Assembly (NCBI RefSeq): GCF_901411515.1
Contig: NZ_CABDUX010000002.1
Location: 930,001-994,000, forward strand
Origin: Raoultibacter phocaeensis
GTDB lineage: Bacteria; Actinomycetota; Coriobacteriia; Coriobacteriales; Eggerthellaceae
DNA: 64,000 bases
Direction: 5' to 3'
The notes beneath the pieces were generated by a model, which saw only the letters and a program-made list of their open reading frames with translations, was not told the origin of the DNA and searched no databases. Numbering within the stretch: position 1 is the stretch's first letter; the number at the start of each line of letters is the position of its first letter. Position numbers and translations under genes: made by a program. Below are positions 1 through 64,000 of the stretch, piece after piece.

Positions 1-682
1 CGAAGCCCCCGTCCGTCATGCCGGACGGGCTATCGAGCCTCGCCCGGTGGTAGAGGTAGGTGCTCTTCGAGATTCCCAAGAACGTCGAGATCCGGGCCAG
101 GGAGCACCCGCAGTCCCGCCTCAGCCTCTCGCCTAACCCGACGAGCCGCCTCTTCGACAGGCTCGCCGGGCTTGCGGCTTTTGGGTCGCGCATCAGCTCC
201 TTGTAGACGCTCACCTCGAAGAGCGCCTCCTCGAGCTCGGCCCGGAGGGCCTCGATCCGCCTGTCGTCCGATCCCGCCGCCTGCCCCATGCCCGGCTTCG
301 CCCCCTCGTCCTCGCGCGGCGCGCCCTCCGCGCCGGTCTCGGACATGATAGCGCTTTTGCGGGCCTTCCTGCTCCAGACCGATATTATGCTCGCTTCGGC
401 GATGCCGAGGCGGCGGGCGATGTGCGCGGGCTTCTCCCCGAGGCCGTAGAGGCGGACGGCCTCCGCCTTGGTGGCCTCGGGGTAGCGGGAGTGGGGCGCG
501 TGCTCGGCGCGCCCCTTCACCCTGGGCATCTCCGCCGGCAGGGAGCCCTCCTCGGCCTGCTCCAGCCACCGCCTCAGCGACTCCCTGGACGGGGTCCCCC
601 ATTTCCGCTCGGCGGCGCGGGGCGTGAGCCCCTCGGCCCACATCGTCTCGACGTAGCGGACCTTCTCCCTTTCCGTGTACAT
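1..682 (-). CDS. IS3-family transposase, single-ORF type, C-terminus outside window
   Basis: Reads leftward from an ATG at 682 preceded by a strong GAGGAGG site and stays open to the window edge, so about 227 N-terminal residues are visible. It begins MYTEREKVRYVETMW and carries two helix-turn-helix-like modules (about residues 1-45 and 65-105), then a Leu/Glu-rich coiled segment (EALRAELEEALFEVSVYKEL). A third segment with ISTFLGISKSTYLYH is typical of the region just before the DDE catalytic core in IS3 OrfB. OrfA-like and OrfB-like parts are in one frame, so no programmed frameshift is needed here. The catalytic DDE residues lie outside the window, so intactness cannot be judged. Family assignment is by motif recognition. 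Confidence 0.8.
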   Translation of the reverse strand, partial: MYTEREKVRYVETMWAEGLTPRAAERKWGTPSRESLRRWLEQAEEGSLPAEMPRVKGRAEHAPHSRYPEATKAEAVRLYGLGEKPAHIARRLGIAEASIISVWSRKARKSAIMSETGAEGAPREDEGAKPGMGQAAGSDDRRIEALRAELEEALFEVSVYKELMRDPKAASPASLSKRRLVGLGERLRRDCGCSLARISTFLGISKSTYLYHRARLDSPSGMTDGGF

Positions 683-775
683 GCGGCTCCCTCCTCGCGG
701 CCCCCGCGGGGGCCGCTCGATCGGTCGTGGACCGCCTGCCGGCGGTCCAACTTCCTGCCGCACCTCCTTACTTCT
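1..775 (-). mobile_element. Partial IS3-like insertion sequence upstream of carA
   Basis: The transposase gene plus its upstream flank. The exact right boundary is not determined; it should lie between the transposase start (682) and the carA leader (about 830). An 8-bp-stem palindrome (GGACCGCC, loop TGCC, GGCGGTCC) sits at 729-748 in this flank, and GGCGGTCC recurs at 831-838. No target-site duplication can be checked because the other end is missing. Confidence 0.55.
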
Positions 776-807
776 GCATTTCTCCTATCGTATACGCGGA
801 ATAGGGG

Positions 808-813
808 TATACT
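808..813 (+). promoter_or_regulatory. Possible -10 element (TATACT) upstream of carA
   Basis: TATACT lies about 115 nt before the carA ATG, in a locally AT-richer stretch between the IS flank and the leader hairpin. No convincing -35 is seen at the right distance, so this is a weak call. Confidence 0.3.
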
Positions 814-879
814 AACGGGCGACCTTTAAAGGCGGTCCGGGAGGCCGACAAGGTGCGCAACATAGTCTTCAAGCATTCG

Positions 880-912
880 TGCGCCTGCGTCTTTGGATGG
901 GCGCATTTTTTT
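880..912 (+). terminator. Leader hairpin plus T7 run, possible pyr operon attenuator
   Basis: TGCGCC (880-885) pairs with GGCGCA (900-905) across a 14-nt loop and is followed directly by seven T residues (906-912), ending 15 nt before the carA ATG. An intrinsic terminator immediately in front of the first gene of a pyrimidine operon suggests attenuation. A GGTCCGGGAGGCC stretch at 833-845 resembles, but is one base shorter than, the PyrR-binding loop consensus. Mechanism is inference. Confidence 0.4.
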
Positions 913-927
913 GTAGGCTGTTGCCTG

Positions 928-2346
928 ATGCGGAAGGAAAGGGTTTTGAGCGAACTAATCAAGCAGTTGTTAGAGGGCACATCGAAGGCGCGGGGGGGAG
1001 CAGCTGCCCTCGCATTGGAGGACGGCACGGTGCTGTACGGCACGGCGTGTGCGGCCGAGGGCGAGGTCTACGGCGAGATCTGCTTCAACACCTCGCTCGA
1101 GGGATACCTCGAAGTGATCACCGATCCCTCGTATGCGGGCCAGATCATCACCATGACGTATCCCCAGATCGGAAATTACGGCGTCAACACCGAGGACACG
1201 CAGGCAACCGAGCCTGTGCTCAGGGGCCTTGTGGTGCGCGATATGTGCACGACGCCGTCGAACTGGCGAAGCGAGCTTTCGCTCCCCGACTATCTGAAGC
1301 AGCATAACGTCGTTGCCGTCGAAGGCGTCGATACGCGGGCGTTGGTGCGTCACGTGCGCGACCGTGGTGCGCAGCGCGCGGTCCTCTCGACGATCGACAC
1401 CGACGAGGCGAGTTTGCTTGCGAAGGTCAGGGCGAGCGAATCGATCGTTGGAGCGAACCTTGCGAAAACCGTTTCGTGCACCGAGACCTATACGTTCAGC
1501 GGCCTGCCGGAAAGCCAAGCGTTCGCAGTAGCCCCCGCCGCCCCTGCGCGCTACAAAGTGGTGGCCTACGACTGCGGAGCGAAGCGCTCCATCCTCGAAA
1601 ACCTCGTGCGGGCGGGGTGCGAGGTTGTGGCGGTTCCTTGGGATACTCCCGCCGAAGACGTGCTCGCTCTGAATCCCGACGGCGTGTTCCTCTCGAACGG
1701 ACCGGGCGACCCCGATGCGGTTTCAGGCACGTATACCCAGGTTGAAAAGCTGCTCGGAAAGGTGCCGGTGTTCGGCATCTGTCTCGGGCATCAGATGATC
1801 TGCAAAGCCGCCGGTGCCGATATCGAGAAGCTCAAGTTCGGGCACCGCGGCGGCAACCATCCGGTCATGAACCTGCTCACGGGACGCGTGGAGATAACCG
1901 CGCAAAACCACGGTTTCGGGCTTTTGTTCCCGAGCTTGGGTAAACTCGTGCCGGAGCTTTCGGGCGGGTTCAAGGGTCACGAAGACGATCTCGGGTTCTG
2001 GGCGAATGCGCACATCGCGCCCGTCGTTCAAAACGAGCGGTTCGGCCGCATACGGCTTACCCATGTGAACCTCAACGACGGCACAGCCGAGGGGGTTGCG
2101 TTTCTCGACATTCCGGCGTTTTCGGTGCAGTACCACCCCGAAGCGTCGCCTGGCCCCACTGATTCCCATTATCTGTTCACCGCGTTCACGCGCCTCATGG
2201 ACGAGCGCGACGATTACCTCGATATCGATATCGCGGCCGATCGATTGGCCGGATGGACGTTCGGCACGCAGGCGAAACCCGTTGCGGGCGCAGCCGATAC
2301 GGTGCGTTCGAGTGCATCGCCGGAAGAGGGAGGCGCCCATGCCTAA
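928..2346 (+). CDS. carA: Carbamoyl-phosphate synthase small (glutaminase) subunit
   Basis: Hydrolyses glutamine and channels ammonia to CarB for carbamoyl phosphate, the first intermediate of pyrimidine and arginine synthesis. The N-terminal CPSase small-chain domain ([12 protein letters not shown] onward) is followed by a class I glutamine amidotransferase domain with the nucleophile in GICLGHQM (about Cys285) and the catalytic His/Glu in YHPEASPGP. The start is uncertain. The ATG at 928 is used, but a TTG at 946 has the better-placed AAGGA site, and other family members begin close to the ALALEDGT motif. The frame is open still further upstream through the leader hairpin, which is unlikely to be coding. 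The stop overlaps the carB start by 8 nt, indicating translational coupling. Confidence 0.95.
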
Positions 2347-5300
2347 GCGCGAAGACATCCGCACCATCCTCGTCATCGGGTCGGGACCCATCGTCATCGG
2401 ACAGGCGTGCGAGTTCGATTACTCGGGCGCGCAAGCGTGCAAGGTGCTCAAATCCGACGGGTACCGCGTGGTGCTCGTGAACTCGAACCCGGCAACGATC
2501 ATGACCGATCCGGGGCTTGCCGACCGCACCTACGTCGAACCCATCACGCCGGAGTTCGTCGAGAAGGTCATCGCGAAAGAGCGTCCCGAGGCTCTTCTGC
2601 CCACACTCGGCGGCCAGACTGGGCTCAACACCGCCGTCGAGCTTGCGCGCTCGGGCGTGCTCGAGCGCTACGGCGTCGAGATGATCGGCTGCGACCTCGC
2701 GGCCATCGAGCGCGGCGAGGACCGCAAGCTCTTCAACGACTGCATGGCCGAGCTCGGCATCGAAACAGCCCGTTCGGGCTACGCGTATTCGGTTGCAGAC
2801 GCCGAGGCCATCGTCGAAGAACTCGGGTATCCTGTGGTGCTGCGCCCGTCGTTCACGCTCGGCGGTGCAGGCGGCGGCATCGCGCACGACCATGACGAGC
2901 TCGTGGAGATCGTAAGCCAGGGGCTCGAACTTTCGCCCGCTGAAGAGGTGCTCGTCGAAGAAAGCATCGAGGGATGGAAGGAATTCGAGATGGAGGTCAT
3001 GCGCGATCATGCGGGCAACGGCATCATCGTGTGCTCCATCGAGAACTTCGACGCCATGGGCGTGCATACGGGCGACTCGATCACGGTCGCACCCGCCCAG
3101 ACGCTTTCCGATGTGGAATACCAGCGCATGAGGGCGGCCTCGCTTGCCATCCTCGAGAAGATCGGCGTGGAGACGGGCGGCTCGAACGTGCAGTTCGCGG
3201 TCAACCCCGAAAACGGCCGCATGATCGTCATCGAAATGAATCCGCGCGTATCGCGCTCGTCGGCCCTCGCCTCGAAGGCGACGGGTTTCCCCATTGCGAA
3301 GGCGGCAGCCAAACTCGCGGTCGGCTATACGCTCGACGAGATCGTGAACGACATCACGAAGGCCACCCCCGCGTGCTTCGAGCCGTCGATCGACTACTGC
3401 GTTGTGAAGGTCCCGCGCTTCGCATTCGAGAAGTTCCAAGGTGCCGACGATACGCTTTCCACACGCATGAAGGCGGTCGGCGAGATCATGGCCATCGGCC
3501 GCACGTTCGAAGAGGCGCTCGGCAAGGCCATGCGCTCGCTCGAAAACGGACGCGGCGGCCTGAACGCCGACGGCAAGTGCATCGAGATACCCGACGAAGA
3601 GGATTTCGATGAGCTCGTAGGAAGGCCCACGCAGGATCGCATCTTCTACATGGCCGAAGCGCTTCGACGCGGCTGGACGGTTGAGAAGGTGCATGAGGCC
3701 ACGGGAATTGATCCGTGGTTCGTTGCGCGCATGGCCGATATCGTAGCGGTGGAGGAGAACCTGCGCGGCATCCACCTCGATGAACTCGACGCCGACGCCT
3801 TCCGTTTGCTCAAGCGTTTCGGGCTCTCGGACGTGCAGATAGCACATCTCACGGGTTCGGACGAGACGACGGTGCGCACCTGCCGCAAGATGCTCCACGT
3901 GTTGCCCGCGTTCAAGACGGTCGACACGTGCGCGGCTGAGTTCCCAAGTACGACTGCGTACCACTACAAGACCTACGATGCAGATGAGACCGAGGTGGCG
4001 CCCAAAACGAAGAAGCGCGCCATGATCCTCGGGGCCGGTCCCAACCGCATCGGGCAGGGCATCGAGTTCGATTACTGCTGCGTGCATGCGAGCTATGCGC
4101 TTTCCGAGGCGGGATACGAGACCATCATGGTCAACTGCAACCCCGAAACCGTCTCGACCGACTACGACACCTCCGACAAGCTCTACTTCGAGCCGCTGAC
4201 CTTCGAAGACGTCATGGACATCGTCGATGTGGAGCAGCCCGACGGCGTGGTCGTCACGCTCGGCGGCCAGACGCCTTTGAAGTTGGCGAACGCGCTCGCC
4301 GATGCGGGCGTGCCCATCATGGGCACGAGTCCCGAGGCCATCGACCTCGCCGAAGACCGCGACCGGTTCGCCGCGATTCTCGACGAGCTTTCGATCACGT
4401 ACCCGGCAGCCGGCATGGCCTCGACGTTTGAAGAGGCATGCGCGGTCGCCGACCAGATCGGTTTTCCGTTGCTTGTGCGTCCGAGCTACGTGCTCGGTGG
4501 ACGCGGCATGGCTATCGTCTACGATGGCGCGCAGCTTGAGAAGTACATGGCCGAGGCGGCCAAGATATCGCCCGACCACCCGGTATACCTCGACCGTTTC
4601 CTCGAAGGCGCGGTTGAAGTCGACCTCGACGCGCTCTGCGATGGCGAAGAGGTGTACGTGGGGGGCGTGCTCGAGCATATCGAGATGGCGGGTATCCATT
4701 CGGGCGATTCGGCCTGCTGCACGCCTCCGTTCGCCCTGTCCGAAGCCGTGCAGGCGCAGCTGCGCACGATTGCGCGCAGGTTGGCGTTGCGCCTCGGCGT
4801 CGTCGGCCTCATCAACATCCAGTTCGCCATCAAAGATCAGGTGATCTACGTGATCGAGGCGAACCCGCGTGCAAGCAGGACCGTGCCGTTCACCTCGAAG
4901 GCCACGGGCGTTCCGCTTGCGAAGGTGGCCGCCCGCATCATGGGGGGCGAAAAGCTTGCCGATTTGCATCTGCCGCCCGACGATCGCCGCCTCGAACAGT
5001 TCAGCGTGAAAGAGGCCGTCATGCCGTTCGGCCGCTTCCCGGGCGCCGATACGGTGCTCGGTCCCGAGATGAAGTCGACGGGCGAAGTCATGGGCATCGC
5101 GCGCAATTTCCCGGCGGCGTTCGCGAAAACGCAGCTCGCTATCAGCTACGCGCTGCCCGAGGGAGGCACGGTGTTCGTGAGCGTGTGTGATCGCGATAAG
5201 CGCGCCATCGTATCGATCGCCCGCGACGTCGTGCGCCTGGGCTTCAAGGTGGTCGCCACGGCCGGAACCGCACGAGCTCTGCGGGCGGCGGGTGTGGAAT

Positions 5301-5563
5301 GCGAAGAGGTGAAGAAGATCCACGAGGGAGAGCCTAACGTGAGCGACCTTATCGCCAACGGCGATATCTCGCTCATGATCAACACACCGTTCGGACACGC
5401 CACGCGCGCCGACGGCTACGAGCTGCGTCTTGAGGCTGTGAAGCACGGCATCACGCAGGTGACGAACCTCGCGGGTGCGCAGGCCATGGTGACCGGCATG
5501 GAGGTATCGCGCGAGGGGGGCCTCGATATCGTAGCGCTGCAGGATCTGCCTCAGTGGGAGTAG
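2339..5563 (+). CDS. carB: Carbamoyl-phosphate synthase large subunit
   Basis: ATP-dependent synthesis of carbamoyl phosphate from bicarbonate and CarA-derived ammonia. The protein has 1,074 residues, the normal full length. It contains the two homologous ATP-grasp halves (start [22 protein letters not shown] region; second half from [21 protein letters not shown]), each with preATP-grasp and ATP-grasp parts. A C-terminal MGS-like allosteric domain ([20 protein letters not shown] onward) follows. The ATG lies inside the end of carA (8-nt overlap). A long antisense open frame over this gene is a codon-bias shadow. Confidence 0.98.
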
Positions 5564-5583
5564 TTCTGCACGCGCTGCGGTGC

Positions 5584-5589
5584 TACAAT
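5584..5589 (+). promoter_or_regulatory. Possible internal promoter (-10 TACAAT) before pyrK
   Basis: TACAAT sits in the 81-nt gap between carB and pyrK, the only sizeable gap inside the pyr cluster. The -35 region is poor. A perfect 7-bp GC hairpin (GGGCCGC, loop GTAG, GCGGCCC) follows at 5608-5625, without a T run, just before the pyrK ribosome site. It could be a secondary promoter with a structured leader; confidence is low. Confidence 0.3.
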
Positions 5590-5644
5590 CGTCGAAACGT
5601 TTGCTGCGGGCCGCGTAGGCGGCCCGGAAGACGAAAGGAAGTAC

Positions 5645-6442
5645 GTGGCTCCTCTCAACGAACCCTCGCGCGTTCTCATGAACGAATGCGTCGGCCCGAA
5701 CCTGTACGTGATGGCGCTCGAAGCGCCCGAAATCGCCCGCGCGATAGAGCCGGGGCAGTTCGTCCACATGAAGATTCCCGGCATGGACGACCATATCCTA
5801 CGCAGGCCGTTCTCGGTCTACGCGCGCGATGGGCACGCGGGCGTGCTCGAGATCCTCTACCAGGTTGTGGGCTACGGCACAGATTGCATGACGGTGCTTG
5901 CCGAAGGGGATGAGGGCGTCGAGCTCATCGGGCCCGTGGGACGCACCTGGCAGCCCGGCGAGGCGAAACGCGCTTTGCTCGTAGGCGGCGGCGTGGGGGC
6001 AGCGCCCTTGTTCATGCTTGCCGAAGCGCTTGTCGCAAGCGGAGTGCGAACCGATGTGGTCTTAGGCGCGCAGTCCGAGGGGTCCTTGGCGTGCCGCGAG
6101 CGCTACGAGGCGCTTTTGGCAGAGCCGCCGCGCTGTGCGACCGACGACGGAAGCTTCGGGCGCGAGGGCTTCTGCACCTCGCTTGTGCAAGAAGCGCTTG
6201 ACGAGGCGGCGGCCGACGGGGAGCCGTACGGCTACGTTGCCGTATGCGGTCCCGAGCCGCTCATGCGCATCGTCGCAGGCATGGCTGAGGCGGCAGGTGT
6301 ACCCTGCGAGGTATCGATGGAGCGCCGCATGGCGTGCGGCATCGGGGCCTGCTTGTCGTGCGTCGTCGATACGGTCGGCGGCAAGAAGCGCGCGTGCGTC
6401 GACGGTCCGGTGTTCGATGCGGGAACGGTGGTGTGGGCATGA
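5645..6442 (+). CDS. pyrK: Dihydroorotate dehydrogenase B, electron transfer subunit
   Basis: FAD and [2Fe-2S] subunit that passes electrons from PyrD to NAD+ in the class 1B dihydroorotate dehydrogenase. The 265-residue protein has a ferredoxin-reductase-type FAD domain (RRPFSVY motif), an NAD-binding domain (LLVGGGVGAAPLF; CGPEPLM) and a C-terminal Cys cluster (CGIGACLSC plus a later Cys) for the iron-sulfur centre. It begins with GTG at 5645 behind GAAAGGAAG. Its TGA overlaps the pyrD ATG (ATGA), so the two subunits are translationally coupled. Confidence 0.95.
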   Translation: MAPLNEPSRVLMNECVGPNLYVMALEAPEIARAIEPGQFVHMKIPGMDDHILRRPFSVYARDGHAGVLEILYQVVGYGTDCMTVLAEGDEGVELIGPVGRTWQPGEAKRALLVGGGVGAAPLFMLAEALVASGVRTDVVLGAQSEGSLACRERYEALLAEPPRCATDDGSFGREGFCTSLVQEALDEAAADGEPYGYVAVCGPEPLMRIVAGMAEAAGVPCEVSMERRMACGIGACLSCVVDTVGGKKRACVDGPVFDAGTVVWA

Positions 6443-7350
6443 GCGTGCAGATGAGCGTCAACCTCGGCGGCCTCGCCATGAAAAACCCTGTAACCGTCGC
6501 GTCGGGTACCTTCGCCGCAGGGCGCGAGTACGGGGACTTCGTCGACGTGGCAGCGCTCGGTGCGGTCACGACCAAGGGCGTGTCGCTCGACGGCTGGGAG
6601 GGCAACGCTTCGCCCCGTATCGCCGAGACGCCTTCGGGCATGCTCAATTCGATCGGGTTGCAGAACCCGGGTGTCGCCCATCTCATCGAAGAGGACCTTC
6701 CCTGGCTCGCCGCGCGGTCGGCAACCGTGATCGTGAACGTGTCGGGTCACAGCTTTGACGAGTACGTGCAGGTCATCGAAGCACTTGAGGAAGCGCCTGT
6801 CGATGCTTACGAGGTAAATATCTCGTGTCCGAACGTCGATGCGGGCGGTATGACCATCGGCTGCTCCGCCAAGAGCGTCGAAACCGTGGTCAAACGGTGC
6901 CGGGCTGCCACGAAGCGTCCGCTCATCGTGAAGCTCACCCCCAACGTGACCGATATCACCGAGATCGCGCGCGCCGCCGAAGCGGCGGGTGCCGATGCGC
7001 TCTCGCTCATCAACACGGTGCTCGGCATGGCCGTGAACGCGCGTACGCGCAAGCCCGAGCTCGCCCGCATCGTCGGGGGGCTTTCGGGCCCCGCCGTCAA
7101 GCCGATCGCGCTTCGGATGGTGCATGAGACGTACAAAGCGGTGCAGGTGCCCCTGCTCGGAATGGGCGGCATATCCTCGGGTACCGACGCGATCGAATTC
7201 ATGCTTGCGGGCGCTACGGCGGTTGCGGTGGGCACGGCGAATTTCTCGAACCCAACGGCGACTCTCGATGTTCTTGCCGGGATGGAGTATTATTGCGAAG
7301 AGCAAGGTGTGGGCGATATCGCCGAACTGATAGGAGCGTTGCAGTGGTAA
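6439..7350 (+). CDS. pyrD: Dihydroorotate dehydrogenase B, catalytic subunit
   Basis: FMN-dependent oxidation of dihydroorotate to orotate. The 303-residue TIM-barrel protein begins MSVQMSVNLGGLAMKNPV. Family landmarks are NISCPNVDAGG, VKLTPNVTDI and GMGGISSGTDAIEF, and the catalytic Cys typical of class 1 enzymes is expected in the NVSGHS/NISCPN area. Direct coupling to pyrK supports the NAD-linked class 1B form. Start chosen at the ATGA overlap with pyrK; the stop overlaps pyrF by 7 nt. Confidence 0.95.
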   Translation: MSVQMSVNLGGLAMKNPVTVASGTFAAGREYGDFVDVAALGAVTTKGVSLDGWEGNASPRIAETPSGMLNSIGLQNPGVAHLIEEDLPWLAARSATVIVNVSGHSFDEYVQVIEALEEAPVDAYEVNISCPNVDAGGMTIGCSAKSVETVVKRCRAATKRPLIVKLTPNVTDITEIARAAEAAGADALSLINTVLGMAVNARTRKPELARIVGGLSGPAVKPIALRMVHETYKAVQVPLLGMGGISSGTDAIEFMLAGATAVAVGTANFSNPTATLDVLAGMEYYCEEQGVGDIAELIGALQW

Positions 7351-8069
7351 GTTCATTCGAAAGCATTCCGGCTCGCGAGCGCATCATCGTTGCGCTTGAC
7401 TGCGGCATCGACGAGGCGTTCGACCTTGCTGATCAGCTTCAGGGCAAGGCTACCTGGCTCAAGGTGGGCATGACGCTGTTCTACGCGAACGGACCCGCCA
7501 TCGTCTATGCGCTCAAAGAACGCGGTTTCAAGGTGTTCCTCGACCTCAAGTTCCACGATATCCCGCATCAGGTGGAAGGCGCTTCGGCATCGGCTACCGG
7601 CAACGGCGCCGATATGCTCACCATGCATGCGGTCGGCGGTGTCGACATGATGCGGGCGGCGCAGAAGGGGGCTGTGCGTGCAGCGGCCGAATACGGCTTC
7701 GACGTGCCTGCGACGCTCGCCATTACGGTGCTTACGAGCATGGACGAAGAAAACCTCGAGGAGATCGGCGTGAACCGCACCGTGGCCGACCAGGTGGCCG
7801 TGCTGGCGGAACTCACGAAAGAAGCCGGCATCTCGGGCGTGGTCGCTTCGCCGAAGGAGGCCGCCGAGCTGCGCGAAATCCTCGGGCCCGAAGCGTACAT
7901 CGTCACGCCGGGCGTTCGGCCCGCAGGGGCGGAAAGAGGAGATCAGAGCCGCGTAGCCACACCCGCCGAAGCGTTTGCTGCTGGCGCCTCGCACATCGTC
8001 ATCGGCCGTCCGATCACCCAAGCAGACGATCCCGCCGCCGCATTCGAACGCATCGCGGCAGAATTGTAA
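7344..8069 (+). CDS. pyrF: Orotidine 5'-phosphate decarboxylase
   Basis: Converts OMP to UMP, the last step of de novo UMP synthesis. The 241-residue protein contains the hallmark DLKFHDIPHQV motif with the catalytic Asp/Lys set, and the phosphate-binding GVRPAG and HIVIGRPIT segments. It starts with GTG at 7344 behind TAGGAGCG, overlapping pyrD by 7 nt. It closes the visible operon. pyrB, pyrC and pyrE are not in the window, so they are presumably left of the IS or elsewhere. Confidence 0.96.
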   Translation: MVSSFESIPARERIIVALDCGIDEAFDLADQLQGKATWLKVGMTLFYANGPAIVYALKERGFKVFLDLKFHDIPHQVEGASASATGNGADMLTMHAVGGVDMMRAAQKGAVRAAAEYGFDVPATLAITVLTSMDEENLEEIGVNRTVADQVAVLAELTKEAGISGVVASPKEAAELREILGPEAYIVTPGVRPAGAERGDQSRVATPAEAFAAGASHIVIGRPITQADDPAAAFERIAAEL

Positions 8070-8246
8070 CTTTTATCATAGCAATTAACGGGCACGCCGG
8101 CGCGCCGATGCGCGTGATGTCGCGTGCGATTCGGCATACGCTTTGCCGCGTTTCCGATACGATGCGGACACGATCGTCCGTCCGCCTACGAGCTTTGCGG
8201 TCAGGCTTTGCGCGTATTCGATAGTCGTCTCATTCAGTCAAAATAC

Positions 8247-8276
8247 GAACAGATGTTTCACATGAAACATCTGTTC
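8247..8276. repeat. 30-bp palindrome containing a parS-like core
   Basis: Perfect 14-nt arms (GAACAGATGTTTCA / TGAAACATCTGTTC) around a CA centre. The inner 16 bases, TGTTTCACATGAAACA, differ from the widely conserved ParB site TGTTTCACGTGAAACA at one central position. The hairpin is not followed by a strong T run on either strand, so it is a poor intrinsic terminator. ParB binding is inference. Confidence 0.6.
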
Positions 8277-8516
8277 TGTTTAAAAGAGACGAAAGCACTC
8301 ATATCATTACCGCTGAGCTTCGTGCAAACAACGGTTGAAGCAAGGTCGCATTCTGGTGTCATTTTGATGTCAAATATGAAGTTAACAAGTTAGTTTTACC
8401 TGATGTACTGGGGTTAATGTAACGATTGAGCGACGAAAGCGACCCTTTTGCCACCTTATTCCTAAAATACTGTGCTGTAGCGCTGAATTTTTCGGAAAAT
8501 CAGGCGTTTTGCTGTG

Positions 8517-8522
8517 TATAAT
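8517..8522 (+). promoter_or_regulatory. Consensus -10 (TATAAT) upstream of mihF
   Basis: Perfect TATAAT 57 nt before the mihF ATG in an AT-rich stretch. The upstream -35 region has no good match at 16-18 nt. A second candidate, TACTAT, lies at 8537-8542. Likely the promoter of mihF-gmk-rpoZ. Confidence 0.45.
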
Positions 8523-8578
8523 TCCTGATTGCGTGCTACTATCTCGAAATTGCTTTTGGAGAAGAAGGAGAGAACATT

Positions 8579-8887
8579 ATGGCTATCCCTCAGCTTACCC
8601 CCGAAGAGCGTCAAGCTGCTTTGGAGAAGGCAAAGGCTGCTCGCATCAAGCGCGCTCAGGTTCGTGACGATTTGAAATCCGGAAAGCTCACGCTCGAGAA
8701 GGTTCTCGAGATGAAGGACGATCCGGTAGTCGGCCGCATGAAGGTCTCCACGCTCATCGAAACCATGCCGGGCTACGGCAAGGCAAAGGCTGAAAAGATC
8801 ATGAAAGAGCTTCAGATCGCCGAGAGCCGCCGTCTGCGCGGTTTGGGCGAGCGTCAGCAGTCCGCCCTTCTGGAGCGTCTCGGCTAA
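8579..8887 (+). CDS. mihF: Actinobacterial integration host factor MihF
   Basis: Small basic nucleoid protein of 102 residues beginning MAIPQLTPEERQAALEKA. The Lys/Arg-rich N-terminal helix and the helix-two-turn-helix (VSTLIETMPGYGKAKAEKIM) match the actinobacterial IHF family, which is unrelated to proteobacterial IhfA/B. The ATG sits behind AGAAGGAGAG, an excellent site. It is followed 5 nt later by gmk and then rpoZ, the order usual in Actinomycetota, which is one of the main taxonomic clues in the window. It is expected to bind DNA non-specifically and to support site-specific recombination. Confidence 0.95.
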   Translation: MAIPQLTPEERQAALEKAKAARIKRAQVRDDLKSGKLTLEKVLEMKDDPVVGRMKVSTLIETMPGYGKAKAEKIMKELQIAESRRLRGLGERQQSALLERLG

Positions 8888-8892
8888 CACGC

Positions 8893-9459
8893 ATGCGTCA
8901 CGGCAATCTTTTTGTGATATCAGGGCCATCAGGTGCCGGCAAGGGCACGCTGGTGGCCCGTCTTTTGCGCGAGATGGACGATGCTTGGGTTTCGGTCTCG
9001 GTTACCACCCGCTCTCCCCGAAAAGGCGAAGTCGAAGGGGTGCATTACTTCTTCGTCGACGACGCCGAGTTCGATCGCCTGATCTCGGTTGACGGGTTGC
9101 TCGAATGGGCGAACGTCCACGGCTGCCGCTACGGCACGCCGCGAGCCACTGTTGAAGAGCATATGGCACGGGGCGAGCAGGTCGTTTTGGAGATCGACGT
9201 GCAAGGCGGGTTTCAGGTACGAGCGTCCATGCCCGAGGCGCGCCTGATCTTCATCGAGCCGCCGACGCTCGAAGTGCTCGAAGCGCGCTTGCGCGGCAGG
9301 GGTACGGAAACCGAAGATGTGATCGAAAAGAGAATGGAAACCGCTCTTCTGGAGCTTTCCCGCAAAATGGAGTATGATATACGGCTGGTAAACGACGATC
9401 TCGATGAAGCGACAGCCGAGCTGGTCGCCTACATCGACGAACAAGCCGAATCGAACTAA
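8893..9459 (+). CDS. gmk: Guanylate kinase
   Basis: Phosphorylates GMP to GDP with ATP. The 188-residue protein has the P-loop GPSGAGKGT, the GMP-binding segment VTTRSPRKGEVEGVHYFF, and the lid region with EIDVQGGFQVR. It lies 5 nt after mihF and 15 nt before rpoZ, so the three form one transcription unit. Confidence 0.97.
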   Translation: MRHGNLFVISGPSGAGKGTLVARLLREMDDAWVSVSVTTRSPRKGEVEGVHYFFVDDAEFDRLISVDGLLEWANVHGCRYGTPRATVEEHMARGEQVVLEIDVQGGFQVRASMPEARLIFIEPPTLEVLEARLRGRGTETEDVIEKRMETALLELSRKMEYDIRLVNDDLDEATAELVAYIDEQAESN

Positions 9460-9474
9460 AGGATTACAGCCACT

Positions 9475-9735
9475 ATGAGCATCATTGAACCGAAGATCGA
9501 CCAGCTTCTCGACAGAACGGACAACGACCGCTTCCTTCTGTGCTCGCTCGCATCCAAGCGCGCGCACGATATCAACGACATGATGCGCGGTCAGCGCGAT
9601 CGCGCCATCCAGCTGCAGACGGCGGTCGAGATCGCCCGTGCGGCCGACAAGAAGCCGCTCAGCTTGGCGTTCAACGAGATCGCACGGGGAGAAGTATCCT
9701 TCGATCCCGAGTCGATCGATATCAAGAACCACTAA
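9475..9735 (+). CDS. rpoZ: RNA polymerase omega subunit
   Basis: 86-residue omega subunit that promotes assembly and stability of RNA polymerase around beta'. The family core is visible: DRFLLCSLASKRAHDIND, then KPLSLAFNEIARGEV. Last gene of the mihF-gmk-rpoZ unit; an inverted repeat follows. Confidence 0.93.
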   Translation: MSIIEPKIDQLLDRTDNDRFLLCSLASKRAHDINDMMRGQRDRAIQLQTAVEIARAADKKPLSLAFNEIARGEVSFDPESIDIKNH

Positions 9736-9762
9736 CTAACCGATAGATCGAAACAGTGCGAG

Positions 9763-9795
9763 AATCCCCTGGGCCGCAGAGCTTCTCAGGGGATT
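9763..9795 (+). terminator. Probable terminator after rpoZ
   Basis: AATCCCCTG (9763-9771) pairs perfectly with CAGGGGATT (9787-9795), 27 nt after the rpoZ stop. The T run is short (TTTC), so efficiency is uncertain. Confidence 0.55.
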
Positions 9796-9858
9796 TCGGT
9801 ATGTTCGGGGCCCGATTCGCGCGAAGCCCTGCATACGCGAATGCGAAAGGGTACATCC

Positions 9859-11076
9859 GTGTTCCAAAGAATCTGCCTTGTCCACTACCATGAGATCGGC
9901 CTCAAAGGCCACAACCGCTCCTCATTCGAAATGCGGCTGCTCAAAAACGTGGAGGCCATGCTCGACGCCTATTCGATTGTAACCGTCCGCCGCATCTCGG
10001 GCCGCATCTGCGTGTTCATCAAAGAAGGCACCGGCTACGAAACGGCGTGTGAAATCGCAGACAAGCTCGCACGCATTCCGGGTACGGCACGCGTCTCGTG
10101 CGGGTATAAGACCGAGCGCGACATCGACGAGATGGGCCGCGCGGCTGCCTGCGCCATGCGCGAGGCGGGCGAGTTTGCGAGTTTCAAAGTGGCCGCACGG
10201 CGCAACCATACCGATTTCGCTATCGATTCCATGCAGATGAACCAGCTCATCGGATCGATCCTGTGCGATGCGTTTCCCGAAAAGGCCGTCAAGATGAAGG
10301 ATCCCGACCTCAAGGTATGCGTCGAGGTGGTGGAGAGTTCGGCCTACGTGTACGCGCGCAGCATACGCGGCGTGGGGGGACTTCCCGTGGGCAGTAGCGG
10401 ACGCGTGATGTGCCTGCTTTCATCGGGCATCGATTCTCCGGTGTCCACCTGGCGCATGGCCAGACGCGGGGCCATCTGCATCGGCGTGCACTTTTCGGGG
10501 CGTCCGCAAACGTCTTCGGCGAGCGAATATTTGGTCGACGACATTGCGCAGGTGCTCGAGCAGACCGGCTGCATCGCGCGGGTGTACGTGGTACCCTTCG
10601 GCGATTATCAGCGCGAGATAGCCGGCTCGGTGCCGCCGGGACTGCGTGTGATCATGTACCGCAGACTCATGTTCAAGGTAGCCGAAGCGCTGGCTGCGCG
10701 CGAGAAGGCAGGCGCGCTTGTAACGGGGGAGAGCCTCGGGCAGGTGGCATCGCAGACACTTGAGAACATCGCCGCAACCGATGCGGCGGTGAGCATGCCC
10801 GTTTTCAGACCGCTCATCGGCACCGATAAGCAGGAGATCATCGAGCAGGCCCAAGAGCTCGGCACCTTCGACATCTCATCTGAGGACGCGCCCGACTGCT
10901 GCACGCTGTTCATGCCCCGAAGCCCCGAAACCCACGCGAAGCTCTCTGCGGTCATGGAGGCCGAATCGAAGCTGCCGATCGAGCGGTGGATTGCCGAAAT
11001 CGTCGAGAGCGTCGAAGTGCGCGACTACCGCTGCCCTGCGTACAAGTCGCCGAAAGACCGTACTTCCCGTCGGTAG
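9859..11076 (+). CDS. thiI: tRNA 4-thiouridine synthase / thiamine sulfur transferase ThiI, short form
   Basis: Activates uridine-8 of tRNA by adenylation for sulfur insertion and can also serve thiamine thiazole synthesis. The 405 residues comprise an N-terminal ferredoxin-like/THUMP RNA-binding region (VHYHEIGLKGHNRSSFE onward) and a PP-loop ATPase (LLSSGIDSPVSTWRM). A C-terminal DCCTLFMPRSPETHAK segment follows. The rhodanese domain of enterobacterial ThiI is absent, as in most Gram-positive short forms. GTG at 9859 is preferred because GAAAGGG lies at the right distance; an in-frame ATG at 9841 has no ribosome site. Confidence 0.93.
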   Translation: MFQRICLVHYHEIGLKGHNRSSFEMRLLKNVEAMLDAYSIVTVRRISGRICVFIKEGTGYETACEIADKLARIPGTARVSCGYKTERDIDEMGRAAACAMREAGEFASFKVAARRNHTDFAIDSMQMNQLIGSILCDAFPEKAVKMKDPDLKVCVEVVESSAYVYARSIRGVGGLPVGSSGRVMCLLSSGIDSPVSTWRMARRGAICIGVHFSGRPQTSSASEYLVDDIAQVLEQTGCIARVYVVPFGDYQREIAGSVPPGLRVIMYRRLMFKVAEALAAREKAGALVTGESLGQVASQTLENIAATDAAVSMPVFRPLIGTDKQEIIEQAQELGTFDISSEDAPDCCTLFMPRSPETHAKLSAVMEAESKLPIERWIAEIVESVEVRDYRCPAYKSPKDRTSRR

Positions 11077-11257
11077 GCTCTCTGTTTCACGTCGCGCGGG
11101 CGGTTTGCGATTCCTTGCAAGACCGCGTCTGGCTCCGAAGCGTGCAAGGTTCGCTTCCGTACCGTGCAAGGTTTCGGTAAGATCCGGGTGAGGGTTTCAT
11201 CCTCGAAGCGCACGATGCGCCTGATACGCTTTCGGAAGTCAAGATCCGGGAGGTATC

Positions 11258-11962
11258 ATGCCGTTTGTCGAAAGCGCAGAATCCGTTCGTTCCAAACTGC
11301 ATCTGAGCGATGTGCGAACCGCGTCGATCGCGGGCATCGTCATCGCTGCTGTCGCAATCGTTGCGCTGGTGGCGGCCTGCCTCGTTACCCTCATGCCCAA
11401 CGACGCCGTAGAAATCGTGAAGGCCGAAGAGGCCGCCGAGCCGCACACATCCGATGAGGCAGCGCTTGCGGCCGAGCCGGGCATCTGCGTCCATGTGACG
11501 GGGGCGGTCGCGAATCCCGGCATGTACGAGCTTGCCGAGGGCGCACGCGTGCAGGACGCGATCGAAGCCGCGGGGGGATTTTCCGACAGCGCGGCGGATT
11601 CGGTGCTCAATCTCGCCCGCGTCGTCTCGGACGGCGAGCAGATCGTCGTACCGGATCGAACCGATACGGGGGATGCACCGGCCGATGCGGAAGCGGCTGC
11701 GGAAGGAGGTGCGCAGGGAGTCGCTTCGGGACGACAGGGGTCTTCTTCAGGCAACGCGGTGATCGCGGGAAAGGTGAACATCAACGCCGCAGGTGCCGAA
11801 GAACTCGATGGGTTGCCGGGAATAGGCGAGGCCACGGCTTTGAAGATCATCGCCGATCGGGAAGCGAACGGGCCGTTCGCAAGCATCGAGGACCTCCAGC
11901 GCGTATCGGGCATCGGCGCAAAGAAGTTCGCCCAGCTCGCCGAACTTGTATGCGTAGGATAG
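11258..11962 (+). CDS. comEA: ComEA-type competence DNA receptor
   Basis: Membrane-anchored dsDNA-binding protein of the DNA-uptake machine. The 234 residues contain one N-terminal membrane helix (about 22-45), a SLBB-like domain (ICVHVTGAVANPGMYEL...VVSDGEQIVVP) and a Ser/Gly/Ala linker. The C-terminal double helix-hairpin-helix (VNINAAGAEELDGLPGIGEATA; ISGIGAKKF-like end) is the DNA-binding part. ATG at 11258 behind GGGAGG. comEC follows after 4 nt, so the receptor and channel are co-expressed. Confidence 0.93.
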   Translation: MPFVESAESVRSKLHLSDVRTASIAGIVIAAVAIVALVAACLVTLMPNDAVEIVKAEEAAEPHTSDEAALAAEPGICVHVTGAVANPGMYELAEGARVQDAIEAAGGFSDSAADSVLNLARVVSDGEQIVVPDRTDTGDAPADAEAAAEGGAQGVASGRQGSSSGNAVIAGKVNINAAGAEELDGLPGIGEATALKIIADREANGPFASIEDLQRVSGIGAKKFAQLAELVCVG

Positions 11963-11966
11963 CGCT

Positions 11967-14339
11967 ATGGGGAAAAGGCGGCTTGGATGCGCTCTTGCCG
12001 AAGAGCCGCCCGCGCGACCGGTACGTCCGTCGCTCTCTTTGGCGGTTCCTCTTTCGATCGCGCTTTGGGCGTCGGCGGCGCTGTTCTTCACAGCGGGCGG
12101 CGAACTCGAGCGCCCCGCGTGTATCGGCATCGCTGCGGCCGTAGCGCTTCTCGCCGTGCTGTTCGCCGTACTCCTTGCAGTACGGGTCACCTCGGCGACT
12201 GTGCGAACAGGCCTGCTCGTGGTGCTTGGCTGCGCTCTCGGCGCGGCGTGCGCAACAGCGCGCAGCGCCGTGCTTGATGAAAGCGGCTCGCAGGTGCTCT
12301 CGCTGCCGGCGGGCACCTATCGCTTCGAGGCGGTTGCCGATGCGCGCGAGGGTGATTTCGGCCCCTCGTGCTTCGCCGTGCTCGCGTGCGAGCCTGCACC
12401 TGCGGCAGTCGTCTCGGTGCGCTACCCTGAGCAGCTCGGCCCCATCCGGTACGGTACGACGTTCGAGGCTGCCGTCAGGTTTTCTGAGGTTCCCGAGGCG
12501 TCGCGGCCGTACTACCGCGGCAAAGCGGCCGTGGCGATTGCGACAGCGAGCGAGCTAGCCGAAGTACCCGGCTTTGGCCTGCGAAGCGCGCTTTCCGCAG
12601 CACGCGTCGCGGCGCTCAAGGTGTTCGACGGCTACGAGGGGCGTGGCGCTGCGTTTTTGCGTGCCATCCTGTTCGGCGACAGGAGCATGCTTGAAGAGAA
12701 CGGGTTCTATCAGGATGTGAAAGCAGTCGGCCTCGCCCACGTGGTCGCCGTGTCGGGCGCTCACCTTTCCATCGTGTGCGCGCTTGCGGGAGCGGCGCTC
12801 ACGATTATGCGAGTGCCCCGTAAAGCGGCGGTTTTTATGCAGGTCGTTTTCATCTTGGGGTACCTCGTGTGCGCCGGCATGCCCCTGTCGGGCGTTCGCG
12901 CGGCTATCATGGCGGCCATCGCGCTCTCGTCGCTATTCGCGCGGCGAAGGTCGTCTGGATTGAACGCGCTTTCGATCTGCATCTGCTGCATGATCGCCGT
13001 ACAGCCGGAAACGGCGCAATCGGCGTCGTTCGCGCTTTCCGTCCTTGCAACGGGCGGTATCGTCGTATTCGGCGGGCTTGCGCGGGAATGGTTCGGGGCT
13101 CTGCTGCGCGGAAGGCTTGCGGGGGCGGGCGAAGCGCTTGCGCTCACGGCATCGTCGGGGATGCTGACCGTTCCTTTGTCCGGTTCGATCTTCTCGCAGA
13201 TCCCGGTGATCTCGCCTGTAGCGAACCTCTACGCGGTGCCGTTCTTCGTCCTGTTCTGCGGCGGGGGCCTTGCGGTGGTGGGGGTGCGCTGTGCGGCGGG
13301 CGAGGGTTGCGCTTGGCTCGTCGATGCGCTCGTTGCGGCGGCGGATCTGTTCTGCGGCGGCATCGGCGTACTCGCCGACCTTCCGATCGCGTCGATCCCG
13401 TGCGATATCCCGCTTGCGGCTGCGTTGGGCGTAAGCGCGGCAGCGGCGGCGCTGATATGGTTCGCCTGGCCGAAACCCTCGTTGCAGCTGGCGGCGGGAA
13501 TGCTTGCGGCAACGTGCCTGACAGCGGTACTCTTCGTGTCTGCGTTGTTTCGCGGAACCGAGGTGATCGTGCTCGACGTGGGGCAGGGTGATGCGATCGT
13601 CGTGAGAAGCGGCGGGTCCGCCATCCTCATCGATACGGGAAACCAGGATGCGAAGCTGCTTTCCGCGCTTGCTCGCAACGGGGTGTATGCACTCGATGCC
13701 GTGGTTATCAGCCATCCAGACGACGATCACTGCGCTTCGCTTGCCGCGCTCGACGGTACGGTTCGGGTAAAGTCGGTCTGCGTAGCGGCGGATCTGCTCG
13801 ATTGCCCCTGCGCGTCCTGTGCCGACCTGCGAACATCGGCGCAGGAGCTTGTGGGGACGGGCGGCCTTGCAGGCTTGTCCGTCGGCGACACCGTTTCGCT
13901 CGACGGTATTGAACTTTCCGTCATATGGCCCGATGCGTTTGCCGAAGAGGGCGGCAACGCCGACAGCCTGACGATGCTCATGCGCTGCGATGCCGATGGC
14001 GACGGGGCGGTCGATTGGACGGGGTTGTTCTGCGGGGATGCCGAAGACGTGCAGCTCGACGAGATGGTGACGGCTGAAAGGCTCGGACATGTCGATATCT
14101 TCAAAGTCGGCCACCACGGATCGAAAGCCGCCATCGACAAGGAAACAGCCGCCGTCATCTCGCCTGAAATCTCGCTTGTCGGCGTCGGCGAGCGCAACCG
14201 GTACGGCCATCCCGCACCGGAAACGATAGCGGTTCTCGAAGAGGCGGGCAGCGTCGTGTACCGAACTGACCTTGCGGGGGATGTTGTGTGCAGAATGACT
14301 TCGGATGCCCTCGAAATTTCGACGCGTAAGGTAGAATGA
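11967..14339 (+). CDS. comEC: ComEC/Rec2 DNA internalisation channel with metallo-beta-lactamase domain
   Basis: Polytopic membrane protein that carries single-stranded DNA across the cytoplasmic membrane during transformation. The 790-residue protein has N-terminal membrane helices and an OB-like DUF4131 region. The competence-domain core follows with HVVAVSGAHLSIV. A C-terminal metallo-beta-lactamase-like domain carries intact metal ligands (SHPDDDH; KVGHHGS), suggesting nuclease ability. The stop overlaps the holA start (ATGA). Full length with no frameshift, so uptake could be functional if pilus and other com genes exist elsewhere. Confidence 0.95.
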   Translation: MGKRRLGCALAEEPPARPVRPSLSLAVPLSIALWASAALFFTAGGELERPACIGIAAAVALLAVLFAVLLAVRVTSATVRTGLLVVLGCALGAACATARSAVLDESGSQVLSLPAGTYRFEAVADAREGDFGPSCFAVLACEPAPAAVVSVRYPEQLGPIRYGTTFEAAVRFSEVPEASRPYYRGKAAVAIATASELAEVPGFGLRSALSAARVAALKVFDGYEGRGAAFLRAILFGDRSMLEENGFYQDVKAVGLAHVVAVSGAHLSIVCALAGAALTIMRVPRKAAVFMQVVFILGYLVCAGMPLSGVRAAIMAAIALSSLFARRRSSGLNALSICICCMIAVQPETAQSASFALSVLATGGIVVFGGLAREWFGALLRGRLAGAGEALALTASSGMLTVPLSGSIFSQIPVISPVANLYAVPFFVLFCGGGLAVVGVRCAAGEGCAWLVDALVAAADLFCGGIGVLADLPIASIPCDIPLAAALGVSAAAAALIWFAWPKPSLQLAAGMLAATCLTAVLFVSALFRGTEVIVLDVGQGDAIVVRSGGSAILIDTGNQDAKLLSALARNGVYALDAVVISHPDDDHCASLAALDGTVRVKSVCVAADLLDCPCASCADLRTSAQELVGTGGLAGLSVGDTVSLDGIELSVIWPDAFAEEGGNADSLTMLMRCDADGDGAVDWTGLFCGDAEDVQLDEMVTAERLGHVDIFKVGHHGSKAAIDKETAAVISPEISLVGVGERNRYGHPAPETIAVLEEAGSVVYRTDLAGDVVCRMTSDALEISTRKVE

Positions 14340-15316
14340 ACTGCATGGCTACTCAAAAGACAGATGTGCTCCTTACCGCGTATTTGATAAACGGTGAAGA
14401 CGAGCTCAAACGCGATGCGGTGCTCAAACGCCTCAAGGCGAGGATCGCCAAGCTCGGCGACCTCTCATTCAATTCCGATGTGTTCGACGGCGAACGGGCT
14501 GCGGGAGCCGATATCGTCGCAGCTTGCAACACGATGCCCTTTGCAAGCGAAGCGCGCCTTGTTCTCGTAAACGCGGCGGACAAGCTTAAAAAAGCAGATG
14601 CGGAAGCGCTGGTCGAGTATCTCAAATCACCCTCGCCGACAACGGTGCTCGCCCTTGTGGCCGACAAGCTTGCGAAAAACACCCGTCTGTACAAAGCCGT
14701 AGCCGCTCTGGGCAAAACCGCCGTCATCGACTGCGCTCCGCTCAAGCGCTACGAGCTGCCTAAAACCATCCGGTCGCTTGCCGTTGGCCACGGTATCACC
14801 ATTACCGAGGGAGCCGCGAACAAGCTCATCGAACTCGTGGGCGAGAATACCGTCCACCTCGACGGTGAGCTCAAGAAAATCGCACTTTCCCATCGAGGAA
14901 CCGATGCGGTCAACGAGCACGAGGTTGTGGCGCTCGTCAGCAGAACCGCTGAGGTGAAACCCTGGGAGTTCGTCGATGCATTCGCCTCGCGCAACCTCGG
15001 AAAATGTCTGTTCTGCCTGCAGCGCATGGAGTCGACTTCGCCGCATGCGCTGCTCGCTATGTGCGTCACGCGCCTGCGCGAGCTGATCTGCGCCCGTTCG
15101 CTTGCCGCCCGCGGCGCAGAGCGAAGCCTGGCTGCAACGTTGAAAATGCCCGATTGGCGCGTGAAGAACCATCTTGCGTGGGCACGCGGCTATACGGCCG
15201 AAGAGCTGCGAGGGGCGCTTGTCTCGGCGCGCGATACGGAGCGCGCGATGAAAAGCGGAGCCGATGCGAACGACGCGTTTCTCGATTGGGTGCTTGCGGT
15301 GACGAAAAGAGGCTGA
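14336..15316 (+). CDS. holA: DNA polymerase III delta subunit
   Basis: Clamp-loader subunit that opens the beta clamp. The 326-residue protein has an N-terminal AAA+-like fold (YLINGEDELKRDAVLKRL) lacking a functional Walker A, as usual for delta. Family segments VEYLKSPSPTTVLALVADK and ITITEGAANKLIELVGEN are visible, followed by the helical C-terminal collar domain. ATG at 14336 overlaps the comEC stop; MATQKTDV from ATG 14345 is an alternative start. The comEA-comEC-holA order is common in actinobacteria. Confidence 0.92.
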   Translation: MNCMATQKTDVLLTAYLINGEDELKRDAVLKRLKARIAKLGDLSFNSDVFDGERAAGADIVAACNTMPFASEARLVLVNAADKLKKADAEALVEYLKSPSPTTVLALVADKLAKNTRLYKAVAALGKTAVIDCAPLKRYELPKTIRSLAVGHGITITEGAANKLIELVGENTVHLDGELKKIALSHRGTDAVNEHEVVALVSRTAEVKPWEFVDAFASRNLGKCLFCLQRMESTSPHALLAMCVTRLRELICARSLAARGAERSLAATLKMPDWRVKNHLAWARGYTAEELRGALVSARDTERAMKSGADANDAFLDWVLAVTKRG

Positions 15317-15455
15317 GCCTGAAGGCCGCTTCCTGTTCGGCTGCCTTTGTGTCTCCCTGAACGCGTTGCCGCAGCGTGCTCGCACGCTGGTTTTTCCGAT
15401 CTCCGAGTAAGCGATCTCGATGCGATCTCAGAACCAGCAAGTGCCTGCGGACATG

Positions 15456-15481
15456 AAAAAGACCCCGAACGGGGTCTTTTT
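15456..15481. terminator. Bidirectional terminator between holA and rpsT
   Basis: AAAAAGACCCC, loop GAAC, GGGGTCTTTTT forms an 11-bp stem that gives a U run on both strands. It separates rightward holA from leftward rpsT. Confidence 0.93.
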
Positions 15482-15544
15482 CACTTGATATGCGGATGAA
15501 CCTCGGATGGTTCTCGAATTGTACAGTAAGCAACCGGTTTCGCG

Positions 15545-16045
15545 CTATTCGGCGGTTTCCTCACCCGCGGCCTCTTCGGCAGCGGCAGCAGCTTCAGCTT
15601 CAGCCTTCTTCTTTGCGGCGGCTTTCTGCTGCTTCTCGGTTTCGGCGCGGCGCTTGGCCTTCTCCTTGGCTGCGGCCTCCATAGCCTTTTTGCGCTCAGC
15701 TTTGGCGGCTGCTTTCTTGGACGTTCCCGCAGCGGCCGGCTTCTTCTTTTCGGCGGGCTTGTAAGCGGCGATATCTTCGGGTTTCACAACCGTATTCGCG
15801 AGCATCATGATGCCGCTTTTGCGGTTGGCGGCCTGGCGCTTGTGGATGACGCCCTTCGAGACGGCCTTGTCCATCAGACGGCACGCGGCAAGCGCTGCAG
15901 CGTATGCTTCGGCACCATTCTCGGCTGCAACAGCATCCTGGACGGCGCGCGTCGCGGTTTTGAGCTCCGAACGGACGGCGCGGTTGCGCATGCGCGCTTT
16001 CTCGTTGGTCTTGATGCGCTTCTTCTGACTTTTGATGTTAGCCAT
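15545..16045 (-). CDS. rpsT: 30S ribosomal protein S20 with long C-terminal extension
   Basis: Primary 16S rRNA-binding protein of the small subunit. Residues 1 to about 88 are a normal S20 ([36 protein letters not shown]). The protein then continues for about 75 residues of Lys/Ala/Glu-rich, highly charged low-complexity sequence (repeated [11 protein letters not shown]-type runs), giving 166 residues against the usual 85-90. The extension is in frame with no internal stop and ends at TAA. A GGAGGA site precedes the ATG. It is the only core gene in the window on the minus strand. Confidence 0.95.
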
Positions 16046-16680
16046 GTAGGTAGTTCCTCCAATGAATCCAAAACTTGTTTTCTTCCGAAGCCTTTCGGCC
16101 CTGTTCAGCGTTTGATGCGGCGCAGGCTAGCCAAACGGGGTCGATCGCCTTGCAGAAGGACCCATGAAGGACCTCTGACATCCGTGCTATCGTGCACGGA
16201 ATCTGCAAACGCGATTGAGAACAGCAGGTTTTTTCTGTTCCCGGACCAACCGGTCGACCAGCGAGACGAATCCTCAATGCAGCCACGTCTGCGGATCGTG
16301 CGGAAATACAACCGCACGAACGTATCGCTGAACACGCAATGAGATAGGATAGCAAACGTTGTGCCTGTTTACGAGAAGAATCTTTGAAACCATGCATTTT
16401 CCTCGTCCGCGTAAGGGTATCGAGTCCCGGTTGCTGCTCGGGTGCGAAGCCGCTCGGGTGCGCATAGGCGCAACGAAGAGGTTCGGCCGTACCGACGATG
16501 CCGTTGTAAAACCGCGCTGGTACGTACCCGCGCGCGTTTGAAATCTGGATTATCGACGATGCGATGCGATCTTGCAGCTCGGCGCACGCTTTTGCTGCCA
16601 GGATGCGCTAGAATACGTTAGTTTCCAAAACGCCCGCTTGAGCGCTTGTGCTTTACGGGCAAGCATTTGAAAGACAGGAC
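16046..16680. other. Divergent intergenic region rpsT-lepA
   Basis: A 635-nt region without a supported gene. It must hold the rpsT promoter (leftward) and the lepA promoter (rightward). On the lepA side TAGAAT at 16609-16614 is a possible -10. A 6-bp hairpin (GAACAG...CTGTTC, 16219-16240) with a T-rich loop is visible. Short frames here (for example around 16105-16335 and 16359-16541) have Arg-rich, non-family translations and no good ribosome sites. No tRNA recognised. Confidence 0.55.
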
Positions 16681-18486
<1,806 letters not shown>

Positions 18487-18557
18487 GCGGCGCTCTTCGG
18501 GTACACTAAAGCCTGTGCGCAGAGGCACGAAGGCGAACGATACGAAAAGCGAGTTTT

Positions 18558-18749
18558 ATGGCACGGAAGCACGAACAAGACTACGATTGGCTCGACGATC
18601 CGTTCGACGAGAAAAAGAACCAGAAGCCCCGAAGCGGATGCACGGGTCCCGCTCTCGTCGCGCTCGTTCTGGTTGTGGTGTTGATCGGGGTGCTCGGGTT
18701 CTTCCTCATCGGAAGCCTCGGAGCGCTCACCGACGTGTATACCGGATAG
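18558..18749 (+). CDS. Small single-pass membrane protein, function unknown
   Basis: 63 residues, not assigned to a family. An acidic, charged N-terminus (MARKHEQDYDWLDDPFDEKK) is followed by one strongly hydrophobic helix (about residues 31-55, rich in Val/Leu/Gly) and a short tail. ATG at 18558 follows an A/G-rich stretch (GAAAAGCGAG). It lies 71 nt after lepA and 41 nt before the nitroreductase gene, and probably belongs to the same transcription unit. Coding potential rests on the clean hydrophobic profile and spacing. Confidence 0.6.
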   Translation: MARKHEQDYDWLDDPFDEKKNQKPRSGCTGPALVALVLVVVLIGVLGFFLIGSLGALTDVYTG

Positions 18750-18790
18750 GACCTGCCCGCACATCGGGGCGAACAGCGGAAAGGGCGCTC

Positions 18791-19327
18791 ATGAAAACGA
18801 ATAGCACGGTTGAGACGGTGCTTGCACGGCGGTCGATCAGATCGTTTGTCGACAAGCCGCTGCCGCACGACGAGCTCGAGACTATCGCGATCTGCGCGAA
18901 GCACGCCCCGTCGGCGAACAATCGCCAGGAATGGATGTTCTTCGTCATCGAGGACCGCAATCGTACGGCGAAGCTTGCGGCGGTCATCGGCGAGGCGATG
19001 GGCAGGGCCACCTACGACATGTACAAGCCCCAAGCGCTCATCATGGTCGCGCATAAGAAGGATGCGCCGTTCGGCCGCGAAGACGACGGGTGCGCGATGG
19101 AGAACATCATGCTCGCTGCCCAGAGCTTCGGCATCGGAAGCGTCTGGATCAACCAACTCCAGGGCCTCTGCGAAATCCCCGCAGTGCGCGCCCATCTTAC
19201 CGAGCTCGGTGTTCCCGAAGACTACGAGGTGCACGGGATGGCTGCGCTCGGTTACGCCGCCAAAGAGCCGCCCGAGCTCGAACGGACGAGCCCGGTTATC
19301 TGGATCGGGTCTGCGCCGAGCGCGTAG
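18791..19327 (+). CDS. Nitroreductase-family flavoprotein
   Basis: 178-residue FMN-dependent NAD(P)H oxidoreductase of the nitroreductase superfamily. Family landmarks are the FMN phosphate-binding start (VLARRSIRSFVDKPLP), the APSANNRQEWMFFVI segment, and AAQSFGIGSVWINQL. Substrate cannot be inferred: members reduce nitro groups, quinones or flavins, or dehalogenate. Start ATG 18791 lies behind GGAAAGGG. dus follows after 18 nt, but a functional link is not evident. Confidence 0.85.
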   Translation: MKTNSTVETVLARRSIRSFVDKPLPHDELETIAICAKHAPSANNRQEWMFFVIEDRNRTAKLAAVIGEAMGRATYDMYKPQALIMVAHKKDAPFGREDDGCAMENIMLAAQSFGIGSVWINQLQGLCEIPAVRAHLTELGVPEDYEVHGMAALGYAAKEPPELERTSPVIWIGSAPSA

Positions 19328-19345
19328 GACGAACGCATACGCCCG

Positions 19346-20347
19346 ATGACGCCTTCCCTGCACGGGTTCTTCGAAACCCATAAGGTTCTGCTTGCCCCTA
19401 TGGCGGGCGTTTCCGACACGGCATTTCGCACACTCTGCCTCGAACAGGGGGCCGATCTGACGTACACCGAGATGGTGTCTGCCAAGGGTCTTTCCTACGC
19501 GAACGAGAAAACCCGTCGCTTGCTCGACCGGGCAGACGGGGAGGCGCAGGTTGCGGTGCAGCTGTTCGGCCACGAACCTGCCGTCATGGCCGAAGAGGCG
19601 GCTTGGATCGAGCGCATCATGGGAAGCGCGCTCGCCTACCTCGATATCAACATGGGATGTCCCGCTCGCAAGATCGTCTCGAAAGGCGACGGCAGCAAGC
19701 TCATGTGCACGCCCGAGACGGCCCGCGCCATCATCGAATCCGTTACCTCGGCGGTAGCCGTGCCCGTCACCTGCAAGTTCAGGCGCGGATACGCAGTGGG
19801 CGAAGAGCTTGCCGTGCCGTTTGCGGTCATGGCCGAAGAGGCGGGGGCGTCGGCTGTTGCGGTGCACGGCCGCTATGCGATGCAGTACTACAAGGGAAGC
19901 GCCGATTGGGACGTTGTCGCGCAGGTGAAGCGCGCGGTTTCCATTCCGGTCATCGGCAACGGCGATGTGAGAGGCGGAAGCGATGCGCTTCGCCTGGTCG
20001 AGCAAACCGGGTGCGACGCCGTTATGGTGGCACGCGCTGCCGAGGGAAATCCGTGGGTGTTCGCCGATATCAAGGCGGCGATGAACAAAACGGCGCGTCC
20101 CGAAGCGCCGGGGTTCGAGGCCCGGATTGCCATGGCTCGCCGTCATGCGCGGCTGCTTGCCGAGCGCGACGAACGTTCCATCGTGCGCATGCGCAAACAC
20201 GCGATGTGGTACTTGGCGGGTCTTCCGCATGCAGCGGCCGCGCGGCGTGCGATCAACACGTGCACGACGCTCGCCAATTTCGATCGCGTGTTCGACGGGC
20301 TTTTGGAAGCCATTTTGGAAGGGGACGACGATGTTCGATCCGTATAA
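19346..20347 (+). CDS. dus: tRNA-dihydrouridine synthase
   Basis: FMN enzyme reducing specific uridines in tRNA. The 333-residue TIM barrel has VLLAPMAGVSDTAFR, the catalytic Cys in INMGCPARKIVSKGDGS, VTCKFRRGY, HGR, and PVIGNGDVRGG, plus a C-terminal helical domain. DusB-like by overall arrangement, but the exact uridine targeted cannot be told. Its last 17 nt overlap hemW. Confidence 0.93.
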   Translation: MTPSLHGFFETHKVLLAPMAGVSDTAFRTLCLEQGADLTYTEMVSAKGLSYANEKTRRLLDRADGEAQVAVQLFGHEPAVMAEEAAWIERIMGSALAYLDINMGCPARKIVSKGDGSKLMCTPETARAIIESVTSAVAVPVTCKFRRGYAVGEELAVPFAVMAEEAGASAVAVHGRYAMQYYKGSADWDVVAQVKRAVSIPVIGNGDVRGGSDALRLVEQTGCDAVMVARAAEGNPWVFADIKAAMNKTARPEAPGFEARIAMARRHARLLAERDERSIVRMRKHAMWYLAGLPHAAAARRAINTCTTLANFDRVFDGLLEAILEGDDDVRSV

Positions 20348-21440
20348 GGCTCTCTATCTGCATATACCGTTCTGCAAACAGCGATGCGCCTACTGCGATT
20401 TCGCCACGAGCGCCGCTTCGGCCGATGATCCGGAAATCACCCGCTATGTCGAACAGCTCGTGCTCGACATACGAAGGGCGTCGCGCGAAGAGAAGCTGGG
20501 CAGCATCGAGACCGTCTACATCGGCGGCGGAACGCCGAGCCATATCGGCATGAAGAACCTCTCGGCGCTTCTGTACGCGCTGTCCACTTCGATGCATCTG
20601 ACGCCTGAGGTGGAGTGTACGATGGAGGCCAACCCCGAAAGCCTTACCGAGGCGATGGTGAAAGACCTCTGGGCGCTCGGCGTGAATCGGCTCTCGATCG
20701 GCGTGCAGAGTTTCGATAACGCTCTTCTGGAAAAGCTCGGCCGCGTCCACAATGCGCAAACGGCGAAGCGCGCCATTGCGTGCGCGCAGACACGATTCGA
20801 AAACGTGAGCATCGACCTCATGTGCGGACTGCCCGGGCAGACGCCCGAGGATTTCGAACGCGACCTCGTATCTGCAGTGGAGGCGGGCGTGTCCCACGTA
20901 AGCGTCTATCCGCTCACCGTCGAAGAGAACACGCCGCTTGAACGTTTGGTCGAAGCCGGGATGCTCGAAGAGCCTCTCGAAGATATGCAGGCTGTGATGA
21001 TGGAGGCGGCGCTGCGCGTCCTCGGGCCTGCGGGATTTACGCGCTACGAAGTGGCGAGCTATGCGAAGCCCGGATACGCGTGCCGCCACAACATCGCCTA
21101 TTGGACCGGCAAGCCCTACCTCGGCATCGGCACCTCGGCCGTCACCATGACGCAAAACGATGCGCGGCGCATGCGCGTTCAGGACGGTCAGGTGGTCGAC
21201 GATCTCGATCGGAAACAGATGTGCGCCGAATATCTCATGCTCAAGATGCGCATGGTCGAAGGCGTGCGCGACGAAGAGGTGCGCGAGGCGTCGCTTGTGC
21301 TGCCCGAAGCGCTGCTTGCGTTTCGGGGACTTGTGGATGCCGGTCTCGCCGAGCATACGGAAGGGGCGTACCGACCGACCACTGTGGGGTGGCTCTGCGG
21401 AAACGAGCTCTACGGCCGCCTGTTCGATCTGGCTCCATAA
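20331..21440 (+). CDS. hemW: HemW-type radical SAM heme chaperone
   Basis: 369-residue relative of coproporphyrinogen oxidase HemN; the family is now known mainly as a heme-binding chaperone. The radical SAM cluster motif CKQRCAYCDF sits at residues 15-24, followed by GGGTPS, VNRLSIGVQSF, the HNIAYW motif typical of HemW, and a C-terminal HemN_C domain. The start ATG 20331 behind GGAAGGGG lies inside the end of dus. Its position just before hrcA-dnaJ is the usual actinobacterial order. Confidence 0.9.
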   Translation: MFDPYKALYLHIPFCKQRCAYCDFATSAASADDPEITRYVEQLVLDIRRASREEKLGSIETVYIGGGTPSHIGMKNLSALLYALSTSMHLTPEVECTMEANPESLTEAMVKDLWALGVNRLSIGVQSFDNALLEKLGRVHNAQTAKRAIACAQTRFENVSIDLMCGLPGQTPEDFERDLVSAVEAGVSHVSVYPLTVEENTPLERLVEAGMLEEPLEDMQAVMMEAALRVLGPAGFTRYEVASYAKPGYACRHNIAYWTGKPYLGIGTSAVTMTQNDARRMRVQDGQVVDDLDRKQMCAEYLMLKMRMVEGVRDEEVREASLVLPEALLAFRGLVDAGLAEHTEGAYRPTTVGWLCGNELYGRLFDLAP

Positions 21441-21591
21441 GACGTATGCGCACAGGTGCCGTAGCGTACCCTGCAGCATCCGCGGATGCTCGCACGTGCG
21501 CGCCTGCGGGAGCTGGAATCTGCGGCATCCGCGTTCGAGCGCGCTTCTCTATGGTGCTTCCGTCAAGATCCGCCAAAATTACTAAGATTGA

Positions 21592-21618
21592 TTAGCACTC
21601 TTGGTGCGAGGCTGCTAA
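21592..21618 (+). promoter_or_regulatory. CIRCE operator upstream of hrcA
   Basis: TTAGCACTC-N9-GGCTGCTAA. The left half is a perfect CIRCE arm and the spacer is the canonical 9 nt. The right half matches GAGTGCTAA at 7 of 9 positions. It overlaps a likely promoter (TTAGCA-N18-TAAAAT, -10 at 21616-21621) 45 nt before hrcA, predicting HrcA autorepression relieved by heat shock. Confidence 0.85.
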
Positions 21619-21665
21619 AATACGTGGTTGGCTTCGTATCGGACACGATGGGGAAGGATTAAGCG

Positions 21666-22679
21666 GTGCTCTCTGACAGACGGCAACGAGTGCTGAGCGC
21701 TCTTATCGAAGAGTACGTCGCCCGTGCTCTCCCGGTCGGGTCGCGTACGCTCGTCGAGCGCTACAAGCTGGGTGTGAGCCCCGCAACGGTGCGCAACGAG
21801 CTATCCGTGCTCGAAGATGCCGGCTACATCATCCAGCCGCATACGTCTGCGGGACGCATTCCCACCGACGTCGGCTACCGCGCGTTCGTCGACGATCTGC
21901 TCGAAAGCGGACTTGCTACCGGTCAGCTGCCCCACAGCGATACGATCGAGGAGCTCAAGAAGAGCGCAAGCGAGCTCGACGATCTGATCGAGCGCACGTC
22001 GGTGGCGCTCACGCGTCTGACCGACTGTTTGTCAATCGTGCTGGCACCTTCGGTGCTTGCGCTGCATATCCGCCAGATATCGCTCGTATCGCTTACGCGC
22101 CATCGCGCGCTCATCGTGCTCGTCACCGAAGACGGTCAAGTGCTCAACCGCTCGATCGATTTCGCCGATCCGGTGGAATCCGACGATCTGGCAGCCGTGC
22201 AGAACCTTCTGAACGATGTCTTCGCTGGAAAATCGATCACCGAGGTGCGTGACCGCATCGACCTCGAAGCCGCCGAAGCCTTGAACGACCCGCTCGTGCG
22301 GATCGTGCTTGACGAGGTGATGTACTGTTTGCAGGAAAGCGATACGGGCCGGGCGCACCGTATCGGCGTGAGTACGCTTCTGAAGCAGCCCGAATTCAGC
22401 CATTCGCAGACGCTTTTGCCCATCATGCAGATACTTGAGGATGACGCGGTGCTGCTCCACGTGTTTGACGATGCGGCTGCGGATTCGGGGCCGCTTGTAA
22501 GGATCGGGCGCGAGAACAACGACGAAGCGCTTTCGGGGGTTTCGGTGGTTGCGACCCAGTACGGACGCGGCGATGCTGCCGGCGTGGTCGCCGTCATCGG
22601 GCCGACCCGCATGGATTATTCGAAAGTCATACAAGCGGTCAGGCTCGCTCAGAGCGTGCTGCAAGACGGCTCACGATAA
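21666..22679 (+). CDS. hrcA: Heat-inducible transcription repressor HrcA
   Basis: 337-residue repressor that binds CIRCE. It has an N-terminal winged helix (RRQRVLSALIEEYV; GVSPATVRNELSVLEDAGYI; HTSAGRIPTDVGYR), then a GAF-like domain and the C-terminal dimerisation part. Starts with GTG at 21666 behind GGGGAAGGA. A CIRCE site lies directly upstream, and dnaJ follows 21 nt downstream. No dnaK or grpE in the window, as in the actinobacterial hrcA-dnaJ2 arrangement. Confidence 0.95.
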   Translation: MLSDRRQRVLSALIEEYVARALPVGSRTLVERYKLGVSPATVRNELSVLEDAGYIIQPHTSAGRIPTDVGYRAFVDDLLESGLATGQLPHSDTIEELKKSASELDDLIERTSVALTRLTDCLSIVLAPSVLALHIRQISLVSLTRHRALIVLVTEDGQVLNRSIDFADPVESDDLAAVQNLLNDVFAGKSITEVRDRIDLEAAEALNDPLVRIVLDEVMYCLQESDTGRAHRIGVSTLLKQPEFSHSQTLLPIMQILEDDAVLLHVFDDAAADSGPLVRIGRENNDEALSGVSVVATQYGRGDAAGVVAVIGPTRMDYSKVIQAVRLAQSVLQDGSR

Positions 22680-22700
22680 GGTAGAAAGGTATCCAAGGTA

Positions 22701-23831
22701 ATGGCCAAAGACCTCTACGAGGTGCTCGGCGTCTCGAAAAACGCGAGCGAAGACGAGATCAAAAAAGCATTTCGCAAACAGGCGCGGGAGCTCCATCCCG
22801 ACGTCAACAAAGCCCCCGATGCGGAGGATAGATTCAAAGAACTCAACGAGGCGTACGATGTGCTGAGCGATCCGAACAAGCGCGCCCAGTACGACCGCTT
22901 CGGAACGATCCCCGGCGCTGCGGGGGGAGGCGGCGGCGGATACCAGTACGTCGACTTCGAGGATCTGTTCGGCGGCGGCTTCGGCATGGGGGATCTGTTC
23001 AGCTCGTTCTTCGGCGGAGCGGGTGGCCATGCCGTCACGCGCAAGGAAGGGCGCGACATGGGCGTGGGATTGCGCCTGACGCTCGAGGAAGTCGCTGCGG
23101 GAGCCAAGAAGGAGATCGTGTACGATCGGCTCGCCCCGTGTCCCGACTGCGAGGGAACGGGCCTCGGCGCAGATGGCAAAGAGGTCACCTGCCCCGATTG
23201 CCAGGGTCGCGGCCGTGTCGTTACCGTGCAGCATACGTTTTTGGGCGATATGCAAACGGCGCAGACGTGCAAGACCTGCGGCGGTACGGGTACGACCATC
23301 GACAACCCCTGTCCCGAGTGCGAAGGCCAGGGCCGCGTGCCCGACCGCCAGCGCGTCACGGTAGAGGTGCCGGTGGGCATCCGCGATAGCCAGCAGCTGC
23401 GCCTCTCCGGTTTCGGCGAGGCAGGCATGCAGGGTGCCCTTGCGGGTGACCTCATCGTCACGTGCCGCATCCAGCCCCACGAGTTCTTCGAGCGCGACGG
23501 CGACAACCTCCATGCACGCGCGAACGTTTCGATCGTACAGGCGACGCTCGGTGCCGAAATCGAGATCGACGGCATTTTCGAGGACGAAGTCGTCAAGGTG
23601 CGCATTCCCGAAGGATGCCAAAACGAGCAGGTCGTCCGCGTCCGCGGATTCGGCATGCCGCGTTTCAAGAGCGAGAACCGGGGCGATATGTACGTGCACG
23701 TGAACGTGGTCATCCCCAAGAAAGTTTCGAAGAAAGAACGCGAACTGCTCGAACAGCTTGCCGAGGAGATGGGCGATTCGGTTGCCGAAGAGCGCACGCC
23801 GCTGCAGAAGCTTCGCGACGTGTTCAACTAG
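22701..23831 (+). CDS. dnaJ: Chaperone DnaJ (DnaJ2-type position)
   Basis: Hsp40 co-chaperone that stimulates DnaK and delivers unfolded clients. The 376 residues comprise a J domain with HPD, a Gly/Phe-rich segment ([19 protein letters not shown]), and four zinc-binding CxxCxGxG repeats ([32 protein letters not shown]). C-terminal substrate-binding domains follow. Co-transcribed with hrcA and therefore expected to be under CIRCE control. Confidence 0.96.
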
Positions 23832-23843
23832 ACTCGAGCGTCC

Positions 23844-24626
23844 ATGTCGCTTCCGCACTTTTTTCTCGACAACCAGGTGATCGCGCACGAAGCGCTCGGT
23901 GCGTTCGCGCTGAGGCTCGCGCCCGACGATGTGAAGCATGCGCGCGCTCTCCGCTTGTCGCCGGGCGAGCATATCGCGGTGGTTGATGCGGCGAAAGACT
24001 ACTTCGAATGCGAGGTGGTTGCACTCGATCAGGATGCGCTGTCCGTCCGAATCGCGCAGAAGTTCGATGCCGACCGCACGCTGTCTGCGGTGGTGCTCGT
24101 GCAGGGCATCGCCAAAGGCGACAAGATGGACGATATCATCCGGCATGCGACCGAAATAGGCGTATCGGGGTTCGTGCCGTTTTCATGCGAGCGCTCTATC
24201 GTCAAGCTCGATGAGAAGAAGGCGGCAGCGCGAACGCAGCGATGGCGATCCATCGCGAAGAGCGCGGCGATGCAAAGCGGGCAGCGCGACGTTCCCGAGG
24301 TATCGCTTCCCCTGAGCCTTGGCGAGGTATGCGACCTCGTCCGAAACGCCCATGCCGTGCTCGTGTGCTGGGAAGAAGCTTCGACAGGTTCGATCCGCGA
24401 GGCGCTTACGGGTGCGCTCGGTGCCCAAGGGGTGCTTCCCGAGGATGCGCGCGTTGTCGTGGTCGTGGGGCCCGAAGGCGGCTTGACCGAACATGAGGCG
24501 GCTCGGCTCACTGCGGCTAATCGCTTCGCCTCGACCGTGAGCCTCGGCCCCTCGATCTTGCGAACTGAAACGGCGGGGCTTGTGGCCCCGGCGCTGGTGC
24601 TCTACGAGCTCGGGGGGTTGCAATGA
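23844..24626 (+). CDS. rsmE: 16S rRNA m3U1498 methyltransferase
   Basis: SPOUT-class RNA methyltransferase of 260 residues. An N-terminal PUA-like domain is followed by the knotted SAM-binding core with VVVVGPEGGLTEHE and the closing SLGPSILRTETAGL. Twelve nt after dnaJ and in the same unit as hrcA-dnaJ, the usual actinobacterial order. Confidence 0.94.
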   Translation: MSLPHFFLDNQVIAHEALGAFALRLAPDDVKHARALRLSPGEHIAVVDAAKDYFECEVVALDQDALSVRIAQKFDADRTLSAVVLVQGIAKGDKMDDIIRHATEIGVSGFVPFSCERSIVKLDEKKAAARTQRWRSIAKSAAMQSGQRDVPEVSLPLSLGEVCDLVRNAHAVLVCWEEASTGSIREALTGALGAQGVLPEDARVVVVVGPEGGLTEHEAARLTAANRFASTVSLGPSILRTETAGLVAPALVLYELGGLQ

Positions 24627-24678
24627 TCCGTTCGTCAGCGGTTTCGGCGAGCGCATCCGGTCGATCCGGGAGCGCATG

Positions 24679-26031
24679 ATGAGGTTCGCGATCGTCAACC
24701 TGGGCTGCAAGGTGAACCGCGTCGAATCGGACAGCCTAGCTGTCGCCCTCGAAGCGCTTGGGTTCCAATCCGCTTCGGCGGGCGAGGGCAGCGAGGACGT
24801 CCACCTTGCCGTGGTGAACACTTGCACCGTTACCGGCGAGGCTGAGAAGAAGACGCGCAAGGCGGTCAGGCGCGCATTGCGAGATCATCCTCAAGCGGCC
24901 GTGGTGGTGACCGGTTGCGCAGCCGCCATCGATCCCGATGCGTTTAAAGCCATGGATGCTCGCGTGAGCGTAGCGGGCAAGTTCGAACTCGGCGAAGCGG
25001 TGAAATCCCACGAAGGGCTTGCCGCGCTCGTCCCCTCGCTTGAAGCCGCGCTCATGTCGCTCGATGCGCACGGGGAAAGCTCCAGGCCGAAGAGTATGCC
25101 GAGGTGTGCGGAAGGGTTGCCGCCGTGCGATGCAGGCGAAAGGAACGCTTCGCTGGTACCCGAAGACATGATCCGGGTGGGCGAGGGATTCCCGACGCGC
25201 GTGGGCATCAAGGTCCAGGACGGGTGCGACAACGCCTGTACGTACTGCATAGTGCATGTTGCGCGCGGTCGCGCGTGGAGCAGGCCCGCATCCGAGATAG
25301 AGTCAGAGTATCGTCGCTTGGTCGCAGCAGGCGTATCGGAGGTCGTGCTGTCGGGCATCAACCTCGGTACCTATCGGGACGGTTCTTTTGACTTGTCCGG
25401 TTTACTTGAGCATCTGCTTGCTACGAACGACGACGCGAGGATCAGGATTTCGAGCATCGAGCCCAAGGACGTGAGCGATCGGCTTATCGGGTTCATGGCT
25501 TGTGCTGACGGCCGCATCGCGCGTCATCTCCATCTGCCGTTGCAGTCGGGAAGTACCCGCGTTCTCAAACGGATGGCGCGGCCGTATACGGCAGAGTGGT
25601 TCTGCGAGCTGGTCGAGCGATTGTACGGGGCTATGCCGGGCCTTTCGCTCTCGACCGACGTCATCGTCGGATTCCCCGGAGAAACCGAGGAGGATTTCAG
25701 GGAGACGCTCGCTGCAGCGCGCCGCTGCCGCTTCTCCAAGATTCACGTGTTTCCGTACTCGAAGCGCGCGGGCACCCCCGCGGCTGCTTGGCCCGACCAG
25801 GTCGATCCGCAGGTGAAGGCCTCGCGGGCAGCAGAGCTCTCCGAACTTGGCGCGCATTTGCGCGATGAGGCCTATCGCGCGCGCATCGGCACCGTCGAGC
25901 GCGTGCTGGTTGAAACGCGAGGCAAGGGCATGACCGAAAGCTATTTTGAGATCCCCGTGCCCCCCGAAGCGGTCCCCGGCAGCCTCGTCGCGATGAGGAT
26001 TCCCGAAGCCGCGAATCTACCGTCTCGGTAA
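24679..26031 (+). CDS. mtaB: tRNA t6A37 methylthiotransferase (MtaB-like radical SAM enzyme)
   Basis: Adds a methylthio group to t6A at tRNA position 37. The 450-residue protein has an N-terminal UPF0004 domain with Cys ligands in VNLGCKVNRVESD, NTCTV and TGCAA. The radical SAM core has CDNACTYC, and a C-terminal TRAM-like RNA-binding end follows. The KVNR...NTCTVT signature is closer to MtaB than to MiaB or RimO, both of which occur later in the window. ATG 24679 has GGGAG at good spacing; ATG 24676 is directly adjacent. Confidence 0.88.
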   Translation: MRFAIVNLGCKVNRVESDSLAVALEALGFQSASAGEGSEDVHLAVVNTCTVTGEAEKKTRKAVRRALRDHPQAAVVVTGCAAAIDPDAFKAMDARVSVAGKFELGEAVKSHEGLAALVPSLEAALMSLDAHGESSRPKSMPRCAEGLPPCDAGERNASLVPEDMIRVGEGFPTRVGIKVQDGCDNACTYCIVHVARGRAWSRPASEIESEYRRLVAAGVSEVVLSGINLGTYRDGSFDLSGLLEHLLATNDDARIRISSIEPKDVSDRLIGFMACADGRIARHLHLPLQSGSTRVLKRMARPYTAEWFCELVERLYGAMPGLSLSTDVIVGFPGETEEDFRETLAAARRCRFSKIHVFPYSKRAGTPAAAWPDQVDPQVKASRAAELSELGAHLRDEAYRARIGTVERVLVETRGKGMTESYFEIPVPPEAVPGSLVAMRIPEAANLPSR

Positions 26032-26098
26032 ACCGCAGATTCGCATGCAGTGCATCGCGCAGCAGCGGTGCACTTAAAATCCGCGCGTTTCCCATCTT

Positions 26099-26246
26099 TT
26101 TCAGTACAAAATGACGGTTGCGAACGGTTATTTCATACTTCCGTGATCGCTAAAATAGAGAAGATACAGAACGTACCTGATCACAAAATAGACCATATTT
26201 TATATTCTTGAAAAAGATCATTCGCAACCGTCATTTTGTACTGAAA
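26099..26246. repeat. 148-bp AT-rich element bounded by perfect 26-bp inverted repeats
   Basis: Left arm 26099-26124 begins TTTCAGTACAAAATGACGG. Right arm 26221-26246 is its exact reverse complement over all 26 bases. The 96-bp interior is strongly AT-rich in an otherwise high-GC window and contains no open frame of note. No flanking target duplication is obvious. It may be a miniature (non-autonomous) transposon, a protein-binding site or a long RNA hairpin; the function is not established. Confidence 0.8.
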
Positions 26247-26449
26247 CGAAGGCCCAAAGAGCAAAAAAAGATACAGATAGTGTAGATAAAAGCGCGGTCG
26301 GCCCTGAGCGTTTTGAGCGGCCCGTGCATCGCGGCCTCAGGCGGCCCGTGCGGCATGCAACACGCTGCAGGGCTTGGCTGCGCGGGTTTGCGACGCGTTT
26401 CGCGCGGTGTCGGTTTGGTTACGTCGCTGTGCGCGCAAAAGGCGCATGG

Positions 26450-26455
26450 TACAAT
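26450..26455 (+). promoter_or_regulatory. -10 TACAAT placed 6 nt before the phoH ATG
   Basis: TACAAT ends at 26455 and the phoH ATG begins at 26462, so a start site about 7 nt downstream of the -10 would coincide with the A of ATG. No Shine-Dalgarno sequence precedes this ATG. The -35 region is weak. Suggests a leaderless transcript. Confidence 0.5.
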
Positions 26456-26461
26456 GAGTTT

Positions 26462-27418
26462 ATGACAGACCAAACGCAAATTACCCTGACCGCACCCGAT
26501 AACGTGAGCATGGCTCGCATCGTCGGCGAAGCGGATACCCTGCTCCATGCGATCGAAGACGCGTTCCATGCGCGCATCACCGTGCGTGGCAACACGATCG
26601 AGCTTTCGGGCGATCCGCTCGAAGTGCAATCGCTCACCGCATTGTTCTCCGACATGATCAAGATGGTGGAGGGCGGAAACGATCCGACGCTCGAATACGT
26701 GCGACACGCCATCGATCTGCTCCATACAGCGGAATTCGCGCCGCAGGCGTTGCGCGAAGACATCCTGCTCACGTACCGCGGGCGCGCCATCCGGCCGAAG
26801 ACGGCCGGACAGAAGCGCTACGTCGATGCGATCCGTGAAAGCACGATCACGTTCGGCATCGGTCCTGCGGGCACGGGTAAAACCTATCTCGCTATGGCGA
26901 TGGCCGTGGCGGCGCTTAAGCGCAAAGAGGTGGGCCGCATCATTCTCACGCGTCCCGTCGTCGAAGCGGGAGAGAGCCTCGGTTTTCTGCCGGGAACGCT
27001 AACCGAGAAGGTCGATCCGTACATCCGCCCGCTCTACGACGCGCTGTTCGATATGACCGATATGGAAAAAGCGAACCAGCTCATCGAAGGCGGCGTCATC
27101 GAAATCGCTCCGCTTGCGTTCATGCGCGGGCGCACCTTGAACGACAGCTTCATCATCCTCGACGAGGCGCAGAACACTACCCCCGAGCAGATGAAAATGT
27201 TCCTCACGCGCCTCGGATTCGGCTCGAAGATGGTCGTCACCGGAGATGTCACGCAGCTCGACCTTCCGCGGGGCGTTTCGGGACTCAAGCAGGTAAGAAC
27301 CATACTCGAAGATATCGCCGGGATCACGTTTTGCGATTTCACCGGCAAAGACGTGGTGCGCCATTCGCTTGTGGCCGCCATCGTCGCCGCATACGACTCC
27401 GCCGAAAGGAAGCGATAG
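26462..27418 (+). CDS. phoH: PhoH-like ATPase
   Basis: 318-residue P-loop protein with an N-terminal KH-like segment. The PhoH core has Walker A GPAGTGKTYLA, Walker B SFIILDEAQN, and MVVTGDVTQLDLP. It is usually linked to RNA metabolism together with YbeY, which follows after 3 nt. Start ATG 26462 (MTDQTQITLTAP) agrees with homologue lengths. There is no ribosome site in front, but a -10 hexamer ends 6 nt upstream, so the message may be leaderless. Confidence 0.93.
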   Translation: MTDQTQITLTAPDNVSMARIVGEADTLLHAIEDAFHARITVRGNTIELSGDPLEVQSLTALFSDMIKMVEGGNDPTLEYVRHAIDLLHTAEFAPQALREDILLTYRGRAIRPKTAGQKRYVDAIRESTITFGIGPAGTGKTYLAMAMAVAALKRKEVGRIILTRPVVEAGESLGFLPGTLTEKVDPYIRPLYDALFDMTDMEKANQLIEGGVIEIAPLAFMRGRTLNDSFIILDEAQNTTPEQMKMFLTRLGFGSKMVVTGDVTQLDLPRGVSGLKQVRTILEDIAGITFCDFTGKDVVRHSLVAAIVAAYDSAERKR

Positions 27419-27421
27419 GCA

Positions 27422-27931
27422 ATGGATATCCAAATCGATTACCAGCATCGGAAAGAAGAGCTTGAAACGCTGCCCATCGAGGGGTTGGCCGTATTTGTGC
27501 TCACCCATGAGGACAAGCCGTTCAACACCGAGGTTTCCATCAGCTTCGTGACCGACGAGGCCATTGCCGAGCTCAACAAGCGCTACCGTGGCAAAGACGG
27601 CCCGACCGATGTGCTCTCGTTCGAATGCGATGGGCCCGACGAAGATCTGTCCGCTATGTTCGGCGTTGAAGAAGCCGTGCTCGCGCTCGGCGATGTGGTG
27701 ATTGCGCCCGACGTGGCTATCAGGCAGACGAAGGAGTTCGGGACGACCTTCGAAGAAGAGATCAGCTTGCTTTTGGTCCACGGCCTTCTGCACCTGTGCG
27801 GTTACGACCATGTCGAGGATGACGAGGCCGAGAAGATGGAATCGCTCGAATCGGAGATCCTCGAGGAATGGACCGCACGCAAAACGGCGCAGAGCGTCAC
27901 CGAAACCGAAGGCGATACGCAAGCGCAGTAA
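27422..27931 (+). CDS. ybeY: Endoribonuclease YbeY
   Basis: Zinc-dependent RNase for 16S rRNA 3' maturation and ribosome quality control. 169 residues with the metal-binding HGLLHLCGYDH motif, GPTDVLSFE, and LGDVVIAPDVA. It has an acidic C-terminal tail of about 20 residues after the conserved end. Coupled to phoH (3-nt gap) and followed by dgkA and era. Confidence 0.95.
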   Translation: MDIQIDYQHRKEELETLPIEGLAVFVLTHEDKPFNTEVSISFVTDEAIAELNKRYRGKDGPTDVLSFECDGPDEDLSAMFGVEEAVLALGDVVIAPDVAIRQTKEFGTTFEEEISLLLVHGLLHLCGYDHVEDDEAEKMESLESEILEEWTARKTAQSVTETEGDTQAQ

Positions 27932-27958
27932 ACGACACGTCAGAACAAGGGGTGCATC

Positions 27959-28378
27959 ATGGGGGATGTACGCAAAGCGTTCGTCCGCAATGCAAAAGAC
28001 AAATCGCAGGGCACGCGGTTTCCCTTGGGAAGCGCCTTTACCTGTGCGACATGCGGCTTCGCCCATGCGTTCAAAACGCAGCGCAACATGAAAATCCATC
28101 TGGCCGTTGCGATCGTAGCCGTGATCCTGGGTGCGGTGCTCGGCATCGATGCGCTCGGCTGGGCGGCCATCGCCATCTGCATCGCGCTCGTATTCGCAGC
28201 GGAATGCATGAACACCGCGCTCGAAGCGATCGTCGATCTTGCTTCGCCCGAGTACTCAGAGCTTGCAAAGCATGCCAAGGATTGCGCCGCGGGGGCCGTG
28301 CTCGTAAGCGCGGTCGGCTCGGTCGTCGTCGCTTTGTTTGTCTATATCCCCCCGCTCGCCGCCTGGGCGGGCCTGTAG
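27959..28378 (+). CDS. dgkA: Diacylglycerol/undecaprenol kinase family membrane protein
   Basis: 139-residue integral membrane lipid kinase. Signature segments are FAHAFKTQRNMKIHL (N-terminal amphipathic region) and FAAECMNTALEAIVDL, containing the catalytic/metal-binding E-x-x-N-T-A-x-E. Three hydrophobic helices are evident. Gram-positive members usually phosphorylate undecaprenol to supply the cell-wall lipid carrier; the substrate here is inference. An unusual CATC pair sits near residues 22-26. ATG 27959 follows AAGGGG. Confidence 0.88.
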   Translation: MGDVRKAFVRNAKDKSQGTRFPLGSAFTCATCGFAHAFKTQRNMKIHLAVAIVAVILGAVLGIDALGWAAIAICIALVFAAECMNTALEAIVDLASPEYSELAKHAKDCAAGAVLVSAVGSVVVALFVYIPPLAAWAGL

Positions 28379-28388
28379 GAGGCCACGT

Positions 28389-29315
28389 ATGCAAGATCAT
28401 GCTGAAAAGACGCCGGATATCCCGTTTCGATCGGGATTCGTCACCCTCGTCGGCAGGCCCAATGCGGGTAAATCGACGCTTATCAACGCGGTCATCGGAA
28501 AGAAGATCGCCATCACGTCGAACACGGCGCAGACTACGCGCCATCGCTTCCGCGCGGTGCTCACGCGTCCCGATTTCCAGCTCGTCATGGTGGACACCCC
28601 GGGGCTGCACAAGCCCCACGATGCGCTCGGCGAAGAGCTGAACACCTCGGCGCTCAAGGCGCTCGAAGACGTCGACGTGGTGGCGATGCTCGTCGATGCA
28701 TCCAAACCTATCGGAACGGGCGACGAGTGGGTGGCCGAGCACGTTCGCAAAACGAAGGCGAAACGCATCCTCGTCATCACGAAGACCGATCTGGCTTCGA
28801 CGGAGGAGATCGAGAGGCAGCGCGCCTTGGCGGCTGATCTCGCGGCATGGGACGGCATCGTGGAGGTTTCGGCCGAAACGGGCGAGAACGTCCAAGGATT
28901 CGTGGATCTCGTCGAGCGGTTTTTGCCGGAAGGGCCGAAGTGGTTTCCCGACGACATGGATACCGACCAATCGCTTGAGGTCATCATCGCCGAGTTCATC
29001 AGGGAAAAGATACTGAGAAGCTTTCGTGAGGAGATACCCCACGCCATCGGCGTGGTCACCGAAGAGCTCGAGTACGTGCGCGCAAAGGATCTCTACCGGA
29101 TATTTGCGGTCGTCTACGTGGAGCGCGACAGCCAGAAGGGCATGATCATCGGGAAGAGGGGGGCGGCCATCAAGCAGATCGGCATCCAAGCGCGCCACGA
29201 TCTCGAACAGCTGCTGGGCTGCAAGGTGTTTTTGGACCTCACGGTCAAGGTGAAGAAGAACTGGCGGCGCGATTTGAACCAGATACGCCGCTTCGGATAC
29301 GGCGAGGGATTGTAG
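28389..29315 (+). CDS. era: Ribosome-assembly GTPase Era
   Basis: 308-residue GTPase for 16S rRNA maturation. G1 GRPNAGKST, effector region NTAQTTRHRF, G3 DTPGLHKP, G4 TKTD, then a C-terminal KH domain (GMIIGKRGAAIKQIG) that binds the 16S 3' end. The start ATG 28389 is downstream of TAGGAGG. The family usually begins shortly before the GFVTLVGRPN motif; here there is an extra 15-residue polar N-terminus. Confidence 0.95.
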   Translation: MQDHAEKTPDIPFRSGFVTLVGRPNAGKSTLINAVIGKKIAITSNTAQTTRHRFRAVLTRPDFQLVMVDTPGLHKPHDALGEELNTSALKALEDVDVVAMLVDASKPIGTGDEWVAEHVRKTKAKRILVITKTDLASTEEIERQRALAADLAAWDGIVEVSAETGENVQGFVDLVERFLPEGPKWFPDDMDTDQSLEVIIAEFIREKILRSFREEIPHAIGVVTEELEYVRAKDLYRIFAVVYVERDSQKGMIIGKRGAAIKQIGIQARHDLEQLLGCKVFLDLTVKVKKNWRRDLNQIRRFGYGEGL

Positions 29316-29322
29316 GCTGACC

Positions 29323-30513
29323 ATGGACGACCGGGTGCACGGCGATGTCGACGATGCCCGCCGAAGGGCGCGTGAGCGACTTGCCGCCCGGCAGGGCAGG
29401 ATAGCGGCCGAAGAGGGAAGGCGGTCCGCAGGATCGGGACGGCAACGAGGGCTGCGCGGCGATGACCAGCCCGCTGCACGCGAATCCCGCCCCTCGCGCG
29501 GACGCGCAGACGAGGGGAGAAGCGAGCATACGGCACCTGGGGGCAGGGAGGGTCTTGCCGGGGTCGTCGGGCGCATTGTGCAAGCGGCAGGCGGGTTTTT
29601 CGCCTCGCTCGGCATGCGGGGCATCGTCATCCTTATCATCGTGGCGGCTGCGCTGATCATGCTTGCGTTCGGCGTTTCAAGCTGCGTGAGCAGCTGCTCG
29701 TCCGATCAGGCGTCGCAGCCGCCGCAAGCGGAAACCGAAAGCCAAGGCGAGGCCGGCGAAGGCGCGGTGACCACGCCGGTGAGCCTGCCTGAGGGACTCG
29801 ATGCAGATCTGGCGGCGAGCCTCGAAGAGGCGGCTGCATCGAGCGAAGACATCGCTTGGATCGCCAACCATGCGACCGATTACGCTATCGACGGCGACAT
29901 GGTGCAGTACAAGCTGCTCAAGCTCGCCGTCGAAGAACCCGCAGCCGTGGGATTCGTCAAAGGGTTTCCCGAGTCCTATCCCGCCGAAAGCGCCGAGGCC
30001 TTCGGCGACGCCGTTGAAAGTGGAACGGTGCCCCGCCTGTACCAATGGGACCCTCGCTGGGGCTACACCGTGTACTCCTCAACAACGTTCGCGCTCACCG
30101 GGTGCTGTCCGACGGCGTTGTCCATGGTGTACATGGGCCTGACCGGGCAAAACGACATCAGTCCTTACGACATGGGCGTCCGCGCTGAAAACGGCGGATA
30201 CATGACCCAGTACAACGGAACCGACGCATCGTTTCTCGTGAACGAAGCGACGAGCCTGGGCCTTGCGTGCACTGAGATCGGCGTAAGCGCCGATGCGCTG
30301 CGCGAAGCGCTTGCAAGCGGCAACGTGGTAATTTGCAACGTGGGCCCTGGCGATTTCACGGAAGGCGGTCATTATTTCGTGATCACCGGGCTTTCCGATG
30401 ACGGTACCGCAGTAGTGAACGATCCGTATTCGGCCGAGCGTTCCGAGAAAACCTGGGATGTAGACCAGATCATCGGGCAGACGAAAGCGCTGTACTCCTA
30501 CTCGGCTGCCTGA
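29323..30513 (+). CDS. Membrane-anchored C39-like cysteine peptidase-family protein
   Basis: 396 residues. The N-terminal ~90 residues are Arg/Glu-rich and cytoplasmic in character. One membrane helix (about 99-122, GIVILIIVAAALIMLAF) ends in a Cys/Ser cluster, and an acidic linker follows. The C-terminal domain (from about 235) resembles the peptidase_C39-like fold, with a nucleophile candidate in LTGCCPTALSMV, His in EGGHYFVITG and Asp in VVNDPYS. The residue after the first Cys is Cys instead of the usual Gly. Starts 7 nt after era. A second protein of the same plan is on the opposite strand at 33261-34148. Substrate unknown; an extracytoplasmic processing role is inference. Confidence 0.78.
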   Translation: MDDRVHGDVDDARRRARERLAARQGRIAAEEGRRSAGSGRQRGLRGDDQPAARESRPSRGRADEGRSEHTAPGGREGLAGVVGRIVQAAGGFFASLGMRGIVILIIVAAALIMLAFGVSSCVSSCSSDQASQPPQAETESQGEAGEGAVTTPVSLPEGLDADLAASLEEAAASSEDIAWIANHATDYAIDGDMVQYKLLKLAVEEPAAVGFVKGFPESYPAESAEAFGDAVESGTVPRLYQWDPRWGYTVYSSTTFALTGCCPTALSMVYMGLTGQNDISPYDMGVRAENGGYMTQYNGTDASFLVNEATSLGLACTEIGVSADALREALASGNVVICNVGPGDFTEGGHYFVITGLSDDGTAVVNDPYSAERSEKTWDVDQIIGQTKALYSYSAA

Positions 30514-30681
30514 TAGCGCGCTGTGCTCGCTTCTCGATCCGCAGGCTGCTCGGCCGCGAACAAGCTTCGTGGACGACGGCGGACCTTTTCGCGACGCGCG
30601 CTTTCCCGATCGCATTCATGGCGTTTTTCTAGCTGCAGGCCGAATGGCTGGCTTACCGTGGGCAAGCGCGTGCGTTTCGGC

Positions 30682-30687
30682 TACAAT
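30682..30687 (+). promoter_or_regulatory. Possible -10 (TACAAT) for the PASTA gene
   Basis: TACAAT 33 nt before the ATG at 30720, followed by a normal leader with AAAAGGGAG as ribosome site. The -35 is not clear. It supports independent transcription of the PASTA-recO pair. Confidence 0.4.
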
Positions 30688-30719
30688 ACTCCCGAGTAAA
30701 TTGAAAAGGGAGCCGATGC

Positions 30720-32150
30720 ATGATTTGTCCGAAATGCAGCTTTGAAAACATACCAGGGGCCAAGTTCTGCAGCGAATGCGGGTCGCCGCTTACCGACAGC
30801 GGCAAGATCGCAGGCCTTGCCGTCGATCCCGAGCGGGCGGACGGAGCGCCTGTCCGCAACGATCTGGATACCTCGAAGATCCCCGATATTAGAATACCCG
30901 GCATCAACGCCGGGCCAGACGGCCGACCCGCGGATGATGTCGTGCGGCCCGACGGCGAGTCTGAATTCGATTTCGACCCCATCGACGACGAAGGCGAAGA
31001 GCCCGAATACGGCGATTGGGGACCGTACACGTTCGATCCCGACTCCGACGGTGTCACGAAGAAGATTCAGGACACGAGGGGCATCGACGAGTTTCTCGTC
31101 GAACCTGGGTACGTGCCGCCGACGCCTGCTTGGAAGTCGGGCGATACGATGGAGATGCCCAAGGTAGAAGGCGAGGAATCGCCCAAGAAAAAGGAATTCA
31201 AAGCACCCGGCGAGCCCGATAAGAAAAAGGGCGGCAAGGCGAAGTTCGTCGTCATCGCCCTCGTTGTCTTGCTGGCCATCGGCGCTGCAGCCGCCGCGAT
31301 CACGTATTCGATGGAGCTTTGGGGCGGGCGCACGGTACCCGATGTCGAGGGCATGCAGAAAACAGAAGCGGTATCCTCGCTCGAATCGCTCGGTTTCACC
31401 GTCGTCGCCCATGACGAGAAGTCGGACGACAAAGAGGGTACGGTGCTGCTCATGGACCCGCAGGGCGGCAGCCGTATGGAGGAAGGCACCGAGATCGTCC
31501 TGTACGTTGCCGCGGCACGGTCGATCCCGGCGGTCGTGGGCATGACCCAAGACGAAGCGGCATCGGCGTTCGCCGCCGAGGGCCTTGCTAACGTCGAATT
31601 CGTGACCGAGAAATCGGACGAGGCCGAAGGCACGGTGCTCTCGGTCGATCCCGAAGCGGGCGTGAAGGCGCTTTCCACGAGCAAAATCACCGTGACGGTA
31701 GCTGAGGCGTTCCGCATTCCCGATGTTGCGGGCATGTCGGAATCAGAAGCGCTCGCCGCGCTGTCCGATGCGGGATACAACGGCTACGTCGCCTACGTGT
31801 ATGCTGAAGATCCCGAAGGAACGGTGATCGGATGCGACCCCGCTGCAGGCGAGGCGGTGCCTTCGGGTACCGACGTTGCCGTCAACGTCGCTAAATCGCG
31901 GGCCAACGAACTCATCGGGCTTGCGAACGAGTATCTGGCAAGCGCGGGAACGATTACGATCGGCTCAACCACCTACGAGATAGCATCGGTCGACGGTTCG
32001 ACTGCGTACAAAGGCGGAAACACCACCGAAAGCACGGTGACGGTACGGGCGGTTACCATGCTCGACGGCGAGACCGTGTACGGCTCGTCGAAGCAGCGTA
32101 CGGTGACCATAGTCTGGACCGACTCGAACGATATCGAAAGCATCTCGTAG
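30720..32150 (+). CDS. Zinc-ribbon, single-pass membrane protein with three PASTA repeats
   Basis: 476 residues. The N-terminal zinc ribbon has ligands Cys3, Cys6, Cys17 and Cys20 (CPKC...CSEC). A long acidic, disordered stretch is followed by a Lys-rich juxtamembrane part and one membrane helix (about 174-196). Three PASTA domains (about 204-265, 266-328, 330-391) each open with a VPDV/IPAV/IPDV-type motif and contain EGTV...DP. A Ser/Thr-rich tail closes the protein. PASTA domains bind muropeptides or beta-lactams in Ser/Thr kinases and PBPs, but no kinase or transpeptidase domain is present here. It probably senses or binds cell wall outside while the zinc ribbon acts inside; this is inference. 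Confidence 0.82.
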   Translation: MICPKCSFENIPGAKFCSECGSPLTDSGKIAGLAVDPERADGAPVRNDLDTSKIPDIRIPGINAGPDGRPADDVVRPDGESEFDFDPIDDEGEEPEYGDWGPYTFDPDSDGVTKKIQDTRGIDEFLVEPGYVPPTPAWKSGDTMEMPKVEGEESPKKKEFKAPGEPDKKKGGKAKFVVIALVVLLAIGAAAAAITYSMELWGGRTVPDVEGMQKTEAVSSLESLGFTVVAHDEKSDDKEGTVLLMDPQGGSRMEEGTEIVLYVAAARSIPAVVGMTQDEAASAFAAEGLANVEFVTEKSDEAEGTVLSVDPEAGVKALSTSKITVTVAEAFRIPDVAGMSESEALAALSDAGYNGYVAYVYAEDPEGTVIGCDPAAGEAVPSGTDVAVNVAKSRANELIGLANEYLASAGTITIGSTTYEIASVDGSTAYKGGNTTESTVTVRAVTMLDGETVYGSSKQRTVTIVWTDSNDIESIS

Positions 32151-32156
32151 CCTCGG

Positions 32157-32930
32157 ATGTCGTCGGCAACGTATAGGTCTCGCGTGATCGTGCTTCGTAA
32201 GACGAAGCTCGGCGAAAGCGATTTGATTCTCACCATGCTCGCCGAGGACGGATCGCAGATACGTGCGGTGGCGAAAGGCGCGCGCAAGCCCTCGAGCCCG
32301 TTCGCCTCGCGCCTCGAGCTGTATTCGGTGGCGGATATTCTGCTTGCGCAGGGAAAAAGCCTCGATATCGTCAAAGAGGCGCGGCTAGTGCGTGGGTTCG
32401 AACATACGCGAACAAGCATGGAGCATGCAGCCGGCGCCTCGTGTGCAGCCGAACTGCTCGATCGCGTAACGCAGCTGGGCCTTGAGAACAGAAGGCTGTT
32501 CGATCTGACCGAAGCGGCGCTCGACCATCTCGACCTCGCCGAAGCGGCGCAGGTTCCCGCTCTCACCGCTGCGACCCTGTTGAAGACTATGGCGTTTTCG
32601 GGGTTCAAACCGAGCCTTGCAACCTGCGTGTGCTGCGGAAGGGACGTCAATCTCGCTCAAGCGCACACGACGTTGTTCGTCTCGTATGCCGAGGGGGGAG
32701 CCATCTGCTCTTCGTGCGCCTCGAACTACGAGACGGTGCGCTTGCATTCGGAGACCTGCGCCTGGGCGAACGTGCTCTTGGTTTCGACGTTCGATCAGGT
32801 TGAGTCGCAAAAGATGGACCTCTCGACGGCGTTTTCGGTTCTGCAGTTCTGCCAAAGCTGGATACGCGAACACGTCGGGACGAACCTTAAATCGCTCCAA
32901 TTTCTGTTCACGAGCGGCTTGTTCGCGTAG
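32157..32930 (+). CDS. recO: DNA repair protein RecO
   Basis: RecFOR recombination mediator, 257 residues. N-terminal OB fold (RSRVIVLRKTKLGESDLI...GARKPSSPFASRLE), helical middle and a zinc-binding Cys4 site (CVCCG with later CSSC). Six nt after the PASTA gene. In most actinobacteria recO follows era closely; here the C39-like and PASTA genes sit between them. Confidence 0.93.
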   Translation: MSSATYRSRVIVLRKTKLGESDLILTMLAEDGSQIRAVAKGARKPSSPFASRLELYSVADILLAQGKSLDIVKEARLVRGFEHTRTSMEHAAGASCAAELLDRVTQLGLENRRLFDLTEAALDHLDLAEAAQVPALTAATLLKTMAFSGFKPSLATCVCCGRDVNLAQAHTTLFVSYAEGGAICSSCASNYETVRLHSETCAWANVLLVSTFDQVESQKMDLSTAFSVLQFCQSWIREHVGTNLKSLQFLFTSGLFA

Positions 32931-32975
32931 CGTACGCGCTAGCAGGCAGCGGTAGACGCTTCGGGCAACGTCGGT

Positions 32976-33221
32976 CTAGAGCCCCTGAGCCTGGCGAAGG
33001 CCTTTCACAAGCTGATCGACGCACGAGGTGGGCTTGCGGCCGCACGTGTTTCCCGCAAACAGCTCGGCGACCTCGTCGACGTTCATGCCCTCCACGACTT
33101 TCGAGATTGCCTTGAGGTTGCCGTTGCATCCTCCTTCGAAATCGACATGACGTACGGTATCGCCGTCGAGCTCGATGTTGATGGCTCGCGGGCAAACGCC
33201 TTGGGGATGGTAGGTGTACAT
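32976..33221 (-). CDS. TSCPD-domain (TIGR03905-type) small protein
   Basis: 81 residues with conserved Cys at CPRAI, GGCNGN, NTCG and TSCVDQL, the layout of the TSCPD family also found at the C-terminus of some B12-dependent ribonucleotide reductases. A metal-binding role is plausible, but the stand-alone protein has no defined function that I can name. It lies downstream of the leftward C39-like gene (39-nt gap) and faces recO tail to tail. Confidence 0.85.
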   Translation of the reverse strand: MYTYHPQGVCPRAINIELDGDTVRHVDFEGGCNGNLKAISKVVEGMNVDEVAELFAGNTCGRKPTSCVDQLVKGLRQAQGL

Positions 33222-33260
33222 GGTGCTCCTCAGCCGTATTGTTTCATTTTCGGCTCATCA

Positions 33261-34148
33261 TTATACAAGCGAATAGCCCCAGAGCGCCCGGCATTGGCTG
33301 AGGATGGTGTCGAAATCCCATGAAACGGCGCTGCGATCGGGGCTGTTGGGGTCGCGGATGACAAGCTGGCTGTTGAGGTCAATGTCGCAGATGACGATGA
33401 AGTGCCCCGTTTTCGTGAAGTCACCGGGACCCATGCTCGCGATGATGGGGCGTCCTGCGGCGAGTTCCCTTCGCATGCTCTGCTCGTCGGCGGGCACCTC
33501 CGTTGCATTGAGCCCGAGCGCGGCCGCCCCCTCGGTCATGAACAGCCACGCGGTGCCGTCGGGGCTGGAGTACCCGCCTTGTTCGGCGAGCTTCGCCATA
33601 GCCGCAGGGTCTCTGTCGGTCGCACCGGTAAGCATCGCGTACACCATAGCCATACAGGTGGGTCCGCAGCCGCTCTCGCCGAAGTTATTTTCAGCGTAGC
33701 GCGCGCTTGACCAGGCGGGGTCGGTTTGGTACAGATACGGCATCTCGCCTTTGGCCCATTCCGATTTCGGCGTGCTCTCGACTGTCCCGGATGCGTTTCT
33801 CGCCGCTGCGTCGGCTATGGGAAGCGCCCCTTGGCTTGCCTGGAAGGAAAACCATGCGGCGAACCCGACGGCGGCTACAAGCACGAGCGCGACGAGCGCC
33901 GATGCGGCAGTACGCGGCTCGGCATGCGCGTGCGCCACGCGCGCAGTCGGGGGGAGGGGCGCTTGCGAGCGCCGCCTCGTTGCGTGGGGGGCGGCATATG
34001 CGGGCTGGCGACGGGTGTAGTTCGGGACGTGCGTGGCAGGACGGGGGGAAGATCGGCGCTGAGTTTGAGTACGGGCAGCTGCATCCGAGCGCGCTGTGCC
34101 GTAGTTGTTGCGGATCGACGGGTGCTGTATGCGGTTCTCTCGCTCCAT
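33261..34148 (-). CDS. Second membrane-anchored C39-like cysteine peptidase-family protein
   Basis: 295 residues from the ATG at 34148, which has a perfect AAGGAGG site; an upstream in-frame ATG at 34241 has none. Plan: Arg/Gln-rich cytoplasmic N-terminus, one membrane helix (about 83-103, ALVALVLVAAVGFAAWFSF), then a C39-like domain. The domain has the nucleophile in ESGCGPTCMAMV, His in TKTGHFIVICD and Asp in VIRDPNS. Same architecture as the protein at 29323-30513 but with the usual GCGPT motif. Divergent from the VanRS-like genes across a 192-nt region, so co-regulation is possible. Confidence 0.8.
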   Translation of the reverse strand: MERENRIQHPSIRNNYGTARSDAAARTQTQRRSSPRPATHVPNYTRRQPAYAAPHATRRRSQAPLPPTARVAHAHAEPRTAASALVALVLVAAVGFAAWFSFQASQGALPIADAAARNASGTVESTPKSEWAKGEMPYLYQTDPAWSSARYAENNFGESGCGPTCMAMVYAMLTGATDRDPAAMAKLAEQGGYSSPDGTAWLFMTEGAAALGLNATEVPADEQSMRRELAAGRPIIASMGPGDFTKTGHFIVICDIDLNSQLVIRDPNSPDRSAVSWDFDTILSQCRALWGYSLV

Positions 34149-34328
34149 GGAACCTCCTTGAAAGCGGCTCTGGCACGGTTGCGGGCCCGCCCGGCAAAGC
34201 ATCGCTGCAAGCGGGCCCAGATCGAGTATCGCAATCTGCATCCGAGCCGTCCCAGAAGAAGCAGTAACCGATTCCTTAAGTTTTCCTTAATTGTTTTGTG
34301 AACGGGTCGCATGTGCGGGTATGCACGG

Positions 34329-34334
34329 TACAAT
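34329..34334 (+). promoter_or_regulatory. -10 TACAAT placed 6 nt before the response-regulator ATG
   Basis: TACAAT ends at 34334 and the preferred ATG is at 34341, the same geometry as at phoH. No Shine-Dalgarno precedes the ATG. It lies in the 192-nt divergent region shared with the C39-like gene. Confidence 0.5.
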
Positions 34335-34340
34335 TGGCCC

Positions 34341-35036
34341 ATGGAAACCGCTCAGCACATATGCGTCTGCGACGACGAGGCGGCAATCGCCGATCTGGTG
34401 GGAAAGCTGCTTGTTGACGAGGGCTACCGGGCAACGGTGTGCTATTCGGCCAGGCAAGTACTCGATCTGCTTGCGCGTGATCGGTTCGACCTCGTCATCC
34501 TCGATATCATGATGCCCGGCATCGACGGGTTCGCATGCTGCCGCGAGATTCGAAAGACAAGCCAGGTGCCCGTCATCTTCCTCACCGCCAAAGACGAAGA
34601 GATCGATAAGGTCGTCGGCTTCGAACTCGGCGCCGATGATTACGTGGTGAAGCCGTTCAAGCCGCGCGAGCTGATGGCACGGGTGAAGGCCCGCCTGCGC
34701 CGCTCGGCGCCCGATGTGTCCCGAAAGAGCGCATCGAACATACTTGAAGCAGGCGGGGTATCCATCGACGAGGATTCGTATACGGCGAGCGTGCTAGGCG
34801 AAGAGCTTTCCCTTACCCCGAAAGAGTATGCCATCCTGCTGTGCCTCGCAAAGCAGGCGGGACGCCCGGTCGCATCGGGAGAACTGTTCGAAACGGTGTG
34901 GGGCGAGCCGGCGTGCGTGCAGGGAAACAACACCGTCATGGTGCATATCAGGCATCTGCGCAAGAAGATCGCCGCCGTCGATTCGTCCCAGGAGTACATC
35001 GAAACGGTGTGGGGCGTCGGATACAAGCTCGGATAG
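34341..35036 (+). CDS. OmpR/VanR-like response regulator
   Basis: 231 residues. Receiver domain with acidic pocket Asp11/Asp12, phosphoacceptor Asp55 (LVILDIMMPGIDG), conserved Thr/Lys (FLTAKDEE) and a winged-helix C-terminal DNA-binding domain (LTPKEYAILLCLAKQAGRPV; NTVMVHIRHLRKKI; WGVGYKLG). ATG 34341 is preferred to the upstream in-frame ATG at 34311, which lies before the -10. The partner kinase follows 14 nt later. VanR-like by overall similarity, but no van resistance genes are adjacent. Confidence 0.9.
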   Translation: METAQHICVCDDEAAIADLVGKLLVDEGYRATVCYSARQVLDLLARDRFDLVILDIMMPGIDGFACCREIRKTSQVPVIFLTAKDEEIDKVVGFELGADDYVVKPFKPRELMARVKARLRRSAPDVSRKSASNILEAGGVSIDEDSYTASVLGEELSLTPKEYAILLCLAKQAGRPVASGELFETVWGEPACVQGNNTVMVHIRHLRKKIAAVDSSQEYIETVWGVGYKLG

Positions 35037-35050
35037 GCTGAAGGTCCGCT

Positions 35051-36178
35051 ATGAAATACGCAAACGACCAAACCAAAGCGCTCAGGCGATCGATCCTCTG
35101 GCGCACGATCATCAATGCCGTGCTGTTCACGGCGGCCTTCGGATTCGTGTTTCTGTTCATCGAGGCGTTTCTGAAAACCTCACTTTCGAATTTCGTGTTC
35201 TATTCGCTCATGGGCGGCATGAACTATACGGTCTACAACGTGCTTTCGTCGCTGTACTATCTGCTCGCGGTGCTCGGCTATCTTACGGGGCTCATCCTCG
35301 TCATCCGCGCGGGCATCAACCGGGCGCTTCGGTACTTCGACGCGCTGTTCGAAGCGGTCGAAGGCATGTTCGACGACGACGGCGAACCGATATCGCTTCC
35401 CCCCGACCTTTCCGCTACGGCCCTTGCACTCAACGGCATCCAGATGGAACGCGAGCGCAGCAACCGCGCGGCAAAAGCCGCCGAGCAGCGCAAAAACGAA
35501 CTGGTCGTATACCTTGCGCATGACATTAAGACCCCGTTGACCTCGATAATCGGATATTTGACTATGCTCTCGGAGTCGCCGGACATGCCGATCGAAACAC
35601 GAGCCCGCTATGCGAGCATAACGCTTGAGAAGGCGTACCGCCTCGAAGAGCTCATTGAGGAGTTCTTCGAGATCACCCGTTACAACCTGCAGACGATTCC
35701 CATCGAGCGGAGCCGCTTCGACGCGGTGCTGTTCTGCCAGCAGGTCATCGACGAGTTCTATCCGCAGGCCCAAGCGCGTTTTCTTGCGATCGAGCTCGAA
35801 GCGCCTGACGAGCTCCCCACGTTCGCCGATGCCAACCGGCTTTCGCGCGTGTTCAACAACGTGCTCAAAAACGCGCTTTCGTACGCCGATGAGGGGAGCA
35901 CGGTGCTCGTCCGCGTATCCGAAAGCGCAACGGATCAGGTGAAATGGCTCAAGATCGTCGTAACGAACGAGGGCAGGGAGATAACGCCCGAGCACCTCGA
36001 CCGCATCTTCGAGAAGTTCTACCGCGGCGACGATGCACGCACGACTGCATCGGGCGGAGCTGGCCTCGGCCTCGCCATCGCACGCGAGATTGCGCGCGCC
36101 CATGGCGGCGACATCACAGCAGCGAGCAAAAACGGCATGACGAGCTTCGCTGTCTGGATACCGCAAGCGGGGTACTAA
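35051..36178 (+). CDS. VanS-like sensor histidine kinase
   Basis: 375 residues. Two membrane helices (about 17-41 and 66-88) enclose a short extracellular loop of about 25 residues. A linker, an HisKA domain with His157 in LAHDIKTPLTSIIGYL, and an HATPase domain (NRLSRVFNNVLKNAL; EGREITPEHLDRIFEKFY; GGAGLGLAIAREIA) follow. The small external loop suggests sensing in or near the membrane. Pairs with the upstream regulator; the ligand is unknown. Confidence 0.92.
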   Translation: MKYANDQTKALRRSILWRTIINAVLFTAAFGFVFLFIEAFLKTSLSNFVFYSLMGGMNYTVYNVLSSLYYLLAVLGYLTGLILVIRAGINRALRYFDALFEAVEGMFDDDGEPISLPPDLSATALALNGIQMERERSNRAAKAAEQRKNELVVYLAHDIKTPLTSIIGYLTMLSESPDMPIETRARYASITLEKAYRLEELIEEFFEITRYNLQTIPIERSRFDAVLFCQQVIDEFYPQAQARFLAIELEAPDELPTFADANRLSRVFNNVLKNALSYADEGSTVLVRVSESATDQVKWLKIVVTNEGREITPEHLDRIFEKFYRGDDARTTASGGAGLGLAIAREIARAHGGDITAASKNGMTSFAVWIPQAGY

Positions 36179-36254
36179 CCCGCGCGAATCTGTATTCGCC
36201 TTGTACGAACGGTTGATCGCCGCAACTCGCTGTCAGTGCGCGCCTCAACCCTGC

Positions 36255-36260
36255 TATACT
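36255..36260 (+). promoter_or_regulatory. -10 TATACT placed 7 nt before the GGDEF-gene ATG
   Basis: TATACT ends at 36260 and the ATG is at 36268. With no ribosome site in between, a leaderless start is suggested. The -35 is weak. Confidence 0.45.
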
Positions 36261-36267
36261 TCGATAT

Positions 36268-38472
36268 ATGATCCGAACGATGAGAGAAAATACCCCCCTT
36301 CGCTCGCATGCCGTCATGCGGCGTGTCGCGTGCGTCCTTTGGGCGACTGTCATAGCGTTCTCTTTCGCTCCGTTCGTTTCGGGCTCATTCGGTTTCGCCG
36401 AACCCGCTTTTGCAGAGCCTTCTACCACAGAGGCTCACGATGCCGCAAAAACCATACGCGTGGGGTTTCCGATCCAAGAGGGTTTCACTGAGATCGAGGA
36501 AGACGGAAGTTACTCGGGCTACACCTACGAATACCTCGAGCAGATATCGCAGTACACGGGATGGAGCTACGAGTTCGTAACGGTCGAAGGATCGATCAAC
36601 GATCAGCTCGTCGAGTTGATCGGCATGCTCGAGGCAGGCGAGATCGACGTCATGGGCGCGATGTCCTACAGCGAATCCCTCGCGGAAACCTACGATTACG
36701 CCGTCAAGCCCTACGGAAACGCCCACACGGCCTTGTTCGCATCCGATGAGAACAAGGCGATCACCGATACGAACATATACCGGCTCGACCGCATCGTCGT
36801 CGCGACGAACGGGCCGTCTCCTAAAAGCACCGCCGACCTCAAAACGTTCTGCGAGATGAACGGTATCGAGCTTAAGATCCTCGAATGCGCCTCGATCGAC
36901 GAGCAGATTGCTGCCGTGATCGGGGGAAGGGCAGATCTTGCGCTCGGCGTTGACATCTCTCCGATTGAGGGGCTCCATGTCGTATCGTCGTTTACGCCCA
37001 AGCCGTTCTATTTCGCCACAACGAAAGGAAATCGCGAAATCGTATCGCAGCTCAACGAAGCCATCACGAGCATCGACAACGCAGAGCCGCAGTTGCAAAA
37101 CGACTTGCACCAGAAATACTTCGGGAGCGATGCGGCGATATACGGCCTGTCGCCCGAGATGCGCGCCTACATCGATGAAAAGGAGACGGTTCGCGTCGGC
37201 TATACGGTGGGCGAGGCGCCGATCCAGGATACGAACGAGGAAACGGGGGAACTCGAGGGCGCTACGAAAAGCGTGCTCGAGCATATAGCGAGCTACGCGG
37301 GGCTCACGTTCGAGGCGGTGCCCATTCCCGAGGGGATGGACGTGAACGATGCGATCGAACAGCTTCGGCTCGATGCGGTTTCGGGGGTTCTGCACGATTT
37401 CGAGTATGCGCACGATAACGGTCTTTCGCTCAGCAGCCCCTACCTCGAATCGCTTGCGTGGCTCGTTGTGGGAAGCGGCGTGGGAACGTCGGAGCTCGAA
37501 GGAAAAACCCTCGCGCTTACGCCCGATCGGGTGAAAAAGTACGGTTCAAAGGGAAACTTCGTCGTGTACGAAACGCTTGAGGAATGCATTGCGGCAGTCG
37601 ATAGCGGACAAGCCGACTACACGTATGCGGACGGGTACACGGCGCCGTTTTTCATCAACGTCGATCGGTACCGCGGTATCACTGCGCTGCCCGATTCGAC
37701 GAGCGAGAGCAACGTCTGTTTCGCGTTTCCCTCGTCGCCCGACCCGATGCTTTTGCAAATTATAAACAAAGCGATCGAAGTCATGCCGGTCGGCATCGCG
37801 AACGCGAGTATTTACCAGGAAGTCACCGAATCGCAGAAGCCGACCGTCGAGCAGTTCGTGAAAGACTACGCGGTCGAGATCATCGTGCTGTGCGCTGTCG
37901 TGGCGCTCGTCATCGTGACGCTTTCCGTTCTGTACGCTCGCGCTCGCTCGAAGGCGGCAAGCGCTATGCAGGCGGAAAAGGATCTCTTGAAGATACGCGC
38001 CGATCAAGACGATCTGACGGGGTTGCTCGGTGTAGGAGCGTTTCGCGAGCGCGCAGAAGCGCTCATCGAGCGAAACGACGTCGGGGCCTTCGCCGTCATC
38101 GACATCGATGACTTCAAGCACGTAAACGATACGCTCGGGCATCGGAAGGGCGATGATACGCTCATAGGCCTGGCGACGGCGATCCGCCATACGTTTCGGG
38201 GCGAAGACGCCATCGGCCGGTTCGGGGGCGACGAGTTCGCCGTATGCATCAAGGGCGCGATTCCGCGCGAGTCGCTCGAGGCCCGCTGCCGGGAGCTCAT
38301 CTCCCGCGTGCACGATGCGGGAGCTGAGCTCGGAAGCGATTTCAGCGTGAGCATCGGTGCCACGCTTGCCGCCGAGGGCGATGGTTACACCGAGCTCTAC
38401 GAGCGTGCCGACAAGGCGATGTACACGGCAAAGCAGAACGGCAAGCACGGGTTCACGATCCTCGAACGATAG
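36268..38472 (+). CDS. Tandem solute-binding-domain diguanylate cyclase (receptor)
   Basis: 734 residues. Export signal or first membrane helix (about 18-48). Two successive SBP_bac_3-type periplasmic-binding domains follow (about 60-290, opening KTIRVGFPIQEGFTEIEEDG; about 305-535, opening ETVRVGYTVGEAPIQD). A membrane helix (about 545-568) leads to a short coil and a GGDEF domain. The cyclase motif RFGGDEFAV is intact. RGED five residues before GGDEF matches the RxxD inhibitory I-site, so feedback inhibition by c-di-GMP is predicted. Binding domains of this class usually take amino acids or related small solutes. ATG 36268 is used; ATG 36316 is an alternative. Confidence 0.88.
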   Translation: MIRTMRENTPLRSHAVMRRVACVLWATVIAFSFAPFVSGSFGFAEPAFAEPSTTEAHDAAKTIRVGFPIQEGFTEIEEDGSYSGYTYEYLEQISQYTGWSYEFVTVEGSINDQLVELIGMLEAGEIDVMGAMSYSESLAETYDYAVKPYGNAHTALFASDENKAITDTNIYRLDRIVVATNGPSPKSTADLKTFCEMNGIELKILECASIDEQIAAVIGGRADLALGVDISPIEGLHVVSSFTPKPFYFATTKGNREIVSQLNEAITSIDNAEPQLQNDLHQKYFGSDAAIYGLSPEMRAYIDEKETVRVGYTVGEAPIQDTNEETGELEGATKSVLEHIASYAGLTFEAVPIPEGMDVNDAIEQLRLDAVSGVLHDFEYAHDNGLSLSSPYLESLAWLVVGSGVGTSELEGKTLALTPDRVKKYGSKGNFVVYETLEECIAAVDSGQADYTYADGYTAPFFINVDRYRGITALPDSTSESNVCFAFPSSPDPMLLQIINKAIEVMPVGIANASIYQEVTESQKPTVEQFVKDYAVEIIVLCAVVALVIVTLSVLYARARSKAASAMQAEKDLLKIRADQDDLTGLLGVGAFRERAEALIERNDVGAFAVIDIDDFKHVNDTLGHRKGDDTLIGLATAIRHTFRGEDAIGRFGGDEFAVCIKGAIPRESLEARCRELISRVHDAGAELGSDFSVSIGATLAAEGDGYTELYERADKAMYTAKQNGKHGFTILER

Positions 38473-38570
38473 CGCGCGGCCCGTCTTCCGCAGGATTCCG
38501 ACCCGGATAACCGGATACAGGCTGCCCTGCGCATCCGATGTGTTCAGCCCGTGAACGGGGAAAGGCTTTC

Positions 38571-38599
38571 TTGCTCGCAAGCGCGAAAACCGATACACT
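38571..38599 (+). promoter_or_regulatory. Promoter of rpsO (TTGCTC-N17-TACACT)
   Basis: -35 TTGCTC at 38571-38576 and -10 TACACT at 38594-38599 with a 17-nt spacer. It gives a leader of about 95 nt before rpsO, starting with a small hairpin TGCTGC-ACG-GCAGCA (38608-38622). Confidence 0.55.
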
Positions 38600-38699
38600 A
38601 TGCAGGTTGCTGCACGGCAGCACGACTTTGGACTTGGTTCGCATGCCCACCTGCTTGCCTACCCAGTGCAAAGCGATACTCATATGAGAAAGGTGAACA

Positions 38700-38987
38700 A
38701 TGGCTAACAAAGACAGCATTTCCACGGAGCGCACCGCCGAGCTCATCAAGGAATTCGGCAAAGACGAGAAGGATTCCGGATCCGCTGAGGTCCAGGTCGC
38801 GATCCTCTCCGAGCGCATCCGCAACCTCACCGAGCACTTGAAAGAGCACAAGAAGGACCACCACACCCGCCGTGGCCTTATGATGCTCATCGGCAAGCGC
38901 CGCAGCCTCCTCAAGTACATCAAGAACCGCGACATCGAGGAGTACCGTACGCTGATCAAGAAGCTCGGTATCCGCGACAACATCTAG
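38700..38987 (+). CDS. rpsO: 30S ribosomal protein S15
   Basis: Binds the 16S central domain early in assembly. 95 residues, slightly longer than the usual 89, with [21 protein letters not shown] and [24 protein letters not shown] 38700 behind GAAAGG. A strong terminator follows, then pnp, the near-universal rpsO-pnp order. Confidence 0.97.
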
Positions 38988-38995
38988 GCAGCATG

Positions 38996-39016
38996 AGCCC
39001 GCGAACGCGGGCTTTT
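38996..39016 (+). terminator. Terminator after rpsO
   Basis: AGCCCGC, loop GAAC, GCGGGCT followed by TTTT, 9 nt after the rpsO stop. Probably partial, allowing read-through into pnp. Confidence 0.88.
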
Positions 39017-39053
39017 GTATATCGGGGCCGCTCGCAAGCGGACTCCGAATCGG

Positions 39054-39114
39054 TCGGAGGTGCAAGGGCGCCTCTGCTCGTGGAAGCGGGAAATCTAAGT
39101 ACCCGCACCTCCGA
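39054..39114 (+). promoter_or_regulatory. Long hairpin in the pnp leader
   Basis: TCGGAGGTGC (39054-39063) pairs perfectly with GCACCTCCGA (39105-39114). An alternative inner stem GCGGG/CCCGC lies at 39086-39106. There is no T run, so it is not a terminator. It ends 53 nt before the pnp start. A double-stranded leader ahead of pnp is the arrangement used for RNase III-dependent autoregulation in enterobacteria; the same role here is inference. Confidence 0.5.
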
Positions 39115-39167
39115 AGAAGCCTTCGCGCAATAGGGTGCGGGGGATTGCAGAGAAAGAAAAAGGCACT

Positions 39168-41396
39168 ATGGAGAAAATTGTCGAATCCTTCGAACTGTAC
39201 GGAAAATCGTATCGATTCGAAACCGGCGAACTCGCAAAGCAGGCCACCGGGGCCGTGCTCGTCACCCAAGGCGACACGACCGTGCTCGTGACCGCCGTTG
39301 TAGGCAAGGAGAAGGCCGATTACGACTTCTTCCCGCTGACGGTCGACTTCATCGAGAAGATGTACGCAGTCGGGCGCATTCCCGGCGGCTACCTCAAACG
39401 CGAAGCCCGTCCTTCCGACAAGGGGACGCTCACGGCCCGCATGATCGACCGCCCCATCCGCCCCGGCTTTCCCGACGGATACAAGTACGAAGTCCACGTC
39501 GTGGCAACGACGTTCGTGGTCGACAGCATCAATCCGCCCGACTGCATCTGCGTGGCAGGCGCTTCGGCTGCGCTCATGGTCGGCGGCGCGCCGTTCGACG
39601 GACCCGCGGCGTGCGTGCGCATCGCCCGCGACAAGGAAACGGGCGAATTCATCGTCAACCCCACGTTCGACGAGCAGGAGAACTCCGACCTCGAGCTTAC
39701 CATTGCAGGTACCGCCGACTACATCTCGATGGTCGAAGCCGGTGCCGATGAGATATCCGAAGAGGACATGCTCGCCGCTATGACGTTCGGCCAGGAGGCC
39801 ATCGCGGCGTTCTGCGAGAAGCAGGCCGCGTTCATCGCCAAAGTCAATCCCGAGCCCATGGCTTACAACGTGCATGAGGCCGATCCTTCGATCGCCGCAC
39901 GCGTCGAGCCGTTCCTCGGCCAGATGTCCGCTGCTCTCAAGGATGCCGACAAGCATGCGCGCATGGACAAAGTAGCCGCACTCAAGGACTCCATCAAGGA
40001 AACTGAGTTCTCCGAAGAGGAGCGCGCCGCATGGGGATCGGACATAGCCGCTGCGCTTAAGAAACTCGAGAAGCACGCGATGCGCGCGATGGTCATCGAA
40101 ACGGGCGAGCGTGCCGACGGCCGCAGTCCCGAGGAGATCCGTCCCTTGCACATAGTGCCGGGCTACCTTCCGCGCGTGCACGGCTCCGGCCTGTTCCAGC
40201 GCGGGCAGACCCAGGCGCTTTCCATCTGCACGCTCGGTATGCTCAACGAGTGGCAGCGCCTCGACACGATCGATCCTGCCGAGGGCAAACGCTACATGCA
40301 CCAGTACAACTTCCCGCCGTATTCCACGGGCGAAACCGGTCGCATGGGCGCCCCGAAGCGTCGCGAGATCGGCCACGGCGCGCTCGCAGAGCGCGCGCTC
40401 ATCCCCGTGCTTCCGAGCGAGGACGATTTCCCGTACGCGATCCGCGTCGTTTCCGAGGTCCTCGAGTCGAACGGCTCGTCGTCCATGGCGTCTACCTGCG
40501 GCTCGACGCTCGCGCTCATGGATGCGGGCGTGCCGATCAAGCGCCCGGTTTCCGGTATCGCGATGGGGTTGATCAAAGAGGGCGACGATGTCGTCATCCT
40601 CTCCGACATCCAGGGCATCGAGGACTTCCTCGGCGACATGGACTTCAAGGTGTGCGGAACTGAGAAGGGCATCACCTCGCTTCAGATGGACAACAAGGCG
40701 AAAGGCCTTTCGGTCGATATCCTCGCCCGTGCGCTTTCGCAGGCGAAGGACGGCCGCGCCTTCATCCTTTCGGCCATGCTCGAGGAAATTGCCGAACCCC
40801 GCACCGAGCTGCGCGATACGGCTCCCCGCATCGAGACCATCCACATTCCGGTCGATAAGATCCGCGACATCATCGGAACGGGCGGCAAGGTTATCCGCGG
40901 TATCCAAGATGAGACGGGCGCGACCATCGAGGTGCAGGAAGACGGCACCGTGCACATCGCAGCCGTCGAGGGACCTGCGGGAGATGCCGCCAAGGCCATC
41001 ATCCTCGGTATCGTCAAAGAGCCCGAGGTCGGCGAAGTCTACGACGGCGAAGTTGTGGGCATCAAGGACTTCGGCGCGTTCATCAAGCTTACGCAGGGTA
41101 AAGACGGCCTGCTCCACATTTCGCGCATGGCCAACGGCCGCGTAGCGAAGGTGGAAGACGTGCTTTCCCTCGGCGATATCGTGAAAGTGGAAATCATCGA
41201 AGTGGGCGATAACGGCAAGATCTCGCTCGACCGCGTCGACAAACCCGACGCCCCCGCGCAGACGGGCTCCTCCGACAAGAAGGAGCGTTCGGACAACCGC
41301 CCGGGCCGCAGCGATCGCAAAGAACGCACGGACCGCGGAAACGGCAGCAAGAGCGAAGGCGGTTCCAACGGCCGCACGCCGCGCCGCCGCCATTAA
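39168..41396 (+). CDS. pnp: Polyribonucleotide nucleotidyltransferase (PNPase)
   Basis: Phosphorolytic 3'-5' exoribonuclease. 742 residues: first RNase PH domain (TGAVLVTQGDTTVLVTAVV), helical domain, catalytic second RNase PH domain (GSGLFQRGQTQALSICTLG; SSSMASTCGSTLALMDAGV), KH domain (IIGTGGKVIRGIQDETGA) and S1 domain (GEVVGIKDFGAFIKL). The tail is rich in Arg/Ser/Asp (about 50 residues, likely disordered). ATG 39168 is chosen because homologues start just before the VESFELYGKSYRFETG region; an upstream ATG at 39135 is in the leader. Confidence 0.97.
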   Translation: MEKIVESFELYGKSYRFETGELAKQATGAVLVTQGDTTVLVTAVVGKEKADYDFFPLTVDFIEKMYAVGRIPGGYLKREARPSDKGTLTARMIDRPIRPGFPDGYKYEVHVVATTFVVDSINPPDCICVAGASAALMVGGAPFDGPAACVRIARDKETGEFIVNPTFDEQENSDLELTIAGTADYISMVEAGADEISEEDMLAAMTFGQEAIAAFCEKQAAFIAKVNPEPMAYNVHEADPSIAARVEPFLGQMSAALKDADKHARMDKVAALKDSIKETEFSEEERAAWGSDIAAALKKLEKHAMRAMVIETGERADGRSPEEIRPLHIVPGYLPRVHGSGLFQRGQTQALSICTLGMLNEWQRLDTIDPAEGKRYMHQYNFPPYSTGETGRMGAPKRREIGHGALAERALIPVLPSEDDFPYAIRVVSEVLESNGSSSMASTCGSTLALMDAGVPIKRPVSGIAMGLIKEGDDVVILSDIQGIEDFLGDMDFKVCGTEKGITSLQMDNKAKGLSVDILARALSQAKDGRAFILSAMLEEIAEPRTELRDTAPRIETIHIPVDKIRDIIGTGGKVIRGIQDETGATIEVQEDGTVHIAAVEGPAGDAAKAIILGIVKEPEVGEVYDGEVVGIKDFGAFIKLTQGKDGLLHISRMANGRVAKVEDVLSLGDIVKVEIIEVGDNGKISLDRVDKPDAPAQTGSSDKKERSDNRPGRSDRKERTDRGNGSKSEGGSNGRTPRRRH

Positions 41397-41448
41397 GTCT
41401 TAGCAGAGAAGGACTGCGCTGGGAATCGGGCTGAGCGCAGAACGATTT

Positions 41449-41486
41449 CGAACGGATGTTTCACGCGAAACATCCGTTCGTTTTTT
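41449..41486 (+). terminator. Terminator after pnp with a parS-like core
   Basis: CGAACGGATGTTTC, loop ACGC, GAAACATCCGTTCG then TTTTTT. This is a 14-bp perfect stem with a T6 run. The central 16 bases TGTTTCACGCGAAACA differ from the parS consensus at one position, as does the 8247-8276 palindrome. Confidence 0.92.
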
Positions 41487-41569
41487 ATGTCGGAAAACGG
41501 TAGAGCGCAAGCGGGCCCCGGCTGAAACCGCAATCGAAGCTTCTCGTCGGTGCAGCCAAGCGATTCAAA

Positions 41570-41586
41570 GCATCGGTTACCGATGC
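41570..41586. promoter_or_regulatory. Inverted repeat upstream of dapB
   Basis: GCATCGG-TTA-CCGATGC, 62 nt before the dapB start and upstream of a weak -10 (TACCAT, 41615-41620). It could be an operator; no known regulator consensus was recognised. Confidence 0.3.
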
Positions 41587-41648
41587 GAAACGCATATCCG
41601 GTGCTCGTCCGTGCTACCATAGCGGAAACGAGAGACAGGGAGCGAGCT

Positions 41649-42413
41649 ATGATTCGTGTTGCGGTATCCGGTTGCGCCGGGAGAATGGGCAAGACGGTGG
41701 TCGAAGCGGTCGATGCCGCAGACGACATGGAGGTCGTGTGCGGCATCGACCCGCACGGTGCCGAGGCTGGTTTCGCCGTGTATCCCGATGTGCGTACGGC
41801 GATCGACAATGCCGATTTCGATGTGCTCGTCGATTTCACGCAACCCGATGTGGTAGCGGGCAACCTCGCGGTCGCCTTGCCTGCGGGCATCGATTGCGTG
41901 GTTGGAACGACGGGGCTTTCCAACGCGACGCTCGAGGGGCTCGCCGCAACCGCACCCGACGGCACCTGCCTGTTCTACGCCCCGAATTTCACGACAGGCG
42001 CGGTGCTCATGATGCAGTTCGCGAAAGCAGCTGCACCGTACTTTCCCGAAGCCGAGGTCATCGAATTCCATCACGCGAAGAAGAAGGACGCTCCCAGCGG
42101 AACCGCCGTGCGCACGGCGCAGATCATCGCCGAGTCGCGCGGGTTCGAAAGCGAGGCTCCCGGCTCCGAGACCGAAATCGAGGGTTGCGAGGGCGCGCGA
42201 GGGGCGCTCGTCGACGGGGTGCCGGTGCACTCGGTCCGCTCGATGGGCTACGTTGCAAGCCAGGAGGTCGTGTTCGGCTCGATGGGCCAGTCGCTTGCGA
42301 TCCGCCACGACTCATGGGATCGCACGTCCTACATGCCGGGCGTGTTGCTCGGCATCCGCAGCGTGGGTGAGGAAAGCGGGCTCATTGTAGGTTTGGAGAA
42401 CTTCATGGCCTAA
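41649..42413 (+). CDS. dapB: 4-hydroxy-tetrahydrodipicolinate reductase
   Basis: NAD(P)H-dependent step of lysine/diaminopimelate synthesis after DapA. 254 residues with the nucleotide-binding start VAVSGCAGRMGKTV, FTQPD, GTTGL, and the catalytic EFHHAKKKDAPSGTA motif. ATG 41649 behind GGGAGCGAG. dapA follows 73 nt downstream, so the two consecutive DAP-pathway enzymes are paired. Confidence 0.96.
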   Translation: MIRVAVSGCAGRMGKTVVEAVDAADDMEVVCGIDPHGAEAGFAVYPDVRTAIDNADFDVLVDFTQPDVVAGNLAVALPAGIDCVVGTTGLSNATLEGLAATAPDGTCLFYAPNFTTGAVLMMQFAKAAAPYFPEAEVIEFHHAKKKDAPSGTAVRTAQIIAESRGFESEAPGSETEIEGCEGARGALVDGVPVHSVRSMGYVASQEVVFGSMGQSLAIRHDSWDRTSYMPGVLLGIRSVGEESGLIVGLENFMA

Positions 42414-42486
42414 GGCGTACATCCGTGGCATAATGCAAGATCACGGTTACTCTGTCAGCACAAAACGCAGTATCGAAGGAGAACAC

Positions 42487-43386
42487 ATGGCAGCTAAAGT
42501 CGAGCCCCAGTTCGGGCGCATGATACCCGCGATGGTCACCCCGTTTGATGAGAACAGGGATCTCGACCTCGACAAAGCGCAGGCTCTGGCGGTACGGCTC
42601 GTCGACGGCGGCAGCGATGCGCTCATCGTGAACGGCACGACCGGCGAGAGCCCGACGGTGTTCTATCCTCAGAAAATCGAACTGTTCAAGGCCATCGTGG
42701 CGGCGGTAGGGGATCGGGTTCCCGTGCTTGCCAACGTCGGCGACAACTGTACGGCCGATACGGTCGATTTTGCGAAGGAGGTCAGCGCGCTCGGGGTCGA
42801 CGGCGTCATGCTCGTGGTGCCGTACTACAACAAACCTCCCCAAGAGGGCCTGTATCAGCACTTCAAGACCATCGCCGAGGCGATCGACTTGCCGGTGATC
42901 CTGTACAACATCCCCGGCCGCTGCGTTGTGAACATGGAAGCCGAAACCACGTTACGGCTTGCCCACGATGTCGAGAACATCGTCGCCGTAAAAGAAGCTT
43001 CGGGTAATATGGAGCAGATCAAAAGGATCATCGAAGAGTCGCCCGACACCTTCCAGGTGTACTCGGGAGATGACGAGGCAACCTACGAGATCATGAACAT
43101 GGGAGGCGCCGGCGTCATATCGACGATCGGCAACGTGGCTCCCGCACGTATGAAAGAAATAGTTGAGCTTATCGCAGCCGGAGATACCGAAGGTGCGCGG
43201 CAAGCTCATGAGGCGCTACAACCGCTGATGAAAGAACTGTTCGTCACCTCGAACCCGATCCTCGTAAAAGAGGCGCTCAAGCTTTCCGGGTTCCCCGTCG
43301 GTGGCGTACGGCTTCCCTTAGTGGATGCGACGCCGGAGCAATCCGAGCACCTTGCGCAAGTCATGCGCCAGGTCGGAGTGCTGTAA
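42487..43386 (+). CDS. dapA: 4-hydroxy-tetrahydrodipicolinate synthase
   Basis: Condenses pyruvate with aspartate semialdehyde. 299-residue TIM barrel with VNGTTGESPT, VVPYYNKPPQEGLYQHF, catalytic Tyr in LYNIPGR and the Schiff-base Lys in IVAVKEASGN. ATG 42487 behind AAGGAG; an upstream in-frame ATG at 42433 is not supported. rnj follows 22 nt later. Confidence 0.96.
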   Translation: MAAKVEPQFGRMIPAMVTPFDENRDLDLDKAQALAVRLVDGGSDALIVNGTTGESPTVFYPQKIELFKAIVAAVGDRVPVLANVGDNCTADTVDFAKEVSALGVDGVMLVVPYYNKPPQEGLYQHFKTIAEAIDLPVILYNIPGRCVVNMEAETTLRLAHDVENIVAVKEASGNMEQIKRIIEESPDTFQVYSGDDEATYEIMNMGGAGVISTIGNVAPARMKEIVELIAAGDTEGARQAHEALQPLMKELFVTSNPILVKEALKLSGFPVGGVRLPLVDATPEQSEHLAQVMRQVGVL

Positions 43387-43408
43387 ACGCACTAGTCAAA
43401 GGAATAGT

Positions 43409-45292
43409 ATGGAACAGAACAACCCTCGCGGCAACCGCGAGAATAATCAAGCGCGTAGAGAAAAGAACACGCGCTCGTACAAGCACGTCCAATTGGAGCG
43501 GAAACGGCCCCAGCTGACGAAGGGGGAGCAATCCCAAGGGCAGAGTGCACCGCGCAAACGCGGCTCGCAGGATGCGAACCAGCAAAACCAGCAAAATGCT
43601 CGCAACCGCGCTTCCGCCGCGCCGAAGCGCGATCCCCAAGCCGAGCTCAAGATTATCCCGCTCGGCGGCCTCGACGCCATCGGCAAGAACATGACGGCGT
43701 TCGAGTGCAAAGGCGATATGATCCTCGACGACGCGGGATTGATGTTTCCCGATGACGATCATCCGGGTATCGATCTCATCCTGCCCGATTACACCTACGT
43801 GCTCGAAAACGCCGACAAGCTGCGCGGCATCATCATCACGCACGGCCACGAGGATCATACGGGTACGCTTCCGTACCTCATGAAAGACCTCGACCGTCCG
43901 GTGCCCATCTACGCGACGAAGCTCACACTCGGGCTCATCGAAGGGAAGTTCGCCGAGCATAAGATCAAAAACGCGAAGCTCATCGAGATAAAACCCGGCG
44001 ATCAGATCAAGCTCGGATGCTTCACGGCGGAGTTTTTCGCGGTCAACCATTCGATCCCCGGTGCGGTGGGCGTGTTCTTCCAAAGCCCCGCCGGCAACGT
44101 GCTCCACACGGGCGACTTCAAGCTCGACCAAACGCCCATCGACGGTGTGCATACCGACTTCGGGGCGCTTTCGAGGTTCAGCAAAATCGGCGTCGATCTC
44201 ATGATGTCCGATTCCACGAACGCCCAGAACCCCAACTTCACGCCTTCCGAGGCCGAAGTGGGCAAGAACCTTTCGAAGATCATCTCGCAGGCGAAAGGCC
44301 GCGTCATCATCGCGTCGTTCGCAAGCCACATCCACCGCATGCAGCAGATCTGCGATGCGGCCATTGCAAACGGGCGCAAGGTGGTCGTCACCGGACGCAG
44401 CATGATCCAGAACACCGACATCGCGCGCAGGCTGGGCTATCTCAAAGTGAGCGATTCCGACATCATCGACGCGTACGATCTCAAGGGCATTCCGGCTGAC
44501 CAGGTGGTCATCATGTGCACCGGTTCGCAGGGAGAGCCGCTTTCGGCGCTTGCGCGCATCGCTAACGGCGAGCACAAGACCATCACCATCGATGAGGGCG
44601 ATACCGTCATCATTTCGGCCACGCCCGTTCCAGGCAACGAAAAGGCCGTGACGCGCGTCATCAACTCGCTTGCGAAGATCGGCGCCGACGTGTACGACAA
44701 GAAGCGGGCTATGGTGCACGTTTCAGGACATGCGGGAGCGGAAGAACTCAAGCTCGTGCTCTCGATCGTGCAGCCGCGGGCATTCATGCCCGTGCATGGC
44801 GAGGCGACGCACCTGCGCGCCCATGCGAAGCTCGCAGAGGCTACCGGCGTGCCAAGCGAGAACATCTTCATCTGCGAGAACGGCGAAAGCCTCGAGCTGA
44901 GTTCGAAAGGCGTGAGGCGCGGCGAGACCGTGCAGAGCGGTATTGTGTTCGTAGACGGCCTTTCGGTGGGCGATACGTCGCAAAGCGTGCTTGACGAGCG
45001 CAACGCGCTCGGGTCGCAAGGGTTTGCAACGGTTGCTGCGGCGATATCGAAGAAGCGCCGCGAGGTGGCAAGCGACGTGCGTGTCGAGATGCACGGTATC
45101 ACAGGCGGCGACGACGACTATCTGCAGGAGGATGCCGCGAAAGCCGTCAAGAATGCGCTTCAGCGGGCGCTTTCCAAAGATACGCAGATCCGCGAGCTGG
45201 AAAAGGCATGCAAGAGCGCTTTGCTCTCGGTTTTGTGGGAGCGGACGAAGCAGCGCCCGATGGTTATAGTGAATATCTTACAGGTTCCGTAG
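43409..45292 (+). CDS. rnj: Ribonuclease J
   Basis: Metallo-beta-lactamase/beta-CASP RNase with 5'-3' exo- and endonuclease activity. 627 residues. A basic, Asn/Gln/Arg-rich N-terminal extension of about 75 residues precedes the usual start (LKIIPLGGLDAIGKNM). Metal ligands are in THGHEDHTG, then VNHSIPGA, HTGDFKLDQTP, the beta-CASP domain (MSDSTNA; CTGSQGEPLSAL) and the VHVSGHAG...MPVHGE signature. Start ATG 43409 behind AAAGGAA. Downstream of dapB-dapA, as in many actinobacteria. Confidence 0.95.
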   Translation: MEQNNPRGNRENNQARREKNTRSYKHVQLERKRPQLTKGEQSQGQSAPRKRGSQDANQQNQQNARNRASAAPKRDPQAELKIIPLGGLDAIGKNMTAFECKGDMILDDAGLMFPDDDHPGIDLILPDYTYVLENADKLRGIIITHGHEDHTGTLPYLMKDLDRPVPIYATKLTLGLIEGKFAEHKIKNAKLIEIKPGDQIKLGCFTAEFFAVNHSIPGAVGVFFQSPAGNVLHTGDFKLDQTPIDGVHTDFGALSRFSKIGVDLMMSDSTNAQNPNFTPSEAEVGKNLSKIISQAKGRVIIASFASHIHRMQQICDAAIANGRKVVVTGRSMIQNTDIARRLGYLKVSDSDIIDAYDLKGIPADQVVIMCTGSQGEPLSALARIANGEHKTITIDEGDTVIISATPVPGNEKAVTRVINSLAKIGADVYDKKRAMVHVSGHAGAEELKLVLSIVQPRAFMPVHGEATHLRAHAKLAEATGVPSENIFICENGESLELSSKGVRRGETVQSGIVFVDGLSVGDTSQSVLDERNALGSQGFATVAAAISKKRREVASDVRVEMHGITGGDDDYLQEDAAKAVKNALQRALSKDTQIRELEKACKSALLSVLWERTKQRPMVIVNILQVP

Positions 45293-45345
45293 GGCCGCAT
45301 GTAACGGGAGCGTGCCGCTTCGTGACGATTCGGAGCGCAACCGAG

Positions 45346-45371
45346 AAAAAAGCCCGCTTAGGCGGGCTTTT
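45346..45371. terminator. Terminator after rnj, bidirectional in form
   Basis: AAAAAAGCCCGC, loop TTAG, GCGGGCTTTT with A and T runs on both sides of the stem, 53 nt after the rnj stop. Confidence 0.9.
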
Positions 45372-45390
45372 CGTCTATACTGTACAAAGT

Positions 45391-45420
45391 TTGACAATCG
45401 CAGCATAAACACAGCATACA
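45391..45420 (+). promoter_or_regulatory. Possible ftsK promoter (perfect -35 TTGACA)
   Basis: TTGACA at 45391-45396 with CATACA at 45415-45420 (18-nt spacer). A TATACT at 45376-45381 overlaps the rnj terminator flank. A start from the first pair would fall very close to the ribosome site, so the assignment is tentative. Confidence 0.35.
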
Positions 45421-45433
45421 AAGGAGCTCGAAC

Positions 45434-47896
45434 GTGGCTCGCCAGACCAATTCCGCAGCCAAGAAAAAACAAACCCAGAGCAAGGGCAAAGCCGCTTCGC
45501 CCAAGGAGAAGCAGGCCCAGAAGAACAAGAGTGCCCGCACACCCGTCGAGGATGCCCCGCACCTGATCGACGAGCGTACGCAGCGCGATATCGTCGGCGT
45601 CGTGTTCGCCGTGGTGGCGGTCGTCCTGTTCGTCGCCGCGGTCATGCCATCGGATGCGGTGGTGACCTCGTTCATCTCGACTGTTTTGCACCTTACGCTT
45701 GGGGTGGGGGCGTACCTGCTGCCGTTTTTCCTCCTCGTTATCGGGGCGAGCTTCCTCATCCGATTCGAACGCCAGCAGGTGCCGGTGCGCGTCGCCGTCG
45801 GGCTCGTGATGATATTCATCGCGGTGCTCGCGCTGCTTTCTCTGTTCGCACCGCTCGCCACAGCCGATCCGGGGTCGCTTTTCGATGAGACGGTGCTTGC
45901 GGCGCGCGGCGGATACATCGGGTCGGGCATCGCGTGGGCAGGGCTTACGCTCTTCGGCCAAACGATTGCAGCTGTGATCCTCGCAGGCATCATCCTCGCG
46001 GGTCTTGTCGTCATCGGATTCTCTATATCGAGCCTCATCGAGAAGGTGCGCTCGCTTCGTTCGCATGACGAGACCGATGAGACCGACGTGCTCGACGCAC
46101 CCCCGTTCGAACCGCGCATCAAGCGGGTGCGCGAACCCGAGCGTGCTGACGGAGCGGTGCCGAGCCTATCCAATGCCTACACCTCCAAGATCGAGCGCCA
46201 TCCCAAACGCGCGACGTCTTCGCTCAACACGCAGATACTCGGCGCTGCGGTGCCGACGTTCGACGAACCGGAATCGCACGAGCAGCCCATGACGCGCAAG
46301 CTCGGGAAGAAGCGCGAAGATCCGACCGAGGCCGCACCGAAAACGCAGGCGCTAGCAAAGAAGAAAACCAAGGAATCCGCACCGCTCGCCACGCCGCAGC
46401 CTCAAGACGGCTTCGCGTTGCCCCCGATGGACCTGCTCGCCCGCTCATCGGGCAAGGGCGCCGGGGCAAGCGAATCGGACCTGCGTGCTACCGCAGCCTG
46501 CCTTCAGGAGACACTCGAGGATTTCACTATCATGGCCCAGGTCGTCGGATGGGTTGCAGGTCCTACGGTGACGCTGTTCAAGGTCGATTTGCCCGCAGGC
46601 GTGCGCGTGAGTCGCATCACGGCGCTCGAAGACGATATCGCCCTTGCGCTTGCCGCTCCGGGTGTGCGCATCTTCGCGCCGATACCGGGTACGAACTACG
46701 TGGGCATCGAGGTGCCGAACCGCACGCGCGAAAGCGTGCTTCTGGGCGATGTGCTGCGCGACGCTTCCGTAGGCCCACTCCAGATCGCCATCGGCAAAGA
46801 CGTCGAGGGCGTGTCGATCATCACTGATTTGGCGAAGATGCCCCACCTACTCATCGGCGGCACCACCGGATCGGGTAAATCCGTGTCGATCAACGCCATG
46901 ATCATGTCGATTCTCATGCGCGCGACACCGTCTGAGGTTCGCTTCATCATGATCGACCCCAAACGCGTCGAATTCACGCCCTACAACGGGATTCCGCACC
47001 TCTATGTTCCCGTCGTGACCGAGGCGAAAGAGGCTGCAAGTGCGCTTTCGTGGGGCGTGGCCGAAATGGAGCGGCGCTTGAAGGTGTTTTCGAAGGTGGG
47101 CGCCCGCAACATCGGGCAGTACAACGCCAAGGTGCAGTCGGGTTCGCTCGAAGACGAAGAGGCGAAAGAGCTACCTTACATCGTCATCATCATAGACGAG
47201 CTTGCCGATCTTATGATGAATGTCGGCAAGGAGGTGGAGTTTTCAATCTCGCGCATCGCGCAGCTTGCGCGTGCGGCGGGCATCCACCTCATCGTTGCGA
47301 CGCAGCGACCTTCGACCAACGTGGTGACGGGCCTTATCAAGGCGAACATCACGAATCGCATCGCGTTCAACGTGGCATCGGGCATCGATTCGCGCGTCGT
47401 TCTCGATACGCCCGGCGCCGAGAACCTCATCGGTTTGGGCGACCTTCTGTTCTCCAAGCCCGAATACGCTAAACCTCAGCGCATCCAGGGGTGCTACGTA
47501 TCGGAAGACGAGATCAACGCCGTCGTCGATATGCTGAAATCACAGGGCGAGCCCGAGTACCATTCGGAAATCCTGAACACGAACCTCATCACGCTCGGAG
47601 CTTCGGCACCCGACGGATCGGGCGGTTCGGGATCGAGCGACGATCCGCTTATCTGGGAAGCTGCGGAAATCGTCGTGTCGAGCGGGCTCGGATCGACCTC
47701 GAACATCCAGCGGCGCCTCAAAGTTGGCTATTCGCGAGCAGGGCGTATAATGGACATGCTTGAAGAAAAGGGCATCGTCGGACCTCCGAACGGCAGCAAG
47801 CCGCGCGAGGTGCTCGTCGATGCGATGGAACTCGAAACGCTCAAGGCATTCGAGGCTCAAGACGAAGCCGACGATGCAACGTATGCGAGGGAGTAA
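45434..47896 (+). CDS. ftsK: FtsK/SpoIIIE DNA translocase
   Basis: Septal DNA pump that clears and resolves chromosomes at division. 820 residues. A Lys/Gln-rich start is followed by about four or five membrane helices (52-200) and a variable linker rich in Pro/Lys/Ala. The motor domain has Walker A GGTTGSGKSVSIN (about residue 475), PHLYVPVVTEAKEAA, and Walker B IVIIIDELADLMM. The C-terminal gamma winged helix (SNIQRRLKVGYSRAGRIMD) reads KOPS-type sequences. GTG start 45434 behind AAGGAG. Confidence 0.96.
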   Translation: MARQTNSAAKKKQTQSKGKAASPKEKQAQKNKSARTPVEDAPHLIDERTQRDIVGVVFAVVAVVLFVAAVMPSDAVVTSFISTVLHLTLGVGAYLLPFFLLVIGASFLIRFERQQVPVRVAVGLVMIFIAVLALLSLFAPLATADPGSLFDETVLAARGGYIGSGIAWAGLTLFGQTIAAVILAGIILAGLVVIGFSISSLIEKVRSLRSHDETDETDVLDAPPFEPRIKRVREPERADGAVPSLSNAYTSKIERHPKRATSSLNTQILGAAVPTFDEPESHEQPMTRKLGKKREDPTEAAPKTQALAKKKTKESAPLATPQPQDGFALPPMDLLARSSGKGAGASESDLRATAACLQETLEDFTIMAQVVGWVAGPTVTLFKVDLPAGVRVSRITALEDDIALALAAPGVRIFAPIPGTNYVGIEVPNRTRESVLLGDVLRDASVGPLQIAIGKDVEGVSIITDLAKMPHLLIGGTTGSGKSVSINAMIMSILMRATPSEVRFIMIDPKRVEFTPYNGIPHLYVPVVTEAKEAASALSWGVAEMERRLKVFSKVGARNIGQYNAKVQSGSLEDEEAKELPYIVIIIDELADLMMNVGKEVEFSISRIAQLARAAGIHLIVATQRPSTNVVTGLIKANITNRIAFNVASGIDSRVVLDTPGAENLIGLGDLLFSKPEYAKPQRIQGCYVSEDEINAVVDMLKSQGEPEYHSEILNTNLITLGASAPDGSGGSGSSDDPLIWEAAEIVVSSGLGSTSNIQRRLKVGYSRAGRIMDMLEEKGIVGPPNGSKPREVLVDAMELETLKAFEAQDEADDATYARE

Positions 47897-47899
47897 GAC

Positions 47900-49021
47900 G
47901 TGGACCAGGTGAATTTCGGAACGGTTTTGCAAGATGCCCGCATACGCAAGGGCTATGACTTGGCTACCGCGGCCCGGCGTTTACGGATACGCCCCGATAT
48001 CCTCCAGGCGATCGAGGCGAGCGACTTTACGCGCATGCCTCCGCGCGGCTACGCCCGCAATATGGTGAACGCCTACGCACGCTACCTCGGGCTCAACCCG
48101 ACTGAAGTGACGCGCATGTACCTCGACGAAGCGTACGCCTATCAGGTGGGCAGGGCCCGCTCCGATACCCGGCAGCAAAGCGGGTTCGACATGACGGGGG
48201 CCGCGGGGTCGAGGCGGGCGGCGCGCAGGGATTTCGACGACCATGGGGAAACCTCGGCGCTCGGGCGCAAGCTCTACGTGGACGATCCCCATCGCGACCG
48301 CCGGCGCGCCGAAGCCTCGCAGACCGAGCGTCATCCCGACGTGCAGACGCATCGGTCGAACAGGAGCGCACTTCCGAACACGCAATACACGAATTTCTAT
48401 TCCGGGCCGAAGGCATCGCCTCTCTCGAATTCGAAACTTCCGTTCATCATCGCCGGTGCGGTCATCCTCGTGCTGCTCGTCATCGTGCTTGTGCTCGTGT
48501 TCGGGCGGGGCGGGACACCGGAAGACGATGCACCTAAACTTCCCGTCTCGGGCCTGACCGATCCCGAGGGGTCGGATACCCCATCCGAAGGATCCGATTC
48601 AGACGAATCCCAGACGCAGACGCCTGCAAAAGTGGCGCCTGCGAAGGCGGTGTTCAAGTACGAAGTTGGATCGGATGCGAGCCCTTATATCGAAATCTAC
48701 GTCGATGGCTCCGATACGCCTATCGTTGCGGAGAACATAACCGGTCCCGCATCGAAGGAATACGATGTAACGGGAACGCTCAGGTTCGTGACCACGAGTC
48801 CCGAATCGGTGAAGGTATACCAAGATGGGGAGGAGCTTGAGCTCGCCGATCCGAACAGTGCAGGAGTCTATCAGGTCACGGTCGACTTCGCTGCGGTCAA
48901 GCAGCAGTGGGAGCAGGAGAACGGCACGGCTTCGGGCGATGCCGACGGCGCCGCGAACACCAACGCAGCAGACGGCGGAAGCGGGGATGCGGGCGACGGA
49001 GACGGCGGCGCGAGCGCCTAG
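47900..49021 (+). CDS. RodZ-like membrane protein with Cro-type HTH
   Basis: 373 residues. The N-terminal HTH_25 domain (GTVLQDARIRKGYDLATAA...GYARNMVNAYARYLGL) is followed by a polar linker and one membrane helix (about 177-199). An extracellular DUF4115-like domain (YIEIYVDGSDTPIVAENI) and a Gly/Asp/Ala-rich tail end the protein. RodZ links MreB to the elongation machinery in rods. In MreB-less actinobacteria its role is less clear, and MreB is not in this window. GTG start 47900 is 3 nt after ftsK, indicating co-expression. Confidence 0.82.
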   Translation: MDQVNFGTVLQDARIRKGYDLATAARRLRIRPDILQAIEASDFTRMPPRGYARNMVNAYARYLGLNPTEVTRMYLDEAYAYQVGRARSDTRQQSGFDMTGAAGSRRAARRDFDDHGETSALGRKLYVDDPHRDRRRAEASQTERHPDVQTHRSNRSALPNTQYTNFYSGPKASPLSNSKLPFIIAGAVILVLLVIVLVLVFGRGGTPEDDAPKLPVSGLTDPEGSDTPSEGSDSDESQTQTPAKVAPAKAVFKYEVGSDASPYIEIYVDGSDTPIVAENITGPASKEYDVTGTLRFVTTSPESVKVYQDGEELELADPNSAGVYQVTVDFAAVKQQWEQENGTASGDADGAANTNAADGGSGDAGDGDGGASA

Positions 49022-49094
49022 ATTTGCCTGCACGCCCAACGCGCTTGAAACCGCTGCGCGGTAAAAAGTGGGCGGTTTTCGATGATCTGTCCAG

Positions 49095-49119
49095 ACGGGG
49101 GCCTTTTCGGCCCCCGTTT
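49095..49119 (+). terminator. Terminator after the rodZ-like gene
   Basis: ACGGGGGCC, loop TTTTC, GGCCCCCGT then TTT. A 9-bp perfect GC-rich stem 73 nt after the stop. Confidence 0.88.
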
Positions 49120-49122
49120 GCT

Positions 49123-49128
49123 TATAAT
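49123..49128 (+). promoter_or_regulatory. Consensus -10 (TATAAT) for the yajQ unit
   Basis: Perfect TATAAT directly downstream of the preceding terminator and about 100 nt before yajQ. Its -35 would fall inside the terminator stem and has no good match. Confidence 0.45.
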
Positions 49129-49226
49129 AGGGCGAACACCTGAGGGCTCAACCGTCTTCGGGCCTCACGCGAGACGAATCGCAGCGCCGCCTTCGCGCGG
49201 CGCTTCGCACGATCGAAAGGAATACC

Positions 49227-49724
49227 ATGGCAAAGGAATCGAGCTTCGACGTCGTATCGAGCGTCGACATGCAGGAGGTCGACAACGCGTTCGGGCAGGC
49301 CAAAAAGGAGCTTGTACAGCGCTACGACCTCAAGGATTCAGGGGCCGAGATAACGCTTGACAAGCAGGGCAAATCGATGACCGTATCTGCTCCGAGCGAT
49401 TTCGTGGCCAAGCAGGTCATCGACGTCATCTCGTCGAAGCTCGTTAAGCGCGGCATCGATTTAGGGGCCGTGAAATGGGGTTCTGCCCAGCCCGCCGCAG
49501 GCCAGAGCGTCCGTCAGACGGCAACGATCGTCGAAGGCATCGACCGCGATACCGCGTCGGCCATCAACAAGGACATCAAAGCCGAGAAATTCAAGGTCAA
49601 GGTGCAGATAGAAGGCGACAAGCTGCGGGTGAGCTCGCCTTCGCGCGATGCGCTTCAGGACGTGATCGCATTTTTGAAGGATAAGGATTACGGTCAGCCG
49701 CTCCAGTACGTGAACTACCGGTAA
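49227..49724 (+). CDS. yajQ: YajQ-family nucleotide/RNA-binding protein
   Basis: 165 residues with the two-RRM-like YajQ fold. It begins MAKESSFDVVSSVDMQEVDNA and contains LVKRGIDLGAVKW and KDKDYGQPLQYVNYR, which define the family. Some homologues bind c-di-GMP, which is of interest because a GGDEF protein is encoded at 36268-38472. The role in this organism is unknown. Confidence 0.93.
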   Translation: MAKESSFDVVSSVDMQEVDNAFGQAKKELVQRYDLKDSGAEITLDKQGKSMTVSAPSDFVAKQVIDVISSKLVKRGIDLGAVKWGSAQPAAGQSVRQTATIVEGIDRDTASAINKDIKAEKFKVKVQIEGDKLRVSSPSRDALQDVIAFLKDKDYGQPLQYVNYR

Positions 49725-49737
49725 GCCGTACGAACCG

Positions 49738-51051
49738 ATGGCCGGTACCTTCCATTCACCGCGCGTGTGCTTCGTCACGCTCGGGTGCGCGAAAAACGAG
49801 GTGGACAGCGACCGCATGAAGCGGCAGGCAGCTGCTGCGGGATTTGTCCCTGTAAACGACGCCCTCGAAGCCGATGCGATCGTGGTCAACACCTGCTCGT
49901 TCATCGAAGCGGCAACCGAAGAGAGCCTCGAGACGATCTTCGAGCTGTCCGACATCGAACGGCCCAGCGGCAAGCGTGTTCCCCTCGTGGTCGCCGGCTG
50001 CATGCCAGCACGCTACGGCGACGAACTTGAAGGCGAGCTCACGGAAGCGGCAGCGTTCGTGCCGTGCAGCAAGGAGGACGACATAGCGACGGTGTTGAGC
50101 CGCGTGCTCGATACGGACTGCTCCGCTCGCCCGACCGATGCAGGCGAGGCTCTGCCGAGCGGGGAAGATGCGTCGTATTTTGCCTACGTCAAGATATCCG
50201 ACGGGTGCGACCGGTTCTGCTCGTTTTGCACGATACCGTACATCCGCGGCCGCTACCGCAGCTTTTCCTTCGACGCCATCGCTGCCGAAGTTAAGCGCGC
50301 CGTCGCTTCGGGCGCGAAGGAGATCGTGCTCATCGCGCAGGATACCGGGCGTTGGGGCGAAGACTTCGAAGAGCCCTCGACGCTCGCGCGGCTCGTTTCG
50401 AGCCTTGCCGAAACGTTTCCGACCACGTGGTTTCGCGTCATGTACCTCCAGCCCGAAGGCGTAACCGACGAGCTGCTCGACGCCGTCTCCTCGTACGAAA
50501 ACGTGGCGAACTACTTCGATATCCCCCTTCAGCACGTGCAACCGTCCCTGTTGCGCGCAATGAACCGCACCGGGTCGCGCAGCGAATTCGAAGCCCTCCT
50601 CGACCGCATCAGAAACCGCGTGAGGGGCGTTTCGCTGCGCACGACGCTCATCGCCGGATTTCCGGGCGAGAGCGAAGAGGATTTCGAAGCGCTCTGCGAC
50701 TTTGTCGAAGAAGCCGGATTCGATTACGTGGGGGTGTTTCCCTATTCCCGCGAAGAAGGCACGCGGGCGGCACGCATGGACGGGCAGATCGACGAGGACG
50801 TGAAGCGCGAGCGAGCCCAAGTGTTGCGCGATGTCGCCGATGCCGTCTGCACGGCGCGCGTGGCGGAACGGACGGGATCGACGATGGACGTGCTCGTGCT
50901 CGGCCGCGAGGAGGACGGCCAGCTCTTCGGCAGAGCGATGTGCCAGGCTCCCGACGTCGACGGCGTCGTCTATCTCGAGAAGGGCGAACCCGGCCAGATC
51001 GTTACGGTGACGATTGGCGATACCTTGCTCTACGAAATGGAGGCAGAGTAG
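49738..51051 (+). CDS. rimO: Ribosomal protein S12 methylthiotransferase RimO
   Basis: Radical SAM enzyme that methylthiolates Asp of S12. 437 residues: UPF0004 domain with Cys ligands in TLGCAKNEVDSDRM, VNTCSFIEAA and GCMPARY. The radical SAM motif is CDRFCSFC, and a C-terminal TRAM domain follows. The GCAKNxVDSE-type signature distinguishes RimO from MiaB and MtaB. 13 nt after yajQ and 3 nt before the pgsA-cinA gene. Confidence 0.94.
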   Translation: MAGTFHSPRVCFVTLGCAKNEVDSDRMKRQAAAAGFVPVNDALEADAIVVNTCSFIEAATEESLETIFELSDIERPSGKRVPLVVAGCMPARYGDELEGELTEAAAFVPCSKEDDIATVLSRVLDTDCSARPTDAGEALPSGEDASYFAYVKISDGCDRFCSFCTIPYIRGRYRSFSFDAIAAEVKRAVASGAKEIVLIAQDTGRWGEDFEEPSTLARLVSSLAETFPTTWFRVMYLQPEGVTDELLDAVSSYENVANYFDIPLQHVQPSLLRAMNRTGSRSEFEALLDRIRNRVRGVSLRTTLIAGFPGESEEDFEALCDFVEEAGFDYVGVFPYSREEGTRAARMDGQIDEDVKRERAQVLRDVADAVCTARVAERTGSTMDVLVLGREEDGQLFGRAMCQAPDVDGVVYLEKGEPGQIVTVTIGDTLLYEMEAE

Positions 51052-51054
51052 CTC

Positions 51055-52296
51055 ATGGCGGCTCCCCATCCAACGCACGAAAAACTGTGGACTCCCGCAA
51101 ACATCGTAACCTTTCTGCGCATATGCGGCGTGCCGCTGTTCGTTATCGCCATCATCAGCCCGTGGCCCGCTTGGTTTCCCGAGTGGCACGACGCAGAAGT
51201 ATGGAAATCGTGGATCGCCGCGGGCATATTCATCCTGCTCGCGGCAACCGATGGGCTCGACGGGTACCTTGCGCGCAGCCGGGGCGAGGTGACGAACCTC
51301 GGCAAGTTCATGGATCCGCTTGCCGATAAGATTCTCGTAGCGGCGGCGCTTCTTGCGCTCATCGAGCTCGGCGTCTTGCCGTCGTGGGTCGCGCTGGTGA
51401 TCCTGTGCCGCGAGTTCATCGTGTCGGGCATCCGTATGGTGGCGGCGAGCCAGGGCGTCGTGATTGCGGCAAGCTGGTACGGCAAGGCGAAAACAGTCAC
51501 GCAGATCATCGCCATCGTGTTGTTCATCATCAAGGACTCCGAGCAGATCACCACGTTTTCGCAGGTGTTCAGCAACCATCTGTACCTCATCTCGTGGTTG
51601 GTCATGCTCGTAGCCGTCATCCTCACGATCGTATCGATGCTCGATTACTTCGTGAAGGCGCGCGAGATCCTCGGGTTCACGAAATCGTCGCGCAAAGCGA
51701 AAGGCGAAGCCGGCAGGGCGCCGCAAAATGCGTCGGGGGAGGAAGGCGAGGCATTTCGTGAGCTTACTGCCGAAGAGGCGGCCTCCATCGAGCCCGCTGC
51801 CCTCGAAGCGCTTGCGAAAGACGTGCTCGCGAAGGCGCGCGAGGCTGATTTGACGATCGGCACGGCTGAAAGCTGCACGGGCGGCTTGATCGCTGCTACG
51901 CTGACCGCGGTGCCGGGAAGTTCCGAAACCGTGGCGGGCGGCATTGTAAGCTATTCGAACGACGTGAAGCGCGCTGAGCTCGACGTCCGGCGCGAGACGC
52001 TCGAGGTTGCCGGTGCGGTGAGCTCGCAGACCGCCGAGCAGATGGCCGACGGCGCGCGCAAGCACCTCGGTGTCGACATCGCCGTTTCGGTGACCGGTAT
52101 TGCCGGGCCCGGGGGAGCCGTCGAGGGAAAGCCCGTCGGAACCGTTTGGATCGGTCTGTCCGACGCAGCCATAACGGTGTCGAAGCTGCACCGCTTTCCC
52201 GGTGACCGCGAGCAGGTCAGGCTCCTGAGCGTGAGGGCGGCGTTGGAGTTCGTACGCGAAGCAATCGCAGGACGGTGCGCATCGCGTACGCTTTAG
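51055..52296 (+). CDS. Fused phosphatidylglycerophosphate synthase (PgsA) and CinA-C nicotinamide-nucleotide amidase
   Basis: 413 residues with two unrelated enzymes in one uninterrupted frame. Residues 1-205 are a CDP-alcohol phosphatidyltransferase with membrane helices and the full catalytic signature TDGLDGYLARSRGEVTNLG plus KFMDPLADK. They make phosphatidylglycerophosphate. After a linker of about 45 residues (GEAGRAPQNASGEEGEAF), residues 250-413 are a CinA C-terminal domain (GTAESCTGGLIAATLTAVPG; YSNDVKR; VSVTGIAGPGG), the PncC amidase that recycles NMN. In most actinobacteria pgsA and cinA are adjacent separate genes. Confidence 0.93.
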   Translation: MAAPHPTHEKLWTPANIVTFLRICGVPLFVIAIISPWPAWFPEWHDAEVWKSWIAAGIFILLAATDGLDGYLARSRGEVTNLGKFMDPLADKILVAAALLALIELGVLPSWVALVILCREFIVSGIRMVAASQGVVIAASWYGKAKTVTQIIAIVLFIIKDSEQITTFSQVFSNHLYLISWLVMLVAVILTIVSMLDYFVKAREILGFTKSSRKAKGEAGRAPQNASGEEGEAFRELTAEEAASIEPAALEALAKDVLAKAREADLTIGTAESCTGGLIAATLTAVPGSSETVAGGIVSYSNDVKRAELDVRRETLEVAGAVSSQTAEQMADGARKHLGVDIAVSVTGIAGPGGAVEGKPVGTVWIGLSDAAITVSKLHRFPGDREQVRLLSVRAALEFVREAIAGRCASRTL

Positions 52297-52435
52297 CTCG
52301 CCCGCAGGCGTAAACCGTGCAAGATCGCGTGCAGATCGAAGTCCTCAGCGTGTATGATCCGCGTAAGGTTCGTGTCCCACTGCGTTCCTTCGCCTGCACG
52401 ATCCGTATGCCATACTGGGAATTACCATGCGAATC

Positions 52436-52474
52436 GGAACAAATGCTTGACCGACAAACATTTGTTCGTATAAT
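52436..52474 (+). promoter_or_regulatory. recA: recA promoter with two LexA boxes
   Basis: TTGACC (52447-52452), 16-nt spacer, TATAAT (52469-52474). The spacer is almost filled by CAAACATTTGTTCG (52455-52468), which on the other strand is an exact CGAAC-N4-GTTYG LexA box. A second, imperfect box GGAACAAATGCTTG lies at 52436-52449 and overlaps the -35. Together they form a 9-bp inverted repeat (GAACAAATG / CATTTGTTC). Strong evidence for SOS control. Confidence 0.9.
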
Positions 52475-52522
52475 GGGAACAGTCCGCATGCACTACAGAC
52501 GCACTACAGCGAGGAGAAGGAA

Positions 52523-53575
52523 ATGAACCAGGACAAGGCCAAGATGCTCAAGTTGACGACCGACCAGATCGAAGGCAAGTTCGGTCAGGGGTCGATCATG
52601 AAACTCGGCGAAGACGGAAAGCATCTCGCCATCGGCGTGATTCCCACGGGAGCCCTTCCGCTCGATGCCGCGCTCGGCATCGGGGGCGTGCCCCGCGGCC
52701 GCATTGTCGAGGTGTACGGCCCCGAAGCGAGCGGCAAGACCACGCTCGCGCTCCAGATCCTCGCAGAAGCGCAGGCCCTCGGCGGTGTGTGCGCCTTCAT
52801 CGACGCCGAGCATGCGCTCGACCCCGTGTACGCAGCGCGCCTCGGCGTCGACATCGACGAAGTGCTCATCTCGCAGCCCGACACCGGCGAGCAGGGCCTT
52901 GAAATCTGCGACATGCTCGTGCGCAGCGGCGCGATCGATTGCATCGTCGTCGACTCGGTAGCAGCCCTCGTACCCCGTGCGGAAATCGAAGGGGAGATCG
53001 GCGATACGTCGGTGGGCCTGCAAGCGCGACTCATGTCCCAGGCGCTTCGGAAACTGGCAGGTTCGCTTTCGAAATCGAACACCACCTGCATCTTCATCAA
53101 TCAGCTTCGCGAGAAGATCGGCGTGATGTTCGGCAATCCCGAAACCACGACGGGCGGCCGCGCTCTCAAATTCTTCTCGAGCGTGCGCATCGACATCCGC
53201 CGCATCGATTCGATCAAAAAAGACGGCGAGGTGGTCGGCAACCGCGTAAGGGCCAAGGTGGTCAAGAACAAGGTCGCTCCACCGTTTCGCCAAGCCGAAT
53301 TCGACCTCATGTACGGCGAGGGCATCTCACGCGAAGGCTGCATCGTTGACATGGGCGTCGAGGCGGGCGTCGTGAAGAAAAGCGGTGCCTGGTACACCTA
53401 CGGCGAAGAGCGCCTCGGACAAGGGCGCGAAGCGGCGAAGCTCACCATGAAGGAGAACCCCGATTTACGCGACGAGATAGAAGTGAAGGTACGCGAGTTC
53501 TTCGAGATCCCCGTCATCACCGCTTCGGAGGAATCGGAAGTGGAAGCCGCGCCCAAGCCTTCCAGTAAGAAATAA
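52523..53575 (+). CDS. recA: Recombinase RecA
   Basis: ATP-dependent strand-exchange protein and LexA co-protease. 350 residues with Walker [12 protein letters not shown], Walker B region [11 protein letters not shown]1/L2 DNA-binding loops ([32 protein letters not shown]) and an acidic tail. ATG 52523 behind GAGGAGAAGG. recX follows 44 nt downstream. Confidence 0.98.
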
Positions 53576-53619
53576 CCGTCCGGTTGTTTTGATATACAGC
53601 GGATCGGGATCGAAGAGCA

Positions 53620-54174
53620 ATGCCCTACATCGACGAACAGTTCATAGAGGATATGAAGCGCCGCCTCGGCGATGCCGGGAAACCTCGCGCGAGCGCTGAG
53701 GGAGCATCTGGTGAGATCGCTTCTTCGGCGCTCGACGACGAAGCGTTCGAGGCATACAAGAAGATACAGCGCCTCGTGAGTGCAAGCGAGCGATCGTCGA
53801 AGGGCCTGCGCGAGCGGCTTGCCCGCGATGGGTTTTCGCCCGAAGCGGTCGAGGCGGCTCTTGCGCGCTCGATCGAATACGGCATCGTCGATGACGTTCG
53901 GTACGCCGAAGCCTACGTGCGTGCGAAACTCGGCGCAGGGAAGGGAAGGCGCGGGATCGAAGCGGAGTTGCGAGATCTTGGAATCGACCCCGACGAGGTA
54001 CTCAATTGGGCCGAATGCGACGAGGATGAGGTGCAGCGGGCTCTCGCCGTCCTCGAAAAACGCCCACCTACCGCGAAGAACAAACGCGATGCCGCCTACC
54101 GCAGGCTCGTTTCGAAGGGATACGGCTCCGCGGCCGCTCAGAGCGCTGCCCGCATATGGAGCGAATCGTCATAA
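53620..54174 (+). CDS. recX: Regulatory protein RecX
   Basis: Modulator that caps or inhibits RecA filaments. 184 residues with the three-helix repeats of the family: SERSSKGLRERLARDGFSPEAV, DDVRYAEAYVRAKLGAGKGRRGIEAEL-type core, and KNKRDAAYRRLVSKGYGSAAA. Downstream of recA and under the same SOS promoter unless independently transcribed. Confidence 0.92.
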   Translation: MPYIDEQFIEDMKRRLGDAGKPRASAEGASGEIASSALDDEAFEAYKKIQRLVSASERSSKGLRERLARDGFSPEAVEAALARSIEYGIVDDVRYAEAYVRAKLGAGKGRRGIEAELRDLGIDPDEVLNWAECDEDEVQRALAVLEKRPPTAKNKRDAAYRRLVSKGYGSAAAQSAARIWSESS

Positions 54175-54256
54175 TTTCCAAAAAGCCTTTATCAAAATCG
54201 CAGAAACCTTTATCATGGTAACCAGCATTGAGTGCTTGCGTACCCGATAGGGTGCT

Positions 54257-54262
54257 TACTAT
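54257..54262 (+). promoter_or_regulatory. Possible -10 (TACTAT) between recX and rny
   Basis: TACTAT with TTGCGT 15 nt upstream (54236-54241), slightly short spacing. It would start a transcript at about 54269 that meets a strong terminator at 54305-54332. Confidence 0.4.
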
Positions 54263-54268
54263 AGGGAC

Positions 54269-54332
54269 AATCCAATATGTGTGCTCTTACGTGCGCGATC
54301 GCTCATGCCAGGTGTTTTACCCGGCATTTTTT
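54269..54332 (+). ncRNA. Candidate short RNA or rny leader attenuator
   Basis: About 64 nt between a promoter-like -10 at 54257-54262 and the terminator ending at 54332, containing no plausible peptide with a ribosome site. It may be a small RNA, an attenuated rny leader or simply the recX 3' end; sequence alone cannot separate these. Confidence 0.3.
54305..54332 (+). terminator. Terminator between recX and rny
   Basis: ATGCC-A-GGT, loop GTTTT, ACC-C-GGCAT with one internal mismatch, followed by six T residues (54327-54332). Confidence 0.85.
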
Positions 54333-54390
54333 ATGCCGAACCATACCAATGAATAGATGACCAGGAACAACGAATTGAAAGGGGGAGCGA

Positions 54391-55923
54391 ATGCCTGAAG
54401 TATTATGGTTCGTTATCGGGGCCGTCATCGGTATCGCTCTCGGTTTTGTTATCACGCGCTTCGTCGTGAACGCATCGACGAAGCGGGCAGCGCAAGAGGC
54501 GGAAGGCCTCGTCGCGGATGCGAAGAAACAAGCCGAAACGCTCCGTAGGGAGGCGATCGTCGAAGCGAAGGACGAAGTCCTCAAGATGAAGCAGGATGCG
54601 CAAGCGGAGAACAAAGAGCGTATGCGCGAAGTGCGTACAGCCGAGAACCGCCTGTCGCAACGCGAAGAGTCGCTCGACCGCCGCGTCGAATCGCTCGATG
54701 CCCGCGAGCACCAGATTTCCTCCATGCAAGGCCAGATCGAACGCCGCGAGCGCGATCTGAAAGATGCTGCCGACGAGGTGAACCGTCGCCTCGAGCGCGT
54801 TGCGGGAATGTCTCCCGACGAGGCGAAGGCAGAGTTGCTCGACATGCTCAAAGAAGAGGTCACCCACGAATCCGCCGCCATAATCCGCGATGCGGAAATG
54901 CGCACGAAAGCGGAGGCCGATAAGAAGTCCCGCGAAATCCTCAGCCTCGCAATCCAGCGCGTCGCCGCCGATCATTCGGCGGAAAGCACGGTGTCTGCCA
55001 TCCATATCCCCTCCGACGACCTCAAGGGGCGCATCATCGGGCGCGAGGGCCGCAACATCCGCTCGTTCGAGCAGCTCACCGGTACGAATCTCATCATCGA
55101 CGATACACCCGAATGCGTGACCATCTCGTGCTTCGATCCGGTACGTCGCGAAATCGGACGCGTGACCATGGAAAACCTCATCGCCGACGGGCGCATTCAC
55201 CCAGCGCGCATCGAGGAGATGTTCGGCAAGGCCGAAGAATACGTGAACCAGCGCGTGCAGGAAGCGGGCGAGCAGGCTACGTTCGACACCGGCATCCACG
55301 ATCTGCATCCCGAGCTCGTGCGTACGCTCGGCAGGCTCAGATACCGCACGTCCTACGGGCAAAACGTGCTCAACCACTCGCTCGAGGTCGCGTATCTGAG
55401 CGGTGTCATGGCAGCGGAACTCGGTCTCGATCCTATCCCTGCGAAGCGTGCGGGCCTTCTGCACGATCTCGGCAAGGCGGTCGATCACGAAGTGGAGGGC
55501 AGCCATGCGGTGATCGGAGCCGATCTTGCACGTCGCTTCGGCGAGCGGCCCGAGATCGTCCATGCGATCGAAGCCCATCACAACGACGTCGAACCCAACA
55601 GCGTGCTCGACGTACTCGTGCAGGCGGCTGACGCCGTATCGGCAGCGCGTCCGGGAGCGCGTAAGGAAACGCTCGATTCCTACATCAAGCGCCTTGAGAA
55701 ACTCGAGGAAATCGCCAATGCCCATAAGGGCGTCGAGCGCACGTACGCCATCCAGGCGGGCCGCGAAGTTCGCGTCATGGTGACCCCCGAAGTTGTGGAC
55801 GAGGCTGCCACAACCGTTCTCGCACACGACATCGCGCATCAGATCGAGAGCGAGATGCAGTATCCCGGCCAAGTTAAGGTCGTCGTGATTCGCGAAAGCC
55901 GCGCAAGCGCCGTAGCCAAGTAA
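54391..55923 (+). CDS. rny: Ribonuclease Y
   Basis: Membrane-bound endoribonuclease that starts mRNA decay. 510 residues: N-terminal membrane helix (about 4-25), long coiled coil (about 30-150), KH domain ([19 protein letters not shown]), HD domain with LLHDLGKA at about 356, and the conserved C-terminal region. ATG 54391 behind AAAGGGGGAG. The next gene starts at the base after its stop. Confidence 0.96.
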
Positions 55924-57003
55924 ATGGCCGACCGCTCGCTGACATCGTTCATCGAAGAGGTTTCGGGCGATAGCCATCTCCGGGTCGAAGACGACCTCGG
56001 GGATGGCTTCGTTCGTTTACGGAGCGCCGAAGCAGAGCGAAGGCAGGCGCGCCACGATATCCGCTCGACCGAAGACATCGTGATCGAGATGCTCCGCAAC
56101 GCACGCGACGCCCATGCGCGCAGCATCTTCGTTGCGCTGTCCCGTGAGGGCACACTGCGCAGGATCTGCATGGTCGACGACGGCGACGGCATACCGATAC
56201 CGATGCAGCCCCGCGTGTTCGAACCGCGCGTCACGTCCAAGCTCGATACGATGCATGTGGACAAATGGGGCGTACACGGAAGGGGCATGGCGCTGTTCTC
56301 CATAGCGGAGAACGCACGAAGCGCCTGCGTGGTCGCTTCCGATAAGGGTAAAGGAGCGTCGCTCGCCGTCGAGACGGATCTCGAAGAATTGCCTGAGAAG
56401 GCCGACCAATCGAGCATGCCCGTATTCGGCTACGACAGCGAAGGCGAGCTTCAGATACGGGGACCGCGCAACATCAACCGTCTCGTGTGCGAGTTCGCCT
56501 ACGAGCATCGCTCGTCTTTGAGCGTGTACTGCGGCTCTCCTACCGATATCGCTGCAACGCTGTACGATTTCGGCATGGCGACGGTTTCGTCGAATGCCCG
56601 CGCGTTCGCCACCGACGCATCAGAGTTTCCCGTTGCCAAACGCCTGTGCCTGGCAATCGATCCGGAATCGTTCGCGGAACTCGCAGCGGCAATCGGCCTG
56701 CCCATGTCGCAGCGTTCCGCACGCAGGATTCTCGACGGGTCGATTAGATCGCTCGAGTCGATCGCCGATTCCCTTGTGTTCGAGGATGAGAGGACGGGGC
56801 ACGGAAAAGCATCCAAGCGACACGGTGGCGATGCGCGGGGACTGAGGATCGACGGAGCCGATCTCACCGAGTTCTCGACCGCTTTGAAGACCGCGTTCGC
56901 CGATTTGGCGCAGCGCTACTACCTCGAATCCGACATAGAGCCCGACATCCGCGTTTCACGCGAGGGGATTCGCGTGAACTTTCCCGTATCCAAGCTGCTC
57001 TAA
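55924..57003 (+). CDS. GHKL-superfamily ATPase of unknown function next to rny
   Basis: 359 residues. The GHKL (gyrase/Hsp90/histidine kinase/MutL) ATP-binding fold is clear. The N-box is IVIEMLRNARDAHA with Glu55, Asn59 and Asp62, G1 is DDGDGIP at 85-91, and an F-box-like FEPRVTSK lies near 99. The G2 lid GVHGRGMALFSI is at 116-127. The C-terminal two-thirds match no family I recognise. No HisKA domain, membrane helix or MutL endonuclease motif is seen. The ATG is immediately after the rny stop (TAAATG), so translation is coupled; spoVS follows after 127 nt. Confidence 0.8.
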   Translation: MADRSLTSFIEEVSGDSHLRVEDDLGDGFVRLRSAEAERRQARHDIRSTEDIVIEMLRNARDAHARSIFVALSREGTLRRICMVDDGDGIPIPMQPRVFEPRVTSKLDTMHVDKWGVHGRGMALFSIAENARSACVVASDKGKGASLAVETDLEELPEKADQSSMPVFGYDSEGELQIRGPRNINRLVCEFAYEHRSSLSVYCGSPTDIAATLYDFGMATVSSNARAFATDASEFPVAKRLCLAIDPESFAELAAAIGLPMSQRSARRILDGSIRSLESIADSLVFEDERTGHGKASKRHGGDARGLRIDGADLTEFSTALKTAFADLAQRYYLESDIEPDIRVSREGIRVNFPVSKLL

Positions 57004-57004
57004 G

Positions 57005-57033
57005 TTGCGCGCGCTTTGATTAATCGCTAGAAT
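57005..57033 (+). promoter_or_regulatory. Possible spoVS promoter (TTGCGC-N17-TAGAAT)
   Basis: -35-like TTGCGC at 57005-57010 and -10-like TAGAAT at 57028-57033 with 17-nt spacing, about 100 nt before spoVS. Confidence 0.4.
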
Positions 57034-57130
57034 AAACGTACGTTTGAAAAGCACATATAGCATACGATGGCATATTGACCGCACAACTGAACGCACGTGA
57101 TACGAACTACAACGACCAAAGGATATGCGC

Positions 57131-57478
57131 GTGTCTACCTCATCCGAACACAGACCCGAAACGGGATGCCTCAAGGTATCCTCAAAATCTTCCCCGGCTT
57201 CGGTTGCCGGGGCCATCGCAGGAATGATCAAAGACGGCGTCAGCGTCGAGATCCAATCGGTCGGGGCAGGAGCTGTCAACCAGGCCGTCAAAGCCATCGC
57301 CATATCACGCGGGTTCCTTTCTCCGATCGGCATTGAGATATACTGCATCCCCGCATTTGCCGATATCGTGATCGACGGCGAATACCGCACCGCCATCCGA
57401 TTCACTGTCGAGCCGCGCTACACGCGCGGTGTCCAACGTCCGGCAGAGCAGCAAGACGAATTCGATCTCGACCGATAA
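57131..57478 (+). CDS. spoVS: Stage V sporulation protein S (SpoVS) homologue
   Basis: 115-residue Alba-like small protein. The family core is fully visible: LKVSSKSSPASVAGAIAG, VEIQSVGAGAVNQAVKAIAI, CIPAFADIVIDGEYRTAIRF. The GTG at 57131 is preferred because AAAGGA lies 7 nt upstream; an ATG at 57125 is too close to that site. An N-terminal extension of about 13 residues and an acidic C-terminal tail of about 15 residues flank the core. Named for Bacillus sporulation but present in many non-sporulators, often near rny; probably a nucleic-acid-binding protein. Confidence 0.93.
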   Translation: MSTSSEHRPETGCLKVSSKSSPASVAGAIAGMIKDGVSVEIQSVGAGAVNQAVKAIAISRGFLSPIGIEIYCIPAFADIVIDGEYRTAIRFTVEPRYTRGVQRPAEQQDEFDLDR

Positions 57479-57505
57479 TCAACCGCATTTCGAGGACATA
57501 AGTTT

Positions 57506-58900
57506 ATGCAGCACACGTTTTCAGATACGACGTTTTGCATCCGCACGTTCGGATGCCAGATGAACAAGCACGATTCGGAGCGCATTGGCGGCATGCTCGA
57601 AGGGCTCGGCTCGCTTCAGGTCGACACCTACGAAGAAGCCGATATGGTCGTGTTCATGACCTGCTGCGTCCGCGAGGCTGCCGATGTGCGGCTCATGGGG
57701 CAGGTCGCTTCGCTCAAGAACCTCCCCGTGCGCAGCGCATCGAAGCTCGGCAGGAGAATCGTCGCGGTAGGCGGATGCATCGGCCAGCGCGACGGAGAGA
57801 AGCTCACTACCGCGCTTCCTCATCTCGATGTCGTATTCGGCACGCACAATCTCGGATCGCTGCCGAAGCTCATCGGAGCCGCCATGGAGTCGGGCGGTCA
57901 TCATGTCGAGGTGCTCGATTCTGCAAAGGCGTTTCCCACCGACCTTCCGACTGCGCGAGAGCACGGTTGGGCGGCGTGGCTTCCCATTACCATCGGATGC
58001 AACAACTTCTGTTCCTACTGCATCGTACCCTACGTGCGCGGCAGGGAGAAATCCAGGCCGCTCGAAGACGTCGTAGCCGAGGCGCAAGCCTACGTCGATG
58101 CGGGCGTGAAGGAGATCACGCTGCTCGGGCAGAACGTGAACTCGTACGGACGCGATCTGTACGGCACCCCGCGCTTCGCCGACGTGCTCGACGCCGTGGA
58201 CGATACGGGCATAGCGCGCCTGCGATTCGCGACAAGCCATCCGAAGGACCTTACCGACGAAGTGATCGAGCGCTTTGCGCGCCTGCGCTCGCTCATGCCC
58301 GCGCTTCATCTTCCCGTGCAGTCGGGTTCCGACCGGGTGCTCGAAGCCATGAACCGGCGCTATACCCGGTCGCACTACCTCGGCCTCGTCGAGAAGCTCC
58401 GTGCGACGTGTCCCGACATCGCGCTTTCGACCGACGTAATCGTCGGATTCCCCGGAGAAACCGAACGGGATTTCGAGGATACGTACCGCCTCGTCGAAGA
58501 GGTCGGCTACAACCAGGTGTTCACGTTCATCTACTCCAAGCGAGAGGGAACACCTGCGGCGAGCATGCACGACGACACTCCGCACGAAGTCGTACAGGAG
58601 CGCTTCGATCGGTTGGTGGACCTCGTGCAGGACAAGGCGTGGCAAAGCAACCAAGCTGACAAGCATACGACGGTCGAGATGCTCGTTGAAGGCGCCTCCA
58701 AACGCGACCGTACGATTCTTGCGGGGAAGAGCCCTAAGAACCAGACCGTGCACGCGAAACTGCCCGACGGCGTGAATGCCGACGATCTGGCTGGGTCGAT
58801 CGTGCGGGTTGCGATCGACGAGGCACGCACCTGGTACCTTTCCGGCACGGTCATAGACGGCTTGTCGGCGGCGCGAACGCAGCAAACCGATGCCCGGTAG
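57506..58900 (+). CDS. miaB: tRNA-2-methylthio-N6-dimethylallyladenosine synthase MiaB
   Basis: Radical SAM methylthiotransferase acting on i6A37 of tRNA, the product of MiaA encoded next. 464 residues: auxiliary-cluster Cys in IRTFGCQMNKHDSERI, TCCVREAAD and VGGCIGQRDG, radical SAM CNNFCSYC, then a C-terminal TRAM domain. The FGCQMNxxDSE signature is specific for MiaB. Its stop lies 11 nt inside the annotated miaA start, so substrate-making and substrate-using enzymes are coupled. Confidence 0.96.
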   Translation: MQHTFSDTTFCIRTFGCQMNKHDSERIGGMLEGLGSLQVDTYEEADMVVFMTCCVREAADVRLMGQVASLKNLPVRSASKLGRRIVAVGGCIGQRDGEKLTTALPHLDVVFGTHNLGSLPKLIGAAMESGGHHVEVLDSAKAFPTDLPTAREHGWAAWLPITIGCNNFCSYCIVPYVRGREKSRPLEDVVAEAQAYVDAGVKEITLLGQNVNSYGRDLYGTPRFADVLDAVDDTGIARLRFATSHPKDLTDEVIERFARLRSLMPALHLPVQSGSDRVLEAMNRRYTRSHYLGLVEKLRATCPDIALSTDVIVGFPGETERDFEDTYRLVEEVGYNQVFTFIYSKREGTPAASMHDDTPHEVVQERFDRLVDLVQDKAWQSNQADKHTTVEMLVEGASKRDRTILAGKSPKNQTVHAKLPDGVNADDLAGSIVRVAIDEARTWYLSGTVIDGLSAARTQQTDAR

Positions 58901-59912
58901 CGAAAACGCTCAGGGTCGGCGCGCGCAGTCTTCTGAAAGCCGTACGGTTTTAGGTGGCTCAGGGAAAACGGCTGCTTCGCCTGTCATCTGCATCGTCGGT
59001 CCGACGGCGTCGGGCAAAAGCGATCTGGCGCAAGCGGTTGCGCGCAAGATCGACGGGGAGGTCGTGAGTGCCGATTCCATGCAGGTTTACCGCGGTATGG
59101 ACATCGGAACGGGCAAGGTCATACCCGAAGACAGATTGGTTGCGCACCACGGGCTCGATCTGATCGATCCCGGGAAGCCGTACTCTGCCGCGCTGTTCCA
59201 AGCCTACGCGCGCTCCTGCTTCGACGATATCGCCGCACGCGGCAAGCGCGCCGTTCTCGCAGGCGGCACGGGATTGTACGTGCGCGCCGCCATCGATGAC
59301 ATGACCTTTCCGAAAGGCGAGCAGACGGACAACCCTGTGCGCGAGCACTACACGCGCTTCGCCGAAGAGCACGGCGCCCAGGCGCTTTGGGATGAGCTTC
59401 ACCGCATCGATCCGACAAGTGCCGAACTCATCCATCCGAACAACGTTCGGCGCGTTGTGCGCGCGTTCGAGATGCTTTCCGAGGATAGCTCCTACGCGGC
59501 GCAGCACGAGCGTCTCCAACGGCTTCCGCAGGCCGTTCCGGCCGTGTTCTTCGGACTCGAAGTCGATCCTGCGGTTCTCGCAGCCCGTATCGAGCGCCGT
59601 GTGGACGCCATGATCGAAGCGGGACTTGTCGACGAGGTAAAATCTCTGTTACATCAAGGATTCAGAAGGGGATTAACCGCTCCCCAGGCGATAGGATACA
59701 AGGAGATCGTCTGGGCGCTCGACGGAACCGTAAGCCTCGAGGAGGCGGTCGAGCAGATAAAGACAGCGACGAGGCGCTATGCGAAGCGACAGCGTACGTG
59801 GTTTCGGAAAGACGCGAGAATACGGTGGCTGAACGCCGATGAAGGCGCTACGGCTTCGCTCGCAGACCAGGTGCTTGCTTTCGCATTAGGAGCTGCCGCC
59901 GAACAGAGATGA
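58890..59912 (+). CDS. miaA: tRNA dimethylallyltransferase MiaA
   Basis: Transfers a dimethylallyl group to A37 of tRNA. 340 residues; P-loop GPTASGKSDLAQAV, DSMQVYRGMDIGTGK, AGGTGLYVRA, PQAIGYKEI and RRYAKRQRTWFRKD are diagnostic. The first about 30 residues are polar and not conserved in the family, so the true start might be further downstream; ATG 58890 is kept because it gives the overlap with miaB. Confidence 0.95.
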   Translation: MPGSENAQGRRAQSSESRTVLGGSGKTAASPVICIVGPTASGKSDLAQAVARKIDGEVVSADSMQVYRGMDIGTGKVIPEDRLVAHHGLDLIDPGKPYSAALFQAYARSCFDDIAARGKRAVLAGGTGLYVRAAIDDMTFPKGEQTDNPVREHYTRFAEEHGAQALWDELHRIDPTSAELIHPNNVRRVVRAFEMLSEDSSYAAQHERLQRLPQAVPAVFFGLEVDPAVLAARIERRVDAMIEAGLVDEVKSLLHQGFRRGLTAPQAIGYKEIVWALDGTVSLEEAVEQIKTATRRYAKRQRTWFRKDARIRWLNADEGATASLADQVLAFALGAAAEQR

Positions 59913-59928
59913 GGAGCGCAGGGTATCC

Positions 59929-60858
59929 ATGGAACTCGATTTTGCGAAGCTGCACGGCGCGGGAAACGATTTCATCGTCATTGACGATTTTTCACGCGAA
60001 ATCGAGTTGACGGCGCAGCAGATCGCGTGGCTCTGCGATCGACGCTTTGGAATCGGCGCAGACGGCATCATCCTCGTTCGCCCTTCCGATACACCCGAAT
60101 GTGCCGCGTACATGCACTATATCAACGCCGACGGATCCTTGGCGGAAATGTGCGGAAACGGCGTGCGCTGTTTTGCGAAATACTTGGTCGACCGCCGCTT
60201 CGTTGAAACCAAAGATCGCTTTTTGGCGGCGGATACGAAAGCGGGCGTTCGCTCGATCACCTATTCAGTCGATGAGGCGGGTGCACTCGTCTCGGCTACG
60301 GTCGACATGGGCACGCCCGCCCTCGCCCCCGAAACGGTGCCGACGACGCTTCGAGCGAACGCTGAATCGCCCTGGGGCGAGCCGTGCGTGCTCGATGCCG
60401 TTGTTGAATCGCCCTGGGGGCCGTTTGCGTTCACGTGCGTATCGATGGGAAACCCTCATGCAGTCTGTTTCCTCGACGATATGAACTCGCTGCCCGACGG
60501 GCTGTTCGCCGATTTTACGGATAAAACGCTTGCGACGTTCGATCTTGACCGCATCGGCGCCTATTTCGAGCATCATCCGGCGTTTCCCGAAAAAACGAAC
60601 GTCGAATTCGCCGTGGCAAGCGAAAAGGGAATCGCCATGCGGGTGTACGAGCGCGGATGCAGCGAAACCCTCGCTTGCGGAACAGGGGCCTGCGCTACAG
60701 GCGTTGCGGCATGCCTTTCGGGAAGGGCACCGAGAACCAACGAGGTGCTTTTGCCCGGCGGCGTGCTGGCGATTGACTGGAAGGATGACGGTCGCGTGTT
60801 CATGACGGGACCGTCAGAGGAGAGCTTTTCGGGCACCGTACGGATACCCGACTTGTAG
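59929..60858 (+). CDS. dapF: Diaminopimelate epimerase
   Basis: Converts LL-DAP to meso-DAP. 309 residues; the two catalytic Cys are in MCGNGVRCFAKY and ACGTGACATG, and the substrate-binding start KLHGAGNDFIVIDD is intact. It is followed after 48 nt by dapL, the enzyme that makes its substrate. The final product feeds peptidoglycan cross-links and lysine. Confidence 0.96.
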   Translation: MELDFAKLHGAGNDFIVIDDFSREIELTAQQIAWLCDRRFGIGADGIILVRPSDTPECAAYMHYINADGSLAEMCGNGVRCFAKYLVDRRFVETKDRFLAADTKAGVRSITYSVDEAGALVSATVDMGTPALAPETVPTTLRANAESPWGEPCVLDAVVESPWGPFAFTCVSMGNPHAVCFLDDMNSLPDGLFADFTDKTLATFDLDRIGAYFEHHPAFPEKTNVEFAVASEKGIAMRVYERGCSETLACGTGACATGVAACLSGRAPRTNEVLLPGGVLAIDWKDDGRVFMTGPSEESFSGTVRIPDL

Positions 60859-60906
60859 GATAGACGCGAATCATTCGGCAGTGCGCCGAAACGAAAGGAG
60901 CCGAAT

Positions 60907-62064
60907 GTGAGAACCGCAGCATGCCTGAACCGTATAGCCCCCTACCTTTTCGCTCAGATCGATGCAAAACGCGATGCGCTCGTCGAGCAGGGCGTCGACG
61001 TGATCTCGCTCGGCATAGGCGATCCCGATATGCCCACGCCCGACCATATCGTCGAAGCCATGAGGGAGGCGGTGCGAAAGTCTGAGAACCACCAGTACCC
61101 CGATTACGCAGGATCGCTTGCGTACCGCACGGCTTGCGCGCAGTGGATGGAAAGCCGCTTCGGCGTTACGCTCGACCCGAAGACCGAGGTGCTTGCACTC
61201 ATCGGAAGCAAAGAGGGCATCTTCCATCTCCATACCGCTTTCGTCGATCCGGGCGACTACGTATTGGCTCCTTCGATCGGCTATCCGGTTTACTCGGGCG
61301 GAGCGACGCTTATGAACGCTCAGACGTACTACATGCCCATGCGCGAAGAGAGCGGATTTCTCGCCGATTTCGAACACGTGCCCGATGAGGTGCTTTCCAA
61401 AGCTAAGATCATGTTCATCGGCTATCCCAACAACCCGACCGGGGCCGTGGCCACCGACGAGTATTTCGATCGCGCCATCGCATTTTGTTTAAAGCACGAT
61501 CTTCTGCTTGCCCATGACAATGCGTACAGCGAGATCGGCTTCGATGGATACCGCGCGCCCTCCATCCTTGAGCGGCCGCATGCCATGGAGTGCTGCATCG
61601 AGTTTTTCAGCCTCTCGAAGGCTTACAACATGACCGGATGGCGCATCGGGTTCGCAGCGGGAAACGCCAAGGCCGTATCGGCGCTCGGTACCGTGAAGAA
61701 CAACCTCGACTCGGGGCAGTTCACGGCCGTTCAGGATGCCGCTATTCAAGCTTTGAGCGGATCGCAGCAATGTATCGACGACATGCGCGCGATCTACGAG
61801 CGCCGTCGCGATCTCGTGGTCGATGCGCTGTGCGCCATCGGTGTCGAGTGCAAGAAGCCGAAAGCTACGATCTACGTGTGGGCGAAGGTGCCCGAAGGAT
61901 ACACGTCGGAGTCGTTTGCAACCAAGGTGCTTGAGGAAGCGCACGTCATCGTCACGCCGGGCAGCGGCTACGGGCCGGATGGCGAAGGGTACATACGCAT
62001 TTCGCTCACGACGCCCGACGAGCGGCTGCTAGAAGCTGCGAAGCGCATCAAAGAGATCGGCTAG
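60907..62064 (+). CDS. dapL: LL-diaminopimelate aminotransferase
   Basis: PLP-dependent class I/II aminotransferase, 385 residues. SLGIGDPDMPTPDHIVEAM, QYPDYAGSLAYRTA, FIGYPNNPTGAVA and FFSLSKAYNMTGWRIGF (Lys Schiff base in SLSKAYNMTGWR) match DapL or close relatives. Beside dapF, and with dapA/dapB at 41.6-43.4 kb, the one-step DapL route from tetrahydrodipicolinate to LL-DAP is the best reading. A broad-specificity aminotransferase is the alternative. GTG 60907 is used (AAAGGAG upstream; the ATG two bases earlier is followed by a stop). Confidence 0.85.
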   Translation: MRTAACLNRIAPYLFAQIDAKRDALVEQGVDVISLGIGDPDMPTPDHIVEAMREAVRKSENHQYPDYAGSLAYRTACAQWMESRFGVTLDPKTEVLALIGSKEGIFHLHTAFVDPGDYVLAPSIGYPVYSGGATLMNAQTYYMPMREESGFLADFEHVPDEVLSKAKIMFIGYPNNPTGAVATDEYFDRAIAFCLKHDLLLAHDNAYSEIGFDGYRAPSILERPHAMECCIEFFSLSKAYNMTGWRIGFAAGNAKAVSALGTVKNNLDSGQFTAVQDAAIQALSGSQQCIDDMRAIYERRRDLVVDALCAIGVECKKPKATIYVWAKVPEGYTSESFATKVLEEAHVIVTPGSGYGPDGEGYIRISLTTPDERLLEAAKRIKEIG

Positions 62065-62381
62065 CGAAAGCCTTCGGGCATGTGAACAGGCGCGTTTCGG
62101 CACTTTGCGTTACTCGATTCGCGGGCGGTCCTGAAGGCTTCGTATATTCTTGAGAACGGACGGGCTGGCAACGCATGTCGATAGAGGCGCAAGCACACCT
62201 GTTCTTAATTGTATCTCCATAAGTATCAAATTACCCTTTAATACGGTATCAAGGTATGCAATAATCGTTATGGAAGTGATTACTTAGTTACATAACGCGA
62301 TAAACGATACGAGTTGAAAGGCAAGCGTGTCGGCGTGGTAGAAGCGCAGCGCGCTGGTGCTCTTGAATCGAAGGGACGTAT
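62065..62381. other. Intergenic region dapL-surface protein gene
   Basis: 317 nt without a gene. The first half is GC-rich. About 62195-62315 is markedly AT-rich, with repeated GTATCAA motifs (62223-62229 and 62247-62255) and several -10-like hexamers (AATAAT, TTAATAC) suitable for the promoter of the following surface-protein gene. An 8-bp inverted pair AAGCCTTC/GAAGGCTT lies at 62068-62075 and 62133-62140. No terminator with a T run was seen. Confidence 0.5.
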
Positions 62382-64000
62382 ATGGAAAGCTTGAAGAAGA
62401 GGCGAGGGGCGGCGTGCGTGTTCCTCTCGGTTGTTTTGGCGGCGATGATCGCCGTCCCCTCAGGCGCGCTCGCCGAGCCGGCGAATGCGCAAAAGGGCGC
62501 ACTGCCCGAATCGACGGCGTTCGAAAGGGCGTCCTCGGCCGTTCTATCAGCGGATGAGAGCGCTGCCGTAGCGGCGGATGATGTACAGGGCAGCGCTTTT
62601 GCGCAGCGGGAAGAATCGAATGTGCGCGACGAATCCGAACAGGCCGGTTCTGAAAACCCAACCGCATCCGAAGGCGCTTCCGACCTTCACGAGCTCGGTG
62701 AGAAGCAAGCCTCAAGCGGAGAGAAGGAATCCTCGAGCGACCAGGAGGAATCCTCGAGCGACCAGGAGGAAGCCTCGAGCGACCAGGAGGAAGTATCTTC
62801 AGCCTCGCCTTTGGAAGACGAGGCGAGCGAGCTTGCGCTTCTGGAGGACGAAGACGCATACGAAGTCACCGACCAGGCAAGCCTCCAGAGCGCCCTCAAC
62901 GATATCGCCGAGGGCACGAAACCGAATCGTCCGATCAAGATAGCGTCCTCTTTCGAACTCGCAGGACCGATCGCCGTCCCGGAGCTTTCCGTGGACTATC
63001 TGAGCATCGTTGCCGATGCTCCTGTTGTCTTGACCGCCTTTTCCGGCGCGCGCCATATGCAGGTCGAGCAGCAGGGAGATGAGAAAGCGATATTCTTCAA
63101 AAACATCGTACTCGACGGAAACGGCACAGGCGGAGGCATCGAGTTCGCGCAGGGAACGGCTGCGTTTTACCTCAACACGGCCCCCGAGGGCGTCACTGCG
63201 CCGAGCGTCGGCAGCTTCGACCTCACGGTGAGGTCGTGCGCCTCGACCGACGGAGCCGCCTTGTACGCAACGGATACCGTGTTGCATGTGAGCAATGCGA
63301 CGTTTGCTTCGAACACGGCGGCCAATCGGGGCGGAGCGATCTTCCTCGATTCCGAAGCAGGAATTCACCTCGAAGCCTCGGTATTGGCAAACAATGCCGC
63401 ACTCGACGGCGGCTCGCTGTACGCGGTGGGAACCGGGCAGCCTGCTCTCGAAGTGCTCGATTCGCTCTTGAGCGGCAACACGGCAAGCAAGGAGGGCGGC
63501 GCGGTGTATACGGAACGCGATCTCGACCTTTCGTCATCGACGCTCAGTGGCAACACGGCTCACGGAAACGGCGGGGCGGGTGCGCTCGTTTCCGACAATC
63601 CGTCCGTAGAGGCCGCGCTCTCCCTTGCACATACAAGCATGCTCGAAAACAAGGCCACAGCTACAAACGGACAGGGCAACGGCGGGGGAATCTACGGCAG
63701 TGCCTGGGAGACGCTCGTGCGCATCGACGATTCCGATACAGGCTCCCGCGAAAGCGAACTACGGAACAACACGGCTCAGGCTTCAGGCGGCGGTATGTAC
63801 ATCGGAGGCATGGGCGAGCCGAGCACGGTACGACTTGAAATGGTGACGGGCTCGGTGAGCGACAACACTGCCGAAGAAGGTAGGGGCGGCGGTATATGCC
63901 TTGACGGGGAAGCCGCCGTACTCACGCTTGGCGAATCGTACGCCCCTGCGATCCCTGCGCTTACGCCGCGCGTTCTTTCCAACCATTCGCATGGCAACGG
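62382..64000 (+). CDS. Secreted beta-helix-type (Pmp-like repeat) surface protein, C-terminus outside window
   Basis: 539 residues visible, open at the window edge. A Sec signal peptide (basic start MESLKKRRG, hydrophobic core, cleavage likely after SGALA, about residue 31) is followed by a Ser/Glu/Asp-rich acidic region containing three 7-residue repeats. From about residue 165 comes a right-handed beta-helix-like region with recurring NTA-x3-5-GGA motifs (SNTAANRGGAIF, GNTASKEGGAVY, NNTAQASGGGMY, DNTAEEGRGGGI). These resemble the polymorphic outer-membrane-protein/adhesin repeats found in large coriobacterial surface proteins. An LPxTG or other cell-wall anchor is expected beyond the window. 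ATG 62382 behind GAAGGGAC. Confidence 0.8.
   Translation, partial: MESLKKRRGAACVFLSVVLAAMIAVPSGALAEPANAQKGALPESTAFERASSAVLSADESAAVAADDVQGSAFAQREESNVRDESEQAGSENPTASEGASDLHELGEKQASSGEKESSSDQEESSSDQEEASSDQEEVSSASPLEDEASELALLEDEDAYEVTDQASLQSALNDIAEGTKPNRPIKIASSFELAGPIAVPELSVDYLSIVADAPVVLTAFSGARHMQVEQQGDEKAIFFKNIVLDGNGTGGGIEFAQGTAAFYLNTAPEGVTAPSVGSFDLTVRSCASTDGAALYATDTVLHVSNATFASNTAANRGGAIFLDSEAGIHLEASVLANNAALDGGSLYAVGTGQPALEVLDSLLSGNTASKEGGAVYTERDLDLSSSTLSGNTAHGNGGAGALVSDNPSVEAALSLAHTSMLENKATATNGQGNGGGIYGSAWETLVRIDDSDTGSRESELRNNTAQASGGGMYIGGMGEPSTVRLEMVTGSVSDNTAEEGRGGGICLDGEAAVLTLGESYAPAIPALTPRVLSNHSHGN
62730..62792 (+). repeat. Three tandem 21-bp repeats in the surface-protein gene
   Basis: Three in-register copies of TCCTCGAGCGACCAGGAGGA+A (62730-62750, 62751-62771, 62772-62792; the third starts with G). 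They encode SSDQEE repeats. Near-identical at DNA level, so copy number can change by slippage or recombination without a frameshift. Confidence 0.95.

Follow-up and report, generated by a model that had tools for sequence, protein, structure and literature searches.

The DNA analysed here, referred to as the window, is a stretch of 64,000 nucleotides from Raoultibacter phocaeensis (genome G000). Between a MiaB/MtaB-like gene and phoH it carries an AT-rich element of 148 bp, without a gene of its own, whose two 26-bp arms are exact reverse complements and enclose 96 bp (Table 1). A preliminary description of the locus had listed the size, the AT-rich composition, the exact arms and the lack of a gene, and the sequence confirmed them. 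Imperfect pairing of the arms reaches 35 bp at 89%. The core of the element from AGTAC to GTACT, 140 bp in length, has a G + C content of 35%, against 55-68% in the neighbouring 148-bp windows. When inverted pairs with loops of 45-140 bp were scanned, this element was the only one scoring at least 18 in the 64-kb window, and no pair with such a score and loop was found in 50 shuffled nuclease loci. In relatives, conserved symmetry extends for ~25-35 bp beyond the arms; the unit there is thus nearer 200 bp.

Table 1. Features of the hairpin element and its putative partner gene
Feature	Position	Strand	Remark
Hairpin element, copy E1	26099..26246	.	One of seven copies in the genome; A1-clade arms
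Left arm	26099..26124	+	26 bp; imperfect pairing inward to 26133
Right arm	26221..26246	-	Exact reverse complement of left arm; imperfect pairing from 26212
Central motif GATCAGG	26176..26182	-	Family form GAYCWGG; minus-strand reading
AAAATC	26076..26081	+	17 bp outside left arm; may correspond to the outer motif of relatives, tentative
P0001, DUF559-type (PD-(D/E)XK-like) nuclease gene	G000:C1:573166-574131		Outside the window

The preliminary description had called for a search for further copies in the host genome. Six were found by blastn at 70-77% identity, and the element is one of a dispersed, non-autonomous-looking family of seven. A degenerate arm pattern allowing up to three mismatches recovered 14 arms in the genome, all forming the seven pairs, with no solo arm. 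The AGTAC-to-GTACT length is constant at 139-142 bp across the seven copies. Six of them lie between called open reading frames. The exception, L037, overlaps a frame of 196 aa whose coding signal is low; if this frame is disregarded, the copy is flanked by convergent genes. The gene gaps holding the copies are tandem, convergent and divergent, which leaves a regulatory role upstream of phoH, part of the alternative offered earlier, without support. An eighth hairpin, at C1:104974, has a different arm (TTGGCAAAGATTTGCG...). This second arm type, TTGGCA(A/G)AGATTT..., occurs at G000:C1:104974 (L192) and at G001:C3:302242 (L193), that is, in both species of the genus, and no partner gene was identified for it.

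After the copies had been oriented, identity between them was 83-98% in the arms but only 38-69% in the interiors, so the arms have been maintained; the perfect arms are not the mark of recent mobility for which they had been taken. No longer element or IS with ends of the E1 type was found in the genome. Target-site duplications, also sought, gave no consistent offset: the signal in G000 is a conserved AT motif, and old insertions could have lost the duplication. As for empty sites in relatives, two copies of genome G097 have no counterpart in the corresponding gaps of three sister species (genus g32), but the intergenic DNA of G095, G096 and G032 is too rearranged for a clean junction. The exact arm had no match in IMG/VR, nor did the whole element in plasmids and phages. 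In the congener G001 the mtaB-phoH interval has no element and is occupied by an open reading frame of 916 aa, probably that of a surface protein; six paired elements with an arm of their own, TGCATGAGATTTACGATTGTGA, are found elsewhere in that genome. The finding that was to speak against mobility, a single copy at the same locus in all relatives, was not obtained. The proposal of a miniature transposon stands as far as the element is dispersed, non-autonomous-looking, copied elsewhere and absent from this interval of the congener; it is neither recent nor, as far as searched, derived from an IS. The partner gene identified next to one copy (see below) is of the DUF559 nuclease type and no classical transposase.

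A covariance model built from the seven G000 copies found members in 20 of the 138 genomes of the family, with up to 21 matches listed per genome, some of which are one place on both strands. The hairpin subfamilies are genome-specific, and positions differ between species of one genus. Of the nine genomes with at least three copies, five have arms that match better within a copy than between copies (permutation test); in the other four (G000, G117, G095 and G129) the difference fell short of significance. The excess of within-copy matching spans most of the arm.

Several other repeats were noted in these genomes. A ~55-bp repeat (around CTATGTCAATCTTGGTTTAACATAG), seen at L131:4686-4740 and in many places in G105, G107, G096 and G032, is present many times per genome and adjoins class-B hairpins; it is possibly a REP-like family. 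In G117 (loci L103-L108 and L141-L153) the hairpins lie within longer GC-rich repeats of several families, hundreds of bases in length. Several TTTCACGTGAAA palindromes, which we take to resemble parS, share gaps with the G097 hairpins (L131 and its G095/G096 counterparts). Single unpaired arm-like 23-mers in Paraburkholderia (L032:713-735 and L033:1338-1360), located in one homologous gap of two species, were set aside as probable chance matches.

Copy E3 of the element is located 40 bp upstream of a 322-aa gene, P0001, and tblastn against all fetched loci placed homologues of P0001 beside elements in nine genomes (G000, G001, G112, G107, G118, G117, G095, G129 and G146). The C-terminal part of the protein weakly matches DUF559 and REase_MTES_1575; two of six homologues passed the Pfam cut-off and P0001 fell just below it. 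Of 48 homologues, 45-47 retain each of the residues E177, D222, E233, D235 and H240, and the partner protein carries the E...D...E-x-D...H signature of a DUF559/PD-(D/E)XK-like nuclease. The ~200 N-terminal residues matched no Pfam or NCBIfam model, the linked gene matched DUF559 and no HuH model, and a sequence search of PDB gave only weak matches, to an endonuclease-like protein and PvuRts1I. The nuclease family is present in 109 of the 138 genomes and was not found in IMG/VR or phages. One relative at 30% identity occurs in Collinsella, where no hairpin reached the threshold. At two loci of G095 (L123 and L137), the nuclease match begins at residue 80-81 and runs into a hairpin, as if the element had replaced the gene start.

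Inverted pairs were then sought around 50 nuclease genes, 48 loci of which were usable. A hairpin was present nearby in 35 of the 48 (upstream in 28, downstream in 18, on both sides in 11), and 13 had none at the threshold used. Thirteen upstream hairpins end 21-51 bp before the start codon, distances that are approximate since the start is implied by the P0001 match. The nuclease loci held 48 hairpins in 190 kb, against four in 86 kb of control loci, two of these four being one locus fetched twice. Both hairpins share arms in 10 of the 11 two-sided loci, with a mean arm score of 22 against -1 between paralogues of one genome, whose arms differ. The more similar two of the proteins are, the more similar are their arms (Mantel r = 0.46; 0 of 5000 permutations, maximum 0.26). 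Gene and arm are paired both by position and by linked evolution. The correlation shows linked evolution rather than binding, because a gene and its adjoining hairpin descending together would give the same result. Dispersed copies share the cognate arms for the A1 clade, and most nuclease paralogues are without demonstrated dispersed copies.

An iterative weight matrix was used to fit the register of the arms to a common outer end, and the geometry of the elements was then compared. Their spans have maxima at 119-120, 130-131, 141-142, 151-152 and 162-163 bp. For 81 distinct combinations of genome, arm and length, Rayleigh R was 0.82 at 10.5 bp and high from 10 to 11 bp; the nominal p of ~4e-24 is overstated, as related subfamilies share lengths and the combinations are not independent. 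A central GAYCWGG was found in 128 of 170 loops, some of which are repeat fetches, against 22.5 expected after shuffling. Its usual distances are 49-50, 60-61 or 70-71 bp to the outer end on one side and 63 or 74 bp to that on the other, so that each side varies by whole helical turns and the motif stays in phase with the two arms. If the hairpin were transcribed, an excess of G.U on one strand would be expected; among arm mismatches read on the motif strand, G.T (51) and A.C (41) revealed no strand bias (p = 0.35). The length steps, the phase of the motif and the unbiased mismatches together point to a helical constraint on duplex DNA, the ends of which would be drawn together by a protein, rather than to RNA.

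We consider it probable that the element is a non-autonomous duplex-DNA hairpin, the cognate site of a DUF559-type nuclease encoded in trans, and that this nuclease recognises and probably disperses the hairpins in the manner of a REPtron. The protein, bound to both arms, would draw them together on one face of the helix, perhaps aided by a factor at the central GAYCWGG, and would cut there. The hairpin would then be moved or copied to other intergenic sites, the nuclease gene staying put. Cleavage and movement are what we infer here. The arms, on this proposal, would be the recognition sequence of the nuclease and would for that reason change together with it, and the interior could drift as long as spacing and motif were preserved.

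The main rival, which we think unlikely, is a DNA-looping regulon, in which the DUF559 protein acts as a repressor or in an architectural role: bound to both arms, it would loop the DNA, control its own gene and mark other sites, moving nothing. It would account for the upstream hairpins that often end so close to a start codon, and repressor loops, too, would be expected to show helical phasing (discussed in PMC3464196). However, a large number of hairpins are found downstream of the gene or in convergent gaps, their positions vary between species of one genus, and the residues conserved in the protein are those of a nuclease. We give far less credence to a structured RNA (a small RNA, a leader or an antitoxin-like RNA) made from the hairpin, in spite of a very stable fold (z -8.6), paired changes between the arms and the frequent position of hairpins where the nuclease gene probably has its 5′ leader. 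Against it stand the 10.5-bp phasing of length and motif, the absence of a G.U-type strand bias and the occurrence of hairpins in either orientation relative to genes; moreover, Rfam gave no family at gathering score, the one match being to a miRNA model, below threshold and due to the hairpin shape.

An inverted pair of tyrosine-recombinase (Xer/dif-like) sites flipping or excising the short interior is, in our judgement, quite improbable. The differences between G097 arms are indeed concentrated in a short block at the centre, which for the most part agrees between the two arms of a copy, with a block mismatch of CGTT/TATG at L120; and the 16-bp repeat GATAAGCGCGGTTATG used in megabase inversions of Eggerthella lenta (PMC13174815) resembles class-B arms such as CAAAATCACGGTTATG at 12 of 16 positions by eye. 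Yet the orientation of the interior relative to the flanks is the same in orthologous pairs compared by eye, matching within a copy covers most of the arm and not just an overlap, and the linked gene encodes a DUF559 nuclease and not a recombinase. A search for the host dif, for comparison with the arms, gave no clear site. We find it no more credible than the RNA that the element is an ordinary MITE derived from a DDE-type IS, the transposase copy having been lost or lying elsewhere. Inverted ends, an AT-rich interior and several intergenic copies would fit it, and a helical length constraint is possible in short transposons (Goryshin 1994, cited in PMC3464196), but the genome has no IS bearing these ends, no target duplication was found, and the arms are linked to DUF559 genes across the family.

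The nuclease-hairpin partnership that we favour shares features with several known systems. Classical MITEs, such as Correia elements, have inverted ends of ~26 bp, measure roughly 100-160 bp and are intergenic, and the element is alike in all three respects. It differs from them in that no IS with its ends and no target duplication was found, and in that the arms co-change with a nuclease gene. The closest design, by analogy, appears to be REPIN/RAYT: an inverted pair forming a hairpin, intergenic, without its own gene and of genome-specific sequence, with a cognate gene flanked by the same repeat and co-evolution of protein and repeat (PMC3116915, PMC8266576), although the gene here is not a RAYT. 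The enzyme is DUF559/PD-(D/E)XK-like and not a HuH (Y1) transposase, the length is quantised as duplex DNA, copies number 7 to ~20 rather than hundreds, and one genome has several paralogue-specific codes. No GTAG-type tetranucleotide beside the palindrome, the tag of REPINs, was constant in the aligned copies. The internal eliminated sequences of Paramecium are likewise short AT-rich DNA with a ~10-bp length periodicity, read as loop formation in the excision complex (PMC3464196); those are eukaryotic, bounded by TA, handled by a piggyBac-type enzyme and shown to be excised, whereas excision here is inferred. DUF559/REase_MTES_1575 proteins resemble the cognate protein in its C-terminal region, a weak match, and differ from it in the ~200 N-terminal residues, which lie outside any Pfam or NCBIfam model.

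In a search of largely freely accessible literature we found nothing tying DUF559 to palindromic repeats, and the system looks like an apparently undescribed partnership of protein and repeat. More tentatively, as a possibility that we rate below the partnership itself, the hairpins may constitute a new class of mobile DNA in bacteria: a PD-(D/E)XK (DUF559) nuclease, resident at single loci and with many paralogue-specific arm codes per genome, would excise or copy them as duplex DNA in phase with the helix. The function of DUF559 is given as unknown in Pfam; if each DUF559 gene here has its own hairpin code, these genomes would offer a natural table of proteins and their sites and a direct hypothesis for the role of the protein. 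If the explanation is true, it suggests that the REPIN/RAYT lifestyle, in which a population of very small repeats accompanies an enzyme that stays in residence, evolved anew around an enzyme of unrelated fold, and the palindromic gaps left blank by annotation in this bacterial family would be explained.
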